From contig NZ_KI912148.1 in NCBI RefSeq assembly GCF_000517105.1, forward strand, positions 366,518-430,517: a stretch of 64,000 bases of DNA, written 5' to 3'. This stretch comes from Fischerella sp. PCC 9605 (lineage in GTDB: Bacteria > Cyanobacteriota > Cyanobacteriia > Cyanobacteriales > Nostocaceae). The notes under the pieces were generated by a model. That model saw nothing but the letters and a program-made list of their open reading frames with translations, made no database searches and had not been told where the DNA came from. Within the stretch, counting starts at the first letter, position 1. Every line of letters starts with the position of its first letter. The position numbers and the translations under genes were made by a program. Below are positions 1-64,000 of the stretch, piece by piece.

Positions 1-75
1 ATCTCCCCCTCTCCCACTCTCCCACTCCTCCACTCCTCCACTCCTCCACTCCCCCATTCCCCATTCTCCTTAAAA
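1..75. repeat. Low-complexity C/T-rich tandem repeat
   Basis: Runs of CTCCCACTC and CTCCACTC units fill the first 70 bases, directly upstream of the MnmD-like gene. The same repeat type (or its G/A-rich complement) recurs at 764-868, 24130-24255, 52725-52805 and 63800-63905, some of these inside genes. Confidence 0.85.
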
Positions 76-79
76 TAGA

Positions 80-1021
80 ATGTCAGAGTTAGATAATTTT
101 ACACCTGAGCTTACAGCAGATGGATCTTTCACCTTCTTTTCCCAAGAGTTTGGCGAGTCTTTTCACAGCCATTATGGGGCTAGGCAGGAGAGTTTTCTTA
201 AATTTGTCGAGCCTACTCAACTAGCTTTAAAAGCTAATCAACCCAAATTGCGAATATTGGATATTTGTTATGGGCTAGGATACAACACAGCAGCCGCTTT
301 AGAGACAATTTGGTCTGTTAATCCTGATTGTGATGTAGAAGTAATCGGTTTAGAACTGAATGCAAGTGTGCCACAAGCTGCGATCGCCCATCATTTATTT
401 GATACCTGGAAATACAAGTATACGACCATACTGACCCAGTTAGCTTACGAACAGCAAGTGCAAACAAATCACCTGCGATCTGAGCTATTAATTGGCGATG
501 CAAGAACTACGATTAGACAAGTCTATCACTCGGGTTTCCGAGCGGATGCAATTTTTCTCGATCCCTTTTCACCACCTCAATGTCCCCATTTATGGACTAT
601 TGAATTTATTCAACAACTTGCTTTGTGTTTACATAAAGATGGTCTACTAGCTACATATTCTTGTGCAGCAGCTGTACGCACCGCACTTTTAACAGCTGGC
701 TTAGAAATAGGTTCTACCCCACCAGTAGGAAGGCGAACACCTGGTACTGTTGCAGCCCATCCAAGAGGGGTGGGGGATAGGGAGATGGGGAGAAGGGGAG
801 AAGTATTTCAACAATTCCCCCCCTCTCCCACTCTTCTACTTTCCCCCTCCTCTTATCCCCTCTCTCAGTCAGAACAAGAACATTTACTGACTCGCGCTGC
901 TATTCCCTATCGCGATCCAGAATTAAAAGACCTCCCGGATTTCATTCTCAGGCGGCGACAACAAGAACAGCAAGCTTCTTCCCTTGAACCTACTTCTCGT
1001 TGGCGAAAACGCTGGTATTGA
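80..1021 (+). CDS. MnmD-like tRNA (mnm5s2U34) methyltransferase
   Basis: SAM-dependent methyltransferase of the MnmC N-terminal domain type (DUF752, MnmD). In that family the enzyme methylates 5-aminomethyl-2-thiouridine at the tRNA wobble position. A SAM-binding loop ILDICYGLGYNT lies around residues 59-70, an acidic motif FLDPFSPP around 158-165, and VGRRTPGTVAAH around 217-228. There is no FAD-oxidase domain, so it is the stand-alone form. Between VAAHPRG and PLSQSEQEH (residues about 229-263) the reading frame passes through a G/A-rich then C/T-rich repeat that gives a low-complexity linker; the protein resumes with AAIPYRDPELKDL and a basic C-terminus. The frame is open throughout. Function is inferred from family motifs. 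Confidence 0.82.
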   Translation: MSELDNFTPELTADGSFTFFSQEFGESFHSHYGARQESFLKFVEPTQLALKANQPKLRILDICYGLGYNTAAALETIWSVNPDCDVEVIGLELNASVPQAAIAHHLFDTWKYKYTTILTQLAYEQQVQTNHLRSELLIGDARTTIRQVYHSGFRADAIFLDPFSPPQCPHLWTIEFIQQLALCLHKDGLLATYSCAAAVRTALLTAGLEIGSTPPVGRRTPGTVAAHPRGVGDREMGRRGEVFQQFPPSPTLLLSPSSYPLSQSEQEHLLTRAAIPYRDPELKDLPDFILRRRQQEQQASSLEPTSRWRKRWY

Positions 1022-1041
1022 AGGGGAATGGGGACTAAGGG

Positions 1042-1122
1042 CATAAAAATTATGAATTATGAATTATGAATTATGAATTATGAAATTTTTAGCATTCAGT
1101 ATTCATAATTCATAATTTTCAT
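1042..1122. repeat. AATTATG tandem repeats
   Basis: Four to five units of TATGAATTA followed by inverted copies (CATAATTCATAATT) form an A/T-rich, hairpin-capable STRR tract downstream of the MnmD-like gene and directly left of the MITE-like element. Confidence 0.8.
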
Positions 1123-1137
1123 CTATTCCCAATGCCT

Positions 1138-1345
1138 AGCCCTTTCAAGGTGTAATGTATTTTTCTTGGTGTCCCTACCCTACGGGAAGCCGCCCTTGCG
1201 GGCGTCTACGCTGCGCTCGAGGGCAAGCTTAGTGTCTTTGTGGTGAAAAAATTGACTTTTGAACCACCAAGGCACTAAGACACAAAGGTGAAAAGCCCAA
1301 AATTCGGGAAATTTTTTGAGGATTTTTACCCACCTTGAAAGGGCT
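1138..1345. mobile_element. MITE-like element copy A, with a nested repeat
   Basis: A perfect 15-bp terminal inverted repeat, AGCCCTTTCAAGGTG at 1138-1152 and CACCTTGAAAGGGCT at 1331-1345, bounds a 208-bp non-coding element. It is flanked by direct repeats ATTCCCAATGCC(T/C) at 1125-1137 and 1346-1358, 12 of 13 identical, as expected for a target-site duplication. Inside is an inverted pair of CTTAGTGTCTTTGTGGT and ACCACCAAGGCACTAAG type. The left inner arm is interrupted at about 1174-1228 by a second, GC-rich repeat (TACGGGAAGCCGC to GGCGTCTACG). The element has no coding capacity of its own, so a transposase would have to act in trans. The remaining bases to 1841 hold no convincing gene. 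Confidence 0.8.
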
Positions 1346-1841
1346 ATTCCCAATGCCCAATCCCCAGTCCCTTTTACGTGTAATATTTTTAACTGAATTT
1401 TTTGTTGATTTTTTCGATGGTGGGCAAGGAGTTTTTGTGATGAGAATCACTGACAACCTAAGTAACTTGTCACTGCCAGACTAAACTGAGCGTAGTTTCA
1501 TTATTCCCATGAGTAGGACAACTAGACCACAAACTGCTTGGATAAACATCAAAACTGTGATTTTAATGCCCTATTTTGAAATAAATTTAATGATTGCAAC
1601 CGTTTCCGCTGCTGCTATGTTAATAAATCTCCGTAAAAAACCTGATTTAACATTTGCAGGAATTTATCATACTGGAATTGCAGGCAAGAATTTTTGGCAG
1701 CAATACTCCTTATATTCTAAGAACACATAAAAAATCTACACTGCTGATGGTAACAAGCAAGTCACCTTGAAGGTGAATCAAGCTTAGAAAAATGCAGACT
1801 GAAATACAGTCAAGTACTAAACTGGTTTTTAAAAGCTGACT
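1346..1841. other. Gap with no supported gene
   Basis: The segment begins with CCCAATG repeat units (about 1346-1372). Short open frames of 73-75 codons exist on both strands, but they start in or overlap repeat DNA and show no recognisable protein. No terminator or promoter is obvious. Confidence 0.5.
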
Positions 1842-3104
1842 TTGTTAACTGATTTAAGAAATTGGAGTGCCTTTGTGATTCAATGGACATCCAAGTATAC
1901 AGGCTCTACCGAAGAAATTGTGAGTGGATCAAACGCCCTAAATAATGTTAATAATATAGATTCAAATTATGCTGTAGCATTGCCAAAAGCAGAAGATTAT
2001 TCCTTGAACTTATCTCAAAAAGACCTGAACATTGAACAGACAGAAGCTTTGCCTGCTTTGAGCAAGCCTTATGTTAATTTTGGTTACAATGCCCTGGAAT
2101 CTAGAACACAACCAGGTGAAGGGTCTAAAGTGAATGGTTTTGATTCAGATGCGCCGAAAGTTTTAGTTGTTGATGACCATGCTGCTAGTCGTGTGACTGC
2201 TGTCGCCCTTTTAGCGATGGAAGGCTACGAAGTCATTGAAGCAGATAGTGGTTCTACTGCCGTTGAATTAGTCACCCAAAAACAACCGGATCTGATTTTA
2301 CTAGATGTGATGATGCCGGGTATGGATGGGTTTGAAGTCTGCCAATTACTCAAGCAAGATGAACATACCCGGCTAATACCAATAATTTTTGTGACGGCGT
2401 TAAATGATCGGCGATCGCGTATCCGAGGAATAGAAGTTGGGGCAGACGATTTTTTGAGCAAGCCTTTTGATCGTGTAGAATTAGCAGCTCGTGTCAAGTC
2501 GTTAGTAAGGCAAAAGCGTCTGAATGAAGACTTAGACCACGCAGAACAAGTGCTATTTTCCATAGCTAGGGCAATTGAAAGTCGCGATCCAAACACAGGC
2601 GATCATTGCGAACGGCTAGTAAAACTGGGAAAGGCTTTTGGGGAATATCTCAATCTTTCACGCAACCAAATTCGGGATTTAATGTGGGGTGGTTATCTTC
2701 ATGATATTGGCAAGGTGGGAATTCCCGACGCCGTGCTGCTCAAGCAAGGAAAACTCACGCCCGAAGAGTGGGAGATTATGAGGCAACACGTTTTGATTGG
2801 TGAAAGAATCTGTCAACCATTACGTAGTATGTGGGGTGTAATTCCTATTATCCGACACCATCACGAGCGCTGGGATGGTTCGGGCTACCCTGATGGACTC
2901 AAAGGAGAGGATATCCCCTATCTAGCACAAGTGTTTCAAATAATTGATATTTATGATGCCCTGACTAGCGAACGACCTTACAAACGGGCTTTTCTTCCAG
3001 AAGAAGCACTCATGGTGATGGAGGAAGAAACAGCTAAGGGTTGGCGCAGTCCTCAACTGATGCAGCAGTTTGCTGAATTTATTCGCACTTGTAAACAACA
3101 GTAG
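1842..3104 (+). CDS. Response regulator with HD-GYP phosphodiesterase domain
   Basis: Two-component output protein predicted to hydrolyse cyclic di-GMP. A polar, low-conservation N-terminus of about 100 residues precedes a receiver domain (PKVLVVDDHAAS at about 105, phospho-acceptor Asp in LILLDVMMPGMDG near 155, KPFD near 208). It is followed by an HD-GYP domain with an intact HD pair in GGYLHDIGKVG (about 283-293) and intact HHHERWDGSGYPDG near 340-353, so catalysis looks preserved. The longest frame begins with TTG at 1842; a GTG at 2131 just before the receiver domain, after a GAAGGG sequence, is an alternative. It stands alone, with no adjacent histidine kinase. Confidence 0.88.
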   Translation: MLTDLRNWSAFVIQWTSKYTGSTEEIVSGSNALNNVNNIDSNYAVALPKAEDYSLNLSQKDLNIEQTEALPALSKPYVNFGYNALESRTQPGEGSKVNGFDSDAPKVLVVDDHAASRVTAVALLAMEGYEVIEADSGSTAVELVTQKQPDLILLDVMMPGMDGFEVCQLLKQDEHTRLIPIIFVTALNDRRSRIRGIEVGADDFLSKPFDRVELAARVKSLVRQKRLNEDLDHAEQVLFSIARAIESRDPNTGDHCERLVKLGKAFGEYLNLSRNQIRDLMWGGYLHDIGKVGIPDAVLLKQGKLTPEEWEIMRQHVLIGERICQPLRSMWGVIPIIRHHHERWDGSGYPDGLKGEDIPYLAQVFQIIDIYDALTSERPYKRAFLPEEALMVMEEETAKGWRSPQLMQQFAEFIRTCKQQ

Positions 3105-3190
3105 TTGTTTGTTGTTTGTTGATTGTTGTTTGGAACAAGCAACCACCAACCACCAACCACTAACCACTAACCACCAACTACCAACTTAGT
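3105..3190. repeat. STRR: TTGTTTG and ACCAACC heptamers
   Basis: TTGTTTGTTGT units are followed by ACCACCAACC/ACTAACC units, an inverted arrangement that could form a long hairpin between the HD-GYP gene and glmU. It is a typical intergenic STRR of heterocystous cyanobacteria. Confidence 0.8.
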
Positions 3191-3265
3191 AAAGTGGTAT
3201 TATTTGAGCCTAGATCTCAAAGTACTAAGCTTATTCATCACAATTTACTTAGCCAATAGCTAATT

Positions 3266-4624
3266 ATGGTAGTTGTAGCAATTTTAGCGGCAGGACGTGG
3301 GACACGCATGAAATCCAACCTTCCTAAAGTCTTACATTCTTTGGGTGGGCGATCGCTAGTCGAAAGAGTGATCGAAAGTGTTCAACCGCTTTCGCCCTCA
3401 CGTCAAATGGTAATTGTAGGGTATCAGGCTGAGGAAGTGAAAACAGCTATGCTATCACTTCCAGACTTAGAGTTTGTTGAACAGAGTGTACAACTCGGAA
3501 CAGGACATGCTATCCAGCAATTACTTCCTTACTTGGAGGGATACAGCGGTGATTTGTTGATATTAAATGGCGATTTGCCATTAATACGTACCGAAACCCT
3601 CAAAAATATTCTGCAAACACATCAAAAAAACCAAAACGCCGCCACAATTCTCACCGCGCACCTGTCAAATCCCAAAGGTTATGGGCGCGTTTTTTGTAAC
3701 GAAGAAAATATTGTGCAGCAAATTGTCGAAGAAAAAGATTGCACTCCTACCCAAAGACAAAATTGCCGTATCAATGCCGGAGTGTACTGCTTTCGCTGGC
3801 AGGATTTAGCAAAAATTCTGCCGAATTTGCAAGCGAATAATGCCCAGAAAGAATATTATCTCACCGATGCTGTTACTCAAGTCACACCCGTGATGGCAGT
3901 CGATGTAGAGGACAGCCAAGAAATTATGGGCATAAACGATCGCCTGCAACTAGCTTCTGCCTACGAGATTTTACAAAAGCGTATCAAGGAAAAATGGATG
4001 GCAGCGGGTGTCACTCTCATCGACCCTGCTAGCATTACGATTGATGACACCGTAGAATTACAGCCAGATGTGATTATTGAACCGCAAACTCATCTACGGG
4101 GAAATACTTTAATCGGGACTGGCTGTCGCATCGGGCCTGGAAGTTTAATAGAAAATAGCCAGATTGATGAAAATGTTACTATAATGTATTCCGTAGTGAC
4201 GGATAGCATCGTACAGGCTGGTAGCAGAATTGGGCCCTATGCCCATTTACGAGGACATGTGGAAGTTGGTAGCAAATGTCGGGTAGGAAATTTTGTGGAA
4301 TTAAAAAATACCAAGTTGGGTGAACGCACTAATGTTGCCCACTTGTCCTATTTGGGCGATACCACAACTGGAAATCAGGTCAATATCGGTGCAGGAACTA
4401 TTACCGCTAACTACGACGGGGTAAAAAAACATCCCACCAAAATTGGCGATCGCACTGGCACTGGTTCCAATAGCGTTTTAGTAGCACCAATAACCTTGGG
4501 AAATGATGTCTATATAGCAGCTGGCTCTACAATTACAGAAGATGTCCCGGATGATTGTTTGGCGATCGCCCGTGAGCGTCAAGTAGTAAAACCAGGATGG
4601 CAGAAAAAATCTTCAAATGAATAA
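3266..4624 (+). CDS. glmU: Bifunctional GlmU (GlcNAc-1-P uridyltransferase / GlcN-1-P acetyltransferase)
   Basis: Makes UDP-N-acetylglucosamine for peptidoglycan and cell-surface glycans. The N-terminal pyrophosphorylase domain starts with [20 protein letters not shown] (residues 5-24), the nucleotidyltransferase signature; LNGDLPL lies near 111. The C-terminal left-handed beta-helix carries hexapeptide repeats from about residue 250, with GPYAHLRG and [11 protein letters not shown], and the catalytic [13 protein letters not shown] near 375-387. At 452 residues it has the usual bacterial length. The ATG at 3266 fits the conserved N-terminus. Confidence 0.97.
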
Positions 4625-4785
4625 AGAATAAATAGTCTCCTATGTAGACAAGTTTAAGAGGAAAGCATCTCAATTGTGTAAAATTTAGTACGAAATTATC
4701 CGGTTATTTTGATGTGATTTTGTAAGTAGTACACAAGCATAATGAGATGCTCCCAACCTATCCTTGTCCAGGAGAATTTAGCCTC

Positions 4786-5928
4786 ATGAAGATAGCTTAT
4801 GTAACTACCTACGATGCTACAGATATTACGCAGTGGTCAGGCTTAGGTTATTACATACCTCAATCTTTGAAAAGTCAATCTTTATCAGTTGAGTATATCG
4901 GTTCTTTGAGGCAGAGATATTCACGACTGCTAAAGGTTAAAAGACGCTTTTACCAGAGTTTTTTTCGCAAAACATATTTGATGGATAGAGAACTTATCGT
5001 TCTCAAAGACTACGCGCGTCAAGTTAGCAAAAGATTATCTGGTATTGATACAGATATAGTATTTAGTCCCGGAACAATTCCTATTGCTTATCTTGAATGT
5101 AATCAACCTATATTTTTTTGGACAGATGTTACATTTGCAGGAATTATAGATTTTTATCCCAAGTTCAGCAATTTATGCCAAGAAACTATTAAACATGGCA
5201 ATGCAATGGAACAATCTGCTCTGGAAAGATGTAAATTAGCTATTTATTCTTCTGATTGGGCTGCTAAAACTGCTATAGAAAATTATCCAGTTAACCCAGC
5301 AAAAGTAAAAGTTGTTCCCTTTGGGGCAAATATTGAATGTGACAGAAACATTGATGATATAAAGGCAATAGTAGAGTCAAGACCCATAAATAAGTGCAAA
5401 TTGCTCTTTTTAGGTGTTGACTGGTTTAGAAAAGGTGGAGATATAGCTCTTGAGGTTACAAAACAGTTAAATACATTAGGAATAAATGCTGAGTTAACAG
5501 TAGTTGGATGTCAACCTGTAATAGATGGTGAACTTCCTAACTATGTCAAAGTTTTAGGTTTAATTAGTAAGTCTACCGATGAAGGAGCAGAGCGAATTAA
5601 TAGACTTATATCCGAATCTCACTTTTTAATCTTACCTTCTAGGGCAGAATGTTATGGAATTGTTTTTTGCGAGGCTAACTCTTTTGGGGTTCCTTGCATC
5701 TCTACGAATGTAGGTGGAATACCAACAATTATTAAGGATGGTTTGAACGGAAAGTTGTTTGCAGTAGATTCTAATATCGCAGATTATTGTAAATATATAT
5801 GTGATATCTGGTCTAAATATTCTGAGTATAAAAAATTAGCTATTTCTGCATTTAATGAGTATGAGTTCCGCCTCAATTGGTCGGTAGCTGGGAAAACCGT
5901 AAAAAAGCTAATCATGGAATCGATGTAG
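4786..5928 (+). CDS. Family 4 type glycosyltransferase
   Basis: Predicted GT-B fold glycosyltransferase. The C-terminal half has the GT4 pattern: VVPFGANIE linker (about residue 180), LLFLGVDWFRKGGDIALEV nucleotide-sugar domain start (about 205), and RAECYGIVFCEANSFGVPCI with the paired Glu residues, then STNVGGIPTII. The acceptor is unknown. The open frame extends upstream to 4747, but the ATG at 4786 follows GGAGA at a good distance and starts MKIAYVTTYDATDITQWSG, a natural GT4 N-terminus. The gene is noticeably richer in A/T than glmU, which could reflect transfer. No other cell-envelope glycan genes sit next to it. Confidence 0.85.
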   Translation: MKIAYVTTYDATDITQWSGLGYYIPQSLKSQSLSVEYIGSLRQRYSRLLKVKRRFYQSFFRKTYLMDRELIVLKDYARQVSKRLSGIDTDIVFSPGTIPIAYLECNQPIFFWTDVTFAGIIDFYPKFSNLCQETIKHGNAMEQSALERCKLAIYSSDWAAKTAIENYPVNPAKVKVVPFGANIECDRNIDDIKAIVESRPINKCKLLFLGVDWFRKGGDIALEVTKQLNTLGINAELTVVGCQPVIDGELPNYVKVLGLISKSTDEGAERINRLISESHFLILPSRAECYGIVFCEANSFGVPCISTNVGGIPTIIKDGLNGKLFAVDSNIADYCKYICDIWSKYSEYKKLAISAFNEYEFRLNWSVAGKTVKKLIMESM

Positions 5929-5942
5929 ACTTGTATAAAAAC

Positions 5943-5990
5943 AAGGCAAAAGGAAACAAATAATCTTACCTTTTGCCTTTGCCTTTTTAA
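5943..5990. terminator. Rho-independent terminator between convergent genes
   Basis: A perfect 11-bp inverted repeat, AAGGCAAAAGG (5943-5953) and CCTTTTGCCTT (5969-5979), is followed by TGCCTTTTTAATT. It lies between the glycosyltransferase (+) and the isoaspartyl peptidase (-). The T-run favours termination of the plus-strand gene. Confidence 0.75.
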
Positions 5991-6961
5991 TTATCAATGC
6001 AACCTACTTCTGTACCTACGGGAAGTTCTAACGTATCACCAATCTTTTCGCCATCGTGAAAAGCTGCAAGTAAAACTTGGCTGGTTTTTCCCCAGGCGAT
6101 CGCTCCACTTGCATCTAGAGCGATCGCTCCAAAATCCCGTTTGTTCTGGTGTGCTTCTGCAAAGGAACGCTTCATTGCATCCTTGAGGGGCATGCCATCT
6201 GTGACGCGCACCACAATTTTTGCTGCTAAGCACTCATCAATAATGTCCTCTCCAATACCAGTACAGCTAACCGCAGCATGTATAGTAGCATAATTACCAG
6301 CAGGCATCGCAGAATCACTGACACGTCCAATCCGCTCAAATCCCTTGCCGCCTGTGGAAGTACCAGCTACTAACCGACCTTGAGTATCTAAAGCTACTAC
6401 GCCAATAGTACCGCGTCGGGCATTGCTAGTTTCCACTAGTTCTGGTTCTGCTAGTTCTGGTTCTGCAACCACGCTGGCCATTGTATGTTTAAAATTCTGC
6501 TGGCGCTCTTGAATCCACTCTTGTAAGCGCAAGTCTGTTAAAGCGTTATAGCTGGGAATTTGCAACTCCCTTGCTAATTCTGCCGCTCCGTAATCAGAAA
6601 GTACTCGGTCGGGAGAAGTTTGTAATGCCTTTGCCAAGTCGATGGGATTTTTAACCCGCGAAACATTAATTACACCACTAAAGCTTTGGGTTGTACCATC
6701 CATCAATGAGGCACTCATGCGGATTTGACCGTCTGATTGCAGTACTGAACCAGTACCTGCATTAAAGCGGGGGTCATCTTCTAACATTTGACATGCGCGC
6801 ACTACTGCTTCCTTAGCACTTGCTCTAGAAAGTAAAAGAGAATACACTTCTTCTATAACTTTATAAAGCGAGCGGCGTACCACCTCTACTCCGCCTTTTC
6901 CGTGTAAAGAACTACCAGCCCCTCCATGAATAATTAATTTAGGTAGCACTTGTAACTTCAT
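5987..6961 (-). CDS. iaaA: Isoaspartyl peptidase / plant-type L-asparaginase
   Basis: N-terminal nucleophile hydrolase of the IaaA family, which removes isoaspartyl residues from peptides and can hydrolyse asparagine. The precursor self-cleaves before a conserved Thr: here ARRGTIGVVALD places that Thr near residue 185, followed by GTSTGGKGFERIGRVSDS and GNYATIHAAVSCTGIGED. The N-terminus PKLIIHGGAGS is characteristic. The linker just before the cleavage Thr contains a perfect 15-bp tandem duplication (6436-6465) that encodes AEPEL twice. Total length, 324 residues, is normal. Start ATG at 6961. Confidence 0.93.
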   Translation of the reverse strand: MKLQVLPKLIIHGGAGSSLHGKGGVEVVRRSLYKVIEEVYSLLLSRASAKEAVVRACQMLEDDPRFNAGTGSVLQSDGQIRMSASLMDGTTQSFSGVINVSRVKNPIDLAKALQTSPDRVLSDYGAAELARELQIPSYNALTDLRLQEWIQERQQNFKHTMASVVAEPELAEPELVETSNARRGTIGVVALDTQGRLVAGTSTGGKGFERIGRVSDSAMPAGNYATIHAAVSCTGIGEDIIDECLAAKIVVRVTDGMPLKDAMKRSFAEAHQNKRDFGAIALDASGAIAWGKTSQVLLAAFHDGEKIGDTLELPVGTEVGCIDN

Positions 6962-6996
6962 CTCCTCTTGATTTGTGTAATTTGAGTCAAATAGTT

Positions 6997-7200
6997 TTAT
7001 GATTCATCGGTTTCATTTTTAGTCGCAGCACGGCGACGACGGCAACGTTCCGAACAGTATTTCACCTCTTCCCAGCAATCTGCCCATTTTTTGCGCCAAG
7101 TAAAAGGGCGCTGACATACCGGACAAATTTTGCTAGGTAGGTCAGATTTAGAACGGGCACGTCCCATATTTTTACTGTGCAGATTTGAAATTGATTTCAC
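6997..7200 (-). CDS. DUF2256-type small zinc-ribbon-like protein
   Basis: Basic 67-residue protein with two Cys pairs, ICPVCQRPFTWRKKW and WEEVKYCSERCRRRR (about residues 26-58), a CxxC...CxxxC pattern typical of small DUF2256 proteins. The Cys pairs suggest zinc binding; the function is unknown. It is encoded just upstream of iaaA on the same strand with a 35-bp gap, so co-transcription is likely. Confidence 0.8.
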   Translation of the reverse strand: MKSISNLHSKNMGRARSKSDLPSKICPVCQRPFTWRKKWADCWEEVKYCSERCRRRRAATKNETDES

Positions 7201-7747
7201 TTACGATTGGAAATCAATTATAACCAGTTTGTTACAAAAGTAGATGACTTTTATCAAACAATACTGGAGTTACTCCCTGATAATTAATTAAAAATTCACT
7301 CTGCAAAGTTTAAATTTCGGTAAATCAATAGTGGCAAATATTTTGGCTTTTTCTGTATCGAAAATAACTGAAAAAAAACTTATACTTGTAGATGGGTTTT
7401 AATGCAGTATATAAAAATACAGGCAAATGCTTAGATAGTTATAAATGAAAGCAAAAGCCGAGCTAGAAAAGATTTTCTGTTTTTGTCAGATATAGCAGGG
7501 AACAGGGAACTCTTAACGGGGAACAGGCTTGAAAGTCCTTTGGTGTCAGGGTTTTACGATCAGATTATGTTCTAACCTACCTGACAACAGCTATAACAAG
7601 AGATAAACAGATTAATCCACAGCTAATTTTTTTGGAAAATAAATTGAAAGATGATGGGTTATACCCTCAAAAAATATCTTGTAAATTATTATGTTTTTTA
7701 TCACAAATAATTTCAGCGAAAATACTTAAAAACGCTGAACGCTATGA
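7201..7747. other. Intergenic gap, no supported gene
   Basis: A/T-rich stretch between the DUF2256 gene and the 3' end of the GAF protein gene. It contains GGGAACAGGGAAC-type repeat units near 7497-7530 and no open frame of convincing composition. No clear RNA gene was recognised. Confidence 0.5.
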
Positions 7748-10615
7748 CTAATAATTGTTACTTGCCAACGGTAATAACAAGCGACTAACCACCCGGCTAT
7801 CTGGTAATTGATAGAAATGCAATTCTCCACCAAGTTGATGCATGAGTTTTTGGCAGATCGTCAGATGCAGTCCGGGTAGTTGCTCAAGCCTGGAGGGGGC
7901 AAGTACATCTTTGGGTGTATCTTGATGGAGTTCTATCAGTAACTGAGGTTCAATACTGCCATTATCTGTAATCGAGACTTCTAATAGGCGTTCATCTAAG
8001 CGGCGACACCAGATATCAATTCTGCCCCCACCTGTAGAACGCTGACAGGCAGCAACCAGTAATTCATGCAGAACTAATTCTATTTTGACAACATCGCCAG
8101 CGATCGCCAGCGAAGAGTGAGGCAACAAAGAATAGTTTTTCTCTGACTCTTCACCCTCCTCTTTTTGTCCCAAACCATGCACACCTACCCATAACTTTTG
8201 TTGTTTGAGTAAATTGTCAACTCGTTCGAGTGATCGTTTCAGCAAACTGGCTATAGGAATACTTTCTAAACTCATCTGCAACTGCCACAGTTCGAGTTTT
8301 AACAGTGCCGTCATTGAAGCGGTGGTATTGTCTAACTGTCGCAGCAGTTGCTGATAGCGCATATGAGTAAGTTCATTTGCAGGAATGCCCAAATCGTGCA
8401 TTTGGGTGAGTAGCTGCGTCACAGTTCTTTGGATATCCTGTAAACGACGATGTTTGTACCAGTTGAGTTGTTGGAGTTCTTCTGTTCTAGACTCAAGCAT
8501 TTGAGTAATTTGTAGCCATCGCCGCGACCAAGCTAGTTGGCAAACTAGAGTTTCTGTAGCATTGAGACTATCCTCTGACCATTGACGTTCGTAATGGTCT
8601 GCTATTACCACCACACCTGTAGGTTGATAATCAGCAGTAGTGCGTAATGCCATTACTAAAATTTGACCGATGCCAGCACCATTCAACCATGTCCTAGTTG
8701 TAGGAGGTAAATCATTCACAGTTAGAGGCAAAATACCATCCGTAACTAGTGCCCACTGGATCAAAGCTTCAGTTTGCAGTGGCACTAGTGAGTCCGTGAG
8801 AATCTCAAACTGAGAATTGGCAATAACTCCAGATATAATTTTGGCGATATTCTCTCCAGGTTGCCAGGATAGCATTAGCGTTAGGGAACAATTGAGAAAA
8901 GATGCAATTTGTTCCAGTGCTGTGCGTTCTAGGTGCTTGAGGGTCTGGGTTGCGGCAGTTTGAGATTGTTCCAGGATGCGGAGGCATTGCTGAAAGCTTT
9001 GCAAAATTTTTTGCTGTTGTTCAGTCTGGTAGTGCAACTGCCATTGCCGCATCACTACACCAATTTGTTGACCAACAACCTGTACTAATTCCTTTTCCAA
9101 GGATGTCCAACTGCAATGAGCTTCAGTAGCGATCGCTAACAGGATTTTTGGTGCATTACCAACAGCGCAGTTACTAATTAAAAGCGATCGCACCCCATTG
9201 GCAATGAAAGGAGGACGCCAGTTAAAAAACCGCAAATCTGAATCTAAATTTTCAATTGCTACCGCCTCAGTTGAACGTAGCAGAAGCTGCCAATCTACAT
9301 CTTTAAGAGCATCGAGAGTACATGTTAAAGGGCGGCGATTGTACGGTTGAGTTTGGTAAAAAATTTGATAACTATTCTGGTCGGGGTCGTAATGCAACAA
9401 CAGAAATCGCGTCGCAGCCAAGCGTTGCAAAACTTTTGCGCCACAGTTAGCTAAGATTTCTTGAATATCGCGATCGCTATAAATACCTTGAGCAATTTGA
9501 CCAGTCAGATAAGCATCATCTTGAATTCTTTGGATAGTAGTTTCTGTCTCCTCTAAAGGGGTGATTAAGGAAATTAACCCAGCAGCACTCTTGACAAAAT
9601 TTTTATCAGTCTCAGTCCAAATGCGGGCTTCTGTGTTTTCCACTGCCAGAAAGCCCAGCAGCTCCTTTTGCCAGATGATCGGAGCAGCTAAGAGACTACG
9701 CACGCCCAGACGTTGCAGCAGCGTCACGGTGAAATTGCTCTGTAGGGAACTGCGCCCTTCTCCAATCCAGACAATTTCATTTACCGATAAAGCAATATAA
9801 AAGTCGCTCAATTCATGTACGGTAATTTTCGTTTCTGCTTGCTGACTTTTCTGGAAAAAACTGCTATTGGCATTTCTGTTACTCACCCGTCGCCAAAAGT
9901 AATATCCTTCTCGTTCAAACCAGTAAATATTTGTGTGGGTAGGTAAAACAAATTTATGGGTTGCCTCTACTACAGCTTCTAGCCTTTGCTCTAAGTTATT
10001 GAGAGTTCGTAGATTTTCCAGCAATTTTAATAATGGCTCGTCAAGGCGCTGGGTTTGCTTGTGCTGCAAATCCATTTCCATTTCATGAAGTGCAGCCCCC
10101 AATTCACCTAAAACCATCATCAATCTTGCTCTGGCTTCCCCACTGAGTAAGTAACCCCAGCGTTCATAACCAAGTAGCACCAAGCCCAAACAGCGGTTTT
10201 TGTAGCAAATAGGGACAATAATTGTCCCTTGGATATTGAATTTTTGTGCCAATTGCTGCCATCCTTCAACCCGCATTTCAGATCGCAAATCAGCTACACC
10301 CAAGGGGCGTTGTTCAATCACTACTTGCTCTAATAAATCCCCAGGATTAAGAACCACCCTTTGTTTTAAAAAACTGGTATCATTACTAGGGGTTGTGCCG
10401 CCTTTGCCAAATAACATGTGATTCAGGCGATCGTAAAAGGCAATCCAAATCAGGCTGTAATCAAACTGCTCTTGCAGATAAGAAATTGTGGTAGCAATCA
10501 GAGCATCAACATTATCTTCTTCCCTGAGGCTCTGAAGAATACGCCCCAAGGAAAGGATTTGTTGTTCGGCCGCTGTGAGTTTTTGTGGCTGCCTCATCTG
10601 ATTACCATTAAACAT
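7748..10615 (-). CDS. Multi-GAF protein with degenerate histidine-kinase-like C-terminus
   Basis: Large 955-residue soluble signalling protein. Several GAF-like modules occupy roughly residues 25-180, 205-350, 370-535 and 555-700 (for example LLEQVVIEQRPLGVADLRS and VRSLLAAPIIWQKELLGFLA). A coiled helical stretch around 720-800 resembles a dimerisation region without a clear H-box. The last 150 residues resemble a HATPase domain, but key motifs are degraded: the N-box reads HELLVAACQRS, the G1 box ITDNGSI and the G2 box LPGLHLTICQKL. ATP binding is therefore doubtful. A short low-complexity insertion (GQKEEGEESEKN, near residue 823) splits this region. Start ATG at 10615; an upstream in-frame choice is not evident. 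Confidence 0.75.
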   Translation of the reverse strand: MFNGNQMRQPQKLTAAEQQILSLGRILQSLREEDNVDALIATTISYLQEQFDYSLIWIAFYDRLNHMLFGKGGTTPSNDTSFLKQRVVLNPGDLLEQVVIEQRPLGVADLRSEMRVEGWQQLAQKFNIQGTIIVPICYKNRCLGLVLLGYERWGYLLSGEARARLMMVLGELGAALHEMEMDLQHKQTQRLDEPLLKLLENLRTLNNLEQRLEAVVEATHKFVLPTHTNIYWFEREGYYFWRRVSNRNANSSFFQKSQQAETKITVHELSDFYIALSVNEIVWIGEGRSSLQSNFTVTLLQRLGVRSLLAAPIIWQKELLGFLAVENTEARIWTETDKNFVKSAAGLISLITPLEETETTIQRIQDDAYLTGQIAQGIYSDRDIQEILANCGAKVLQRLAATRFLLLHYDPDQNSYQIFYQTQPYNRRPLTCTLDALKDVDWQLLLRSTEAVAIENLDSDLRFFNWRPPFIANGVRSLLISNCAVGNAPKILLAIATEAHCSWTSLEKELVQVVGQQIGVVMRQWQLHYQTEQQQKILQSFQQCLRILEQSQTAATQTLKHLERTALEQIASFLNCSLTLMLSWQPGENIAKIISGVIANSQFEILTDSLVPLQTEALIQWALVTDGILPLTVNDLPPTTRTWLNGAGIGQILVMALRTTADYQPTGVVVIADHYERQWSEDSLNATETLVCQLAWSRRWLQITQMLESRTEELQQLNWYKHRRLQDIQRTVTQLLTQMHDLGIPANELTHMRYQQLLRQLDNTTASMTALLKLELWQLQMSLESIPIASLLKRSLERVDNLLKQQKLWVGVHGLGQKEEGEESEKNYSLLPHSSLAIAGDVVKIELVLHELLVAACQRSTGGGRIDIWCRRLDERLLEVSITDNGSIEPQLLIELHQDTPKDVLAPSRLEQLPGLHLTICQKLMHQLGGELHFYQLPDSRVVSRLLLPLASNNY

Positions 10616-11025
10616 AGCTTGTTAATATTTGACACTCTGTCCTCTAAAATTTGACAGATTCTTGGTATCACTAGACTTCTTGCAGAAGTCGGGGAAAGGG
10701 TAGTTTTAACCTTCATGCCCTTTTTTATAAGATGCCCAGAATAACACTCGAACTAAATATGACTATGGTGCTTAATCTCGAATTTTGATAGACGTGACTA
10801 ACGATTTACGCCTAATGTGAATTAGCTCTCAGTCTCAGTCGGTAATGGCTAATAGGTACTAGGTACTAGGGACAGGGGACAGGGGACTAGGTAGGAGATG
10901 AGAATTTTCTCCCAATCACCAATCACCAATCTTATCTATGTTTATCTGTGGTCGATTTCCAAAAAATAATTTTTGCCGTAGTTTTAATTCACATCAGGCC
11001 TGACTTCTACGATATGTTAGAAAAA
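10616..11025. other. Divergent intergenic region upstream of pyrD
   Basis: Holds STRR-like units around 10851-10935 (TACTAGG, ACAGGGG, CAATCAC). It separates the divergent GAF-protein and pyrD genes. No promoter could be assigned with confidence. Confidence 0.5.
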
Positions 11026-12165
11026 ATGGATATTTATCAAGCTTTAATTCGTCCCTTCTTATTCAATTTGCTTAACGCAGATCCGGAGTGGCTGCACTCT
11101 TCAACGATTCGCAGTCTTAGTTGGCTGGCAAACAATAGCAGTCCCGGCGCTAGCTGGGCAGCCAAACGCCTACAGCAGTCGCTGTGTCTTGCTGATAAAC
11201 GCCTAGAACAAAACCTGTTTGGCCTGCACTTCCCCAATCCTGTAGGCTTGGCAGCTGGATTTGATAAAGATGGGGTTGCCACTGATATCTGGTCAAGTCT
11301 AGGTTTTGGCTTTGCAGAAGTGGGAACTGTAACTTTTCACGCCCAGCCAGGCAATCCCCATCCTCGCCTGTTTCGTTTGCCTTTAGACAAAGCCGCTCTC
11401 AATCGCATGGGCTTTAACAATAGCGGTGCAGCAACAATGGCGGCGCGATTAGCAGAACGTAAGCAACAATTTGCTCCTACAATACCTATAGGTATAAATC
11501 TGGGTAAATCTAAGGTAACACCCCTAGAAGAAGCTGCAAGCGATTATCTTAATAGTTTTCGCTTACTCAAGCATCTGGGAGACTACTTTGTTGTTAACGT
11601 GTCTTCTCCCAATACACCTGGGTTGCGATCGCTCCAAGATGCAACCATGCTTAGTTCGATCTTGGAGGCACTGCAACAAGAAAATACAACACAAAAGCCT
11701 ATTTTTGTCAAGATAGCGCCTGATTTGGAATGGGAAGCGATCGCTGACATTATTTGCTTGATAAAAACCTATCTACTGGCGGGAATTATTGCCACTAATA
11801 CCACTATCCGTCGCGATGGATTGAAAACACGGGTGATTGCCAAAACAGGCAAGTCACCGCAAGAAGAAACTGGTGGAATTAGTGGTGCGCCACTGCGCGA
11901 TCGCTCCACAGATATTATTAGGTTTATTTGGCAGCAAACACAAGGACAAATGCCGATTATTGGCGTTGGTGGCATTTTTACCCCCGAAGATGCCTGGGAG
12001 AAGATTACTGCTGGTGCTTGCCTTATCCAAGTCTATACAGGCTGGATCTACTCTGGCCCAATGATGGTACGCCGTATTCTCGAAGGCTTGCTTGCTAAGT
12101 TAGAACAAAATGGATTAAATTCTATCTCCGAAGCAGTTGGTTTAGAAGTAAAAAGTAAAAAGTAA
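11026..12165 (+). CDS. pyrD: Dihydroorotate dehydrogenase (quinone), class 2
   Basis: Oxidises dihydroorotate to orotate in pyrimidine synthesis, passing electrons to membrane quinone. Class 2 features are the N-terminal extension [16 protein letters not shown] (membrane-associating helix), [37 protein letters not shown], the active-site segment [24 protein letters not shown], and the FMN-phosphate site [19 protein letters not shown]. The open frame extends to a GTG at 10948, but family members start at MDIYQ, so ATG 11026 (or 11014) is preferred. The gene ends with AAAAAGTAAAAAGTAA, a small tandem repeat coding KSKK. Confidence 0.95.
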
Positions 12166-12205
12166 AAACAAAACAATCAAAGTTGTTTCTTTTGCTTTTT
12201 GACCT

Positions 12206-12946
12206 TTAACTTTTACCTTCTTCTAGAGGAAAAAACTCCTTTGTTTTTGGGGAGTATGTCCAGGCGATGCCATCTGGATCTCTGCTACGACTCCACTCAG
12301 GAAAATCTGGATCGTCTCGCCGTTTGTATACCGTGCTGGAATAGACATTGAGACGCTTTGCAAGCTCAGATTGAATCAGAGAGCCAAAAATCAACTGTTT
12401 TTCTAGTGGTTTTTTAACTTCCTCCTGATGGGTTTGCGGTAATGTTTCAGTTTCGGGTTCTTTTGGTTCTTCCTGCTGAGGTTTGGGAGGCGGTGGTGCT
12501 AATAAAGGTTCAATGGTTTTGGCAGCATGTTGGGGAGGAAGTTCTTCTACTGGCTCGCTACTGTCAAAGATACTAGCAAGAGTACTAGCAGTCATAAAGT
12601 AATAAACCTTACTGCCTTCCTCAGAGTCAACAATACTGGCACCAAATTCTGACGCTTTTGTATCTAGATAGCGTTTTGCCGTTTCCCCGGAAAAATTACC
12701 CTTAATTGCCAAGTCCATCGGCGTGATTCTGCCTTGAGTTTCCCGAATCAATTGATTAAACATCGGATTCACTTGCAGACACCACTTTTGCCATTGGTAG
12801 CGCTGCCAAATATTCAAACCTATGATGAGCACAATTGCCGCCAGCCAAATTCGCCAGGTAGCAACTAGGAAAATTATCAAAAACGAGATTGGCAAAAGCA
12901 GGACTAGATAACCTTTGCCATAGCCTTCTATTGATTTTTCACTCAT
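12206..12946 (-). CDS. Membrane-anchored protein with C-terminal HTH-like domain
   Basis: I do not recognise a named family. Residues about 10-45 from the ATG form one or two hydrophobic segments (YLVLLLPISFLIIFLVATW, then IWLAAIVLIIGLNIW). A cytoplasmic domain follows, including GRITPMDLAIKGNFSGETAKRYLDTKA, which resembles a winged-helix fold. Next come a Pro/Glu-rich linker (about 140-185) and a C-terminal segment SELAKRLNVYSSTVYKRRDD with DPDFPEWSRSRDPDGIAW, resembling a helix-turn-helix. The frame can start at TTG 12961, but ATG 12946 is more likely. An 11-bp perfect inverted repeat brackets the upstream region (12951-12999). A membrane-tethered regulator is an inference. Confidence 0.6.
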   Translation of the reverse strand: MSEKSIEGYGKGYLVLLLPISFLIIFLVATWRIWLAAIVLIIGLNIWQRYQWQKWCLQVNPMFNQLIRETQGRITPMDLAIKGNFSGETAKRYLDTKASEFGASIVDSEEGSKVYYFMTASTLASIFDSSEPVEELPPQHAAKTIEPLLAPPPPKPQQEEPKEPETETLPQTHQEEVKKPLEKQLIFGSLIQSELAKRLNVYSSTVYKRRDDPDFPEWSRSRDPDGIAWTYSPKTKEFFPLEEGKS

Positions 12947-12950
12947 GCTG

Positions 12951-12999
12951 ATTTTTGCCAAGTGACTATTAGGGGAAATAATATAATCTTGGCAAAAAT
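12951..12999. promoter_or_regulatory. Perfect 11-bp inverted repeat upstream of the HTH-like gene
   Basis: ATTTTTGCCAA (12951-12961) and TTGGCAAAAAT (12989-12999) are exact reverse complements separated by 27 bp, immediately upstream of ATG 12946. A further related copy, TTTGCCAAAAATT, lies at 13028-13040. The arrangement resembles an operator or autoregulatory site; no binding protein is known. Confidence 0.4.
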
Positions 13000-14051
13000 T
13001 TGTGCAAATGTTTGTAGTTTTTGTTTGTTTGCCAAAAATTTTCCAGGCAAAACCGATTCAGGTTAAGGGCTATACCAGGCAAGAAAGGTAACTCCAGAAG
13101 CTACCTGCGACCTATCCTTAGCCATAAAGCGCAAAATCAGGCAAAATTTTTTACTTGAGAAAGTATAGCAAGTAACAATTAGGGTTAATGCTCGAACAGC
13201 ATGGCAAAACTGGAAAAACAAAGTGTTAAGTAATATAAAGCGACACTAGGTGTATTGCGAGCAAATGAACACTACAATCTAGGACAGGTCGGCGCTGTTC
13301 TCAACATCACAATCAAAGAACATCTGCGTAAAGGTCTTATCCATTTGATTGTCTGCGACTTGGATATCATCGCCAAAGGGGTTTGATTTAGAGATGCTGG
13401 CTACTACGGGCGAACTATAAATAAAGACGCGGAGAACAAGAGCACGGAGACATTCTCCGTGTCTGTACTTTTTCATGTCAATTTTTTGCAGGTTAACTTA
13501 GTTCAAAATTCAAAACTTGCTTTCCAGGACAAATAACTTAGGATTTTTGATAAAATTCTTTACCCTTTTAGGGATAAGCCGGTTGAACTCTCGCACCTGC
13601 ATTTATTAATTTTTATTAAAGCTAATAGTAGGCAAATAATACCGAATTTATTTTAAATTATATCCTGAGATTTTTCATATCTATCTACTTAGTTAGACGC
13701 GATCCAAGAAATATTCAGGCTAGTTTTAAAAATGATATTTTGCAGACATTTGCGATTCGAGAAGTGGCATCAAGCCTTTTGTAAGTAGTCAAAAAATAAT
13801 TAGATTTGGGCTTATTTTTAGCTCAAATCTTACTCTTGATTGTTCAATCAGGTAAAGTCATTCCGGCAAGAGTGTATATTTCAAACTGTTTACTTCTTGA
13901 AAAGTTATAAAATATTCTCCATTACTGACGCAAAACTTGGGAAAAACCGCCAGTAAAGGTTAGATATATTTTTGTTTTTCCTAAATGTCTACAAATTCAA
14001 ACAAATACAAAAAAATATTCATCAATAAAAACATTATTGGGAAAACAGAAA
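13000..14051. other. Long A/T-rich intergenic gap
   Basis: About 1 kb without a supported gene. It contains several GGCAAAA/GGCAAGA copies (about 13046, 13077, 13138, 13202), a 19-base hairpin CACGGAGA-CAT-TCTCCGTG at 13443-13461, and a 65-codon minus-strand open frame (13279-13476) of unclear reality. The last 500 bases are A/T-rich leader to the sugar transporter. Confidence 0.5.
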
Positions 14052-15464
14052 ATGACGTTGAGAGAACGAACTATCAGTAGGAAGCAGAATGTTTCCTTTG
14101 TGATTCTGATAGCGGGTGCTGCGGCACTAGGTGGTTTTTTATTTGGTTTTGATACCGCTGTCATTAACGGAGCTGTTTCGGCTTTGAGTCAAGCGTTTAA
14201 TGCCAACAGTGTAATGACAGGCTTTGCAGTATCCTGTGCGTTGTTAGGGTCTGCTTTGGGAGCTTTTGTAGCAGGACCGATCGCAGATAGACAAGGTCGC
14301 CTGAAAACAATGATAATCGCCTCAATTTTATTTACTTTAAGTGCGATCGGTTCAGGAATTGCCTTTACCATTTGGGATTTTATCTTCTGGCGTGCGTTGG
14401 GTGGAATTGCAGTAGGGATGGCGAGTGTAATTGCACCAGCCTACATTGCAGAGGTTGCACCAGCTAACTTACGCGGAAGACTTGGTTCACTACAACAACT
14501 AGCGATTGTAGTAGGTATTTTTATCGCCCTACTTAGCGACTACTTTATTGCGTTGGGTGCAGGGGGTTCCGCAGCAGCACCATTTTGGTTTGGGATTCCG
14601 GCATGGCGTTGGATGTTCTGGACAGAAATCCCTCCAGCAGTTCTTTATGGAGTTTGTGCATTAATAATTCCTGAGTCACCGCGATACTTGGTAGCACAGG
14701 GACGACATCAACAAGCAGCGATTGTTCTAGAAAAAGTTGTTGGGGGTGACGTGCAAGCAAAAGTAGAAGATATTCGCCGGACTGTGTTGACGGAACGCAA
14801 ACCCAAATTCTCCGACCTTTTAAGTCGAAGAGGTGGGTTACTACCAATAGTCTGGATAGGGATGGGGTTGTCTGTACTACAACAGTTTGTTGGTATCAAC
14901 GTTATTTTCTACTACAGCAGTGTGTTGTGGCAGTCAGTAGGATTCTCAGAAAGGAATTCTCTGCTGATTACGGTGATTACCGGAGTTGTCAATATTGTGA
15001 CTACCTTGATTGCGATCGCCACTGTAGATAAATTTGGTCGCAAACCCCTTCTTCTGCTGGGTTCCATCGGCATGACGCTAACACTGGGAACTTTGAGCGT
15101 TGTGTTTGCCAATGCAGCGATTGACCCTGTAACGGGGAATCCTACGCTACCAGGGACATCGGGAATCATTGCACTGCTGGCAGCGAACTTGTATGTTGTG
15201 TTCTTTGGGTTTTCTTGGGGGCCAATTGTTTGGGTGCTATTGGGGGAAATTTTCAATAACAAAATTCGCGCTGCTGCCCTCTCTTTAGCTGCGGCGGTGC
15301 AGTGGATTGCTAACTTTATAGTCTCTACTACATTTCCGCCTTTACTCAAGTATTTTGGTCTAGGTTCTGCCTATGGTCTGTATACAATTGCCGCAGCGAT
15401 TTCTATCTTTTTTGTGGCTTTTTTGATCAGGGAGACCAAGGGGAAAGAATTGGAAGAGATGTAA
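14052..15464 (+). CDS. Sugar porter family MFS transporter
   Basis: Twelve-helix major facilitator of the sugar porter subfamily, probably importing a hexose or similar sugar by proton symport. It has the diagnostic motifs GFDTAVINGA (helix 1), the loop GPIADRQGRLKTM (residues about 82-94), PAYIAEVAPANLRGR, PESPRYLVAQGR after helix 6, GINVIFYYSSVLWQSVGF in helix 7, DKFGRKPLLLLG, and a C-terminal RETKGKELEEM. Length is about 470 residues, typical. The open frame starts at TTG 14037, but the ATG at 14052 (MTLRERT) is the simpler start. Substrate cannot be read from sequence. Confidence 0.9.
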   Translation: MTLRERTISRKQNVSFVILIAGAAALGGFLFGFDTAVINGAVSALSQAFNANSVMTGFAVSCALLGSALGAFVAGPIADRQGRLKTMIIASILFTLSAIGSGIAFTIWDFIFWRALGGIAVGMASVIAPAYIAEVAPANLRGRLGSLQQLAIVVGIFIALLSDYFIALGAGGSAAAPFWFGIPAWRWMFWTEIPPAVLYGVCALIIPESPRYLVAQGRHQQAAIVLEKVVGGDVQAKVEDIRRTVLTERKPKFSDLLSRRGGLLPIVWIGMGLSVLQQFVGINVIFYYSSVLWQSVGFSERNSLLITVITGVVNIVTTLIAIATVDKFGRKPLLLLGSIGMTLTLGTLSVVFANAAIDPVTGNPTLPGTSGIIALLAANLYVVFFGFSWGPIVWVLLGEIFNNKIRAAALSLAAAVQWIANFIVSTTFPPLLKYFGLGSAYGLYTIAAAISIFFVAFLIRETKGKELEEM

Positions 15465-15486
15465 TATCTATGAAGTCTAGATGAAA

Positions 15487-15514
15487 CGCGATCGCTTTTT
15501 TAGAGGCGATCGCG
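15487..15514. repeat. Inverted HIP1 pair hairpin
   Basis: CGCGATCGC (15487-15495) and GCGATCGCG (15506-15514) are exact reverse complements with a 10-base A/T-rich loop, directly after the sugar transporter. It could act as a transcript 3' end, but no T-run follows it on the plus strand. Confidence 0.5.
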
Positions 15515-15564
15515 CAAATTGGCTTACAAACTTTGGGGATAATTCTGAAACCATTATGATGTAG

Positions 15565-15584
15565 AGACGCGAAATTTCGCGTCT
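15565..15584. repeat. Perfect 20-bp palindrome, GTAGAGACG repeat family
   Basis: AGACGCGAAATTTCGCGTCT is self-complementary over 20 bases. It is a shortened member of the family whose 30-bp copies lie at 37392, 39721 and 52191; here the right arm is followed by GGTACA instead of CTACA. Confidence 0.85.
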
Positions 15585-15724
15585 GGTACAAATCCATTCA
15601 CTAGCATCTATGCCCTTAGTATGATTTGCAGGCAGTAGGAAAAGTCAGTATACAAGATAGATGCTGCCATACCTGGGAATAGTGAAGATGAAAGATAAAA
15701 AACTCTTCATACTTCTCAACAGTC

Positions 15725-17074
15725 ATGACATTTGATTACGACCTGTTTGTCATTGGTGCTGGCCCTGGAGGACTGGCAGCAGCCAAAACAGCAGCCGGAT
15801 TTGGTGTCCGCGTTGCGATCGCCGAACAAGAAGCCCTCGGTGGTACTTGTGTAAATCGCGGTTGTGTTCCCAAAAAGCTGATCGTTTACGCCGCAGATTT
15901 CGCCCTCCACAATCAAATGGCGCACAGTTACGGTTGGAGTGACTGCCAAAGGCACTTTGACTGGACGAATTTTATTAAGTCGGTACACCAGCATGTAGAA
16001 GGTATTCACCACTCCTACTTTGAGCAGTTGCAAACCGCTGGAGTTGATCTAATTCGCGGTCATGTCACTTTCAATGATACTCATACAATAAATATTGATG
16101 ATCGCAAAGTAACAGCTGACAAAATTTTAATTTCTGTCGGCGCACGTCCGATGCAGCCATCCATCCCTGGAATAGAATACACCATCACTTCCCGCGAGAT
16201 GTTTCACCTTCCGTATTTGCCAGAACGGCTGGCGATTATTGGCGGTGGCTATATTGGTGTAGAATTCGCCAGCATGATGAATGCTTTGGGGTGTGAAGTC
16301 ACAGTTATTGAAACAGATGAAATGATTTTATCGGGGTTTGATGATGATGTTCGCTCTGGTGTTCAACAGGGCTTGAAAAAACGGGGAATTAAATTTTTCA
16401 CCAACAGCACAGCTAAAGAAATCAAACACTGTGACGAAGAGGGTTTGTTATTAAATGTAACTGGCGATTCTCCAATCAATATTGCAGCCGATACCATCTT
16501 AGTTGCTACAGGTCGTGTTCCCAATACCAAAAATCTTGGTTTGGAAAACGCTGGGGTTGAAGTTGGTGAAAAAGGTGAAATCATAGTTGATGAATATAAT
16601 TGCACTACCCAGAAGAATATTTTTGCTGTGGGTGACTGCACCAATCGCCTGCAATTAACACCTGTTGCTAAGACAGAAGGCACTGCTTTTGTTAAGACAG
16701 TTTTTGGTAACAAGCCCCAAAAAGTGAACTACGATTGTGTGCCATATGCAGTTTTTGCTCGTCCCGAGGCGGCAAGTGCGGGAATGACTGAAGCAAAGGC
16801 ACGAGAAAAATTTGGTGAATCTGTCAAATGCTACTGCGATCGCTTTCAACCGTTATTTTCTCAGTTCAGTAAACAGGATGAGCAAGCTATGCTCAAGTTA
16901 GTTGTAGAAGGCGAATCTGAAAGAATTTTAGGCGCTCATATGGTTGGCGAACACGCTGCTGATATCATTCAAAGTTTAGCCGTGGCGATTCGCAAAGGTA
17001 TTACCAAGCAAGACTTAGATGATGCAATTGGTATTCACCCAACTACAGTAGAAGAATTCCTAGCGTTAAATTAA
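15725..17074 (+). CDS. Glutathione-reductase-like FAD disulfide oxidoreductase, probable NADH-type
   Basis: Pyridine-nucleotide disulfide oxidoreductase, 449 residues. It has an FAD motif VIGAGPGGLAAAKTAA (9-24), redox-active disulfide GGTCVNRGCVPKK with C42 and C47, nucleotide-binding motif IIGGGYIGVEFASMM (about 170-184), second FAD motif NIFAVGDCTN, and C-terminal GIHPTTVEEF with the catalytic His-Glu pair. After the second beta strand of the nucleotide site it reads VIETDEM: an acidic E196 with T197 and D198 replaces the Val-Arg-Lys of NADPH-using glutathione reductases, so NADH preference is predicted. The next gene, 131 bp downstream, is a close paralogue. The natural disulfide substrate is unknown. 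Confidence 0.85.
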   Translation: MTFDYDLFVIGAGPGGLAAAKTAAGFGVRVAIAEQEALGGTCVNRGCVPKKLIVYAADFALHNQMAHSYGWSDCQRHFDWTNFIKSVHQHVEGIHHSYFEQLQTAGVDLIRGHVTFNDTHTINIDDRKVTADKILISVGARPMQPSIPGIEYTITSREMFHLPYLPERLAIIGGGYIGVEFASMMNALGCEVTVIETDEMILSGFDDDVRSGVQQGLKKRGIKFFTNSTAKEIKHCDEEGLLLNVTGDSPINIAADTILVATGRVPNTKNLGLENAGVEVGEKGEIIVDEYNCTTQKNIFAVGDCTNRLQLTPVAKTEGTAFVKTVFGNKPQKVNYDCVPYAVFARPEAASAGMTEAKAREKFGESVKCYCDRFQPLFSQFSKQDEQAMLKLVVEGESERILGAHMVGEHAADIIQSLAVAIRKGITKQDLDDAIGIHPTTVEEFLALN

Positions 17075-17205
17075 ATCAAGGGTAAGACTGACAATAAGAG
17101 AAAAGGTAAAAGTAAAAGGCAGAGGTAAATTCTTCTCCCTTAGCTTCCTTTTCTCCTGCGTAAGTCTACCAAGGTTTAATTGTTGCTAGAGGAACACCAA
17201 ATTTT

Positions 17206-18585
17206 ATGACATACGATTACGACCTGTTTGTCATTGGTGCTGGTTCTGGGGGTTTAGCGGCTTCCAAACGCGCTGCTAGCTACGGGGCAAAAGTTGCTAT
17301 AGCCGAACATGATTTAGTCGGCGGTACTTGTGTTATCCGTGGTTGCATTCCCAAAAAACTGATGGTCTATGGCTCCCACTTTCCAGCATTATTTCACGAT
17401 GCCGCAGGCTATGGCTGGAAGGTAGGCGAAGCTGAGTTGGACTGGCAATATTTCATTACAGCTATAGATAAGGAAGTACGGCGACTTTCGCAGCTACATA
17501 TTAGCTTCTTAGAAAAAGCGGGAGTGCAACTCATTCGCAGTCGTGCTACTCTCCTAGATCCGCATACTGTCGAAGTTGATGGCAGCAAAGTTACCGCAGA
17601 CAAAATTTTAATTGCTGTTGGAGGTCGTCCAATCAAGCCTGATTTGCCAGGAATGGAATATGGTATTACCTCCAATGAAATGTTTCATCTGAAAGAAAAA
17701 CCGAAGCACATTGCAATTATTGGTGCAGGTTACATCGGCACAGAGTTTGCTTGTATAATGCGCGGTTTGGGATGTGAAGTTACCCAAATTGTCCGTAAAG
17801 ACCTTATCCTTAAAGGTTTTGATGAAGATATCCGCACTAACATCCAAGAAGGGATGACTCAACATGGTATTAAAATTATCCAAAATACTGTGGTAACGGC
17901 AGTTGAAAAAGTACCCGAAGGATTGCAGATCAATTTATCCGGAGAACATACAGAACCTGTAATTGCCGATGTGTTTTTGGTAGCAACTGGTCGTGCCCCA
18001 AATGTAGACGAACTGGGTTTGGAAAATGCTGGAGTAGAACTAGTAGATAGTTCTATCGAAGGGCCGGGATACAGCACGATGAACGCGATCGCTGTTAATG
18101 AGTACAGTCAAACCTCTCAAGCTAATATCTTTGCAGTCGGTGATGTTACTGACCGCATGAATTTAACTCCAGTTGCAATTGGGGAAGGTCGGGCTTTTGC
18201 AGATAGTGAATTCGGTGATAACCGTCGTGTATTCAGTCACGAAAATGTGGCAACAGCCGTATTTTCCACACCTGAGGCAGCTACAGTTGGTTTGACAGAA
18301 GCCCAAGCCCGGCAAAAGTTGGGAGATGACGGAGTAAAAATATATCGCACTCGCTTCCGTCCGTTGTTCCACAGTTTGACAGGTGCTGAAGAAAGAACAA
18401 TGATGAAGTTAGTGGTAGATGCCAATACCGATAAAGTGCTAGGCGCGCACATGGTAGGAGAAAATGCAGGTGAGATAATTCAAGGTGTAGCGATCGCCGT
18501 CAAAATGGGCGCAACTAAAAAAGATTTTGACGCCACTGTCGGTATTCATCCCACAGCAGCAGAAGAATTTGTCACAATGCGGTAA
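17206..18585 (+). CDS. gor: Glutathione-disulfide reductase
   Basis: Reduces glutathione disulfide with NADPH, keeping the cytosolic thiol pool reduced. Motifs are VIGAGSGGLAASKRAA (9-24), GGTCVIRGCIPKKLM with C42 and C47, IIGAGYIGTEFACIM, and the sequence TQIVRKDLILKGFDED, whose R197-K198 pair fits NADPH. The C-terminus has GIHPTAAEEFVTMR. The G-x-G-x-x-G form of the nucleotide motif, rather than G-x-G-x-x-A, is known in cyanobacterial enzymes. Relative to the upstream paralogue it carries about ten extra residues (SSIEGPGYSTMN region, near 287-298). The two genes form a same-strand tandem duplicate. Confidence 0.92.
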   Translation: MTYDYDLFVIGAGSGGLAASKRAASYGAKVAIAEHDLVGGTCVIRGCIPKKLMVYGSHFPALFHDAAGYGWKVGEAELDWQYFITAIDKEVRRLSQLHISFLEKAGVQLIRSRATLLDPHTVEVDGSKVTADKILIAVGGRPIKPDLPGMEYGITSNEMFHLKEKPKHIAIIGAGYIGTEFACIMRGLGCEVTQIVRKDLILKGFDEDIRTNIQEGMTQHGIKIIQNTVVTAVEKVPEGLQINLSGEHTEPVIADVFLVATGRAPNVDELGLENAGVELVDSSIEGPGYSTMNAIAVNEYSQTSQANIFAVGDVTDRMNLTPVAIGEGRAFADSEFGDNRRVFSHENVATAVFSTPEAATVGLTEAQARQKLGDDGVKIYRTRFRPLFHSLTGAEERTMMKLVVDANTDKVLGAHMVGENAGEIIQGVAIAVKMGATKKDFDATVGIHPTAAEEFVTMR

Positions 18586-18680
18586 TTGTTATTTGTTGGT
18601 AGTTGGTAGTTGGTTGTTGATAGTTGGTTATTGTTGACTACTAACTACTAACCACTAACTACTAACTAACTAATTACAAA
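18586..18680. repeat. STRR: TAGTTGG / ACTAACT heptamers
   Basis: GGTAGTTGGTAGTTGG units are followed by CTACTAACTACTAACC units, giving a large imperfect inverted repeat between gor and the esterase gene. Confidence 0.85.
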
Positions 18681-18686
18681 AGCTGA

Positions 18687-19328
18687 ATGTCTAGCAAATA
18701 TATCTACCTTCACGGCTTTGCATCGAGTCCTAATTCTGCCAAAGCCTGTTACATATGCGATCGCTTTGCAGAATGCAATATCAAGCTGCAAGTTCCAGAT
18801 TTAAATTTTGGGGATTTTTCCCATCTGACAATTACGCGGCAGATCAAACAAGTTGCCGCTGAATTTCCCTCAAATTCTGCACCAGTAACTCTAATTGGTT
18901 CAAGTTTGGGCGGATTGACAGCTGCCCATATAGGACAGCAACACCCACAGGTGCAGCGACTAGTTTTGCTAGCACCAGCCTTTGGGTTTTTATCCCATTG
19001 GCTGCCGCAGCTAGGGGATGAACAAGTGCAGCGCTGGCAGCAAGAAAAATATCTAATGGTTTACCACTACGGAGAAGGGCGATCGCTTCCCTTGAGTTAC
19101 GATTTTGTAACCGATGCCGCTCAATACCAAGAAGAAATGTTACAACGCTCTATCCCAACTCTTATTCTACATGGAAAAAATGATGAGGTTATCTCAATCC
19201 AAGCCAGTCGGGATTTTGCCAAATCGCGTCCTTGGGTAGAGTTAGTAGAACTCAACAGTGACCATGCCCTAGCTAACGTCATGGCAGAAATTTGGCAGGC
19301 AATTCGGCAGTTCTGCCAACTACCTTAA
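18687..19328 (+). CDS. YqiA/YcfP-type alpha/beta hydrolase
   Basis: Small esterase-like alpha/beta hydrolase of 213 residues. The oxyanion segment YIYLHGFASSPNSAKA (6-21), nucleophile elbow LIGSSLGGLTAAH (Ser near 73), acid region LILHGKNDEVISIQASR (Asp near 165) and catalytic His in NSDHALAN are all present and in order. Physiological substrate unknown. It begins with ATG at 18687 after an STRR tract that probably separates it from gor. Confidence 0.85.
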   Translation: MSSKYIYLHGFASSPNSAKACYICDRFAECNIKLQVPDLNFGDFSHLTITRQIKQVAAEFPSNSAPVTLIGSSLGGLTAAHIGQQHPQVQRLVLLAPAFGFLSHWLPQLGDEQVQRWQQEKYLMVYHYGEGRSLPLSYDFVTDAAQYQEEMLQRSIPTLILHGKNDEVISIQASRDFAKSRPWVELVELNSDHALANVMAEIWQAIRQFCQLP

Positions 19329-19378
19329 AGTTGTATAATGCTCAGTCCTCAGCGTAATGTTCTTTGTTTCTTGCTGAT

Positions 19379-19440
19379 GACCAATGACTCTTGACCCTTG
19401 ACTCTTGACCCTTGACTCTTGACTCTTGACTCTTGACTAA
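19379..19440. repeat. STRR: tandem TTGACTC/TTGACCC heptamers
   Basis: About eight contiguous 7-base units (TTGACTC, TTGACCC) end three bases before the hisC start codon, so the ribosome-binding region of hisC overlaps repeat DNA. Similar short runs occur at 51141-51232 and 60445-60475. Confidence 0.9.
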
Positions 19441-19442
19441 TT

Positions 19443-20609
19443 ATGCTGCCATTCATTCGCTCAGATTTAGCCCAATTTACCGCTTACAAACCGCACCCCA
19501 GCAGCGGTACTGCCCAACCAGTCTCATCACAGACTCAGTTGGATCGTCTAGATACGAATGAGAGTCCCTATGATTTGCCACCAGAGTTAAAAGAAAAACT
19601 GGCATGGACTTATCAACAGGTCATTGAGACTAACCGTTATCCCGATGGTGGACATGAAGAACTTAAGAATGCGATCGCTGAGTACATCAATGAATCAGCT
19701 AGTCTAGGGACTTCTGTTTTTACTACCGCTAATATTTCTGTTGGTAATGGTTCAGATGAACTCATCCGTTCAATATTAATTGCTAGCTGTCTTGGAGAAG
19801 GGTCAATTCTCGTCGCTAATCCCACCTTTTCTATGTACGCCATATTGGCGCAAGTTTTGAGCATCCCTGTGGTGCAAGTAACTAGAAATGAAGCGAATTT
19901 TGAAATTGATTTAACAGCAGCACAAACTGCCATAGAACAAACTCAAAACCCCCCTATTCGGGCAGTTTTTGTAGTTCATCCCAATTCTCCTACTGCCAAT
20001 GCCTTAACTACGGCAGAGTTGGCATGGTTAAGGAGTCTGCCAGAGCATATTTTAGTAGTAATTGATGAAGCTTACTTTGAATTTAGTCAGACTACTTTAG
20101 TAAATGAATTGTCACACCGTCCTAACTGGGTAATACTACGCACATTTTCTAAAGCTTTCCGATTGGCAGCCATGCGTGTTGGCTATTGCATTGCCCATCC
20201 TGAATTAATAACCATTATAGAAAAAGTCCGCTTACCCTACAATCTTCCCAGTTTTTCAATCACGTCAGCATTAGTTGCTTTGCAAAACCGTAAACTTTTG
20301 CTCAATTCAATATCACAAACACTCTCTGAACGAGCCAAACTGATCGAAACTCTCTCACAACAACCAGAATTACAAGTTTGGGATAGTGCTACTAACTTTA
20401 TTTACCTGCGTCTCAAACAAAATCACTCTCACCCACAAGACGCTGCTTTAAAAAATCTCAACCAAAAACTTAAGGCTAATGGTACTCTTATCCGGGAAAT
20501 TAGCGGAGGATTGCGAATAACCGTAGGAACTCCTCAAGAAAATATCCGCACACTAACAAGATTGCAAGCTGCTTTGACAGGCTTGAAATCTGAGCAATTA
20601 ACTCAGTAA
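19443..20609 (+). CDS. hisC: Histidinol-phosphate aminotransferase
   Basis: PLP-dependent class I/II aminotransferase that converts imidazole acetol phosphate to histidinol phosphate in histidine synthesis. It has [18 protein letters not shown] (about 37-54), [26 protein letters not shown] (PLP phosphate region), [21 protein letters not shown], and the PLP-lysine segment [16 protein letters not shown] (Lys near 239). Length 388 is slightly above the usual 350-370 because of an N-terminal extension [16 protein letters not shown]. Aromatic specificity cannot be excluded. It overlaps the convergent downstream gene by 7 bp. Confidence 0.9.
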
Positions 20610-21157
20610 CTACACCCACTGTCTAGATCGCTGCCCAAATGGCGTACTATTGAAACAGTTTGTGGCAGCACACCCACTAAAAGGGCAAATGCCTCATTCG
20701 GCAATTTATTCACTATCTCCAGTGGAAAGTATTGTTCAAATTGATCGAGAATCTTTTGAACTCGCTGACCAGGAACCGGGTTTTCTGTAATTTGTTTAAT
20801 CAACCTAATCCACTGTCGCCGAATCAAGAAAGCTTTCTGGCGTTCTTCATTAGTTTCGGGAGTCAATAATGACAGATTTCCTATTGGCAATGCTCCTTGA
20901 CAATCGCGATCGTATTCGCCACCTACTGCTGCTCCTGGTCCAGCAAACTCCGCATGATAGCGTTTAAAGAGTATTAATCCATTGCGTCTTCGACTGTTAA
21001 CAATGAAAACTTTTTCGCTCAGCAGCTTTGTCAGGATATCCGAGCCATAGGATTGCTCAGTTCCATCTGGCATGACAATATAGTCAAGGAAACTGGTGTC
21101 AGGGTAATAAGTAGATACCATAGCGGTCTGATAGCGTGGGTGTTTGTCGCTATCCAT
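20603..21157 (-). CDS. Conserved hypothetical protein (184 aa)
   Basis: I do not recognise this protein. It is a soluble, mixed-composition 184-residue product with no signal peptide or membrane segment. The N-terminal half is polar with [19 protein letters not shown] and [22 protein letters not shown]. The C-terminal half is helical, [18 protein letters not shown], ending [21 protein letters not shown], which loosely recalls a C-terminal HTH. Codon use looks like a normal gene and the frame is long and uninterrupted. It converges on hisC with a 7-bp overlap. Confidence 0.65.
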
Positions 21158-21924
21158 CTTTTTTCAAAATGGAGATGAATCTAGTACTCGTTTGCAATTA
21201 AATAGAGAAACTACTATTCAATCAAAGTTTTGGTTTTTTCTTATTATGAAGACTTTTTGGTCGTCAATGTAGCTATGATAAAATTAAATAGAACTGATTC
21301 AAGATTTGAGTAATCATATTTTATGAGATTTGATTTGATTTGTCTGCAACTATAGGTGTGTTTTTTTAAAGTTTTTATAAAGATGAGTAATTTTAATAAA
21401 AAGTTATTGTAAGGAAATGAGGGTTTATTTATAGTATTTTCGCTGATTATAAAATCATAATCTATCTGATAGCAACAAATGTTTTTCATTTAGATTTTAT
21501 TCTACATATAATAAAGATTTCACAATTACAACATCGAAGAAATCAAATTATTCAATAATATATATTTTTGTTTTGATATATTAATAAGTGTATCAAAACA
21601 AAAGCTCTAGATAAAGTTGTTTGGGAAAGTAATAACAAAAAATTTGATTTTTTCAAAAAAAAACTACCTCATAAATTCACTATATAGCTAATGTCATCAT
21701 TAAATGGCTATCAAACAATATAGATATTATTTTAATCAATTTAATATAGAGTTATGCAAATTGCCAAAGCAAGAATTAGCTAAAAAATAAGTATATTTGC
21801 CTGAGAATAGCTGGATACTCTATCAGATGAATTGGTTCTCTGATTTGCAAAACTTATGAAAGCTTGCTTGCCAAAGTAGTGGCAATATCCAAATTTGTCC
21901 AAATTTACTTATACAAACAGAAAG
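21158..21924. other. Very A/T-rich gap without supported genes
   Basis: About 770 bases rich in A and T, including TATATATTTTTG and long A-runs (21652-21663). An 81-codon minus-strand frame exists, but its Lys/Ile/Asn/Phe composition follows from base bias. No RNA gene or terminator is clear. Confidence 0.55.
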
Positions 21925-22542
21925 CTAGCTTGTTGAATTCAGTAAAAGATGCTTATGCAATAATATCTGCTGTGAGCGTTTAAAAAGGAATGTATTCCAA
22001 TTAGATTCAACCTTATGTACTCGATATCCGAACTTAAAATAAAGTTGCTGTGCCTGATGGTTATTTTCCAAAACATGGAGATATATGTCTTCAAATCCCC
22101 ATTCTCTAGCAACTTTATCACTAGCTTCAAGTAGCTGTGAAGCAGCACCTTGTCTGCGATATTTTGAGCAAACTGCTAAATTAGACAGATAAGGAAAACT
22201 TCTGCCAGCCTCAGTCCAATAATCGCTGAATCGCACACCTAATTCTACAGTGCCAGCTATGTTATTAGCTGTACCAGCAGTAGTATCAACAGCAACTAAG
22301 CAGACGTGATGGGGTGCAGGTGATGCCAGACGGTGTCTTAAATCTTCGTAAATACCCAGACGTAGCAAAGGAAAAGCCCATCCCCAGAAACCTTTTTGGG
22401 AATGAAAGCTTTCAGCAATAATTTGGGCAACTTCAGTCAAATCAGCAGGTGTAGCCGCACGGATTAGGAACCGACAGGAAGTTTGCTTGGCGGATGCTGT
22501 GACTGGCTGTTGATGGGATTGTTGGAAAAACCAAGGTGTCAA
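21925..22542 (-). CDS. GNAT family N-acetyltransferase
   Basis: Acetyl-CoA-dependent acetyltransferase fold. It has FLIRAATPADLTEVAQIIAESF (strand 1 and helix 1, residues about 25-46), SYLSNLAVCSKYRRQGAASQLL around 119-142 where RRQGAA is the pyrophosphate-binding R/Q-x-x-G-x-A motif, and LHVLENNHQAQQLYFKFGYRV near 158-178, the usual C-terminal GNAT signature. Substrate unknown. Start ATG at 22542; the first 20 residues are poorly conserved in type. Confidence 0.85.
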   Translation of the reverse strand: MTPWFFQQSHQQPVTASAKQTSCRFLIRAATPADLTEVAQIIAESFHSQKGFWGWAFPLLRLGIYEDLRHRLASPAPHHVCLVAVDTTAGTANNIAGTVELGVRFSDYWTEAGRSFPYLSNLAVCSKYRRQGAASQLLEASDKVAREWGFEDIYLHVLENNHQAQQLYFKFGYRVHKVESNWNTFLFKRSQQILLHKHLLLNSTS

Positions 22543-23518
22543 GGCTAGTTTCGTGTTGAATTGATAGAACGAAAATCTTCAAATATCCTAAAACAGCATC
22601 CAACCTGTGTGAAAACTCAGAACTACTAAGTTCATTCAACTTGGCGCTAGAAGGGTTTATGAGAAAGTGGTTGATTGCCCTTACCACTAAAATCTAAGAT
22701 ACTACAATTAGTTGGCAGAGGTTAAAGCTTCCTTATTGACAGTAAACGCTTTAAGTCGGCGAAGCCAACGCCAGTCGCTACAACGGAGAGAGAACTTCCC
22801 TACTCTACGAGAAGTGGGAGTGGCAGGTAAGTGCGTCTACACAGTCGCCTGAAGAGGGAAACCCTCGCGCAGCGCTGATTCACCCTGATGTGCTGGCTCC
22901 CCAAGGCGGTGATTCCCCTACATTATCTCAATATTATGACCTAATCCTAATTCATATTTAGGGGTTGTAGACCTCATGCCGCATTTGATCGAATTAATAT
23001 CCCTAATACCTAACCCCTACTTAAGCTAATACTATCAGTTGCCTTGCCGCTCATCCTGATGGCTAAATTATAAATGGCTATTTGTCTGATAGTATACTTT
23101 GCCTATTCATCTTATTATTGTAAGGTTGCTAACTTGATAATGACTGTCATAAATAAAATTTACCTAAAAGTGTTAGTGTCGGTGCTGCCACGGGAAAAAT
23201 TAATATGCAGCTTCAGTTGGATTTTTCAGCCAGTCTGGATTGCTGTGTATGATATACGACAGTTCTCACTGGAGGTGAGAAGAGATGTGGCAAGCAAAGA
23301 CAAATTCTGTAAGACTAACACTGAGCATAAAACTAATTGGGGTGCACCAGAGCAAATGGCAATCGGCTTATGACTGTAAGCTAATCTTCTTCCTGTCAGC
23401 AGTCATGTAGGCAAACGGCCTAGGTCGTCGAAATGCTCTGCTCTTACCTGAGTCAGTTTCATCTCTATCTGATCAGATTATTGTTTATCCCACTGCCTTT
23501 GCAGCAGGAAAGCGGTGC
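22543..23518. other. Repeat-bearing gap upstream of the kinase-cyclase gene
   Basis: Nearly 1 kb without a supported gene. An interspersed GC-richer repeat block lies at about 22755-22915. The 99-codon plus-strand frame at 23074 looks like chance. The last bases (GGAAAGCGGTGC) supply a plausible ribosome-binding site for ATG 23519. Confidence 0.5.
22769..22824. repeat. Interspersed GCCAGTCGCTACAACG repeat
   Basis: Starts GCCAGTCGCTACAACGG and ends GGGAGTGGC, an imperfect inverted repeat related to the 41-base copies at 49994, 51159 and 63834. It is followed by a GTGCGTCTACACAG segment like the GCGTCTACG repeats. Confidence 0.6.
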
Positions 23519-26500
23519 ATGAAATCCCAAGCAAACAATAAGCCTAAAATTTTAGTTGTCGATGACGAACCTGACAACCTTGACTTGCTTTACCGCACCT
23601 TTTATCGCGACTATAAGGTATTGAGGGCGAGTTCTGGCCCAGCTGCATTGGATCTGCTGGCGCAAGAGGGAGATGTATCAGTAATCATCTCTGACCAGCG
23701 AATGCCGATGATGAGCGGTACAGAATTTTTAAGTCTGACAGCAACTCAGTATCCCGACATTATCCGCATTATTTTGACTGGCTATACAGATGTCGAAGAC
23801 TTGGTAGAAGCCATCAACTCTGGTAAGGTATTCAAATACGTCACCAAACCGTGGGAAGCAGAGGAACTCAAAGCAGTAGTGCGCCAAGCCTTGGATACCC
23901 ACAATGTCCTCAAAGCCCGCACTCGTGAACTGACTCGCACACTTCGTCAGGAATCCCTGCTCAACACCGTCACAAATACGATTCGAGGTGCTTTAGATTA
24001 TCGACAAATTCTGCAAACAATTGTGGACACAGTTGGTCATATGCTGGAAGTGGATGTTTGCCTCTTACGTCCTTTCCAGGATAACCAGCTGGTAGACGAA
24101 GGATTTATTTACCAGAAGGCGCTCTCTCAAAGAGTGGGAGAGTGGGAGAGGGGGAGAGGGGGAGAGGGGGAGACATCCCGATGGGGAGATGGGGAGATTG
24201 GGAGATGGGGAGAAAAAAGCACCCCATCACCCCACCACCCCACTACCCCATCACCTCTGTTGGCTCAGACAGTCTGGGAAACCCGGGAAGCACAGATAAT
24301 TAATGATGTAACAAGCGATGAACGCATCCAGGGTGATACTCCCAAATTGCGATCGCGTGCCGCTGCTTTTGCTGAAGCTAATATTTGTTCTAGCTTGGTT
24401 GTGCCTCTAATCTGCCGACAAGAACTAATGGCTGTGCTGGCACTGCACCAATGCCATGCGCCCCGCGTCTGGAGTGATGACGAAGTGCAGTTGGTGACGG
24501 TTGTAGCAGATCAAGCAGCCCTAGCTTTGTCTCAGGCTTATGCTTACGAGCAAGTACGCGCCCTTGCTCAACGGGAAGCCCTAATTAATACGATTACCAG
24601 TGCTATTCGCTCTAGCCTAGACCCACAAGATATCTTTGCAGCTATCACCCAACAATTAGGGCAAGCCTTGCAAGTGGATGGCTGTGTTCTGTCTTTATGG
24701 ACAGAAGATGATGAGTTTGTCCGTTGCGTGGGCTTATATGACAGTTCTGAAGATGCAGCAACTAAAAAGCCAATAGATACCGAGGAAATCGGCGCTCCCA
24801 ACTTACCTCAATCTCAAGCACCGATCAAAGGAAATCCAATTCTGCAAGAAATGTTACGGACGCAAGAGCCGGCGATCGTTGCTGACATGAGTGAGTGTTC
24901 ACCAGAGATCAAGGGATTTGATTTGCCTTTACGAGTGCCAGCCCGATCGCTCATGGTAGTTCCCTTACTTGCTGATGGTAAAAGCATCGGTAGTATTACT
25001 CTACGTCAAGGTAATAAAGCGCGTCAGTGGTTAACTTCAGAAATTGAGTTAGCAAAAGCGGTAGCAGCGCAAGCGGCGATCGCAGTGCAACAATCTCACT
25101 TGTACCAAAAAACCCGCGAGCAAGCGGAACGTTTACTGGAACTAGATAAACAAAAAACCGAATTCTTCCAAAATATCTCCCACGAATTCCGTACGCCCAT
25201 TACCCTCATTCAAGGGCCGTTAGAGTCGGCCGTAGCTTCTAAAGAGGGGTTATCTTACGAACAAAGTGCGATCGCCCTGCGTAATTCCCGTCGCCTGTTG
25301 CGATTGGTAAATCAACTTCTGGATCTGCAACGCTTAGATGCAGGTCGAATGCAGCCGAATTTTCGTCCCTGCGATTTAGTCGAATTTGTTAGCCAAATTG
25401 TCGAGTCGTTCCGCCCTTACTGTGAGAAAAAGGGATTGCATCTAGTCAATGAGACGAGTGAATGTCTAAGAGTGTACTTGGACATGGAAAAATTCGATAA
25501 GGTGGTTTACAATCTCCTGTCTAATGCCATGAAATTTACTCCCGAAGGTGGCACTATTACTGTGGGAGTAAAATCTCATGGTGATAATTGTATCTTGACA
25601 GTAAAAGACACTGGTATCGGCATTCTTCAAAAACAAATCCCCCTGCTGTTTGAACGTTTCCGTCAAGCTGAAGGTTCAGAAAACCGCTCCTATGAAGGTA
25701 CGGGTTTGGGTTTAGCTTTAGTCAAAGAATTGGTGGAACTCCACGGTGGTAAAGTTACCGTGGAATCAGTTTATGGTGAAGGCACTACTTTTAGCGTCTG
25801 GTTGCTTGCTGGTAGCACTCACCTACCTCAGAGTCAGGTCATGGATGCACCTGCTGAAGTTAATATTAGCCGTGCTGCTATAGAGTTGGCGGATTTAGAG
25901 CTGATAGAAGAGGAAATGAGGAGTGGAAGAGAGACAGAGGAGGGGAACACTGATTTTTCTACTTTCCCCCACTCCTCAATCCTAGTGGTAGACGACAATC
26001 CAGATCTGCGAACCTATGTATCCAGTATTCTCCGCAACAGTGGGTATCAAGTGCAGACAGCGCGTAATGGTTTAGAAGGATTCCGGTTCGCTAAGGAAAT
26101 TGTACCTAGCTTAATTGTCAGCGACTTGATGATGCCCTTGGTATCAGGACTAGAGATGATTAAGATGATCCGTAACGAGGAGAAATTGAAAGGAACGCCA
26201 ATTATCCTGTTAACGGCAAAAGTGGATGAAGAAACTCGCATTGAAGGTACAGAACGTGGTGCAGATGCTTATTTAGCCAAGCCATTTAATGACCGAGAAC
26301 TTTTGGCAGAAGTACGAAATCTCCTGGCCTTAAAAGAAAATGAACGACGAGTTGTAGAGCTAAATACTTATCTGACTGAATCGGTACTCCAGCGCTTTTT
26401 ACCTCCGGCTTTGGTGCAAAAAGCCGCAGCCGGAGATTTAGTCTTGGATTTGCGACCGGAACCGCGCTTAATTACAGTTTTATTCAGTGATATTGTCGGT

Positions 26501-27052
26501 TTTACCCAGCTAGCAAATACCCTCAGATCGCGACGGGTAGCAGAGTTGCTGAATCAATATTTAGAAGTAATGACCAGAGCGGTGTTTGATAACGGCGGCA
26601 CTGTGGATAAATTTATGGGAGATGCCATTCTAGCTTTGTTTGGAGCGCCGGAAGAACTGACACCTAATGAACAGGTGCGACGTGCCGTCAATACAGCAAG
26701 AGCAATGCTGCGATCGCTAGAACAGTTAAACGAACACTGGCGAGAGCAAGGTGTTTTCGACACTACCGAACGTCAGAGCGTGCAGTTTCGCTGTGGTATC
26801 CACCAAGGTACTGCTGTTGTAGGTATGTTTGGTAGTGTTGAACGCGCCGACTATACAGCAATTGGCCCAAGCGTAAATATTGCTGCTAGGTTGCAACAAG
26901 CAGCAGCTCCTGGTACTATCTTGGTTTCTGCTGCCGTCGCGGATTATTTGCAAGAAGAAGAAATTATTAAAGGTAGTCCGCTAGAACTAAAAGGAGTAGA
27001 TGAAACTGTTCTTACCTTCGCCCTAACACCAGAACTAATGGCTAATCGGTGA
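23519..27052 (+). CDS. Hybrid sensor: REC-GAF-GAF-histidine kinase-REC-adenylate cyclase
   Basis: A 1177-residue signalling protein combining phosphorelay and cAMP production. In order: receiver domain (ILVVDDEPDNLDLLYRTF, VIISDQRMP; about 8-128), two GAF domains (about 155-535), HisKA with the H-box FFQNISHEFRTP (near 553), HATPase with YNLLSNAMKFTPEGG, DTGIGI and GTGLGLAL (about 660-765), second receiver (ILVVDDNPDLRTYVSS, VSDLMMP; about 820-940), and a class III cyclase domain (about 980-1150). The cyclase has both metal Asp residues (LFSDIVGFT, DKFMGDAIL), the adenine-selecting Lys and Asp (DKFMGD, ADYTAIG) and NIAARLQ, so it should be an active adenylate cyclase. GAF1 carries an in-frame G/A-rich repeat (residues about 204-246). 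Confidence 0.92.
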   Translation: MKSQANNKPKILVVDDEPDNLDLLYRTFYRDYKVLRASSGPAALDLLAQEGDVSVIISDQRMPMMSGTEFLSLTATQYPDIIRIILTGYTDVEDLVEAINSGKVFKYVTKPWEAEELKAVVRQALDTHNVLKARTRELTRTLRQESLLNTVTNTIRGALDYRQILQTIVDTVGHMLEVDVCLLRPFQDNQLVDEGFIYQKALSQRVGEWERGRGGEGETSRWGDGEIGRWGEKSTPSPHHPTTPSPLLAQTVWETREAQIINDVTSDERIQGDTPKLRSRAAAFAEANICSSLVVPLICRQELMAVLALHQCHAPRVWSDDEVQLVTVVADQAALALSQAYAYEQVRALAQREALINTITSAIRSSLDPQDIFAAITQQLGQALQVDGCVLSLWTEDDEFVRCVGLYDSSEDAATKKPIDTEEIGAPNLPQSQAPIKGNPILQEMLRTQEPAIVADMSECSPEIKGFDLPLRVPARSLMVVPLLADGKSIGSITLRQGNKARQWLTSEIELAKAVAAQAAIAVQQSHLYQKTREQAERLLELDKQKTEFFQNISHEFRTPITLIQGPLESAVASKEGLSYEQSAIALRNSRRLLRLVNQLLDLQRLDAGRMQPNFRPCDLVEFVSQIVESFRPYCEKKGLHLVNETSECLRVYLDMEKFDKVVYNLLSNAMKFTPEGGTITVGVKSHGDNCILTVKDTGIGILQKQIPLLFERFRQAEGSENRSYEGTGLGLALVKELVELHGGKVTVESVYGEGTTFSVWLLAGSTHLPQSQVMDAPAEVNISRAAIELADLELIEEEMRSGRETEEGNTDFSTFPHSSILVVDDNPDLRTYVSSILRNSGYQVQTARNGLEGFRFAKEIVPSLIVSDLMMPLVSGLEMIKMIRNEEKLKGTPIILLTAKVDEETRIEGTERGADAYLAKPFNDRELLAEVRNLLALKENERRVVELNTYLTESVLQRFLPPALVQKAAAGDLVLDLRPEPRLITVLFSDIVGFTQLANTLRSRRVAELLNQYLEVMTRAVFDNGGTVDKFMGDAILALFGAPEELTPNEQVRRAVNTARAMLRSLEQLNEHWREQGVFDTTERQSVQFRCGIHQGTAVVGMFGSVERADYTAIGPSVNIAARLQQAAAPGTILVSAAVADYLQEEEIIKGSPLELKGVDETVLTFALTPELMANR
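24130..24255. repeat. In-frame GGGGAGA/CACCCCA low-complexity repeat in GAF1
   Basis: Units of GAGTGGGAGAG and GGGGAGATGGG, then CCCCATCACC units, form an inverted low-complexity block inside the coding sequence. It keeps the frame and encodes a Gly/Glu/Arg/Trp then Ser/Pro/His/Thr-rich loop. Confidence 0.85.
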
Positions 27053-27115
27053 AGTACCCCGTCTGAATCAAAAATTCAGACGGAGCATTTGGTAGCCTTC
27101 AAAAACTTAAAACTG

Positions 27116-28174
27116 CTATGCTAAAGCCACAGCTGGTTGCGGCCAGCGCCCAACCGCTTTACCAATTACTCCCAGTTCTTGCATCAACTGATCGAAAGCC
27201 TCTGGTGTTAAAGATTGAGGGCCATCTGATAAAGCTTTCTTCGGATTGGGGTGAACCTCAATCATCAGAGAATCGCATCCAGCAGCAATAGACGCCATTG
27301 CCATTGAAGGTACATGAGCTGCCCAACCTGTACCGTGACTTGGGTCAATCATAATCGGCAGGTGAGTCAGGTTTCGCAACACTGGTATTGCTGATATATC
27401 CAGGGTATTGCGGGTGTACTGGCGATCAAAAGTACGAATTCCCCGTTCGCACAAAATCACATTTGGATTTCCCGCTGCCAGAATATATTCAGCAGCCATC
27501 AACCATTCTTCAATAGTTGCCGACATTCCGCGCTTGAGGAGAACAGGTTTTGGTTGTGCTCCCACTTTCTTCAGTAGGGAGAAGTTTTGCATATTCCTTG
27601 CCCCTACCTGAACTACATCGGCAATTTCTGCAATTTTATCTAAATCAGCAGCGTCCATAACTTCTGTAATGATGCCCAGTCCGCTGGCTTCTCGCGCCGC
27701 TGCAAGTAATTCTAAAGCGCTTTCACCATGACCTTGAAAGGCATAAGGCGAAGTCCGGGGTTTGTATGCGCCACCACGCAGAAACCTAGCCCCAGCCGCC
27801 CTGACGCGCCGCGCCGTCTCGACGATCATCTCCTCATTTTCGACTGAGCAAGGGCCAGCCACCACTACCAAGGGGTGGTGTTCGCCAAATGTCACAGCCC
27901 CATCAGGAGTGTTTACCACTACCTCAGAAGCTTCTCCGTGGCGGAATTGGCGGCTAGCTCGTTTGTAAGGCTGTTCTACCCTTAGTACTTGCTCAATCCA
28001 AGGGCTAACTTCCTGAATTTGTAACGGGTCTAAATCGGCAGTTTCACCTACTAGACCAATTACTACCTTGTGCTTACCAACTATTTTTTCTGGAGTCAGC
28101 CCCCAAGTAGTAAGTTCCTCACTGACGCGGTTGATTTCCGCCTCAGGGGAACCAATTTTCATAACTACAATCAT
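27116..28174 (-). CDS. aroF: 3-deoxy-7-phosphoheptulonate (DAHP) synthase, type I beta
   Basis: First enzyme of the shikimate pathway, condensing phosphoenolpyruvate and erythrose-4-phosphate. The C-terminal barrel has VVVAGPCSVENEEMIVETA (about 103-121), FLRGGAYKPRTSPYAFQG, GIITEVMD, VQVGARNMQNFSLLK, VLLKRGMSATIEEWL, and IMIDPSHGTGW. The first 85 residues (MIVVMKIGSPEAEINRVSE onward) are the ferredoxin-like regulatory domain of type I beta enzymes, which binds aromatic amino acids in characterised homologues. Length 352 is typical. The gene is monocistronic as far as can be seen. Confidence 0.95.
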   Translation of the reverse strand: MIVVMKIGSPEAEINRVSEELTTWGLTPEKIVGKHKVVIGLVGETADLDPLQIQEVSPWIEQVLRVEQPYKRASRQFRHGEASEVVVNTPDGAVTFGEHHPLVVVAGPCSVENEEMIVETARRVRAAGARFLRGGAYKPRTSPYAFQGHGESALELLAAAREASGLGIITEVMDAADLDKIAEIADVVQVGARNMQNFSLLKKVGAQPKPVLLKRGMSATIEEWLMAAEYILAAGNPNVILCERGIRTFDRQYTRNTLDISAIPVLRNLTHLPIMIDPSHGTGWAAHVPSMAMASIAAGCDSLMIEVHPNPKKALSDGPQSLTPEAFDQLMQELGVIGKAVGRWPQPAVALA

Positions 28175-28372
28175 GTTAGTTGCTAATTGCTAGTTGCTAT
28201 TAGCTATTATCCAAGTAAGTGGACAAATATAAACATATAAAACATTATTTTGAGGGCCAAGCTTGGGAAGTCGTCCTGACCCTAAAATAGTTAAAAAATA
28301 TAGCGCTCAGTGGTTTTGCTACTGCTAGTATTGAGTATAAAAAAATTATAAATTTTTAATTAGTTTAGCAAT

Positions 28373-28400
28373 GTTGAAGTTTACGTTTCCCAACTTCAAC
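28373..28400. terminator. Possible terminator hairpin after the rpsO-PAM68 unit
   Basis: GTTGAAGTT (28373-28381) and AACTTCAAC (28392-28400) form a perfect 9-bp stem with a 10-base loop. ATTTTTCT follows on the plus strand, and the minus strand has only a distant T-run. It lies 80 bp past the PAM68 stop codon. Confidence 0.4.
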
Positions 28401-28479
28401 ATTTTTCTCAAACCTACCCAATACACGGAAAACATTAAATTCCCGAGTCAGTTGGCATCTGATATCTGAGCGCTATTAA

Positions 28480-28944
28480 TTATATGTTCTTCTGCCGAGA
28501 TTCACGCCAAGCTGACACCATCCGTCCCCAATTGGTGGTAAATTCATTCCAACCCAACAGAGTTCCGGTTCTCTCCTCATCCCAAGAAGCAGAAAGAGCA
28601 CCGTAAGAGATTCCCAACACTCCCAAACCAAAAAATCCCATGTTCACCAATAACACGGCGACGGGAGGCAGTTTGATACCAGCTTGGGTCAAAAGCAGAT
28701 AGCTGGCAATTAGGGTGAGAATACCCAAAGAAGTTGGGACTCCCGAGAAGCCAGCCACGCGGCGCATCATCCGTTGGCTGACTACCTGAGGTATTCCAAC
28801 TTCTTCTTTGCTATAACGTGGCTTTTTCTTTTCCTTTTTTGGGGATTCTGGTTTGGCAGCAGTCGGTTTACTCGTAGCTTTGGCTGGTTTTTGGCGCTTT
28901 TTGTTCGGTTCAAAGGGTAAGCGTTCAGATTCTTCAGCAGACAT
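28480..28944 (-). CDS. PAM68 family protein (photosystem II assembly)
   Basis: Small thylakoid membrane protein. The first 50 residues are very basic and Lys/Pro/Ala-rich (KKRQKPAKATSKPTAAKPES). They are followed by YSKEEVGIPQVVSQRMMRRVAGFSGVPTSLG and two hydrophobic helices (LGILTLIASYLLL, about 76-90; PPVAVLLVNMGFFGLGVLGISYGAL, about 97-121), then SASWDEERTGTLLGWNEF. This is the PAM68 layout; plant and cyanobacterial members help early photosystem II assembly. It starts 14 bp downstream of rpsO on the same strand, so both are probably one transcript. Confidence 0.88.
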   Translation of the reverse strand: MSAEESERLPFEPNKKRQKPAKATSKPTAAKPESPKKEKKKPRYSKEEVGIPQVVSQRMMRRVAGFSGVPTSLGILTLIASYLLLTQAGIKLPPVAVLLVNMGFFGLGVLGISYGALSASWDEERTGTLLGWNEFTTNWGRMVSAWRESRQKNI

Positions 28945-28958
28945 AAGGCGGTAGTTTC

Positions 28959-29228
28959 CTATCCACGAATACCGAGACGGGCAATCAATGCTTGATATTT
29001 TTCCCGGTCGTCTTTCTGTATATAGGCTAAAAGACGTTTACGTTGACCGATCAACTTCAACAAGCCTCGACGAGAAGAAAAGTCCTTCTTATTGGCTTGG
29101 AGATGTTCACTAAGACGGTTGATACGCTCCGTCAGCATGGCAACTTGGATATCGGCAGAGCCGGTATCGGTTTCATGAACTTGGTATTGCGAGATTATCT
29201 CTTGTTTGCGCTGTTGCGTCAGAGCCAT
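28959..29228 (-). CDS. rpsO: 30S ribosomal protein S15
   Basis: Complete 89-residue S15 that binds 16S rRNA in the platform of the small subunit. Characteristic segments are [19 protein letters not shown] (about 17-35), [32 protein letters not shown] (39-70) and a basic C-terminus ending RLGIRG. It starts at ATG 29228 and is followed closely by the PAM68 gene. S15 autoregulation by its own leader is common in bacteria, but I did not find a clear structure. Confidence 0.97.
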
Positions 29229-29349
29229 GATCCAATCAATTATTTCTTTCTAAATTTATGCAGCAGTTTCTCATATTATCACAGCCATCATGCGGTATGT
29301 TGTGGCACTGCTGCAAAACATAGATTAGGGCTAATCTTTCGGAGCCTAA

Positions 29350-29934
29350 CTAGCCGCGAGTCCTTTCCAGCAGGAGCATCATCATCAAACTTAACAACAC
29401 CTGCTTTTCTTCGCGATCGCTCATTTGCTCGACAGGTTTGATTGTAAATTTTCTGGAGAGAAAAGAAGGGATTTTCTCCAAACGCATCACAACTGTTCCG
29501 TCCTCACGGCTGACTAAATAGACTGGGTTAAACACATAACCACTGAATATCCCCACAATTGGGAGTTCTGCAAACAGAGCATCCATAACTTTGATCCAGG
29601 GGTTTTTTTCTTGGATGTTTAAGGTGGATGTTTCGCCATCAAAAATGTCATAACGCGCACGCCATAAAGATTTCATTCCTCGCCTTTTCACCGCACCAAT
29701 AGGGATTTCGCTGGCGTCGGTGAAGTTATAGCGAGCTGAAAAGTCAATAATGCGATCGGCTTTTATGTAGTAGAGCGGTTGGGTTCGCTCGGTATCAGCA
29801 AAGACGGTAATTGCTTCCTTGAGTTTGAAGAGTTTCTGTCTAACGTAGAATACCAAATTTCCCTGAGCATCAACTACTGACATTTGGGGTGCAAATGCCC
29901 AGAATTTAAACGTGAGTTCAAGAGGATACTGCAT
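29350..29934 (-). CDS. LURP-one-related / scramblase-like protein
   Basis: 194-residue soluble protein resembling the tubby-like LURP-one-related fold: repeated beta segments such as SVVDAQGNLVFYVRQKLFKLKEAITVFAD (about 19-47), PLYYIKADRIIDFSARYNFTDA (about 53-74), and VYLVSREDGTVVMRLEKIPSF. The role in bacteria is unknown. It ends LLSLMMMLLLERTRG. No nearby gene clarifies its job. The assignment rests on the overall pattern and not on catalytic residues. Confidence 0.6.
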   Translation of the reverse strand: MQYPLELTFKFWAFAPQMSVVDAQGNLVFYVRQKLFKLKEAITVFADTERTQPLYYIKADRIIDFSARYNFTDASEIPIGAVKRRGMKSLWRARYDIFDGETSTLNIQEKNPWIKVMDALFAELPIVGIFSGYVFNPVYLVSREDGTVVMRLEKIPSFLSRKFTIKPVEQMSDREEKQVLLSLMMMLLLERTRG

Positions 29935-30139
29935 ATAAGTAATTAAACAGTGGAATTACTTATATTAATCCCAATTGTGAAAGCTATATAACAGAATTTA
30001 GGTTATAAATTTTTCTCAAAACCTAAGTATTTATGCCAAGCTAAGTTTCTGTTGGTAGCTATTCTACTTGAATGCGATCGCCTGCACTCACCGATTTCAA
30101 CATATACTGATTTGACAAGAGCGCAAATTATTCAAAACA

Positions 30140-31645
30140 ATGAGTAAAACCCTATCATCAGGATACGTCCTGGCACTGGATTTAGGTACAACAGGCAACC
30201 GCGCTTTTGTATTCGACGCTCTTGGCAAAATTGTTGGGCAGGCATACAAAGAACTAACACAGTATTATCCTCAGCCTGGATGGTTAGAGCATGACGCTGA
30301 GGAAATTTGGCAAGATACTTGCTGGGTGATGGAAACTGCGATCGCAAATGCCCAAATTGTCCCCAGTGATATTGCGGCGATAGGATTAACTGTACAGCGT
30401 GAAACCTGTTTAATTTGGGATAAAACCACCGGAAAACCTCTGCATCGGGCAATCGTTTGGCAAGACCGCCGTACTGCTCCTTTGTGCAATCAATTACAAG
30501 CACAAGGGTATGCTGAGGAGATTTACGATCGCACTGGTTTGGTTATCGACGCCTACTTTTCTGCTACCAAACTCAGATGGCTGTTAGACCATGTGACAGG
30601 TATTGACCTCAATCATGTTTTAGCTGGCACAATTGATACTTGGATATTGTGGAAACTAACAGGTGGAAAAGTTCATGCTACTGACCACAGTAACGCCAGC
30701 CGTACAATGTTGATGAATCTGGCAAGCTGTGCATGGGATCAAACTCTACTGGATTTATTTAAAATTCCTGTTCAGATCTTGCCCCAAATTCAGCCTAGTT
30801 TAGGACAATTTGGTGTCACCGATACTACTGTAATAAGTGCGGAAATCCCCATCACTGCTGTCTTGGGCGATCAACAGGCAGCTTTATTTGGTCACGGGTG
30901 CGATCGCCCTGGTTTAATGAAATGTACTTACGGCACTGGTAGCTTTTTAGTTGCTCACACTGGCTCAGAAATTGTGCGTTCTCAACGTCAACTCATCTCT
31001 ACAGTGGCATGGACGCAAAACCACAATGGCAGTTTAGATGTGGGCTATGCCTTGGAAGGGAGTATGTTTACTAGTGGAGCATGCATCCAATGGTTGCGGG
31101 ATGGCATCAAACTAATTAAAACTGCTGATGAGACAGAGGCGATCGCCAATCAAGTTGATGATAACGGCGGTGTATATTTTGTACCTGCATTTAGCGGACT
31201 GGGCGCACCCCACTGGGATATGAGTGCGAGGGGAGCCTTTTTTGGCATTACCGCAGCAGTGCGATCGCAGCATTTAGTTCGTGCTGTTTTGGAAGCTATT
31301 GCCTACCAAGTCAAGGAAGTCGTGCAAGCAATCAGTGGATCTAGCAGCGCACCCATACAGAAATTAACAGTGGATGGTGGTGCATGTGAGAATAATTTCC
31401 TCATGCAGTTCCAAGCAGATGTGTTAAGTATTCCGGTGGAACGTCCAGTTATGCGCGATACCACTGTTCAGGGTATTGCAATGGCGGCTGGTCTAGCGGC
31501 AGGATTTTGGGATAGTTATGAGGAATTGGTACGACAGCGGCAAATAGACCGTTATTTCTCGCCTGGTGTTGGCAGTGGATATGCAATAGCTAACTTTACC
31601 ACTTGGCAAAAGGCAGTGGAACGGGCTAAGCATTGGGTGGAGTAA
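30140..31645 (+). CDS. glpK: Glycerol kinase
   Basis: Phosphorylates glycerol to glycerol-3-phosphate with ATP. FGGY-family carbohydrate kinase of 501 residues. It has the phosphate-binding start LALDLGTTGNRAFVFDA (11-27), PQPGWLEHDAEEIW, IAAIGLTVQRET, IVWQDRRT, the substrate segment TGLVIDAYFSATKLRWLLD, GDQQAALFGHGC, MKCTYGTGSFLV, PAFSGLGAPHWD, and LTVDGGACENNFLMQFQADVL near the C-terminus. All FGGY signatures are intact. No glycerol transporter or glpD is adjacent, so it may serve glycerol salvage or lipid supply. Confidence 0.93.
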   Translation: MSKTLSSGYVLALDLGTTGNRAFVFDALGKIVGQAYKELTQYYPQPGWLEHDAEEIWQDTCWVMETAIANAQIVPSDIAAIGLTVQRETCLIWDKTTGKPLHRAIVWQDRRTAPLCNQLQAQGYAEEIYDRTGLVIDAYFSATKLRWLLDHVTGIDLNHVLAGTIDTWILWKLTGGKVHATDHSNASRTMLMNLASCAWDQTLLDLFKIPVQILPQIQPSLGQFGVTDTTVISAEIPITAVLGDQQAALFGHGCDRPGLMKCTYGTGSFLVAHTGSEIVRSQRQLISTVAWTQNHNGSLDVGYALEGSMFTSGACIQWLRDGIKLIKTADETEAIANQVDDNGGVYFVPAFSGLGAPHWDMSARGAFFGITAAVRSQHLVRAVLEAIAYQVKEVVQAISGSSSAPIQKLTVDGGACENNFLMQFQADVLSIPVERPVMRDTTVQGIAMAAGLAAGFWDSYEELVRQRQIDRYFSPGVGSGYAIANFTTWQKAVERAKHWVE

Positions 31646-31782
31646 AAGGGATTGGGGATTAGTGATTAGGGACTGAGGATTGGATTTGACATTTTCCCCA
31701 CACGCTGCTGCGCTTTGTGTGGGGATTGTCAGAATCATTTCCCAGGGTATTTTCTATCGCGCGAGAATTGGTATTACGCCCC

Positions 31783-31945
31783 AGCCCTTTCAAGGTGGAT
31801 AGAAAAAGAACCATTATCTCAGTCAAGAAGCTATATTTCCTCTTTGTGTCTTTGTGCCTTTGTGGTGAAAAAATAATTTTTGAAACACCAAGACACTAAG
31901 ACACCAAGAAATTTTCATTTTTCAGATTTACACCACCAAAGGGCT
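31783..31945. mobile_element. MITE-like element copy B at the 3' end of chlB
   Basis: A 163-bp non-coding element starting AGCCCTTTCAAGGTGG and ending CACCAAAGGGCT (inverted termini; the right end lacks three bases of the 15-bp terminus). It is flanked by perfect 13-bp direct repeats GGTATTACGCCCC at 31770-31782 and 31946-31958. The right repeat contains the chlB stop codon (TAA on the minus strand) and its last Gly-Ala codons. The inner part holds the CTTTGTGTCTTTGTGCC and CACCAAGACACTAAGACACC arms shared with copy A. It may now supply the chlB 3' end. Confidence 0.85.
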
Positions 31946-31949
31946 GGTA

Positions 31950-33476
31950 TTACGCCCCTACAGCTTCCTTCGCAGCATACAGCACTTCAACCGTGATATC
32001 TTTGATGCCTCGCTCACGAGCAAATTTCTCGGTGTTGCGCTTTACTTTACCACGCACAAAGCCAGGAATCTTGTTCAATTCTGCTAGACCATCCTTAGTC
32101 CAGTTGAGGTCAGATTCAGCCGAAATGCCCTTGGTAATAACTTCCTTAGTGTCGTGTCCACCAAAAATTTCTAACAGGTGGTCTTCCATTCCTAAGGTGA
32201 AGGAATTGTATACCAAATCGGCAATTTGGTTAGTACCTTCGTAACCCATGAATGGCTTGTAACCAATGGGGAAGTTTTGGATGTGGATGGGTGCAGCAAT
32301 CACACCGCAAGGAATATCCAGGCGCTTACCGACGTGGCGTTCCATTTGCGTACCAAAGATAGCAGCAGGCTCGACACGAGCGATCGCATCTCCAATTTGA
32401 CCGTGATCGTCAGTAATAATAACTTCATCACAGTATTCGCTGACTTGTTCACGGAACCAATCAGCATCGTACTTGCAGTAGGTTCCAGCCCAGACAACGT
32501 GAATGCCCATTTCCCGTGCCAAAATTTTGGTTATGGCAGCGGCATGAGTATTATCACCAAAGACTACTGCTTTTTTGCCGGTCAAGTTCTGACAGTCAAT
32601 TGAGCGAGAGAACCAAGCAGCCTGCGATACATGCAGGGTTTGCTCGTTGATGAATTCTTCGTAGTCTACATCAGCGCCTTGGTCGTTAACTACTTGCTGA
32701 ATTTTACGTATGCAACGAGCAGTTTCTACTACACCCATTGGAGTAATGTCTATGTAAGGCATCCCGAATTCTGCTTCTAGGTAACGAGCTGCCATTACAC
32801 CAAGTTCGCGGTAAGGCACGAGATTGAACCAAGCCCGAGGCAGATTCTTTAACTCGTGAACGGAAGCACCTTCAGGGATAACAGCATTTACCTCAATACC
32901 TAAGTCAGCCATCAACCGCTTCAACTCGGTGCAGTCGTGCTGGTTGTGGAAGCCGAGGGTAGAAATACCGATGATATTGACGGAGGGCTTTTCGGTTTTG
33001 CCTGCGGGGAGTTCGCCCTTTTTGCGAGCTTTTTCAATATAGAACTGAACAATTTGATGCAGAGTGCGATCGGCTGCTTGCAGTTCGTTGACGCGATAGT
33101 GGTTCACATCCGCTAGCATCACATCGCCTTTGGCTTCTAACTGCGCCCGTTCCACAAAGTTTTGCAGGTCTTCTTGCAGAATACTGGAGGTGCAGGTAGG
33201 GGTAAGAACAATCAGGTCTGGGGTTTCTTCCTTATCCTTGCGGGTGATGTTGTCTACTACCTTTTCTTGGGAACCGCGTGCCAAAACGTTGCGGTCAACA
33301 ACACTGGCAGTTACTGGGGTGAAGTCCCGCTCTCGTTCAAGCATGGAGCGCATGACGTTAAAGTAGTCATCGCCCAATGGTGCGTGCATGATGGCATGAA
33401 CGTTTTTGAAAGAACTGGCGATCCGCAGAGTGCCGATATGGGCAGGGCCTGCATACATCCAGTAAGCCAATTTCAT
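31950..33476 (-). CDS. chlB: Light-independent protochlorophyllide reductase subunit B
   Basis: The ChlB component of dark-operative protochlorophyllide oxidoreductase (ChlL-ChlN-ChlB), a nitrogenase-like enzyme that reduces ring D of protochlorophyllide. [29 protein letters not shown] is the standard N-terminus. [17 protein letters not shown] (about 90-106) supplies the cluster-ligand Cys region, followed by [49 protein letters not shown] and the C-terminal ChlB domain ending [13 protein letters not shown]. Full length, 508 residues. chlL and chlN are not in the window. A MITE-like element abuts the stop codon. Confidence 0.97.
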
Positions 33477-33835
33477 GATAGTGTTCTCCCTTGAAATTAA
33501 ACCAAGTGTGCCCGAATAAGAGGTGGACTTTTAGCGTTTAATTATTAAATCGTTTTTGATTCTCTCAAAAGTTCTGGCCTGGCAGTAGTTGGCTTCTTGT
33601 AAGTTTACATCCCCTACTAATGTCTGAAATGTCGTTGCTGATAAGGATTGGGGAATCGACTAAAACAACGTTTGTGTTGCTAAAGTTCAATAAAAATTAA
33701 CGTTTTGCTAAATTCCTTAGCATTCGAGAACTTGTAAGGATTGATTGCGGATGGCGATCGCTGCAAGTTGTGACCGTAGCATAATTATGCTATTTTTTAG
33801 CATGAATGTGATACTATATATGATACTATCGCTCA
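33477..33835. other. Divergent region between chlB and hicA
   Basis: 359 bases with no gene. The half near chlB should hold its promoter, but I could not place one. The half near hicA carries a 14-bp palindrome and 9-bp direct repeats, listed separately. Confidence 0.5.
33778..33829 (+). promoter_or_regulatory. Palindrome and direct repeats before hicAB (probable operator/promoter)
   Basis: A perfect 14-bp palindrome AGCATAATTATGCT (33778-33791) is followed by a half-site TTAGCATG and by two 9-bp direct repeats TGATACTAT at 33809-33817 and 33821-33829. The repeats contain -10-like TATACT/TATGAT hexamers only 7-20 bases before ATG 33836. HicB antitoxins usually repress their own operon, so this is a candidate operator. 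The mRNA leader would be very short. Confidence 0.55.
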
Positions 33836-34111
33836 ATGAGCAAATTAAAAAAATTAGTGGAGGAATTTCTCAGGCGACCTCCAGAAGTCAGTTTTGATGA
33901 TGTGCGCTATCTTTTAGAAGCTTTTGGCTTTGAAGAAAAAAGGTCTAAGGGTAGTCATCATAGTTTTAGAGACTCACTTGGTAGAACAATTACTGTACCC
34001 AAAAAAGGCGGACAAAAAGTTAAAGGTGTTTATGTTCAGCAAATAGTTGAATTGTTAAATTTACAAGAGTGGAGTGATGAAGACACTGAATCAGAAGCAG
34101 AAACAAACTGA
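33836..34111 (+). CDS. hicA: HicA-type mRNA interferase toxin
   Basis: Predicted toxin of a HicAB type II system; characterised HicA proteins cleave mRNA with a dsRBD-like fold and a catalytic His. Here FDDVRYLLEAFGFEEKRSKGSHHSFRDSLGRTITVPKKG (about 19-57) contains the SHHSF active-site segment, followed by VKGVYVQQIVELLNL. At 91 residues it is a little longer than minimal HicA (about 60), with an extra N-terminal helix and an acidic tail that overlaps the hicB start. Overlap and gene order (toxin first) are typical for hicAB. Confidence 0.82.
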   Translation: MSKLKKLVEEFLRRPPEVSFDDVRYLLEAFGFEEKRSKGSHHSFRDSLGRTITVPKKGGQKVKGVYVQQIVELLNLQEWSDEDTESEAETN

Positions 34112-34457
34112 AAAACCATCTCTAGAATATTATTTAAATCTTCAATATCCTGTGACTTTATATCCCGATACAGAAGGAGGATATGTTGCTCAGATTAAAG
34201 ATTTGCCTGGATGTCTTTCTCAAGGAGAAACTTTAGAAGAGGCGATGGCAAATATAAATGAGGCGCGGGAGTTGTGGATTGAAACTGTTTATGAAGCCGG
34301 AGATGAAATTCCTTTACCTAGTAATGATGAAACTTATAGCGGTAAATTGTTGGTACGGATGCCAAAGTCTTTGCATCGTCGCTTGGTTGAAAAAGCAGAA
34401 GTAGAAGGTGTGAGTCTTAATCAATATATTGTTTATTTGTTGAGTAAATCGGCGTAA
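34077..34457 (+). CDS. hicB: HicB-type antitoxin
   Basis: Antitoxin partner of the preceding gene. The N-terminal partial RNase-H-like HicB domain reads YPVTLYPDTEGGYVAQIKDLPGCLSQGETLEEAMANINEARELWIETVYEAG (about residues 25-76). The C-terminal ribbon-helix-helix segment GKLLVRMPKSLHRRLVEKAEVEGVSLNQYIVYLLSKSA would bind the operator. A GTG at 34074 precedes the chosen ATG at 34077. The coding region overlaps hicA by 35 bp, so translation of the two is likely coupled. Confidence 0.86.
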   Translation: MKTLNQKQKQTEKPSLEYYLNLQYPVTLYPDTEGGYVAQIKDLPGCLSQGETLEEAMANINEARELWIETVYEAGDEIPLPSNDETYSGKLLVRMPKSLHRRLVEKAEVEGVSLNQYIVYLLSKSA

Positions 34458-34474
34458 TTTTTATTGATAACTGG

Positions 34475-34825
34475 CTATATTTCTCCAAGCCACCCAAACA
34501 CATCTTCTACTAATTGGTTAGGAGTAAATAATTTTAACGGAAAATTACCTTTTCGTTCGTTGTTGATGACACAAATTGTCCCACCAATTTTACTGAGATT
34601 GTCAAAGAAAGAATCGCTTAATTTTTGGTTTGTTGATTGAATTTCGTCAAACACCAACATCAAGCTTTTATTGCTTTTACGTTTTAAGGAATTGTAATAA
34701 AGTTTCAGCGCTGCTATTGTTTCTGGGATTCCCCTTTCCCACTCTGGACATTCCCAGTCAAGCATTTGGTCGTAAATTTCGGGAACGGGGTTGTTGATGT
34801 CGATAGCAAAATAACCTCTTTCCAC
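34475..34825 (-). CDS. Hypothetical protein, possibly 5'-truncated
   Basis: I do not recognise this 116-residue product. The sequence looks like genuine protein: acidic, with YFAIDINNPVPEIYDQMLDW, LMLVFDEIQSTNQKLSDSFFDNLSKIGGTICVINNERKG and ending VEDVFGWLGEI. It has no signal or membrane segment. The frame begins with GTG only one codon after TGA-ACC-GCA, and the protein starts abruptly, so it may be the surviving part of a longer gene. It lies convergent to hicB with a 17-bp gap. Confidence 0.5.
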   Translation of the reverse strand: MERGYFAIDINNPVPEIYDQMLDWECPEWERGIPETIAALKLYYNSLKRKSNKSLMLVFDEIQSTNQKLSDSFFDNLSKIGGTICVINNERKGNFPLKLFTPNQLVEDVFGWLGEI

Positions 34826-35188
34826 TGCGGTTCAAAAAGATGATACAAGCATTATAGACACTGTATGGGGATTGTGTGTGGGGAAATACCCAAAAAAACA
34901 ATTGACCTCGTAAATAAAAATACGAGGTTAACAAAATGCCTACAAAGCAATTAAATTCCAAGCTGAGTCAGAAAGTTATCACTTTATTACTAGTCCTGAA
35001 AATCCTACTCATCGGTATCCAAGCTGAAAACCGCATTCAACAAGGAGACGCAGCCATCGAAGTCTTGATCTGAATGATTAACCAGTACATCCCCATACTG
35101 CAAAAAGCTGAGAATCTGGAGGATAAGAAGAAGAAATAGAAAAAACCCCATCCCTAAGCACTTCTTGGCTTGCGGGAGGGGTTCTAAA
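34826..35188. other. Gap with hairpin and possible short frame
   Basis: Contains ACCTCGTA (34905-34912) and TACGAGGT (34921-34928), a perfect 8-bp stem. A 45-codon plus-strand frame starts 7 bases later (ATG 34936 to TGA 35073) and has a hydrophobic centre VITLLLVLKILLIG. Whether it is expressed cannot be told. The remainder, to the ycf37-like stop codon, shows no gene. Confidence 0.4.
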
Positions 35189-35713
35189 TTACGCAGACAC
35201 CAAACGCCGCAAAGATTCAGCACGGCGTTTGGCAGTGGAATTTTTCGGATCGTATTTGAGTGCTTCTTCGTAAGTTTGTAGCGCCTGAGCAGTTAAATTT
35301 TTGCGCTCGTAGGCATGACCAAGGTTATTCAATGCGGTTACATAATCAGGTTTGTTTTTCAGAGCTTCTTTATATTGACGGATTGCTATATCATACTGTT
35401 CTTGAGCAAAGTAAGCGTAACCTAACCCGTTGTAAATAACAGCAACATTTTCTTCTTCCTCTTCTTCTGCGGCTTTAATAGCTTTTTGAAACAGAGTCAC
35501 CGCCTGGGAAAACAATTTTTTTTCGGAATAGATACTCGCTAATTCGTAATATTCTTGAGTCGTTCCCTTTTCTTTTGTGAGCTTGTTTCGCAAGCGCGAA
35601 AAGTTTCTTTCCAGCTTGCGATTTTTAAAAATCTGGGGAAAGACATTGATAACGGTAAGTAAGAGTATACCCACCAAAATTGAGAGATAAATAACTGCTA
35701 AATTGTTATCCAT
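35189..35713 (-). CDS. Ycf37-like tetratricopeptide repeat protein
   Basis: Membrane-anchored TPR protein. An N-terminal helix LAVIYLSILVGILLLTVINVF (about 4-24) is followed by KNRKLERNFSRLRNKL and three TPR units: EYYELASIYSEKKLFSQAVTLFQKAIKAA, AVIYNGLGYAYFAQEQYDIAIRQYKEALKNKP and VTALNNLGHAYERKNLTAQALQTYEEALKYDP. Size, topology and repeat count match cyanobacterial Ycf37, which helps photosystem I assembly or stability. The assignment is by pattern only. An acidic EEEEEEN run separates the first two repeats. Confidence 0.75.
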   Translation of the reverse strand: MDNNLAVIYLSILVGILLLTVINVFPQIFKNRKLERNFSRLRNKLTKEKGTTQEYYELASIYSEKKLFSQAVTLFQKAIKAAEEEEEENVAVIYNGLGYAYFAQEQYDIAIRQYKEALKNKPDYVTALNNLGHAYERKNLTAQALQTYEEALKYDPKNSTAKRRAESLRRLVSA

Positions 35714-35817
35714 TGTCTTTATTAAAAATCTCTTCTGTATTTATTATCAGCCGTTCGCTACAGTCATTAGTCATTTGTACAAGTCTAATGGCCAATGACT
35801 AATGACCATTGACTAGT

Positions 35818-36693
35818 TTAAGGCAAACCCCAGTATTGAGCGCGTTGCTGGAGCCAACCTTCTTCTAGATAACGAGCGATCGCCCCATTTACTTGTCGTC
35901 GTAGTAGATCGTACTGCAATCCCTTGGGCATTACCACAGACAAGGGTTCAGTTGATAGCTTTGTTGGCAGTAGCCGATACTGAGGATATTGTTGCACCCA
36001 ACCGCTCAGAACGCTGGTATCGGCGGCAAAAGCTACTACTGCATTACTTTGTAGGAGCGATCGCGCTTCTTGATAAGAATTAACTCCCACCAAGTCTGCT
36101 TGTGGCAAATAATATCGCACATCAGCAATAGTGCTGGAGTTGCTGAGAACAGCAATTTTTTGCTTTGCTAAGTCACTCAGCTTTTGTACAGATTTATCTT
36201 TTGCGATTAATCTTGTGCCATCAAAGTAATAAGGTATACTGAGATTCACCAAACGAGCGCGTGACTCTGTTGCTGTCACCCTAGCGATGGTGAGATCAAC
36301 TTTATTGTCTAAAACTTGTGAGAGGCGATCGCGATTTGCTACAGGTTTCAGTTTGACAGCATTTGGTTTGCCTAGTAAATCAGCTGCCAACCGCTGGGCT
36401 AAGTCAATCTCCAAACCTTGCAGATTGCCATTCGCATCTCTAAATCCCAGCGGGCGTAAATTATCTTTGACAGCAATAGTTAAATAGCCTCGCCGCTGAA
36501 TATCTGACAGTTCTGCGGCAGATGCTGATGATTGTATACCTGCAATTACAAGGGCAAATACCAGCAGGAAAATAATTATTTTACCGATAGTCCTAAAAAA
36601 GTAATTGTAGGAGTTAAGTTTTGGGTGTTGAGTTTTTCTCCCCATCACCCTATCACCCCATCTCCCCATCATTACTTGTTTAGGAATACTCAT
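35818..36693 (-). CDS. Amino-acid-type ABC transporter substrate-binding protein
   Basis: Periplasmic solute-binding protein of the SBP_bac_3 family (polar amino acids). After a hydrophobic signal segment IGKIIIFLLVFALVIAGIQSSASAAE (about 36-61) the mature part starts LSDIQRRGYLTIAVKDNLRPLGFRDANGNLQGLEIDLAQRLA, the typical ligand-binding lobe, then LTIARVTATESRARLVNLSIPYYFDGTRLIA. No permease or ATPase genes are adjacent. The first 20-25 residues (MMGRWGDRVMGRKTQH) are encoded by a GATGGGG repeat (36634-36675), so the real start is uncertain; initiation further in (for example at MGRKTQ) would still leave a signal peptide. Confidence 0.82.
   Translation of the reverse strand: MSIPKQVMMGRWGDRVMGRKTQHPKLNSYNYFFRTIGKIIIFLLVFALVIAGIQSSASAAELSDIQRRGYLTIAVKDNLRPLGFRDANGNLQGLEIDLAQRLAADLLGKPNAVKLKPVANRDRLSQVLDNKVDLTIARVTATESRARLVNLSIPYYFDGTRLIAKDKSVQKLSDLAKQKIAVLSNSSTIADVRYYLPQADLVGVNSYQEARSLLQSNAVVAFAADTSVLSGWVQQYPQYRLLPTKLSTEPLSVVMPKGLQYDLLRRQVNGAIARYLEEGWLQQRAQYWGLP
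36634..36675. repeat. CCCCATCACC tandem repeat at the 5' end of the binding-protein gene
   Basis: Units CCCCATCACCC, TATCACCCCATCTCCCCATC lie within the first codons of the substrate-binding protein gene and end about 20 bases from its first possible start codon. It is the same low-complexity family as in the kinase-cyclase gene. Confidence 0.8.
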
Positions 36694-36696
36694 TGT

Positions 36697-37053
36697 TTAA
36701 CTTTTGGCTTGGCTTGCCAACTCCGCAACTTTGCTGAAACCAGCTGGATCGAGGACTGCCATTTGCGCCAACATTTTGCGATTAAGTTGGATGTCGGCTT
36801 TTTTGAGATTACCGATAAACTGGCTGTAACTCATGCCATGCTGGCGAACAGCGGCGTTGATGCGGGTGATCCAAAGGCGGCGGAAGTCACGCTTGCGTTT
36901 TTTGCGATCGCGATAAGCATTCCGCAGTGCCTTCATAACCTGTTGATTGGCAGTTCTAAACAGGGTGGAGTGAGAACCGCGAAAACCTTTAGCGAGTTTG
37001 AGAATTTTTTTGCGGCGTTTGCGAGCAACGTTACCGCGTTTTACCCTTGTCAT
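36697..37053 (-). CDS. rplT: 50S ribosomal protein L20
   Basis: Complete L20, 118 residues, which binds 23S rRNA early in large-subunit assembly. Diagnostic stretches are [26 protein letters not shown] (1-26), [38 protein letters not shown] and [31 protein letters not shown]. It lies 22 bp downstream of rpmI on the same strand, the widespread L35-L20 arrangement. infC is not adjacent. Confidence 0.97.
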
Positions 37054-37075
37054 AGCTTAAATTTTCCTGAACAAC

Positions 37076-37273
37076 TTACAAATAGGGGAGCATTAAGCGC
37101 ACATTTTCTTCGTCACGCTCGTTGACAACAGCCATTTTGGAAAGCTTACGCTTCTTATTAGAGGTTTTGTGTTCGAGCAAGTGGTTTTTGAAAGCTTTGC
37201 GACGCACGATTTTACCGCTACCGGTGGCACGGAATCTTTTTGCCGCTGCTTTACGAGTTTTGAGTTTCGGCAT
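37076..37273 (-). CDS. rpmI: 50S ribosomal protein L35
   Basis: Complete 65-residue L35, rich in Lys/Arg. It starts [45 protein letters not shown] and ends with VRLMLPYL, both typical. It is the first gene of the rpmI-rplT pair, starting about 86 bp downstream of the psbA terminator. Confidence 0.97.
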
Positions 37274-37359
37274 TGACAGATTTTAAAACGACACAATCTA
37301 ATATTTTACTACTTTTTTGTCTAGCATTAAGGCTAATCAAGCACAATTAAAAACAAAAA

Positions 37360-37379
37360 CACCCTCCTGACGGAGGGCG
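37360..37379 (-). terminator. Rho-independent terminator of psbA
   Basis: An 8-bp stem, CGCCCTCC and GGAGGGTG on the minus strand, with a TCA-type tetraloop, is followed by TTTTTGTTTTTAATT. It sits 50-70 bp past the psbA stop codon and before rpmI. T-runs flank it on both strands, so it may work both ways. Confidence 0.8.
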
Positions 37380-37391
37380 TTTTTTATTTTT

Positions 37392-37421
37392 TGTAGAGGC
37401 GCGATTTATCGCGTCTCTACA
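37392..37421. repeat. 30-bp imperfect palindrome, GTAGAGACG family
   Basis: Outer arms TGTAGAGGCGCGAT and ATCGCGTCTCTACA, with a central TT. It lies between the psbA stop codon and the psbA terminator. Related to the copies at 15565, 39721 and 52191. Confidence 0.85.
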
Positions 37422-37427
37422 TGAAGA

Positions 37428-38525
<1,098 letters not shown>

Positions 38526-38547
38526 TTAACTTTCGTTAATAATTTGC

Positions 38548-38601
38548 GTAGGTCAAACTACCTACAATTACTAAATTAGAAGAAAGTTTGCGATTTGTAA
38601 A
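38548..38601 (-). promoter_or_regulatory. Candidate psbA promoter and leader hairpin
   Basis: On the minus strand TTTACA (38596-38601) is followed after 17 bases by TAATTT (38573-38578), a plausible -35/-10 pair with a weak -10. Downstream, GTAGGT (38548-38553 on the plus strand) pairs with ACCTAC (38560-38565), a 6-bp stem that would lie in the psbA 5' untranslated leader, about 40 bases before the start codon. Confidence 0.45.
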
Positions 38602-38749
38602 GCATATTTAATTAATTTGTGTTTATTTAAATTAATATTTTGCATAAATACTTTTGATTTTATATTGTTTACAGATTTTAATTTTTGAGTAAGCACTCAT
38701 TTTTACCCCTAACCCCACCCTACTCTCCCTCTACTTTCCCGTCTCTATA

Positions 38750-39154
<405 letters not shown>

Positions 39155-39178
39155 CTAAATGACCAAGGAATAAGGATA

Positions 39179-40711
39179 ATGCTTGCCAGAGTCTGGAGCG
39201 CATCAATTGTAGGTATCGATGCTGTGAAAGTGGGAGTGGAAGTAGATGTTTCTGGGGGTTTACCCGGGATTATCGTGCTGGGGCTACCTGACAGTGCTGT
39301 GCAAGAATCCAAAGAGAGGGTAAAGGCAACTCTGAAAAATGCTGGTTTTGCCTTTCCCATGCGAAAAATTGTGATTAATCTAACTCCTGCTGATTTACGC
39401 AAGGAAGGCCCTTGTTTTGATTTGCCTATTAGTGTGGGAGTTTTAGCGGCTTCTGAGCAAGTTAGTACTGAGTTGCTAGGAGATTATCTTTTCTTAGGTG
39501 AAGTTTCTCTGGATGGTAGCCTTCGTCCTGTGGCTGGGGTATTGCCCATTGCTGCTGCTGCCCACAAGATGGGAATTACAGGTTTAGTAGTTCCTGCTGA
39601 TAATGCTCAAGAGGCTTCCTTGGTGGAAGGATTGGCGGTTTATGCTTTCAAAAATCTAGCAGATGTAGCTGATTTTTTGAATAATCCGGGACGTTACAAG
39701 CCCGAGCAATTGGATAATACTGTAGAGACGTTGCATGGAACGTCTCTACATGGTGCAGATTTGAAGGATGTGAAAGCACAGGCTCATGGTCGTAGGGCAT
39801 TAGAAATTGCTGCTGCTGGCGGACATAATTTAATATTTGTAGGGCCGCCGGGAAGTGGTAAGACAATGCTGGCACGACGCTTACCGAGTATTTTGCCGCC
39901 ACTAAGCTTTGCAGAAGCATTAGAAGTAACTCGCATTCACTCGGTAGCTGGTTTATTGAAAAATAGAGGCTCGTTAGTATGCGATCGCCCTTTCCGCAGT
40001 CCGCACCATTCCGCATCAGGCCCGTCTCTCGTTGGTGGTGGCACTTTTCCCCGTCCCGGAGAAATTTCTTTATCACATCTTGGGGTGCTTTTCTTAGATG
40101 AGTTGACAGAATTTAAACGTGATGTGTTGGAATTTCTGCGTCAGCCTTTGGAAGATGGCTTTGTAACGATTTCCAGAACCAGGCAATCGGTTATGTTTCC
40201 CGCTCAGTTTACTTTGGTAGCAAGTACCAATCCTTGTCCTTGTGGTTATTACGGCGATACCATCCAACAATGTACTTGTTCGCCACGCCAAAGAGAACAA
40301 TATTGGGCGAAGCTTTCTGGCCCGTTGATGGATCGGATTGATTTGCAAGTTGCCGTGAATCGTTTGAAGCCAGAGGAAATTACCCAACAGCCGACGGGTG
40401 AATCTTCTGTAACAGTCAGAGAACGGGTGCAACAAGCACGCGATCGCGCATCCCAGAGATTTGAAAATGAACCACATCTGCGTTGTAATGCCCAGATGCA
40501 GAGTCGGCATCTGCAAAAATGGTGCAAGCTGGATGATGCCAGTCGTAACTTATTAGAAGGCGCGATTAAAAAATTAGGGTTATCGGCAAGGGCTAGCGAT
40601 CGCATTCTCAAAGTAGCGCGTACAATTGCAGATTTGGCTGGAGATGAGAACTTGCAAGCCCATCACGTTGCCGAAGCAATTCAGTATCGGACGATAGATA
40701 GAATGCACTAA
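39179..40711 (+). CDS. YifB/ComM family Mg-chelatase-like AAA+ ATPase
   Basis: ComM-type helicase; in naturally competent bacteria ComM promotes branch migration during integration of transformed DNA. The N-terminal Lon-like domain (MLARVWSASIVGIDAVKVGVEVDVSGGLPGI...) runs to about residue 170. The AAA+ domain has Walker A FVGPPGSGKTMLARRLPS (about 219-236) and Walker B VLFLDELTEF, followed by STNPCPCGYYGD and CTCSPRQREQYWAKLSGPLMDRIDL with the Cys residues, and a C-terminal Mg-chelatase-like domain. Length 510. A 30-bp palindromic repeat is inserted in frame at residues 181-191, between the two domains. Confidence 0.93.
   Translation: MLARVWSASIVGIDAVKVGVEVDVSGGLPGIIVLGLPDSAVQESKERVKATLKNAGFAFPMRKIVINLTPADLRKEGPCFDLPISVGVLAASEQVSTELLGDYLFLGEVSLDGSLRPVAGVLPIAAAAHKMGITGLVVPADNAQEASLVEGLAVYAFKNLADVADFLNNPGRYKPEQLDNTVETLHGTSLHGADLKDVKAQAHGRRALEIAAAGGHNLIFVGPPGSGKTMLARRLPSILPPLSFAEALEVTRIHSVAGLLKNRGSLVCDRPFRSPHHSASGPSLVGGGTFPRPGEISLSHLGVLFLDELTEFKRDVLEFLRQPLEDGFVTISRTRQSVMFPAQFTLVASTNPCPCGYYGDTIQQCTCSPRQREQYWAKLSGPLMDRIDLQVAVNRLKPEEITQQPTGESSVTVRERVQQARDRASQRFENEPHLRCNAQMQSRHLQKWCKLDDASRNLLEGAIKKLGLSARASDRILKVARTIADLAGDENLQAHHVAEAIQYRTIDRMH
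39721..39750. repeat. 30-bp palindromic repeat inside comM/yifB
   Basis: Arms TGTAGAGACGTT and AACGTCTCTACA (inner bases GCATGG) form a 12-bp stem. The repeat spans ten codons in frame and encodes the VETLHGTSLH segment between the Lon-like and AAA+ domains. It is the same family as the intergenic copies. Confidence 0.9.
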
Positions 40712-40717
40712 GCGTAC

Positions 40718-41141
40718 TTAGAGATTGGAGTCATCGCAAATCCACATGGGTTCGACACTAGAAGCCTTTTGGAAGCCGCAGTGTTGATAGAAATCCACGG
40801 CATCTTTAACTGCAAGAAGAACCTGCTGGTGGTAGCCTGCGTAGCGACTCTGGAGTGTTTCTATGATGCGCCGTCCGATACCCTGACGGTGGAATGCAGG
40901 TCGCACCAACAGATGTGGATAGTATACAACTAATGCTCCGTCTGAGATGGCATTACCTAATCCTACAAGAGATCCAGCGTGCCATGCAGAAATAACTGAT
41001 AACTGTATGTGAATTAGCAAGTGCTGTGAGAAGTTGCTCGGGCTTTGAAGCTGAAGACCAGCCACATTCTCTGTATAGTTGAATTACTGCGTCGCGAGGA
41101 AGATCCGCATTATCGCGCAACTCTACTTCAGCATTATACAT
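40718..41141 (-). pseudogene. GNAT acetyltransferase split by a 7-bp tandem duplication
   Basis: Two overlapping frames together give one GNAT protein. The first (41141 downward) reads MYNAEVELRDNADLPRDAVIQLYRECGWSS to ALANSHTVIS. The second continues AWHAGSLVGLGNAISDGALVV, VRPAFHRQGIGRRIIETL (acetyl-CoA-binding R/Q-x-x-G-x-G) and AVDFYQHCGFQK to the stop at 40718. The break falls on a perfect tandem duplication ATAACTGATAACTG (40992-41005). Removing one copy restores THTV-type reading with T-V-I-S-A-W and a product of about 138 residues. It may be a true pseudogene, a phase-variable gene or a sequence error. Confidence 0.85.
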
Positions 41142-41428
41142 ACTTTACCTATCAACCTTGCCATCTAACTCTGACGAATCAGGAGAATGAGTTTTATTTT
41201 ATGTTAAAGCGGCTTACACCACCTAAGTTTTAACAGTAATTCTCTTTCATCAATCTAAAATTTCGATGTCGGGATAGAGTGAGATATTTCCAATCCTTAA
41301 TCAAAAATCAAAAATAGCATAACTTAGTTTTTACTTAATGGTTTTATTTTTTTGGTTTTAACAAACAATTACAGTAAATTTTGATAATTTTTTTTGCTTT
41401 TTGCCATAACCTAACTTCTCATAATCCA

Positions 41429-41458
41429 AGGTTAACTAATAATTAAATCCTGGCTAAT
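41429..41458. promoter_or_regulatory. Degenerate Pho-box-like array (distal)
   Basis: AGGTTAAC (41429), TAATTAAA (41440) and TGGCTAAT (41451) repeat every 11 bases with 3-base spacers. This matches the spacing of cyanobacterial Pho boxes (reverse of YTTAAYYW), though the third unit is weak. Confidence 0.45.
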
Positions 41459-41640
41459 AAATGATAAAACTTTGAGAAGCTTTGTTAAATATAACTTTTG
41501 ACTAAGATCTTGAATATGCCGAATGGATGATGTTTATTTAAAAGCATAACTAGATATTTATAAAGCGAATCACAATTTTCAGCACCTGTAAGTGATTGAT
41601 TGCTCTTTTTTTTAGCCAAATACATCATTTTGTGCCTGAC

Positions 41641-41670
41641 AGATTAACCATAGGTTAAATCTAGGTTAAT
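41641..41670. promoter_or_regulatory. Pho-box-like array (proximal) upstream of phoX
   Basis: Three 8-base units AGATTAAC (41641), AGGTTAAA (41652) and AGGTTAAT (41663) recur exactly every 11 bases with CAT and TCT spacers. Cyanobacterial PhoB/SphR sites are direct 8-base repeats with 3-base spacers, so this is a good candidate for phosphate control of phoX, 142 bp upstream of its start. Confidence 0.7.
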
Positions 41671-41811
41671 CACAACAATTTACCGACATATCTACCAATG
41701 ATAAATCGGTTAATTTATCTTATTTGCTTCCATTAATTCCGACGATATGGCAAGCAAGAAAAAGGTTTTCAAGCTGAATGATTCTAGCTATTTCTATTAA
41801 GAGGAAGCTTA

Positions 41812-44208
41812 ATGTCTAAATTTACACGGAGGCAGCTACTGGCTTTCTTTGGAGCAAGTGCTGGTACAGCTGTGCTAGCTCCTGCTTTGGCGGAAAAAGC
41901 TTTTGCTCGTAATCCTGGCTTTACTGGTGGGTTTAGACCGCTGAAATTTACTCCTGTGCGTTTGCCCCATCCTTTACCAATTTACACCCAGCAAAGCAGT
42001 TATCTACCTACGGGAATTGGGCAGGGAAACGTATTAAAACCTTCTGCTGATGCACAGTTAAGTAGCTACACCGTACTTGATGATGTTGTAGTACCGCCCG
42101 AATATGAACGGTATGTAATTGTACGTTGGGGCGATCGCGTCTTTCCCAATCAGGAAGAATATTTTGGTTACAACAGCGATTACACAACCTTTATTCCCAT
42201 AGATGGCAGAAATCCCAATGATGGCTATCTTTGGAATAATCACGAATATGTCTCCTACCCATTTTCTTTTGTAGCACCAGGCACTTCAGAGGATTTAGAA
42301 GGGTTCCCCACGACTTACCCCTTAGTCATTGGGCAGAATTTACCCCAAGACAAAACTAATATCGAAACCTTGGGTGAATTCATGTATAACTTGGGTGGTT
42401 CTGTGGTGCGGATTGCCCGCCAAAACCGTAACGGACGTTTTGCTGTTGTTAGCGATCGCAATAACCGACGCATCCACGGACTTTCCGGTTTAGGTATTAA
42501 CCGCCAACGCACTGATGGTTATCAAAATGTCACTTCTTGGGGTTCCAAAAGCTACCAGAAGGGAGACGACAATTATTTAATTGGTACTGGATCGGCTGCG
42601 ACTGAAGTCTTTCCTCTGAGTTCTGACGGATTGGGTAACAAAATCATCGGTACCGGATACAACTGTTCTGGCGGTACAACTCCTTGGGGAACTGTTCTGT
42701 CTGCTGAAGAGAACTTCCAAGCTAGTTCAACCTTTTTCGTAGGTGTAACCGAACCTGTAAACAACAACGGAACACAGACACGCTACACCAAAGGCACGAC
42801 GGGGGAAGCATTCGGCTTAGTTGGTGAAAAATACGGCTGGATGGTAGAAATCGATCCTGCTGATCCGAATTTCCGCCCTCGCAAACACACTGCTTTGGGT
42901 CGCTACCGCCATGAAAACATCGCCTTGCGCGTGGAACCAGGAAGACCGTTAGTTGGCTACCTAGGTGATGACCGACGCGGGGGTCACACTTGGAAGTTTG
43001 TCAGCCGAGATACAGTCAATTCTCCCACCGATAAAAACAACAGCCGCTTATTTGAAGAAGGGACTTTGTATGTAGCCTGTTACAATCCTGATGGCACGGG
43101 TGAATGGATTCCTTTAGAATTAAATACTCCTACCAATCCCATTCCACCGTCGGTACTTGCCTCCGTAGAAATTGCCAAATTAGGTAAAGCTACCAGAAAT
43201 GGTAATACCCCTATTAGGCGTTTTGGGCCTTCTGAAGATCCAGCAGAGGATAGTGTTTTTGTAGGCGTTGATACGACTAATGAAGCTGAGATTCTGCCTG
43301 CTTACAAAGACAAGAAACTATCAGATTTTTACACAAGCCAGGGTGCTGTATTAGTTGATGCCTTTTTGGCTGCCAATTTAATTGGTGGAACTCCCACCGC
43401 CCGTCCCGAAGATATCGAAGTTCATCCCCGCACTAAGGAAGTATTTATCGCTTATACAGACGGTGCACCAGGAAGTGATGGATATCCGGATTCTCGAATT
43501 TTCATCGTTTCTAAGTACAGCGCTGATATCAACGCTGCCCAGCCTTCAGGGTCACTATTTAAGATTATCGAAGATAGTTTTGATGGCACAGGTACAACCT
43601 TCCGTTGGCAGCGATTTTCTAAAGGTGGAGAAGCGGGAAGTGAACCAGGAGATGGCTTTGCCAATATTGATAATCTTGCCTTTGATAGCCAAGGAAACAT
43701 TTGGGGCTGCACTGATATGTCTACTGGGGCCCACAATGGTTTTAGCACTGGTGCTGAAGCAGAACCATTACTGATAGACCACAGAGTAGTAGGTGCTGAA
43801 TCACCCAGTCAAATTGACTCTAATCTCAATGTAGAGACTTCTAATCTGATTGGAGTTTTTGGCAATAACTTCCTCTTCTTCATTCCTACTAGTGGTCCCG
43901 ATGCTGGGGAAGTTATACCCTTTGCTTATGGGCCGCCGCGTTGTGAGTTAACCGGGCCTACTTTCGTCGGGGATACACTGATTATTTCTGTACAGCACCC
44001 CAGTGAAGAAGCGCCATTTACTCCCCAACAAACTCTCAGCCGAGATATTGAAATATTGAGCTTGGATGGCAGCAGTGTCTTTACCCAAAAACGCAGTGTA
44101 CCGCGCGGCAGTAACTGGCCTAGCAACATTGAGGGTAATCCTCAAGGATCGCCACGTCCGGCAGTGATAGGGATTCGCCGCAAAAAGTCTAGCGATCGGT
44201 TTGTATAA
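41812..44208 (+). CDS. phoX: PhoX-family phosphatase (DUF839), Tat-exported
   Basis: Predicted secreted alkaline phosphatase that releases phosphate from organic esters; characterised PhoX enzymes use iron and calcium. The N-terminus SKFTRRQLLAFFGASAGTAVL (2-22) is a twin-arginine signal ending near ALAEKAFA. Family segments are NPNDGYLWNNHEYVSYPF, SRNDNRRIHG-like SDRNNRRIHGLSG, NCSGGTTPWGTVLSAEEN (about 283-300, containing conserved catalytic-site Cys/Glu), YGWMVEIDPADP, KHTALGRYRHENIALR, and FANIDNLAFDSQGNIWGCTD. Length 798 residues, long but within the cyanobacterial range. Pho-box-like arrays upstream and the phosphatase assignment support each other. Confidence 0.88.
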   Translation: MSKFTRRQLLAFFGASAGTAVLAPALAEKAFARNPGFTGGFRPLKFTPVRLPHPLPIYTQQSSYLPTGIGQGNVLKPSADAQLSSYTVLDDVVVPPEYERYVIVRWGDRVFPNQEEYFGYNSDYTTFIPIDGRNPNDGYLWNNHEYVSYPFSFVAPGTSEDLEGFPTTYPLVIGQNLPQDKTNIETLGEFMYNLGGSVVRIARQNRNGRFAVVSDRNNRRIHGLSGLGINRQRTDGYQNVTSWGSKSYQKGDDNYLIGTGSAATEVFPLSSDGLGNKIIGTGYNCSGGTTPWGTVLSAEENFQASSTFFVGVTEPVNNNGTQTRYTKGTTGEAFGLVGEKYGWMVEIDPADPNFRPRKHTALGRYRHENIALRVEPGRPLVGYLGDDRRGGHTWKFVSRDTVNSPTDKNNSRLFEEGTLYVACYNPDGTGEWIPLELNTPTNPIPPSVLASVEIAKLGKATRNGNTPIRRFGPSEDPAEDSVFVGVDTTNEAEILPAYKDKKLSDFYTSQGAVLVDAFLAANLIGGTPTARPEDIEVHPRTKEVFIAYTDGAPGSDGYPDSRIFIVSKYSADINAAQPSGSLFKIIEDSFDGTGTTFRWQRFSKGGEAGSEPGDGFANIDNLAFDSQGNIWGCTDMSTGAHNGFSTGAEAEPLLIDHRVVGAESPSQIDSNLNVETSNLIGVFGNNFLFFIPTSGPDAGEVIPFAYGPPRCELTGPTFVGDTLIISVQHPSEEAPFTPQQTLSRDIEILSLDGSSVFTQKRSVPRGSNWPSNIEGNPQGSPRPAVIGIRRKKSSDRFV

Positions 44209-44219
44209 ATGTATTTTTC

Positions 44220-44284
44220 GTGGTGACTGTTAGTGGATAGTGGATAGTGGTAAACAACCAACTACTAACTACTAACTACTAACA
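44220..44284. repeat. STRR: TAGTGGA / ACTAACT units
   Basis: GTTAGTGGATAGTGGATAGTGG followed by CTACTAACTACTAACT units between the convergent phoX and SDR genes. Confidence 0.8.
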
Positions 44285-44287
44285 ATA

Positions 44288-45070
44288 TCAAGCTTTCAAC
44301 AACGATTCTCCGCCATCAATCCAAACTTCGGTGCCAGTGATGTGACTAGAAGCATCCGAGGATAGGAATAGTACCAATTGTGCTACTTGTTCTGGTGTTC
44401 CTGGTTTGCCATCAGTTAACGGAATTTCGCCTTCAGGAAACTCAACGGGTTCTTCAATCTCTTCTAGGTCAACTCTTTGTGTGCTTTGATTGATATTTGT
44501 GGCGATCGCACCAGGACAAATCACGTTCACACGAATACGATGTTTTGCCAGTTCTAAAGCTACCATCTTAGTGAAAGCGACTTGAGCAGCTTTAGTACAA
44601 GAATAAGCGGTTGCACCGGTGTTGCTAAAGGTGCGCGTGCCGTTGATAGATGATGTGATAACCACAGAACCACCTTGTCTTTTCAAATAAGGCACGGCAT
44701 ATTTAACTGTTAAAAAAGTTCCTTTTAAATTAACGTTTATTGTCTTATCCCAATCTTCTGGTGTCAGTTCTTCGATAGGTGCCCAAACACCATTAATACC
44801 AGCATTGGCAAACACAATATCCAAGCGTCCCCACTTGTCAATAATTGCTTGGATTGCTTGCTGCATTTGTTCTGGTTGAGAAATATCAGCAATCAATGGT
44901 ATTGCTTCACCATTATTTTTGTTAATTTCAGTTACAGTGTCTTTCAATTCATCCTGAGAAAGTTCCAGTGCTGCAACTTTTGCACCTTCTTTGGCAAATA
45001 GCTTTGCTGTTGCCTTTGCGATACCGGAACCTGCTCCTGTTACCAGTGCTACTTTATCTGCAAGTTGCAT
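44288..45070 (-). CDS. SDR family NAD(P)-dependent oxidoreductase
   Basis: Classical short-chain dehydrogenase. The nucleotide-binding motif VALVTGAGSGIAKATAKLF starts near residue 8. IVFANAGINGVW (NAG motif) lies near 83-94, the catalytic Ser in VVITSSINGTRT, and Y-x-x-x-K in GATAYSCTKAAQVAF (about 152-166); PGAIATNIN and the C-terminal HITGTEVWIDGGESL are typical. The absence of an Asp/Arg-specific cue leaves cofactor choice open. The frame could start at 45118, but that part is repeat-derived (QPTNTYQQST); ATG 45070 (MQLADKVALV) fits the family. Substrate unknown. Confidence 0.9.
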   Translation of the reverse strand: MQLADKVALVTGAGSGIAKATAKLFAKEGAKVAALELSQDELKDTVTEINKNNGEAIPLIADISQPEQMQQAIQAIIDKWGRLDIVFANAGINGVWAPIEELTPEDWDKTINVNLKGTFLTVKYAVPYLKRQGGSVVITSSINGTRTFSNTGATAYSCTKAAQVAFTKMVALELAKHRIRVNVICPGAIATNINQSTQRVDLEEIEEPVEFPEGEIPLTDGKPGTPEQVAQLVLFLSSDASSHITGTEVWIDGGESLLKA

Positions 45071-45118
45071 ATTTATAATTGTTGATTGTTGGTAGGTGTT
45101 AGTTGGTTGTTTTTCCAA

Positions 45119-45729
45119 CTAACTACTGACTAAGTAACTGCTAACTCAATCCCTTATAGCTGTGTAACATGAAGCAATGCTATCATTCATACCGCCAATG
45201 GCATGAACTAGTGTATTACTTTAGATAGAAGAATTTTTTATTTACATTTGTTACAGAAAAATCTTTTTATAACCTCTGAATTAAAAATACTTAGTGTCTA
45301 ACCTTACGGGAAGCCAAAGAAGCCGCGTCTACGTGCCTTAGTAGTTTAAAAAGTCTTAAAATACCAAGACACAAAGAGTAAAATAATTTTCATGCGTTCT
45401 AGTGTACGCAGTTCATGACGGGTACTTAATCATTGATTTAGCTTGATAACAACTTGCCCTTGAATTTGGTTTATAGCAAGCACATATTGCAGAGGATAAT
45501 AAATAAAAAAATTAAAAAATTAGAAGCAAGAGAGTCTTCCAAGTAGTACTATCTAGATATAAACAAATCTTTTTTCATTAATTTTAATAGCAAAAAGAGA
45601 CTACACTAGCAAAACTTTGTCTATTAAATGTGGTTAAATTTGTGCATCAAAAAAATCATCTACCAATACATATCATCAAGTCTCACATTGATTTGAGTTT
45701 TTTACCTACAATATAAGAAGGAATGATAC
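45119..45729. other. Gap with nested repeat, no supported gene
   Basis: 611 bases between divergent genes. Contains a degenerate hairpin repeat at 45290-45376 carrying a GGGAAGCC...GCGTCTACG insert. The remainder is A/T-rich, with GAAGGA just before the start at 45730 acting as ribosome-binding site. Confidence 0.5.
45290..45376. repeat. Degenerate CTTAGTGTC hairpin repeat with inserted GGGAAGCC repeat
   Basis: Left arm ACTTAGTGTC, then a GC-rich block TTACGGGAAGCC to GCGTCTACG (about 45299-45337), then CTTAGTAGTTT and the right arm ATACCAAGACACAAAGAG. The organisation parallels the nested repeat inside copy A at 1174-1228. Confidence 0.65.
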
Positions 45730-46164
45730 ATGAAAATCAAAATTTTGATAAGTGGTGTGCTTGCCTTTACCGTGAGTTTAGTTACAAGCACTGGTATCAA
45801 AGCTCAGACTCCCAAAAAGGCTAGCACGTACCAAGTTGGTCCTTGGCAACCTGTGGCACGATTTGCGAACTATCAAAGTTTTGTAAAAGTCAAAATATTA
45901 AATAAAACAACATCTTCTCTACAGTACAGTTTAACAGGTGGGGATGCGTTGAATGCAGAAATCCCTGTAGGAGGTAGTGCCACACTTACCACTAATTCTC
46001 TTCCTACTTATGTGTTGATTTATGCTACGCAGCAGGATGTTGCATTGAAGTACGACGTAGCAGCAAAAGGTAATTCTGCTACTGTTACAATCCGGCAATC
46101 AAACACAGATCCTGGAGATACTACACTAAATTTGCATGAAAGCGGAGCAATTTACGTATACTAG
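45730..46164 (+). CDS. Small secreted beta-rich protein, unknown function
   Basis: 144 residues with a clear Sec signal peptide (MKIKILISGVLAFTVSLVTSTGIKAQ, likely cleavage after IKA). The mature part is rich in Val/Thr/Ser and alternating hydrophobic residues (FVKVKILNKTTSSLQYSLTGG, TYVLIYATQQDVALKYDVAAKG, SATVTIRQSN), suggesting an immunoglobulin- or jelly-roll-like beta domain. No Cys residues and no known motif. GAAGGAATGATAC precedes ATG 45730. I do not recognise the family. Confidence 0.72.
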   Translation: MKIKILISGVLAFTVSLVTSTGIKAQTPKKASTYQVGPWQPVARFANYQSFVKVKILNKTTSSLQYSLTGGDALNAEIPVGGSATLTTNSLPTYVLIYATQQDVALKYDVAAKGNSATVTIRQSNTDPGDTTLNLHESGAIYVY

Positions 46165-47141
46165 TTTTCCTCTAATTCTCCCATATCTGCACGCTTTGTA
46201 TTCATCCAAACGGCAGACAATTTATCTGCATCTACTTCCTTTTTATCCCCTTCCTCAGTATTTTTAAACAGCATTGTAAAAGCACCTGCTCCTAATCCAT
46301 ATTGGGGAAACATTCGATAACAAGGCATTGTAGTTAAATGAGATTGATAGTCTCTTAAATGACTAATTTTTACTGGTTGAAATTGAGGAAACTTTTTTAA
46401 GAGCCATTCACCAACTTCTTCATTTTCTTCAGGAGAATATGTACAAGTCATATAAGCAAGATAGCCTTGTGGTGAAACGATACGGGCAGAGTTTGCTAGG
46501 ATACGTTTTTGACGATTCGCACTTTTATTAATAGCACTGGGATGAAAACATCCTGGTGCTTTTTCACCTTTAGCAAGTAAAGATTGCCCAGTACAAGGCG
46601 CATCTACGATCGCTAAATCGCTGGATGAAGGTATACTTTCTGCAAAAATACTAGAGTCTTTACTCGTAACGATAGAGGGGCTAATATGGCAACGCTTCAA
46701 ATTAGAAATTAGCATACCTAGGCGTTTACCAATCACTTCATTACTAATTAACAATTTTGGTTGCAAAAGTTTCCAGGCTAAAATACTCTTTCCACCTGGT
46801 GCGGCGCACATATCAAAAACTAGCTCTACATGCTGAGTAATTTTTAGCAAAACTGAAGCCGCAAATACAGAAGAAAAATCTAAACAATATAAATATCCTT
46901 GCTCATGGAGTGGATGTTGACCCGGTTTTTCTCCCAAAGATAAACGGTCTATAAAAGAGGGTTGCCAAAATGTGGGCGTTTCCACTAAAAATGGCGAAAC
47001 TTCTAATTTATCTTGACACCAAATTACACATGGATAAAAAGGTTTGGGATTAATTAAAGCTTCCACAAACTTTTCTTGGTCATCCAAGTTTTGAAATAGA
47101 CGTTTGCTAAGTTTAAGTAATAATTTTGAAGGTGTTTCCAT
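46161..47141 (-). CDS. RsmB/NSUN-type RNA m5C methyltransferase
   Basis: SAM-dependent cytosine-5 RNA methyltransferase of the NOL1/NOP2/Sun group; substrate rRNA or tRNA not determined. The SAM site FDMCAAPGGKSILAWKLL lies near 128-145. The two catalytic Cys motifs are present: DAPCTGQSLLAKGEKAPGCFHP (motif IV, about 192-213) and MTCTYSPEENEEV (motif VI, near 249-261). The protein lacks the N-terminal NusB-like domain of RsmB. Start ATG at 47141. It converges on the secreted-protein gene with a 4-bp overlap. Confidence 0.88.
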   Translation of the reverse strand: METPSKLLLKLSKRLFQNLDDQEKFVEALINPKPFYPCVIWCQDKLEVSPFLVETPTFWQPSFIDRLSLGEKPGQHPLHEQGYLYCLDFSSVFAASVLLKITQHVELVFDMCAAPGGKSILAWKLLQPKLLISNEVIGKRLGMLISNLKRCHISPSIVTSKDSSIFAESIPSSSDLAIVDAPCTGQSLLAKGEKAPGCFHPSAINKSANRQKRILANSARIVSPQGYLAYMTCTYSPEENEEVGEWLLKKFPQFQPVKISHLRDYQSHLTTMPCYRMFPQYGLGAGAFTMLFKNTEEGDKKEVDADKLSAVWMNTKRADMGELEEN

Positions 47142-47576
47142 AAAATTTTGCTAATAACTTTATAGTAATCAAAGGCAGGGTAATGCTTGAAACTTCCGGT
47201 GGCAAACTGATGCTGAAAAATACCAGCATAAATGGCATCATAATTCTCTGGCTTAAAGGCAGTTTTATTTTAAGTAACTTAACTAACTTGCAACTTTACA
47301 CGCCACACATAGATCGAGCGTTGACCTGTTGCTCAGTACTTTGTACTTTACTGCTGCTGGGGCGGCGAGGATTTTATGTAGTTTTTAATACTTAACTTCA
47401 TTCGTATTTGATACACTAACCATGACCTCCTTATTCTGATACCGCTTCATATTTCTCCACAATTTTTCTAAAAACCGTTAAACTTCATTGCAAACTAAGA
47501 AGACGAGTAAGACAACGTGATAAGTTTTGATAATGTAAATCAATTAACGTGGAATTAACTAAGGAAGGAGAACACG

Positions 47577-47786
47577 GTGGCAATGGAATCAAATGTTTTG
47601 AAGCCTACAGGTGCAGTCCTGGAAGAAGATTTCAGTGAATATGTTGCCCACCTCCAAGTGCACATGGCTTTGCAAGCTCGCAATCTGGTTCCAACCCTGA
47701 AGCAGACACAGGCGGATAGCCGAGAAGAATTACTCCATCAAACCCAAGCCAATTTTGAAAAACTAATTTCTCGCCGAGCTATTTAA
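47577..47786 (+). CDS. Small conserved hypothetical protein (69 aa)
   Basis: Short acidic helical protein, MESNVLKPTGAVLEEDFSEYVAHLQVHMALQARNL and on to EELLHQTQANFEKLISRRAI. No family recognised. It is supported by a strong Shine-Dalgarno GGAAGGAG six bases before GTG 47577, better spaced than for ATG 47583. Composition is coding-like. Preceded by about 180 bases of leader after the 47.3-kb gap, which otherwise holds nothing clear. Confidence 0.6.
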   Translation: MAMESNVLKPTGAVLEEDFSEYVAHLQVHMALQARNLVPTLKQTQADSREELLHQTQANFEKLISRRAI

Positions 47787-47984
47787 CCTAAATCTATACA
47801 AATCTTAAATAAAATTTAAATAAAATTACAGCAGAGCTTGTTGAGTCCAGGCTAATGTAGTCATCAGCAAGTCTGCTTTTTTAATATTGAGTTGTGAAAA
47901 TCACTCTTTTGGATCAATAAGGAAGGAGTAGAAAGCCGTTAATATTAATGCAGCAGTACCTCTGTTCCTGTTATTTAAGGCTGA

Positions 47985-49247
47985 ATGGCGGCTCGAATGA
48001 AAATGACTTCTTTACTTCAGAGAAATCTTAGCATTGTCATCCGACCAATCCAATACCGGGATTTGGATGGGATTGAACGTCTAGCTCAAGATTCATTCGC
48101 AGCCAAAACCAGAAAGGGAGCCGATTTTGCCATGCGGCAGATGCAATGGCTACGCCGCTGGTATGGGTTGCTGAAATTTTTAAGCTGGTTTCCTAACCCG
48201 TTACAGCATATTTTCTGTGGTTATGTAGCAGAACAGGGACGAATACTTCTGGGAATCGTCCAAGTGTCACCATTCAACCGCACACGCAGTACTTGGCGTG
48301 TGGATCGCGTGTTTTTGGAGCGTGCTGCCGACAAACAAGGTATTGGATCGCAGCTTTTACGCTACTGCTTTGAATCAATTCTAGAAGCTCGCACTTGGAT
48401 ACTGGAAGTAAATGTCAATGATACAGAAGCACTGGCACTGTATCGGCAAAATGGCTTTCAGCGCCTAGCTGAAATGACCTATTGGGAAATTAAACCAGAA
48501 CTACTGGCTGAATTGGCACAATCACAGCCAGATTTACCCAATTTGCTGCCAGTAAGCAACGCTGATGCCCAGTTGCTATATCAACTAGATACGGCATCAA
48601 TGCCACCTCTAGTACGCCAGGTGTTCGATCGCCAAACCCATGATTTCAAAACCAGTTTGTTTGGTGCTTTAGTTGATGCTGTCAAGCAATGGGTTACTAA
48701 AACAGAAGTAGTGAGTGGTTACGTATTTGAACCTCAACGTAAAGCAGCGATCGGCTATTTTCAAATTTCGCTAGACCGCAAAGGTGAAGAACCACATATA
48801 GCAACGCTGATTGTTCACCCAGCATATACTTGGCTGTATCCAGAGTTGCTAACTCAACTTGCTCGCATTGCCCAAGATTTTCCTGAGCAACCCTTGCAAC
48901 TAGCTTCAGCAGACTATCAACCAGAGGGGGAAGAGTATTTGGAGCAAATTGGTGCAAATCGAATAGAGCACACTCTGATCATGTCTCGATCAGTGTGGCA
49001 TAAGATACGAGAGTCTAAATTTGTCTCTTTAGAAGGAATTCAGTTACCAGAGGTGTTGCAAGGTCTGCAACCAGCGCGCAAACCCATACCGGGTGGAATG
49101 TCATGGCTACCACCAAATCAGCCAACTTCCCCAGACAGAACAGTACAACCAAATCCATCAAAAGAAACTATTTCCTTTTCTTGCAAAAACTCTCACCTGG
49201 AAGCACGTTGTCAGCCTGAGTCAGCTGATGCACAGCAGCAGGAGTAG
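47985..49247 (+). CDS. GNAT family N-acetyltransferase, two-domain
   Basis: 420-residue protein. The N-terminal GNAT domain has LSIVIRPIQYRDLDGIERLAQDSF (about 15-38), STWRVDRVFLERAADKQGIGSQLLRYCFE (about 104-132, with the acetyl-CoA-binding Q-x-x-G-x-G region) and WILEVNVNDTEALALYRQNGFQRLAEM. A second, more divergent acetyltransferase-like module (VVSGYVFEPQRKAAIGYFQISLDRKG, PHIATLIVHPAYTWLYPELLTQL) covers about 230-345. The last 60 residues are Pro/Ser/Gln-rich. Substrate unknown. Several close ATG codons (47985, 47997, 48003) could serve as start. The gene lies upstream of ruvX. Confidence 0.78.
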   Translation: MAARMKMTSLLQRNLSIVIRPIQYRDLDGIERLAQDSFAAKTRKGADFAMRQMQWLRRWYGLLKFLSWFPNPLQHIFCGYVAEQGRILLGIVQVSPFNRTRSTWRVDRVFLERAADKQGIGSQLLRYCFESILEARTWILEVNVNDTEALALYRQNGFQRLAEMTYWEIKPELLAELAQSQPDLPNLLPVSNADAQLLYQLDTASMPPLVRQVFDRQTHDFKTSLFGALVDAVKQWVTKTEVVSGYVFEPQRKAAIGYFQISLDRKGEEPHIATLIVHPAYTWLYPELLTQLARIAQDFPEQPLQLASADYQPEGEEYLEQIGANRIEHTLIMSRSVWHKIRESKFVSLEGIQLPEVLQGLQPARKPIPGGMSWLPPNQPTSPDRTVQPNPSKETISFSCKNSHLEARCQPESADAQQQE

Positions 49248-49308
49248 TCAAGTGGCTATTAATAAAGTAAGAGAGGGAGAATGGGAGAGTAGGGACAATA
49301 TTGAGGCA

Positions 49309-49420
49309 AAGGGCAAAGGGCAAAGGGCAAGGGGCAAGGGGCATAGAAAAGATCCAATGTCCAATTCCCAATGCCCAATTCCAAATGCCCAATGCCCAAT
49401 GCCCAATTCCCAATCTCCTA
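49309..49420. repeat. GGGCAAA and CCCAATG repeats that form the 5' end of ruvX
   Basis: AAAGGGCAAAGGGC units (49309-49340) precede TCCCAATGCCCAATT units (49360-49415). The second block encodes [18 protein letters not shown] at the RuvX N-terminus. Confidence 0.85.
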
Positions 49421-49875
49421 CTCCTAAGTGTGTCTCCGCTTTAGGATTGGATGTCGGTCGCAAGCGTATTGGTGTGGCAGGGTGCGATCGCACTGGTTTG
49501 ATTGCCACTGGTATTACCACTGTTGAACGCACATCTTTTCAACAGGATGTGGAGCAAATACAACAGCTGGTTAACGAACGAGAAGTACAAGTTTTGGTTA
49601 TTGGTTTACCCTATTCAATGGACGGTTCTCTGGGGTTTCAGGCAAAGCAAGTGCAAAAATTTGCCACGCGATTGGGTAAGGTTCTCAATCTGCCTGTGGA
49701 GTATGTGGATGAGCGATTAACGTCTTTTCAAGCAGAACAATTACTCATTGCTGAAAACCGTTCTCCATCACGCCATAAAGCTTTAATTGACCGCAAGGCA
49801 GCAGCTTTAATTTTGCAACAATGGCTAGATGCGCGGCGAATTAGCTTAAAATCCACAGAAGTACCTGCTGAGTAA
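49357..49875 (+). CDS. ruvX: Putative Holliday junction resolvase RuvX/YqgF
   Basis: RNase-H-fold nuclease of the YqgF family, involved in rRNA maturation or Holliday junction resolution. The core has [24 protein letters not shown] (catalytic Asp in GLDVG), [26 protein letters not shown] (Pro-rich loop near 95-120) and [17 protein letters not shown], followed by [19 protein letters not shown]. Every residue before VSALGLDVG is encoded by CCCAATG/CCAATTC repeats, so the starting Met (49357, 49375 or 49399) is supplied by repeat DNA and its position is uncertain. The open frame continues upstream into the GNAT gene but is unlikely to be used. Confidence 0.88.
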
Positions 49876-49993
49876 CTATACGTTATCGCATGATATCCTG
49901 AGTTCTATTAGTCAGCAGAGGTGGAAAAGGGTTAAAGGTTCAAGGGAAAAGGAAATCAAAAAGTTTCTTTAACCCTGCCCTCTAATCCCCAAC

Positions 49994-50034
49994 GCCAGTT
50001 GTTACAAAGAGGTAAACTCCAAGGGCACACTGGC
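49994..50034. repeat. 41-base GCCAG...ACTGGC interspersed repeat
   Basis: GCCAGTTGTTACAAAG to GGGCACACTGGC, an imperfect inverted repeat. A neighbouring block CCTACAGAAAGCCGCC to GGCGTCTACGGG (50050-50083) belongs to the GGGAAGCC/GCGTCTACG family. Related copies: 22769, 51159, 63834. The intergenic stretch 49876-50192 contains nothing else recognised. Confidence 0.7.
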
Positions 50035-50192
50035 TGCCTAACACATGCCACCCTACAGAAAGCCGCCCAAAAGGCGTCTACGGGAATCTACAAGGATGCA
50101 CTGGCTTCTACGTAGAGTTCTGAATTCCTCTTACTCTTTTATCCTTTCCCCTTCCAAAGTAGCTGGTAATTATCAAGTCTCACACCTCGGCT

Positions 50193-50765
50193 ATGTTTTC
50201 TTCTCCTTTTTCTAACGAACACGACCGTGAACACGCTGGCACCATCACTTTAACTGATGACAAAGGGCGATCGCTCGAATGTTACATTGAGCATTCGCTT
50301 GAAGTGGATGGACAAGAGTACTTTTTACTTCTTCCTGTTGACTCACCTGTAGAAATATTTGCTTGGCAAGGTGAGGATGAGGAAGAAGAAGCCATTCTTG
50401 TAGAAGATGATGCCACTATTGACCAAATTTTTAGCACCGCCCAAGCTGTGCTATCAGAACAAAACCTATTTCTCAAAAATACAGCCTATGCTTTGACTGT
50501 TGCAGGTGAATTACCGCCAGTCGAGGAGTCAGAACTCTTCACCTTAGAAATCGAAGACGAACAGTCTGATTTAGAACCAGAACAATTACAACTACTAACT
50601 AGCTTCTACTACGAAGAGCAAGAGTACGCAATTTATACTCCCCTCGATCCATTGCTGTTTTTTGCACGGATTTCTAAAACTGGCAAACCTGAATTACTGT
50701 CTCCAGAGGAGTTTCGCCAAGTACAACCACTGCTAGAAGAACATCTGTTTAATGAAGTTGAATAA
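50193..50765 (+). CDS. DUF3727-type conserved cyanobacterial protein
   Basis: Very acidic 190-residue soluble protein. The first half has TITLTDDKGRSLECYIEHSLEVDGQEYFLLLPVDSPVEIFAWQ (about 17-59), the DUF1292/DUF3727 pattern, then an acidic run DEEEEAILVEDD. The second half repeats the fold: TSFYYEEQEYAIYTPLDPLLFFARI near 146-170. Found in cyanobacteria and plastid lineages; role not known. ATG 50193. Confidence 0.82.
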   Translation: MFSSPFSNEHDREHAGTITLTDDKGRSLECYIEHSLEVDGQEYFLLLPVDSPVEIFAWQGEDEEEEAILVEDDATIDQIFSTAQAVLSEQNLFLKNTAYALTVAGELPPVEESELFTLEIEDEQSDLEPEQLQLLTSFYYEEQEYAIYTPLDPLLFFARISKTGKPELLSPEEFRQVQPLLEEHLFNEVE

Positions 50766-51226
50766 GATTAAAAATTCAAAATTAAAAATTAAAAAATGAA
50801 AAGTTTTAATTCTTAATTCAGAATTTTTAATTATTATTTAGCAATGGGCGTAATCGCTTGGCAATCTCTTTGCCAAACGTTTACGATCATTGCATGGATT
50901 TAAACATGGTGGAATCTATACAAGCAGATTAGCCCAAGATCAAACTTAGGACGCTAGCAGAAACTCTAGCGAAATTGCTGTTTTGATTTGACAAGTCGAG
51001 AAGCAAAGTTTGATTTTGAGATCGTGGATGACTTGGATTGCAAAACAAACTGCGATGTTAATCACGCATTCAATTGAAGACGAAAATAATAAATAATCTC
51101 TAGTTCAGAGTCAATTGTTAAAAATAGTAACTAAAGTAATAACTCTTGACTATTGAACGGCAGGTGCTACAACGAAGGAAACCTCGAAAGGTGCACTGCC
51201 TCCCCTTGACTCTTGACTATTGACCT
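50766..51226. other. Gap with repeats and a possible ABC-ATPase remnant
   Basis: Starts with AAAATTAAAAATT repeats. On the plus strand a short frame ending at a TAA near 51096 reads QTAMLITHSIEDENNK, which recalls the H-loop of ABC ATPases (LLITHSIEEA) but is too short to be sure. A 42-base interspersed repeat (51159-51200) and TTGACTC units precede the next gene. Confidence 0.4.
51159..51200. repeat. 42-base GGCAGGTGCTACAACG repeat
   Basis: GGCAGGTGCTACAACG to GTGCACTGCC with imperfect inverted ends, just upstream of the YqeG-type gene. A near relative is embedded in the radical SAM gene at 63834-63874. Confidence 0.75.
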
Positions 51227-51778
51227 TTGACTATGCGCTGGAATAAGCTCTTACAGCCTGACTTAATTTTAGAAGGTTCAGTGTTAAACCTTACACCAGA
51301 CATAATCCAACGATATGGGCTGAAGGGGCTAGTGTTGGATGTGGATGAAACCTTAGTACCAATAAAAGTAGTTTCGGCTTCAGTTGAACTGCGACAGTGG
51401 GTACAAGAAATCCGTCAGGTAGCAGCATTGTATTTAGTGAGTAATAACTTAAGTGAAGCCCGAATTGGTGGTATTGCTCGTTCTCTGGACTTGCCTTACT
51501 ATTTGGGTGCAGCCAAACCCTCACGACGCAAAATTAGATCTGCACTGAATGCGATGAATTTGCCAGTACAGCAAGTTGCAATGGTAGGCGATCGCTTGTT
51601 TACTGACGTGTTAGCGGGTAATCGTTTAGGGATGTTTACAATTTTGGTTGAACCGATTGTTCACCCAGATGTTGCTCTCCGTTCCCACCCAGTACGTAAC
51701 CTTGAAGTCTGGGTATCTGAAATTATGGGAGCCTCCATAACTCCCAAAAAACGCAGGTTTACAAACCTTGACAAATAG
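51227..51778 (+). CDS. YqeG-type HAD superfamily (IIIA) phosphatase
   Basis: Haloacid-dehalogenase fold hydrolase related to YqeG and mitochondrial phosphatidylglycerophosphate phosphatase Gep4/PTPMT-like enzymes. Motif I is LVLDVDETLVP (about 35-45), motif II LYLVSNNLSEARIG, the Lys region AAKPSRRKI, and motif III/IV MVGDRLFTDVLAGNRLGM (about 118-135). It starts LLQPDLILEGSVLNLTPDII, typical of the family. The frame opens at 51227 (MTM); ATG 51233 (MRWNK) is equally possible. Phosphatidylglycerophosphate as substrate is an inference. Confidence 0.87.
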   Translation: MTMRWNKLLQPDLILEGSVLNLTPDIIQRYGLKGLVLDVDETLVPIKVVSASVELRQWVQEIRQVAALYLVSNNLSEARIGGIARSLDLPYYLGAAKPSRRKIRSALNAMNLPVQQVAMVGDRLFTDVLAGNRLGMFTILVEPIVHPDVALRSHPVRNLEVWVSEIMGASITPKKRRFTNLDK

Positions 51779-51972
51779 TCAGGAAAGTAAATCTAAAAAA
51801 ATAATTAAAAAACCTTTGTTTCATACAGAAATAGGAGATTATATAAGTATAAATAACATGGGGTCAGCCAAATAAAGACCCTAAACATAGTAAGTGGTTA
51901 TAAACTTGTAAAGCGTCAGCCTAAACTTTTATATATAGGTTGGCGCTTTACATTATTTTAGTTGTTTAACTG

Positions 51973-52155
51973 CTAAGAAATCACTTCAACCCAAGTCACA
52001 TTTTTCACCTCAGCTTTGTTTGCTTGAACTTTAGCTTCAGTCAATATCTGTGGTTCAGGATCTATACCAACCACTTCTTTAAAATACTTGGCAAGTGGAA
52101 GCGTTAACAGTCCCGTACCGCATCCTAAATCAAGCAAACGCCTTGTGTATAGCTA
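51973..52155 (-). pseudogene. Class I SAM methyltransferase remnant (N-terminal motif region)
   Basis: Not seen as a complete frame. On the minus strand, after an in-frame TAG, the sequence reads LYTRRLLDLGCGTGLLTLPLAKYF, then KEVVGIDPEPQILTEAKVQANKAEV, KNVTWVEVIS and a stop codon at 51973-51975. This is the SAM-binding glycine loop and acidic motif of a class I methyltransferase, only about 55 codons long. The upstream part is lost, and a palindromic repeat (52191-52220) lies just beyond the break. No intact homologue is in this window. Confidence 0.75.
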
Positions 52156-52190
52156 TTTTCAGGCGTTGCTGAATTAAAGTATGAATCAAA

Positions 52191-52220
52191 TGTAGAGACG
52201 CGAAATTTCGCGTCTCTACA
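52191..52220. repeat. Perfect 30-bp palindrome, GTAGAGACG family
   Basis: Arms TGTAGAGACGCGAAA and TTTCGCGTCTCTACA are exact reverse complements with no loop. Situated between the methyltransferase remnant and the DUF4079 gene. Confidence 0.92.
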
Positions 52221-52269
52221 AGGGTTTTGGCTAGCTAAAAATGACTAATGACTAATGACCAATGACTAA

Positions 52270-52707
52270 TTAAGGCAAATACTTTTGCACCACACTCCAA
52301 CCAGTTAGGGACACCCAAGCAAAGGCAAAGAATATGGCAATGTTGGCGCCGATGTGGATACGTCTAACCCAAGGTTGTCTAACACGAATTTGTGTAGCAC
52401 TTCCAGCAGACAGCAAAACCAAAATCACAGTGGTTAACCCAGCCCACAGGTGTGGTGAGTGTCCCAAAGAGCCAAAGTGACCGTAAGTACCAATAATACC
52501 AATAAGTAGCAGTAGCAACACCAAGCTGACCATGCAGATGCCAATTATATAGTGGAGAAAGGGCAGCCAATCAGGTTGATCTTGTCGCGAGGTTCTAGCA
52601 CGAAACATCCAAACACCCATTATCGCTAATAGCACATAGGCTACTAGCGACAAACCCATCGACCAAGCCGCTATTCTCCACAACCATAAAAATGAAGGTA
52701 GATTCAT
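52270..52707 (-). CDS. DUF4079-type membrane protein
   Basis: About 145-residue membrane protein with four hydrophobic helices: RIAAWSMGLSLVAYVLLAIMG (about 9-29), LPFLHYIIGICMVSLVLLLLLIGI, LWAGLTTVILVLLSAGSA, and IHIGANIAIFFAFAWVSLTGW. This fits DUF4079, common in cyanobacteria and plastids. The open frame reaches 52839, but the extra N-terminus (LPLPHSPTLPFSHSPTPP) comes from CTCCCACTC repeats. ATG 52707 (MNLPSFLWLW) is the sensible start. Function unknown; a cytochrome-like heme role has been suggested for related proteins but is not shown here. Confidence 0.8.
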   Translation of the reverse strand: MNLPSFLWLWRIAAWSMGLSLVAYVLLAIMGVWMFRARTSRQDQPDWLPFLHYIIGICMVSLVLLLLLIGIIGTYGHFGSLGHSPHLWAGLTTVILVLLSAGSATQIRVRQPWVRRIHIGANIAIFFAFAWVSLTGWSVVQKYLP

Positions 52708-52724
52708 AGTAATGATTGTAGATG

Positions 52725-52835
52725 GGGAGATGGGGAGATGGGGAGATGGGGAGAGTGGAGGAGTGGGAGAGTGGGAGAATGGGAGAGTGGGGGAGTGGGG
52801 GAGTGGAAGAATAACAACCAACAACCAACAACTAA
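52725..52835. repeat. GGGGAGATGG / GAGTGGGAGA repeat upstream of DUF4079 gene
   Basis: GGGGAGATGGGGAGATGG units, then GAGTGGGAGAGTGGG units, then AACCAACAACC units. They sit directly upstream of the likely start codon of the DUF4079 gene and leave an open frame by chance. Confidence 0.85.
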
Positions 52836-52856
52836 CCACTAACCAATAACTATTGA

Positions 52857-52893
52857 CTAAAAATAAAAAAGGGCTGCTAATTTCAGCAACCCT
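52857..52893 (-). terminator. Rho-independent terminator of the DUF1830 gene
   Basis: On the minus strand AGGGTTGCT pairs with AGCAGCCCT (one mismatch) around a 6-base loop and is followed by TTTTTTATTTTT. It lies 19 bases past the stop codon of the DUF1830 gene. A T-run on the other side (52905-52912) makes it look symmetrical. Confidence 0.85.
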
Positions 52894-52911
52894 ATAATTT
52901 AACAGTTTTTT

Positions 52912-53307
52912 TTAATCAAAGGATGTGAAACCAGCAATTGTTAAGGGTTTTGTTGTATCACCGGTTTTTGTCTTAATTTGCTGCACAATTTGCTTGTTAT
53001 GGATATTGTCGCCTATTGGTTCTGAGCTTTTGTCAAACTCATAACTAGTAGGTTCATTGATCGCAAGGCGATCGCAGGGGATTTTATCCGATAGAATTGC
53101 ACTTGCCATCATGCCCGTATGAATCTCAAGTTGAGCTTCACCAGGAGCTTCAAAGGCTAGTCTTTGTCCAGGAAAAACAACCCTTTCAAAGTACCAGTTA
53201 GGAATATTCGAGATGCGAGCCACCTGGATTTTGCTCGTGGCATTCACGTAACAGCAGAGAATCTTTCCCGATTGCTCCGGTGGTAAAGGATCTAATATTT
53301 GAGCCAT
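52912..53307 (-). CDS. DUF1830-type conserved cyanobacterial protein
   Basis: 131-residue soluble protein. The DUF1830 core reads KILCCYVNATSKIQVARISNIPNWYFERVVFPGQRLAFEAPGEAQLEIHTG (about 15-65). The C-terminal part (residues 66-131: LSDKIPCDRLAINEPTSYEF and onward) is less conserved. Function unknown. It is followed by a good terminator and appears to be a single-gene unit. Confidence 0.85.
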   Translation of the reverse strand: MAQILDPLPPEQSGKILCCYVNATSKIQVARISNIPNWYFERVVFPGQRLAFEAPGEAQLEIHTGMMASAILSDKIPCDRLAINEPTSYEFDKSSEPIGDNIHNKQIVQQIKTKTGDTTKPLTIAGFTSFD

Positions 53308-53852
53308 AACTGCTGAGGAGCTTTACGCCACAATTTTATCTTACATTAGCCAAGCTAACATCGGCTGATCCCCAGTTGCTGTAACCCCGACTACCAACTG
53401 AAATTTTCTACATTATTTCTATCTAAAGATAGGTTGTAGTTATGAAATTTTCGTAAAAATCTATGCCTTTTCTGCAATTATACATTATGCATGAACAATT
53501 CAATTCATCATATTTGATCGAGTTTTGCTGCTGTCTTTTTGCTTTCCCTCAGCTTTAAGACCGATTTTTTGTTTTTTGTGTTCTAAGACTTATAAGACTT
53601 ATAGGCACAGAGCATAGCTTCAAGAATAAACTCGATGTTATTGTAAAGTTATGGGTCTATTACTTTCATAAAACACTATTAATGCTATGCATTAGTCGTG
53701 CAAAGCAACATTATCTATTTTCACAGCCACCTGAAGAAAAGGCATTTTTACCAATAATCGTCTTAAATGTCAAGGACGATTGTAATTAAAGACAGAAACC
53801 AAAACCAACTATAAAACCAGATTTTGCTCTCTTACCCCGGAACAACGGCAAG
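53308..53852. other. Intergenic region between divergent genes
   Basis: 545 bases without a supported gene. Contains a short direct repeat AAGACTTAT (53585-53603). No clear promoter motifs or RNA structure were recognised. Confidence 0.5.
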
Positions 53853-55439
53853 ATGGAAGTTAAAACATTCATAAACCGAATTCTCTACGTTCGCCTTCCG
53901 TGTAACCCCATCTTCCCTATTGGGGTTGTCTATCTTAGCGATCACGTCCACAAATTGTTTCCTAATATCGAACAGCGCATCTTTGATTTAGGAACAGTAC
54001 CGCCTTTGGATTATGCTTCTGCCCTAGATCGCTGTATAGATGAATTTCAACCCACACTGCTAGTTTTTTCTTGGCGAGATATTCAAATATATGCTCCCGT
54101 GGGCGGACGCGGAGGTAATCCACTGCAATACGCTTTTGAATTCTACTACGCCAAAAATCCTTTGGTGAAACTTAAAGCAGCATTAGGCAGCTTACGCGTT
54201 CTCACAGCTTACTATACAGAACTGTGGCACAATCTAGGATTAATTAAACGCGGACTAAAACGCGCCCGCAAATATCATGCAGATGCCCGAGTAATTGTTG
54301 GTGGTGGTGCAGTCAGCGTATTTTACGAACAGTTAGGTAAAAGCTTGCCCAATGGGATAATCGTTTCCGTCGGTGAAGGGGAAACCTTGCTGACAAAACT
54401 ACTTAGCGGGCAAGAATTTCGGGATGAACGGTGTTATGTCGTTGGAGAAGATCGACCACGCGATCGCCTGATCCACGAACAACCCACACCACTAGAGAAA
54501 ACCGCTTGTAACTACGACTATATCGAAACTATCTGGCCGGAGTTTAAATATTACCTGCAAGACGGAGATTTTTACATCGGCGTGCAAACTAAACGCGGTT
54601 GTCCCCATAATTGCTGCTACTGCGTTTATACTGTCGTGGAAGGCAAGCAGGTACGCATTAACCCTGCCGATGAAGTCGTTGCTGAAATGTGGCAGCTATA
54701 CGATCGCGGTGTTCGCAACTTCTGGTTTACTGATGCTCAATTCATCCCGGCCCGGAAATTTATCGACGATGCTGTTGAACTCTTACAAAAAATCGTCGAT
54801 TCTGGAATGACAGATATTCATTGGGCAGCATACATTAGAGCAGACAACCTCACACCCCAGTTGTGTGATTTGATGGTAAAAACTGGGATGAACTATTTTG
54901 AAATTGGTATCACTAGCGGTTCTCAAGAATTGGTGCGAAAAATGCGGATGGGTTACAATCTCCGCACAGTTTTACAAAACTGCCGAGACTTAAAAGCTGC
55001 TGGGTTTAACGACTTAGTTTCTGTTAATTACTCCTTTAACGTTATTGACGAACGTCCAGAAACAATTCGCCAAACTATCGCCTATCATCGCGAACTCGAA
55101 CGCATTTTTGGTGCAGATAAAGTTGAACCTGCCATCTTTTTTATTGGACTGCAACCGCATACGCACTTAGAAGAATACGCCTTCAAAGAAGGCATTCTCA
55201 AACCAGGGTATAATCCTATGAGCTTGATGCCGTGGACAGCCAAAAAGTTATTGTGGAACCCCGAACCGCTTGGTTCCTTCTTTGGCGAAGTTTGCTTACA
55301 AGCTTGGCAACAAAACCCCAACGACTTCGGGCGCGAAGTCATGAAAATCTTAGAAGAAAGGTTGGGTTGTGCAGATTTAGAAGAAGCACTTTCCGCACCC
55401 ATTGAGGCGAAAGAAAGACAACTTGTCGGAACAAGATAA
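53853..55439 (+). CDS. B12-fold radical SAM protein (photosystem II high-light acclimation type)
   Basis: 528-residue radical SAM enzyme. The N-terminal region (LYVRLPCNPIFPIGVVYLSDHVHKLFP..., VIVGGGAVSVFYEQLG, ISVGEGE-like VSVGEGETLL) has the cobalamin-binding-type Rossmann fold. The radical SAM core begins IGVQTKRGCPHNCCYCVY, with the CxxxCxxC cluster motif near 249-256, then FWFTDAQFIPARKF and YFEIGITSGSQELVRKMRMGYN. It resembles the cyanobacterial family annotated as photosystem II high-light acclimation radical SAM protein; that label is from memory and the reaction is unknown. No DxHxxG base-off B12 motif is evident, so cobalamin use is uncertain. Confidence 0.8.
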   Translation: MEVKTFINRILYVRLPCNPIFPIGVVYLSDHVHKLFPNIEQRIFDLGTVPPLDYASALDRCIDEFQPTLLVFSWRDIQIYAPVGGRGGNPLQYAFEFYYAKNPLVKLKAALGSLRVLTAYYTELWHNLGLIKRGLKRARKYHADARVIVGGGAVSVFYEQLGKSLPNGIIVSVGEGETLLTKLLSGQEFRDERCYVVGEDRPRDRLIHEQPTPLEKTACNYDYIETIWPEFKYYLQDGDFYIGVQTKRGCPHNCCYCVYTVVEGKQVRINPADEVVAEMWQLYDRGVRNFWFTDAQFIPARKFIDDAVELLQKIVDSGMTDIHWAAYIRADNLTPQLCDLMVKTGMNYFEIGITSGSQELVRKMRMGYNLRTVLQNCRDLKAAGFNDLVSVNYSFNVIDERPETIRQTIAYHRELERIFGADKVEPAIFFIGLQPHTHLEEYAFKEGILKPGYNPMSLMPWTAKKLLWNPEPLGSFFGEVCLQAWQQNPNDFGREVMKILEERLGCADLEEALSAPIEAKERQLVGTR

Positions 55440-55500
55440 GAGCAAACGGTGTTTGTTCGATTTTGCACCTTCGTCGCCATAATTTCTCTGTGATTTTACT

Positions 55501-55568
55501 TTGTGTCTTGGTGTCTTAGTGGTTAATTAAACATGTTTTTTAAACCACCAAGACACAAAGACACCAAG
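55501..55568. repeat. Inverted repeat of the TTGTGTCTTGGTGTC family
   Basis: TTGTGTCTTGGTGTCTTAGT (55501-55520) and ACCACCAAGACACAAAGA (55544-55561) pair across a short A/T-rich centre. It lies in the 3' flank of the radical SAM gene and shares its arms with the inner part of the MITE-like elements, but lacks the AGCCCTTTCAAGG ends. Confidence 0.8.
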
Positions 55569-55694
55569 AAAATACTATTATGAGTACTCTTGCATGTAGC
55601 GTAATTCATGCTGCAAAAAGTAAACTATAAAGTTATAAGCAAGTATTTAAAATTTTCTCCCCCTGCGTCTGTGCGGTTCATTTAATAAATCCTC

Positions 55695-57098
55695 ATGTTA
55701 GAAGGCTCCATACTCCAACAACTGGAAATTGCTCATCGCAATAGCAAAAGACCGATTAGATTCGGAGTTTATTACAAAAACACCCTGGTTGCCCTGTGTC
55801 ATGCTTTAGAAGACCATATATTAAACGATGTCACCTCGCCCTTGGTCATTACTGCCTTTGAGCAGGGGAAATGGTATCTTCAAGAAGCAGAAAGATACGC
55901 AGACATTGCCAAAAAATCTTGTCAAGTAGCCATCATGGCAACTCCAGATACTGGCTGGGCAGAACATCCCACCAGCCAATTACCTAATGTTAATTTAGTT
56001 GCCTTAGATCCAACCGATCCAGTGTCACGGGAATGGCACTTGATCATTTTGTCGCCAAAATACACGGCAATGGTAATTTGTCAAGAGCTATCAGAAGCTG
56101 ATTATGGTTCTTCTGGACTGCCTGGATCGGACTTAGAAAGAAAGTTTTATGGCTTGTGGACGTTTGAACCAGAGTTAGTCAAAGAAACAGCCGCGTTGGC
56201 GATCGCTCACATTAAACGCTACAACCCGGAACTAGCCGCACAACTCACTGCTTATCAAGACTCAATTCAGCCTAGTCTGGCCACACCAGAACAATTAAGC
56301 GCGGTAGTTTCTCGTGTAGTCGATTACCTCCAAACCGGGCAGGTAAACATATCCGTAGACACAGCTACACGCCAGCAAGCCTTGGATCGTAACTTAGTCT
56401 CCAACGAAATCCAGGCCTTTTTGCGAATGGCACAAATTATGGATGCTGCCGATATTACCAATCCAATGGCAGCCACAGAAGTCGTGGCACTGGCGGAAAT
56501 AATCGGGCAGTTATTAGATTTACCCGCATGGCAGATTAAAAGATTGCGCCTTGCTGGTTTGCTACATCGCATAGATCCATTGCAAAGGGTAGAAAGTGTC
56601 TTGACTCCTGGCACATCAAGCCGCTACCAAGAAGAAGCACCTAGCTGTCCTCTAACTTGCCCGTTAGTACCGGGGGCGCAAGTGCTGCGAACCATGCCGC
56701 GACTGCGGGCGGTGGCACAAATTATCACTCATCAAACTGAGTGGTGGGATGGGACTGGTGAACCTGCGGGATTAACTGGCGATGAAATTCCTCTGGAGTC
56801 GAGGATTTTAGCGTTAGTGGCTGATTTTCAGTGGCGAGTAAATCAGAAAAAATCAACACAGTTGAGTAGGGAAGAAATATTTGCTCAAGCTTTAGAAGAA
56901 TGCAGACAACAACAATCACGGCGTTTTGATCCTAAACTGATAGATACCCTGACGCTGTTAGTCATGGGTTTGCAGCAAGGAATTGAATTGCCCCTGATGA
57001 CACCTAAAGTCAGTGCTGGTATGTGGTTGTTGGATTCTCGACTAGACAGCGAAAGCAAGACTATAGTTGATTTGAATCAAAACTTGCGTACAAGATAA
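55695..57098 (+). CDS. DICT-domain protein with degenerate HD-GYP-like domain
   Basis: 467-residue cytosolic sensor-like protein. The N-terminal part (about 1-165: LEIAHRNSKRPIRFGVYYKNTLVALCHALEDHIL, VIAFEQGKWY-like ITAFEQGKWYLQEAERYADIAKKSCQVAIMA, EWHLIILSPKYTAMVICQEL) fits the DICT domain found with diguanylate cyclases and two-component proteins. The C-terminal part follows an HD-GYP plan, but key residues are lost: LLHRIDP replaces LLHDIGK, and HQTEWWDGTGEPAGLTGDEIP carries GEP instead of GYP. Phosphodiesterase activity is therefore unlikely; a binding role is possible. Confidence 0.78.
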   Translation: MLEGSILQQLEIAHRNSKRPIRFGVYYKNTLVALCHALEDHILNDVTSPLVITAFEQGKWYLQEAERYADIAKKSCQVAIMATPDTGWAEHPTSQLPNVNLVALDPTDPVSREWHLIILSPKYTAMVICQELSEADYGSSGLPGSDLERKFYGLWTFEPELVKETAALAIAHIKRYNPELAAQLTAYQDSIQPSLATPEQLSAVVSRVVDYLQTGQVNISVDTATRQQALDRNLVSNEIQAFLRMAQIMDAADITNPMAATEVVALAEIIGQLLDLPAWQIKRLRLAGLLHRIDPLQRVESVLTPGTSSRYQEEAPSCPLTCPLVPGAQVLRTMPRLRAVAQIITHQTEWWDGTGEPAGLTGDEIPLESRILALVADFQWRVNQKKSTQLSREEIFAQALEECRQQQSRRFDPKLIDTLTLLVMGLQQGIELPLMTPKVSAGMWLLDSRLDSESKTIVDLNQNLRTR

Positions 57099-57101
57099 AT
57101 C

Positions 57102-57181
57102 TTTTTTGTGTTCTTAGTAGCTTTGTAGTTAAATAATTTTTTTAACAAACCACAAAGACACAAAGACACAAAGAACACGAA
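57102..57181. repeat. Inverted repeat of the TTTGTGTCTTAG family
   Basis: TTTTGTGTTCTTAGTAGCTTTGTAGTT and AACAAACCACAAAGACACAAAGACAC face each other over an A/T-rich loop, between the DICT gene and the pentapeptide repeat gene. Divergent member of the family. Confidence 0.7.
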
Positions 57182-57201
57182 GAGAATTTTTGATAAATTT
57201 T

Positions 57202-57840
57202 ATGAACACAGAAGCTATTAAATCAGGAAAGCTCAAACACTTAGCAGGGGCAAATTTAGAAGATGAGGATTTATCAAACCTTGATTTAAACCGCATTAAT
57301 TTTGCTGGTGCTACCCTTGTTGGTGCAAATCTCGCTGGTTCTAAACTCGAAGGTGGACATTTAGAAGGTGCGAATTTGATGGGGGCGAACCTGCAAGAAA
57401 CCGACTTGCGGGCAAACCTGATGGGTGCGAATTTAATGCAAGTAGATTTAACAGGTGCTGACTTGCGAGGTAGCAATTTGCGCGGTGCTAACTTGATGGG
57501 GGCAAGGCTAAGTGAAGTATCGTTTGCTGGTGCTTTCTTGAGTGGTGCTAATTTGATGAATGTCAACTTGCAAGGAGTTGACTTTCGAGGTGCTGACTTA
57601 CGCGGTGCAAACCTGACAGGGGCAAATCTCAAAGGTGCAGACTTGAGTAGTGCAGACTTACAAGGCGCTTTATTGAGTGAAGCGAACTTAGAAGAAGCAG
57701 ACTTGCGGGGGGCAAATCTGGCAGGGGCGAATTTGACGGGTGCGAATTTGCTATGTGCAGAGTTAGAAGGGGCAAATTTAAGCGGAGTGAATTTAGAAAG
57801 GGCGTGTTTGGTAGGGACAATGGCTGAGATGGGTGGGTGA
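57202..57840 (+). CDS. Pentapeptide repeat protein
   Basis: About 212 residues made almost wholly of A(D/N)LXX repeats, for example ANLMGANLQETDLRANLMGA, GADLRGSNLRGANLMGARLS and ANLAGANLTGANLLCAELEG. These fold into a right-handed quadrilateral beta-helix. Such proteins are numerous in cyanobacteria, mostly of unknown role. One unit (ETDLRANL) is short by two residues, a small break in the helix register. The open frame begins at TTG 57190; ATG 57202 is preferred. Confidence 0.92.
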   Translation: MNTEAIKSGKLKHLAGANLEDEDLSNLDLNRINFAGATLVGANLAGSKLEGGHLEGANLMGANLQETDLRANLMGANLMQVDLTGADLRGSNLRGANLMGARLSEVSFAGAFLSGANLMNVNLQGVDFRGADLRGANLTGANLKGADLSSADLQGALLSEANLEEADLRGANLAGANLTGANLLCAELEGANLSGVNLERACLVGTMAEMGG

Positions 57841-57895
57841 GGACTTTGGTAATGAGTTTTGATAACAGCAAAAAATGCGATCGCACAAGTAGCGA

Positions 57896-58456
57896 CTACT
57901 TAACTGCCATCAAAGTTATATCTACATCCTTAATCAAGTTGTTGTAAATTGCACTCTCTTTCAGTAGTAGCTCCATGTCAAACGCATTCTCAGGATACCG
58001 TTCACACCAAATTTCACTAGGTGTATATGACACGTGCATCAACTCAAAGTCAACATTAAGATATAGTCCGAGTAAAGTAAAGGCTTTTCCATTCGCTTGC
58101 CATTCTTGGTTAAGCCGTTTGGAGAACATACTTAAGCCTACAGGTGTAATAGCACGAACATGAGTAGGATCGTGGAAAAAGCGATCGCTGCGATGATGAG
58201 GAACTACAATATGCACCTTCGCCCCTGGTTTGCAAATGCGGTAAAGTTCTTGGATGATTTTCAAGTAAACTTCTGTCTGCTGCCCAAGATGTTCAAGTAC
58301 GTGGCACATCTCGATTTCAGCGACACTGTTATCATCCCAAGGATAGGGAAACGTTTCTAAATCAAGTCGTAAGTCAGGCTTACCAAATTTATCAACATTA
58401 AGGTAGTCATCAAGATGTCTTGCGCCACAACCAAGATTCAATCGTAAGTACGCCAT
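57896..58456 (-). CDS. SAM-dependent methyltransferase (methyltransf_11 type)
   Basis: 186-residue class I methyltransferase. It begins LRLNLGCGARHLDDYLNVDKFGKPDLRLDLETFPYPW (about 4-40; glycine loop then acidic residue) and continues EIEMCHVLEHLGQQTEVYLKIIQELYRICKPGAKVHIVVPHH (about 47-88), the pattern of methyltransferases found with glycan or O-antigen genes. Substrate not predictable; neighbours do not help. ATG 58456. Confidence 0.85.
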   Translation of the reverse strand: MAYLRLNLGCGARHLDDYLNVDKFGKPDLRLDLETFPYPWDDNSVAEIEMCHVLEHLGQQTEVYLKIIQELYRICKPGAKVHIVVPHHRSDRFFHDPTHVRAITPVGLSMFSKRLNQEWQANGKAFTLLGLYLNVDFELMHVSYTPSEIWCERYPENAFDMELLLKESAIYNNLIKDVDITLMAVK

Positions 58457-58533
58457 TACGTAGTTGTTTTAGAGATAACTCTGGAAAATTATTAAACCGC
58501 ACTATGCTTTTAGGCAATTTCGACATCGCATTT

Positions 58534-59364
58534 TTAATTTTTAATTTTTAACTGTTTACTCCTCATCCACAATGCCATCACACCCATCAACAACCACCCC
58601 ATCACCCCCATCAAAGGATTCTTATCTATCCCAGTCACCCAATCAGGAACCCGACCAGTATATTCAGTTAATTCCCCAATGTTAATAATGTAATATCCCC
58701 AAACTATACCACCATGCAAACCAATGGGTAATCCCAAGCGTCCTCTTCTCCAACGCTTTGCCCATACCTGCGTCAAACCCAGTATTACCAAAGCTGGAAA
58801 TTGGGGCAGTGTGCGAATAATTGCTTCCAAAGGTTTAATAAAGTGCAATGCCGCAAAAATAATCGCATCTGCCCAAAGTGCCACACGAGGAGTGTAATCG
58901 CGCTGTAACTCATCCAGCAACCAGCCTCGGAATAATAATTCCTCGGCAAACCCGATGCCCAAACCAGTAAGAGAACCTTCTAATACTACTCGAAGTAAAA
59001 AAACTTTGGGCTGTTGCCATACCAACCAACCCAGTAATCCTTCTAAACCAAATAAAATCAAAACACTAATTAGTCCAATCACCAAACCCCGCAGTAGTTC
59101 GACTCCGTTTTTGCGGCTAAACTCTAAACCATAATGCCGCAGCAGTTGGGGTTGCTTGTAGACTTGCTTGCCCCATATTCTCAGTAGAAAAATAAATTCT
59201 CCATACAGCAGCACCATTGTCACAATACTAACTAAGTTTGCATCGTGCACTAGTAAATATATTGGTGCAGCAAAGGGCAACCACAGCAACGATAGAGCTA
59301 AAATAAAGTAACCCAGCCTGATGGGTACAGGATGCTGGGCTAAAAGGGCAATGTTTATTTTCAT
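58534..59364 (-). CDS. CPBP family intramembrane endopeptidase
   Basis: 276-residue membrane protein with about eight hydrophobic helices. The CPBP/CAAX-protease motif 1 is LGIGFAEELLFRGWLLDEL (about 137-155, with catalytic Glu-Glu and Arg), motif 2 WADAIIFAALHFIKPL (His near 172) and the motif GLPIGLHGGIVWGYY near 220. All catalytic residues are present. Some members process peptides or protect against bacteriocins; here the role is unknown. The C-terminus is basic. Confidence 0.87.
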   Translation of the reverse strand: MKINIALLAQHPVPIRLGYFILALSLLWLPFAAPIYLLVHDANLVSIVTMVLLYGEFIFLLRIWGKQVYKQPQLLRHYGLEFSRKNGVELLRGLVIGLISVLILFGLEGLLGWLVWQQPKVFLLRVVLEGSLTGLGIGFAEELLFRGWLLDELQRDYTPRVALWADAIIFAALHFIKPLEAIIRTLPQFPALVILGLTQVWAKRWRRGRLGLPIGLHGGIVWGYYIINIGELTEYTGRVPDWVTGIDKNPLMGVMGWLLMGVMALWMRSKQLKIKN

Positions 59365-59481
59365 ACCAAGTTGCAGAGACTCCTAGATTCCAATATTAAT
59401 AACTATTAACAAGCAATAAACACAAGTTTATTGCCATGTTTCCAGTTTGACGGCAACTTGGTATCAATTGTTGCGTATCTT

Positions 59482-59763
59482 TTATTCGTCTGGTTCGATT
59501 GTGCTAGTCAAACCATGTTTTTTCAAAGTTTCGCAATAAAACTCAGCATGTTCTTGAGCGCAGGTAATAACTAATGCAATGCCGTTAGTATGGGCTTCCA
59601 TCATAATGCTGACAGCCTGAGGTTGGGTTAGACTCGGCACTGTGGTCAATAGAACCTGCACTACATACTCCATAGCGTTGTAGTCGTCGTTATGGAGCAA
59701 AACGCGATACTGAGGCGCTAGTTTTCTGGATGTTGAACGCTTCTCTAGGGTTTCGACTGACAC
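59482..59763 (-). CDS. clpS: Clp protease adaptor ClpS
   Basis: 93-residue N-end-rule adaptor that delivers substrates to ClpAP-type (ClpCP in cyanobacteria) proteases. Core motifs are YRVLLHNDDYNAMEYVVQVL (about 19-38, with the DDYN substrate pocket), MMEAHTNGIALVITCAQEHAEFYCETLKKHGLTSTIEP. Cyanobacteria often have two ClpS proteins; this matches the classical ClpS1-type layout. Start ATG 59763. Confidence 0.93.
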   Translation of the reverse strand: MSVETLEKRSTSRKLAPQYRVLLHNDDYNAMEYVVQVLLTTVPSLTQPQAVSIMMEAHTNGIALVITCAQEHAEFYCETLKKHGLTSTIEPDE

Positions 59764-60060
59764 GGCTCTTTGCTCTCTTGGTAATTTACTACAACAGAGT
59801 TTTTCTCTAGAGGTTGCTTAATTTGCTTTACAGTTATTTAACTATTGTATAGCACCACAGAGACTGTTGGTAATTGTTGGTTGCTGGTTGTTTGTTATGC
59901 CATAGACATGCCAACTGCTTGCTTTAGGGTACATCTACTAACCAATAACAAACAACAGTCCAGACAAGATCTCTCACAAATTCAGTCAAATTGGTATGTC
60001 TAGCTTTTAAAATTAAAAAAGCAGCAACACAATCGTTGCCGCTACCAAAGCTGCGTGACT

Positions 60061-60408
60061 ATGGAGATTACCCCAAATTTTCAGCCAGGACAAATTGTAT
60101 CCTTAGAGCATGGCGACAGCAGGCTCTATGCAGAAGTAATTCAAGTAGTAGTTTCCCGTCAGTTATGCTGGGTGCGTCCTTTGCTACTAGTAGTCAACTC
60201 CTCGGAACCACCATTAATACATGATTTGCGAGAGGCATCTGACTTACTCTGGCCTGTAAATTTATTTCAACCAGCCTTAGACACAGAAGTAATTTCCATA
60301 TTGAGCCAAGTTTTAGCAAAAGAACCAACACCAGGAATAGACTCAACTTCCAAGCAGCTACTTAATCAGTTTATTAACCAAGTTTGGCAAGCATATAAAA
60401 GTCAATAG
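60061..60408 (+). CDS. Conserved hypothetical protein (116 aa)
   Basis: Small soluble protein: MEITPNFQPGQIVSLEHGDSRLYAEVIQVVVSRQLCWVRPLLLVV (about 1-45) looks like an SH3-like beta barrel, followed by LREASDLLWPVNLFQPALDTEVISILSQVL and a C-terminal helix NQFINQVWQAYKSQ. No named family recognised. The frame also has GTG at 60055; ATG 60061 is simpler. It is followed by STRR units (AGTCAATAGTC, TTGACTC). Confidence 0.68.
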   Translation: MEITPNFQPGQIVSLEHGDSRLYAEVIQVVVSRQLCWVRPLLLVVNSSEPPLIHDLREASDLLWPVNLFQPALDTEVISILSQVLAKEPTPGIDSTSKQLLNQFINQVWQAYKSQ

Positions 60409-60474
60409 TCAATAGTCCAGAGTTCATAGTCAAAAGCAACAACTGTTGACCATTGACTCTTGACTCTTGACTAA

Positions 60475-60585
60475 TCAAGCGTAACGTATCCCAGCATCAT
60501 TCATGCGTCGAATTGCTTCGTGCATGCGCTGTTCGGGAACTGTCAAGGCAACTCAGAAAAAGCCCTCTCCGACTGCGCCTTCGCT
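60475..60585 (-). pseudogene. Class I/II aminotransferase C-terminal remnant
   Basis: Minus-strand translation reads SEGAVGEGFF, a TGA stop, then VALTVPEQRMHEAIRRMNDAGIRYA and a natural TGA stop at 60475-60477. This is the extreme C-terminus of a PLP-dependent aminotransferase of the LL-diaminopimelate/aspartate type. The in-frame TGA probably replaced a CGA Arg codon (GEGFFR-VALT). Everything upstream is missing; repeat DNA follows. It is a decayed fragment. Confidence 0.72.
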
Positions 60586-60643
60586 GTTCCTAATACACTA
60601 TAATCATGCATTTGTCTTTCATTGCCTGGTTTTTCCTGATTCG

Positions 60644-60714
60644 ACTTGGTGTCTTAGTGTCTTTGTGGTGAAAAAATAAGTTTTATTGAACCACCAAGAC
60701 ACTAAGACACAAAG
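60644..60714. repeat. Complete inverted repeat of the CTTGGTGTCTTAG family
   Basis: CTTGGTGTCTTAGTGTCTTT (60645-60664) plus GTGGT pairs with ACCACCAAGACACTAAGACA (60690-60709) plus CAAAG, a 25-base stem with few mismatches and an A/T-rich loop. This uninterrupted copy shows what the left arm in copy A (1161-1245) looked like before the smaller repeat was inserted. Confidence 0.88.
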
Positions 60715-61040
60715 AAAACTTATGCAAGAGCCCAGAGGCAAAGTAACGATGTCGCGAAGTTTTTGGTAAATAAATATTACAGTTTAATATTCTTTCTCAT
60801 TTTTGGAGATGGCGGCTAAATAGTAACTAATCTAAATGTGCAAGCACTGCCTTTAAACTCTTTCCCATGCTCAGGAACTATATAGCCAAGTTCTCCAAAA
60901 AAACATTAGCAGTCATATCACTAAGAAACTGAGGCTGCTTTTAATAAATAGACTTAATGTTTCCAATTTTTCAGTTTGATTGCTTGTAATATTTCTGATA
61001 TTAACTTGGTGTTAAAAATAACATAAATACTAAACAATCA

Positions 61041-61235
61041 TCAAATGCTTGCGACCAATTGGATGCGACCTGCATCCATTTCTGCCATTAGCAGTTCTAG
61101 CGCTTCGTAATCAACGTCAGAAATGTAACCCATTTCCGTCAGTTCTGAGTTGATTTCGTTTTCGATTTCGGGTGTTAATTTTTTAATCAGAAGAGCTTTT
61201 TCTACCAATTGACGAATAGCGTACTTAGTTTTCAT
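61041..61235 (-). CDS. Small conserved hypothetical protein (64 aa)
   Basis: MKTKYAIRQLVEKALLIKKL, then TPEIENEINSELTEMGYISDVDYEALELLMAEMDAGRIQLV: an all-helical protein with a basic start and an acidic second half. No family named. Composition and a clean ATG support a real gene, and it recalls small cyanobacterial proteins of similar layout. Nothing in the neighbours suggests a function. Confidence 0.6.
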   Translation of the reverse strand: MKTKYAIRQLVEKALLIKKLTPEIENEINSELTEMGYISDVDYEALELLMAEMDAGRIQLVASI

Positions 61236-61665
61236 ATGTAATAAACCAACTAAATCTAATAGATCTATATACTTATTATCCTAGCCTCGCTTTGGTATAA
61301 AACGTGATCCAAGCCCTAGAGTTATAGTGATCTAAATCACAAGTTATTGGTGATTTGACTCGCGATCGCTGACTGTATATGTTAGTAATTTCACGTCGCT
61401 TTCCTGTAGTTATAAACAAGCTGAAGTAATAATCTATGTGGAATTAAGCGCCATGACAAGCAATTACTTTCTTCGATTTTAACAAAAAGTATATTTAAAT
61501 ACAGTTTTTTCTAGGGTTATGACAATCTTTAAACAGAACCGTCAGAGGAATAAAGATTCAGCAAAGAGGCGTAATACGAATGGTCGATGCGAGAAAAAAG
61601 AGATTATGTTCAAATACATCTATCTTCACTATTGAAAAATTTTACATAACATTTAGGATGTGAGT
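61236..61665. other. Intergenic region upstream of the STAS gene
   Basis: About 430 bases with one HIP1 site (near 61363) and no gene. AGGA at 61654-61657 is the ribosome-binding site for ATG 61666. No convincing small RNA or operator was recognised. Confidence 0.5.
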
Positions 61666-61986
61666 ATGCAAGCAGTAGTTAATAACCCAAAGATTACAGT
61701 AATTCGTCCGCAAGGAAGTTTGAATGCTGCCAATGCCTTGGAATTTGAGCGAGATTTAACAACAGCACTGGCACAAAATAGAAGTAGCTGCTTGGTAGTA
61801 GATTTAGAGCAAGTAGAAGCCTTAGATTGCGCTGGCTTATTGGCATTGGTGTCTGCACTGAAACTAGCTCAAAGTTTAGGGCGTCGTTTCAGCCTTTGCT
61901 CTGTTTCTCCATCCATAAGAATTATCTTTGAACTTACTCAACTTGATAGAGTATTTGAAATATTTGAAGGTACAGCACTTTTTTGA
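61666..61986 (+). CDS. STAS-domain protein, anti-sigma-factor-antagonist type
   Basis: 106-residue single STAS domain: ITVIRPQGSLNAANALEFERDLTTAL, SCLVVDLEQVEALDCAGLLALVSALKLAQSLGRRFSLCSVSPSIRIIFELTQLDRVFEIF. In SpoIIAA-type antagonists the phosphorylated Ser follows the Asp in MDSSGL; here the site reads LDCAGL, so Ser is replaced by Cys and the next Ser by Ala. Phosphorylation by a partner kinase at this site is thus unlikely. The GTG at 61660 leaves too little space after AGGA. No RsbW-type kinase is adjacent. Confidence 0.85.
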   Translation: MQAVVNNPKITVIRPQGSLNAANALEFERDLTTALAQNRSSCLVVDLEQVEALDCAGLLALVSALKLAQSLGRRFSLCSVSPSIRIIFELTQLDRVFEIFEGTALF

Positions 61987-62122
61987 GTCGCTTGCCGCTT
62001 AGGTATCAGTTAGTTCGGTTCAAAGAATGTTGTAAACACTAATTCATACTCTCAAAACACCTAATCAATGCTAAGGTTGGAGGTGAGTGGCACTATATCA
62101 AAGAAGCTAGAAGAATAGCAAA

Positions 62123-64000
62123 GTGGCTATTGCAATAGAAAAATTAATAACCTCGGATATTGTAAAACCAGCTCGTTATCTAGGTAACGAACTTTTAGCA
62201 GTACACAAACCTTGGGATACGGCAACTATACGCTGGGTATTAACCTACCCAGAATTATACGAAGTAGGAGCCTCCAACTTAGGGCATATCATTCTGTATA
62301 ACATCCTGAATGCTCAACCACGCCAATTGTGCGATCGCGCTTACCTAAGCGCCCCAGATCTCGCGGCTAAACTGCGGGCAACCAAAACACCGCTGTTTGC
62401 CGTTGAGTCCAAGCGATCGCTAACAGAATTTGATATCTTAGGCTTTAGCCTCAGTTACGAACTCGGTGCCACCAACATTTTAGAAATGTTGGATTTGGCA
62501 GGTATTCCCCTGACGTGGCGAGAACGGTTAACGGGGAATCACCCCTTGATTTTTGCAGGAGGACAAACGGCGACATCCAACCCTGAACCCTACGCCGACT
62601 TTTTCGACTTTTTTGCCCTTGGTGACGGCGAAGAACTCTTACCAGAAATAGGTTTAGTTTTAGAAGAAGGCAAACAAGCAGGCTTAAGCCGCCAAGAACT
62701 GCTGCTGGACTTGGCACAAGTACCGGGTGTATATGTTCCCCAGTTTTACGATCTGGCAGAGGATGGGAGCGTGCATCCTAACCGCCCAGATGTGCCAAAA
62801 CGTATTCTAAGACGGGTTGCTACCCCCATACCAGCGTATTCAATTGGGTTGGTTCCCTACGTGCAGACAGTACACGATCGCCTAACGATTGAAATTCGGC
62901 GCGGTTGTACTCGTGGCTGTCGCTTCTGCCAACCGGGAATGCTAACTCGACCGGCGCGGGATGTGGAACCAGAAAAAGTGGTGACAGCGATTGAGAAGGG
63001 AATGCGGGAAACAGGATACAACGAGTTTTCTCTGTTATCCCTGAGTTGTTCTGATTATTTATCCCTGCCAGCAGTAGGGATGGAAATCAAAAATCGCCTC
63101 AAGAATGAAAATATTTCTCTTTCTCTACCCAGCCAACGGGTAGACAGGTTTGATGAAAATATCGCCAACATCCTCGGCGGTATGCGCCAAGGTGGTCTGA
63201 CTTTTGCCCCAGAAGCTGGTACGCAGCGAATGCGAGACATTGTTAATAAAGGTTTGACAAATGAAGAATTGCTGCGGGGTGTGAAAACAGCGTGGGAACA
63301 AGGTTGGGATAAAATAAAGTTATATTTTATGATCGGTTTGCCTGGTGAAACCGATGCTGATGTTTTGGGCATTGCGGAAACGGTTAGTTGGTTGCAGCGC
63401 GAGTGTCGGGCGAAGGGCAGAAGACCACTTGCGTTTAACTTGACAATTTCCAACTTTACACCCAAGCCTCACACCCCGTTTCAATGGCACTCGGTTTCTA
63501 CCGCCGAGTTTGAACGCAAGCAAAAATTGCTGCGGCAAGAATTCCGCCGCATCAAGGGAGTGAAAGTGAATTTCACCGATGTCCGCATTTCGGCAATGGA
63601 AGATTTTATCGGCAGAGGCGATCGCACTCTCGGTCAAGTCTTACGACGGGCTTGGGAATTAGGTGCGGGCATGGATTCCTGGTATGACAGCATCGAACAG
63701 GCTTACAATGCTTGGGGACAAGCTATTGCCGAAGCTGGTTTGACTTGGAAATATCGCCAAGTTGAAAATGGCGAGTGGAATTTGTTCCAACAAGAGGACA
63801 CGGAGACTTCTCCCCCTCACCCCCTCACCCCACGCCAGGTGCTACAACGCTTGGAACCCCCGCAACGCACTGGCTCCTCTCCCACTCCCCCACTCTCCCT
63901 TTCCCTCGATAGACCCTTACCTTGGGACCACATTGACACGGGTATCGATAAAAAGTGGCTTCAAGAAGACTTAAAACGCGCTCTAGAAGCTGCAACTGTT
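62123..64000 (+). CDS. TIGR03960-type B12-fold radical SAM protein (5' part; runs off window)
   Basis: 626 codons are present with no stop before the window end. Starting at GTG 62123 (VAIAIEKLITSDIVKPARYLGNE). The N-terminal B12-type domain includes YPELYEVGASNLGHIILYNILN and GGQTATSNPEPYADFFDFFALGDGEELL. The radical SAM core has IEIRRGCTRGCRFCQPGML with CxxxCxxC near 263-270, then LTFAPEAGTQRMRDIVNKG and LYFMIGLPGETDADVLGI. This fits the family often linked to a DUF2344 protein. A Pro/Ser/Thr-rich, repeat-derived insertion lies at about residues 558-597. The start is a GTG with no clear Shine-Dalgarno. Confidence 0.88.
   Translation, partial: MAIAIEKLITSDIVKPARYLGNELLAVHKPWDTATIRWVLTYPELYEVGASNLGHIILYNILNAQPRQLCDRAYLSAPDLAAKLRATKTPLFAVESKRSLTEFDILGFSLSYELGATNILEMLDLAGIPLTWRERLTGNHPLIFAGGQTATSNPEPYADFFDFFALGDGEELLPEIGLVLEEGKQAGLSRQELLLDLAQVPGVYVPQFYDLAEDGSVHPNRPDVPKRILRRVATPIPAYSIGLVPYVQTVHDRLTIEIRRGCTRGCRFCQPGMLTRPARDVEPEKVVTAIEKGMRETGYNEFSLLSLSCSDYLSLPAVGMEIKNRLKNENISLSLPSQRVDRFDENIANILGGMRQGGLTFAPEAGTQRMRDIVNKGLTNEELLRGVKTAWEQGWDKIKLYFMIGLPGETDADVLGIAETVSWLQRECRAKGRRPLAFNLTISNFTPKPHTPFQWHSVSTAEFERKQKLLRQEFRRIKGVKVNFTDVRISAMEDFIGRGDRTLGQVLRRAWELGAGMDSWYDSIEQAYNAWGQAIAEAGLTWKYRQVENGEWNLFQQEDTETSPPHPLTPRQVLQRLEPPQRTGSSPTPPLSLSLDRPLPWDHIDTGIDKKWLQEDLKRALEAATV
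63805..63905. repeat. Compound in-frame repeat inside the terminal radical SAM gene
   Basis: CTCCCCCTCACCCCCTCACC units, then a 41-base GCCAGGTGCTACAACG...ACGCACTGGC element (63834-63874), then CTCCCACTCCCCCACTCTCC units. The reading frame stays open through all of it. Confidence 0.88.

Follow-up and report, generated by a model that had tools for sequence, protein, structure and literature searches.

Both features studied in the window (the whole stretch of 64,000 nucleotides of Fischerella sp. PCC 9605 DNA that was analysed) are, with a high degree of confidence, insertions of one family of MITEs (miniature inverted-repeat transposable elements) whose shared 16-bp end is probably recognised by an IS4-like DDE transposase and whose arrival duplicates 10-12 bp of the target. 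That this is a genuine MITE family with a probable IS4-like helper is well supported. Elements of this kind are ordinary, the orphan status being of mild interest, and the family offers a clean bacterial case in which sequence data suffice to recognise the ends, the duplication, the empty site and the likely helper.

The first copy occupies positions 1137-1346 (210 bp, TAGCCC...GGGCTA) and combines a 153-bp-type element with a nested 55-bp repeat. Its neighbours are a methyltransferase-family gene (80-1021) on the left and a response regulator/HD-domain gene (1842-3104) on the right. The exact inverted 15-bp ends given for it in the preliminary description were recovered at 1138-1152 and 1331-1345 and extend to 16 bp (TAGCCCTTTCAAGGTG/CACCTTGAAAGGGCTA). 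The left terminal inverted repeat TAGCCCTTTCAAGGTG covers 1137-1152 on the plus strand and the right one, equally exact, 1331-1346 on the minus strand. The sequence ATTCCCAATGCC flanks the element at 1125-1136 and at 1346-1357, so the flanking repeat described earlier as 12 matches in 13 is present; its T/C mismatch, however, sets a T of the element against a C of the host, and the true target-site duplication is the 11-bp TTCCCAATGCC at 1126-1136 and 1347-1357. Tandem ATGAATT-type repeats at 1040-1110, of the low-complexity intergenic type typical of these genomes, adjoin this copy, as does a ATTCCCAATGCCCAATCCCC tract.

The second copy spans 31782-31946 (165 bp, CAGCCC...GGGCTG). The earlier claim that it has the same terminus holds for the left end, which is exact (31783-31797); the right end (31931-31945), however, has diverged at three of 15 positions, which had been passed over. 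The 13-bp flanks GGTATTACGCCCC are identical on either side, as described before. Its 11-bp duplication GTATTACGCCC lies at 31771-31781 on the left and 31947-31957 on the right. To its left lies an FGGY-type carbohydrate kinase gene (30140-31645), to its right chlB (31950-33476, minus strand). An identification of the latter gene as nifK was rejected, given that the Pfam domains Oxidored_nitro and PCP_red mark it as the ChlB subunit of light-independent protochlorophyllide reductase. The 11-bp duplication includes the final codons of chlB together with its stop codon, which is at 31950-31952 (minus strand) in the right copy. The match of relatives to the end of chlB starts at approximately this right duplication (31947-31957), implying that the left copy arose with the insertion and the right one is native. 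The insertion point of copy 2 coincides exactly with the chlB stop codon; the duplication regenerates this codon, and the predicted ChlB protein is intact. Its hairpin, placed a few bases 3' of the stop, could act on termination or on mRNA stability. No open reading frame of at least 100 amino acids overlaps either copy, and both fold better than 200 of 200 shuffled sequences (z = -6.6 and -4.5).

Using the 15-bp end as a probe, we searched the host genome (Nostocaceae, 8.08 Mb, 12 contigs, 99.9% complete) and found 58 occurrences with at most one mismatch against none for the reversed control pattern, which places the ends seen in the window far beyond chance; a degenerate end pattern occurred 109 times, against 5 for its control. 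Pairing of convergent ends gave a catalogue of at least 43 elements, which are short (~123-580 bp, within a family range put at ~125-600 bp), non-coding and able to fold into long hairpins. Their ends are of two kinds, AGCCCTTTCAAGGTG or A(C/G)CCCTGTCAAGGTG; the interior that they share is palindromic, with many CACTAAGACACCAAG-like words. Directly outside [T/C]AGCCC...GGGCT[A/G], 33 of the 43 copies carry direct repeats of 9-12 bp that differ from copy to copy, which supports the initial proposal that a short non-autonomous element had transposed. When left and right flanks were mispaired between different copies as a control, a direct repeat appeared in 7 of 1806 combinations, an excess of ~200-fold for the real flanks. 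Duplications of 11 bp (13 copies) and 10 bp (12 copies) predominate, followed by 12 bp (seven) and 9 bp (one). The remaining 10 of the 43 copies show no clear duplication at the threshold of the script; one is a pairing error and others have weak repeats. The targets are biased: of 66 terminal positions, 42 hold an initial G or a final C, and the common form is GT...AC. The same MITE end together with the adjoining interior is also carried by Komarekiella, Westiellopsis and Nostoc genomes. Plasmid records searched for DNA similar to the MITE gave no match, and a literature search for the end sequences returned a single unrelated one.

Considering the limits of the element, a 13-bp duplication, as first proposed, does not stand: its length is 10-12 bp, 11 bp in both window copies, and the outer base pair is part of the element. 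If 13 bp are assumed, the two outermost positions of the repeat frequently disagree, 34 of the 43 copies having a left T and a right A there; the outermost T/A of copy 1 and C/G of copy 2 are element bases. The earlier interpretation was essentially right, but the boundaries were one base off and are now 1137-1346 and 31782-31946. The corrected length matters for the choice of helper family. An empty site in relatives, the comparison suggested at the outset, was found for the copy at C6:1975623-1975766, which is flanked by GAGTCGATAAT on both sides and splits a conserved gene, presumably PAP/fibrillin-like from the translation in relatives, that is uninterrupted there in more than 20 of them. 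The locus reads ...GGAGTCGATAAT[TGCCCC...GGGCTA]GAGTCGATAATCAG... in the host, against ...GGAGTCGATAATCAG-like sequence without a gap in relatives. Matches running through the junction were listed for 23 relatives, and the 13 of these that were checked base by base are gap-free, with one copy of the target and no element. This single target fixes the ends as [T/C]AGCCC...GGGCT[A/G], with T and A belonging to the element and a duplication of 11 bp. Empty sites for the two window copies were also sought in relatives and none was found, as their intergenic flanks lack conservation there. Together with the chlB stop codon, the split PAP/fibrillin-like gene shows that the family inserts at genes.

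A search of 40 genomes of the family with the 16-bp end yielded three IS-sized pairs (1472, 1483 and 1507 bp), whose ends match TAGCCCTTTCAAGGTG or TAGCCCTGTCAAGGTG perfectly. All three carry a transposase, which is frame-broken in the 1472-bp element. Related copies on plasmids and in family genomes have ends such as TAGCCCTGTCAAGGTG, CAGCCCTTTCAAGGTG, CAGCCCTCTCAATATT and TACCCCTGTTAAGGTG and, at several loci, exact 10-12 bp duplications. Elements of IS size that agree with the MITEs in their ends and in duplication length support what had been offered as a guess, namely an IS4-like helper. The candidate transposase matches Pfam DDE_Tnp_1 and, over the full model length, NF033592 (IS4 family; E=1.9e-23, 83 bits against a cut-off of 115), and the two D residues and YxxRxxxE (Y(2)R(3)E, the third catalytic block) are present in 18 of 18 aligned sequences. 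In the IS4 family the YREK signature places a K seven residues after the E, and target duplications are 10-13 bp. In the aligned helper sequences the lysine is missing at the usual distance, with T, S, E or another residue instead; given this and the score below the cut-off, we name the helper IS4-like, not IS4. Related transposases with 35-40% amino-acid identity occur as far away as Azotobacter and Methylomagnum.

The clade is represented on Nostocaceae chromosomes and on plasmids of Calothrix, Nostoc sp. ATCC 53789, Gloeothece verrucosa PCC 7822, Azotobacter and Methylomagnum. It shares with the MITE 16-bp ends that are the same or one to few bases off, as well as the 10-12 bp duplications, and differs from it in size (~1.4-1.65 kb, some ~1.8-1.9 kb), in encoding a transposase of ~440-467 aa and in an unrelated interior. 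The similarity between the MITE and the helper elements seen so far ends at ~16-17 bp, which leaves internal deletion of these elements unsupported as the origin of the MITE. In the mechanism we propose, an IS4-like DDE transposase would recognise the shared end [T/C]A(G/C)CCCT(T/G)TCAAGGTG, cut out or copy the element and join it to a 10-12 bp staggered cut in the target, repair of which would leave 10-12 bp duplicated, with a preference for the form GT...AC. This IS group probably supplied the transposase in trans.

At E<=1e-30 the candidate helper transposase was detected in 55 of 210 family genomes but not in that of the host, and tblastn with the helper transposase revealed no intact copy in the host. 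The initial remark that no transposase is visible is therefore correct as regards an intact one, but the absence holds for the whole host genome rather than being a matter of what lay in view. What the host does retain is a relic, a 68-codon fragment with two stops at C10:252755-252958; a near-perfect end AGCCCTGTCAAGGCG lies ~20 bp outside it and is followed by a decayed C-terminal part of the transposase, as if internally deleted. A near-identical IS4-like pair of the host (C7:1357729 and C7:1401218) was considered as the helper and rejected, since its ends differ (GCCATTGGTGTC). Copy 1 is identical to the copy at C6:2146369 at 208 of 208 positions, yet the two have different duplications; another copy of the 208-bp type shows 99% identity. 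Identical copies with different duplications imply that the family was mobile very recently. The helper is now gone, masked or external and the family looks orphaned; the helper was probably lost from this lineage, or is supplied from outside, after this very recent movement. Such apparent loss after recent movement makes cross-mobilisation of cyanobacterial MITEs directly testable.

That copy 1 equals the copy at C6:2146369 even though the host has no intact member of the IS4-like clade would also be expected if a different, unrelated resident transposase accepted these ends and mobilised the MITEs, the clade sharing them by common use only. The host genome does contain 16 PF01609 stretches of other kinds. 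We nonetheless find this improbable: none of the PF01609 or NF033592 loci searched in the host has such ends in an IS arrangement, and the IS4-like clade matches the MITEs both in the 16-bp end and in the length of the duplication. A still weaker case, to which we give almost no credence, is that the inverted ends and hairpins represent a REP- or terminator-like structural or regulatory repeat spread by recombination, with flanking repeats that arose by chance or were tandem beforehand. The elements fold strongly, several copies lie in heptamer-type tandem repeats (ACTACTAACTACT) and copy 1 is found beside the ATTCCCAATGCCCAATCCCC tract, all of which would suit such a repeat; the duplications, however, are specific to each copy, adjoin the ends and exceed the mispaired control ~200-fold, and the single-target empty site in relatives contradicts this origin.

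The 208-bp elements differ from those of 153 bp by a 55-bp GC-rich insert, an interspersed repeat located at 1173-1227 in copy 1 (exact ends approximate) and absent from the 153-bp copies. The insert is common to three genomic copies, implying that it travelled with the element when this transposed. With up to one mismatch allowed, 24 instances of its core CGCTGCGCTCGAGGGCAAGC are present genome-wide; nesting in these MITEs is unusually frequent, eight of the ten exact cores lying inside or adjoining one. The nested repeat may prefer CTTAG words of the MITE as its target. It is conceivable, if rather doubtful, that an orphan MITE family is still moving without a resident helper of its own, by way of a diverged resident transposase or transient plasmids, and that the nested repeat is a second, smaller mobile element that prefers and rides these MITEs.

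With regard to known systems, IS4 of E. coli K-12, the prototype of the family, is comparable in its ends starting with TA, in its 12-bp duplication (ATCTTGGTTCTG in MG1655) and in its length of ~1.43 kb. It differs in its end (TAATGCC...), and there is no significant BLASTP match between its transposase and the helper. The 147 MITEs of Anabaena sp. 90 were called type II since no IS of that genome shares their ends (PMC3542288). Compared by description, they are short, non-coding and multi-copy with inverted ends, as here; they lack an IS partner in their own genome, whereas for the present family an IS with shared ends was found, though in other genomes. Nezha and the MITEs of Anabaena sp. 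PCC 7120, likened here by description rather than by sequence, are also short and non-coding, with inverted ends and many copies in Nostocales.

Some minor observations concern the surroundings of the insertions. Several copies sit in heptamer-type tandem repeats, for example ACTACTAACTACT, and several insertions fall in TAGGACTTACGCA / TGCGTAAGTCCTA words (flanks of five loci), which look like a repeat or a preferred target in these genomes. One genome (G029) harbours at least 12 MITEs of 132 bp with the same ends and a different interior, and at one of its loci two MITEs stand side by side with one duplication in common (three copies of AGCAATAGGAC).
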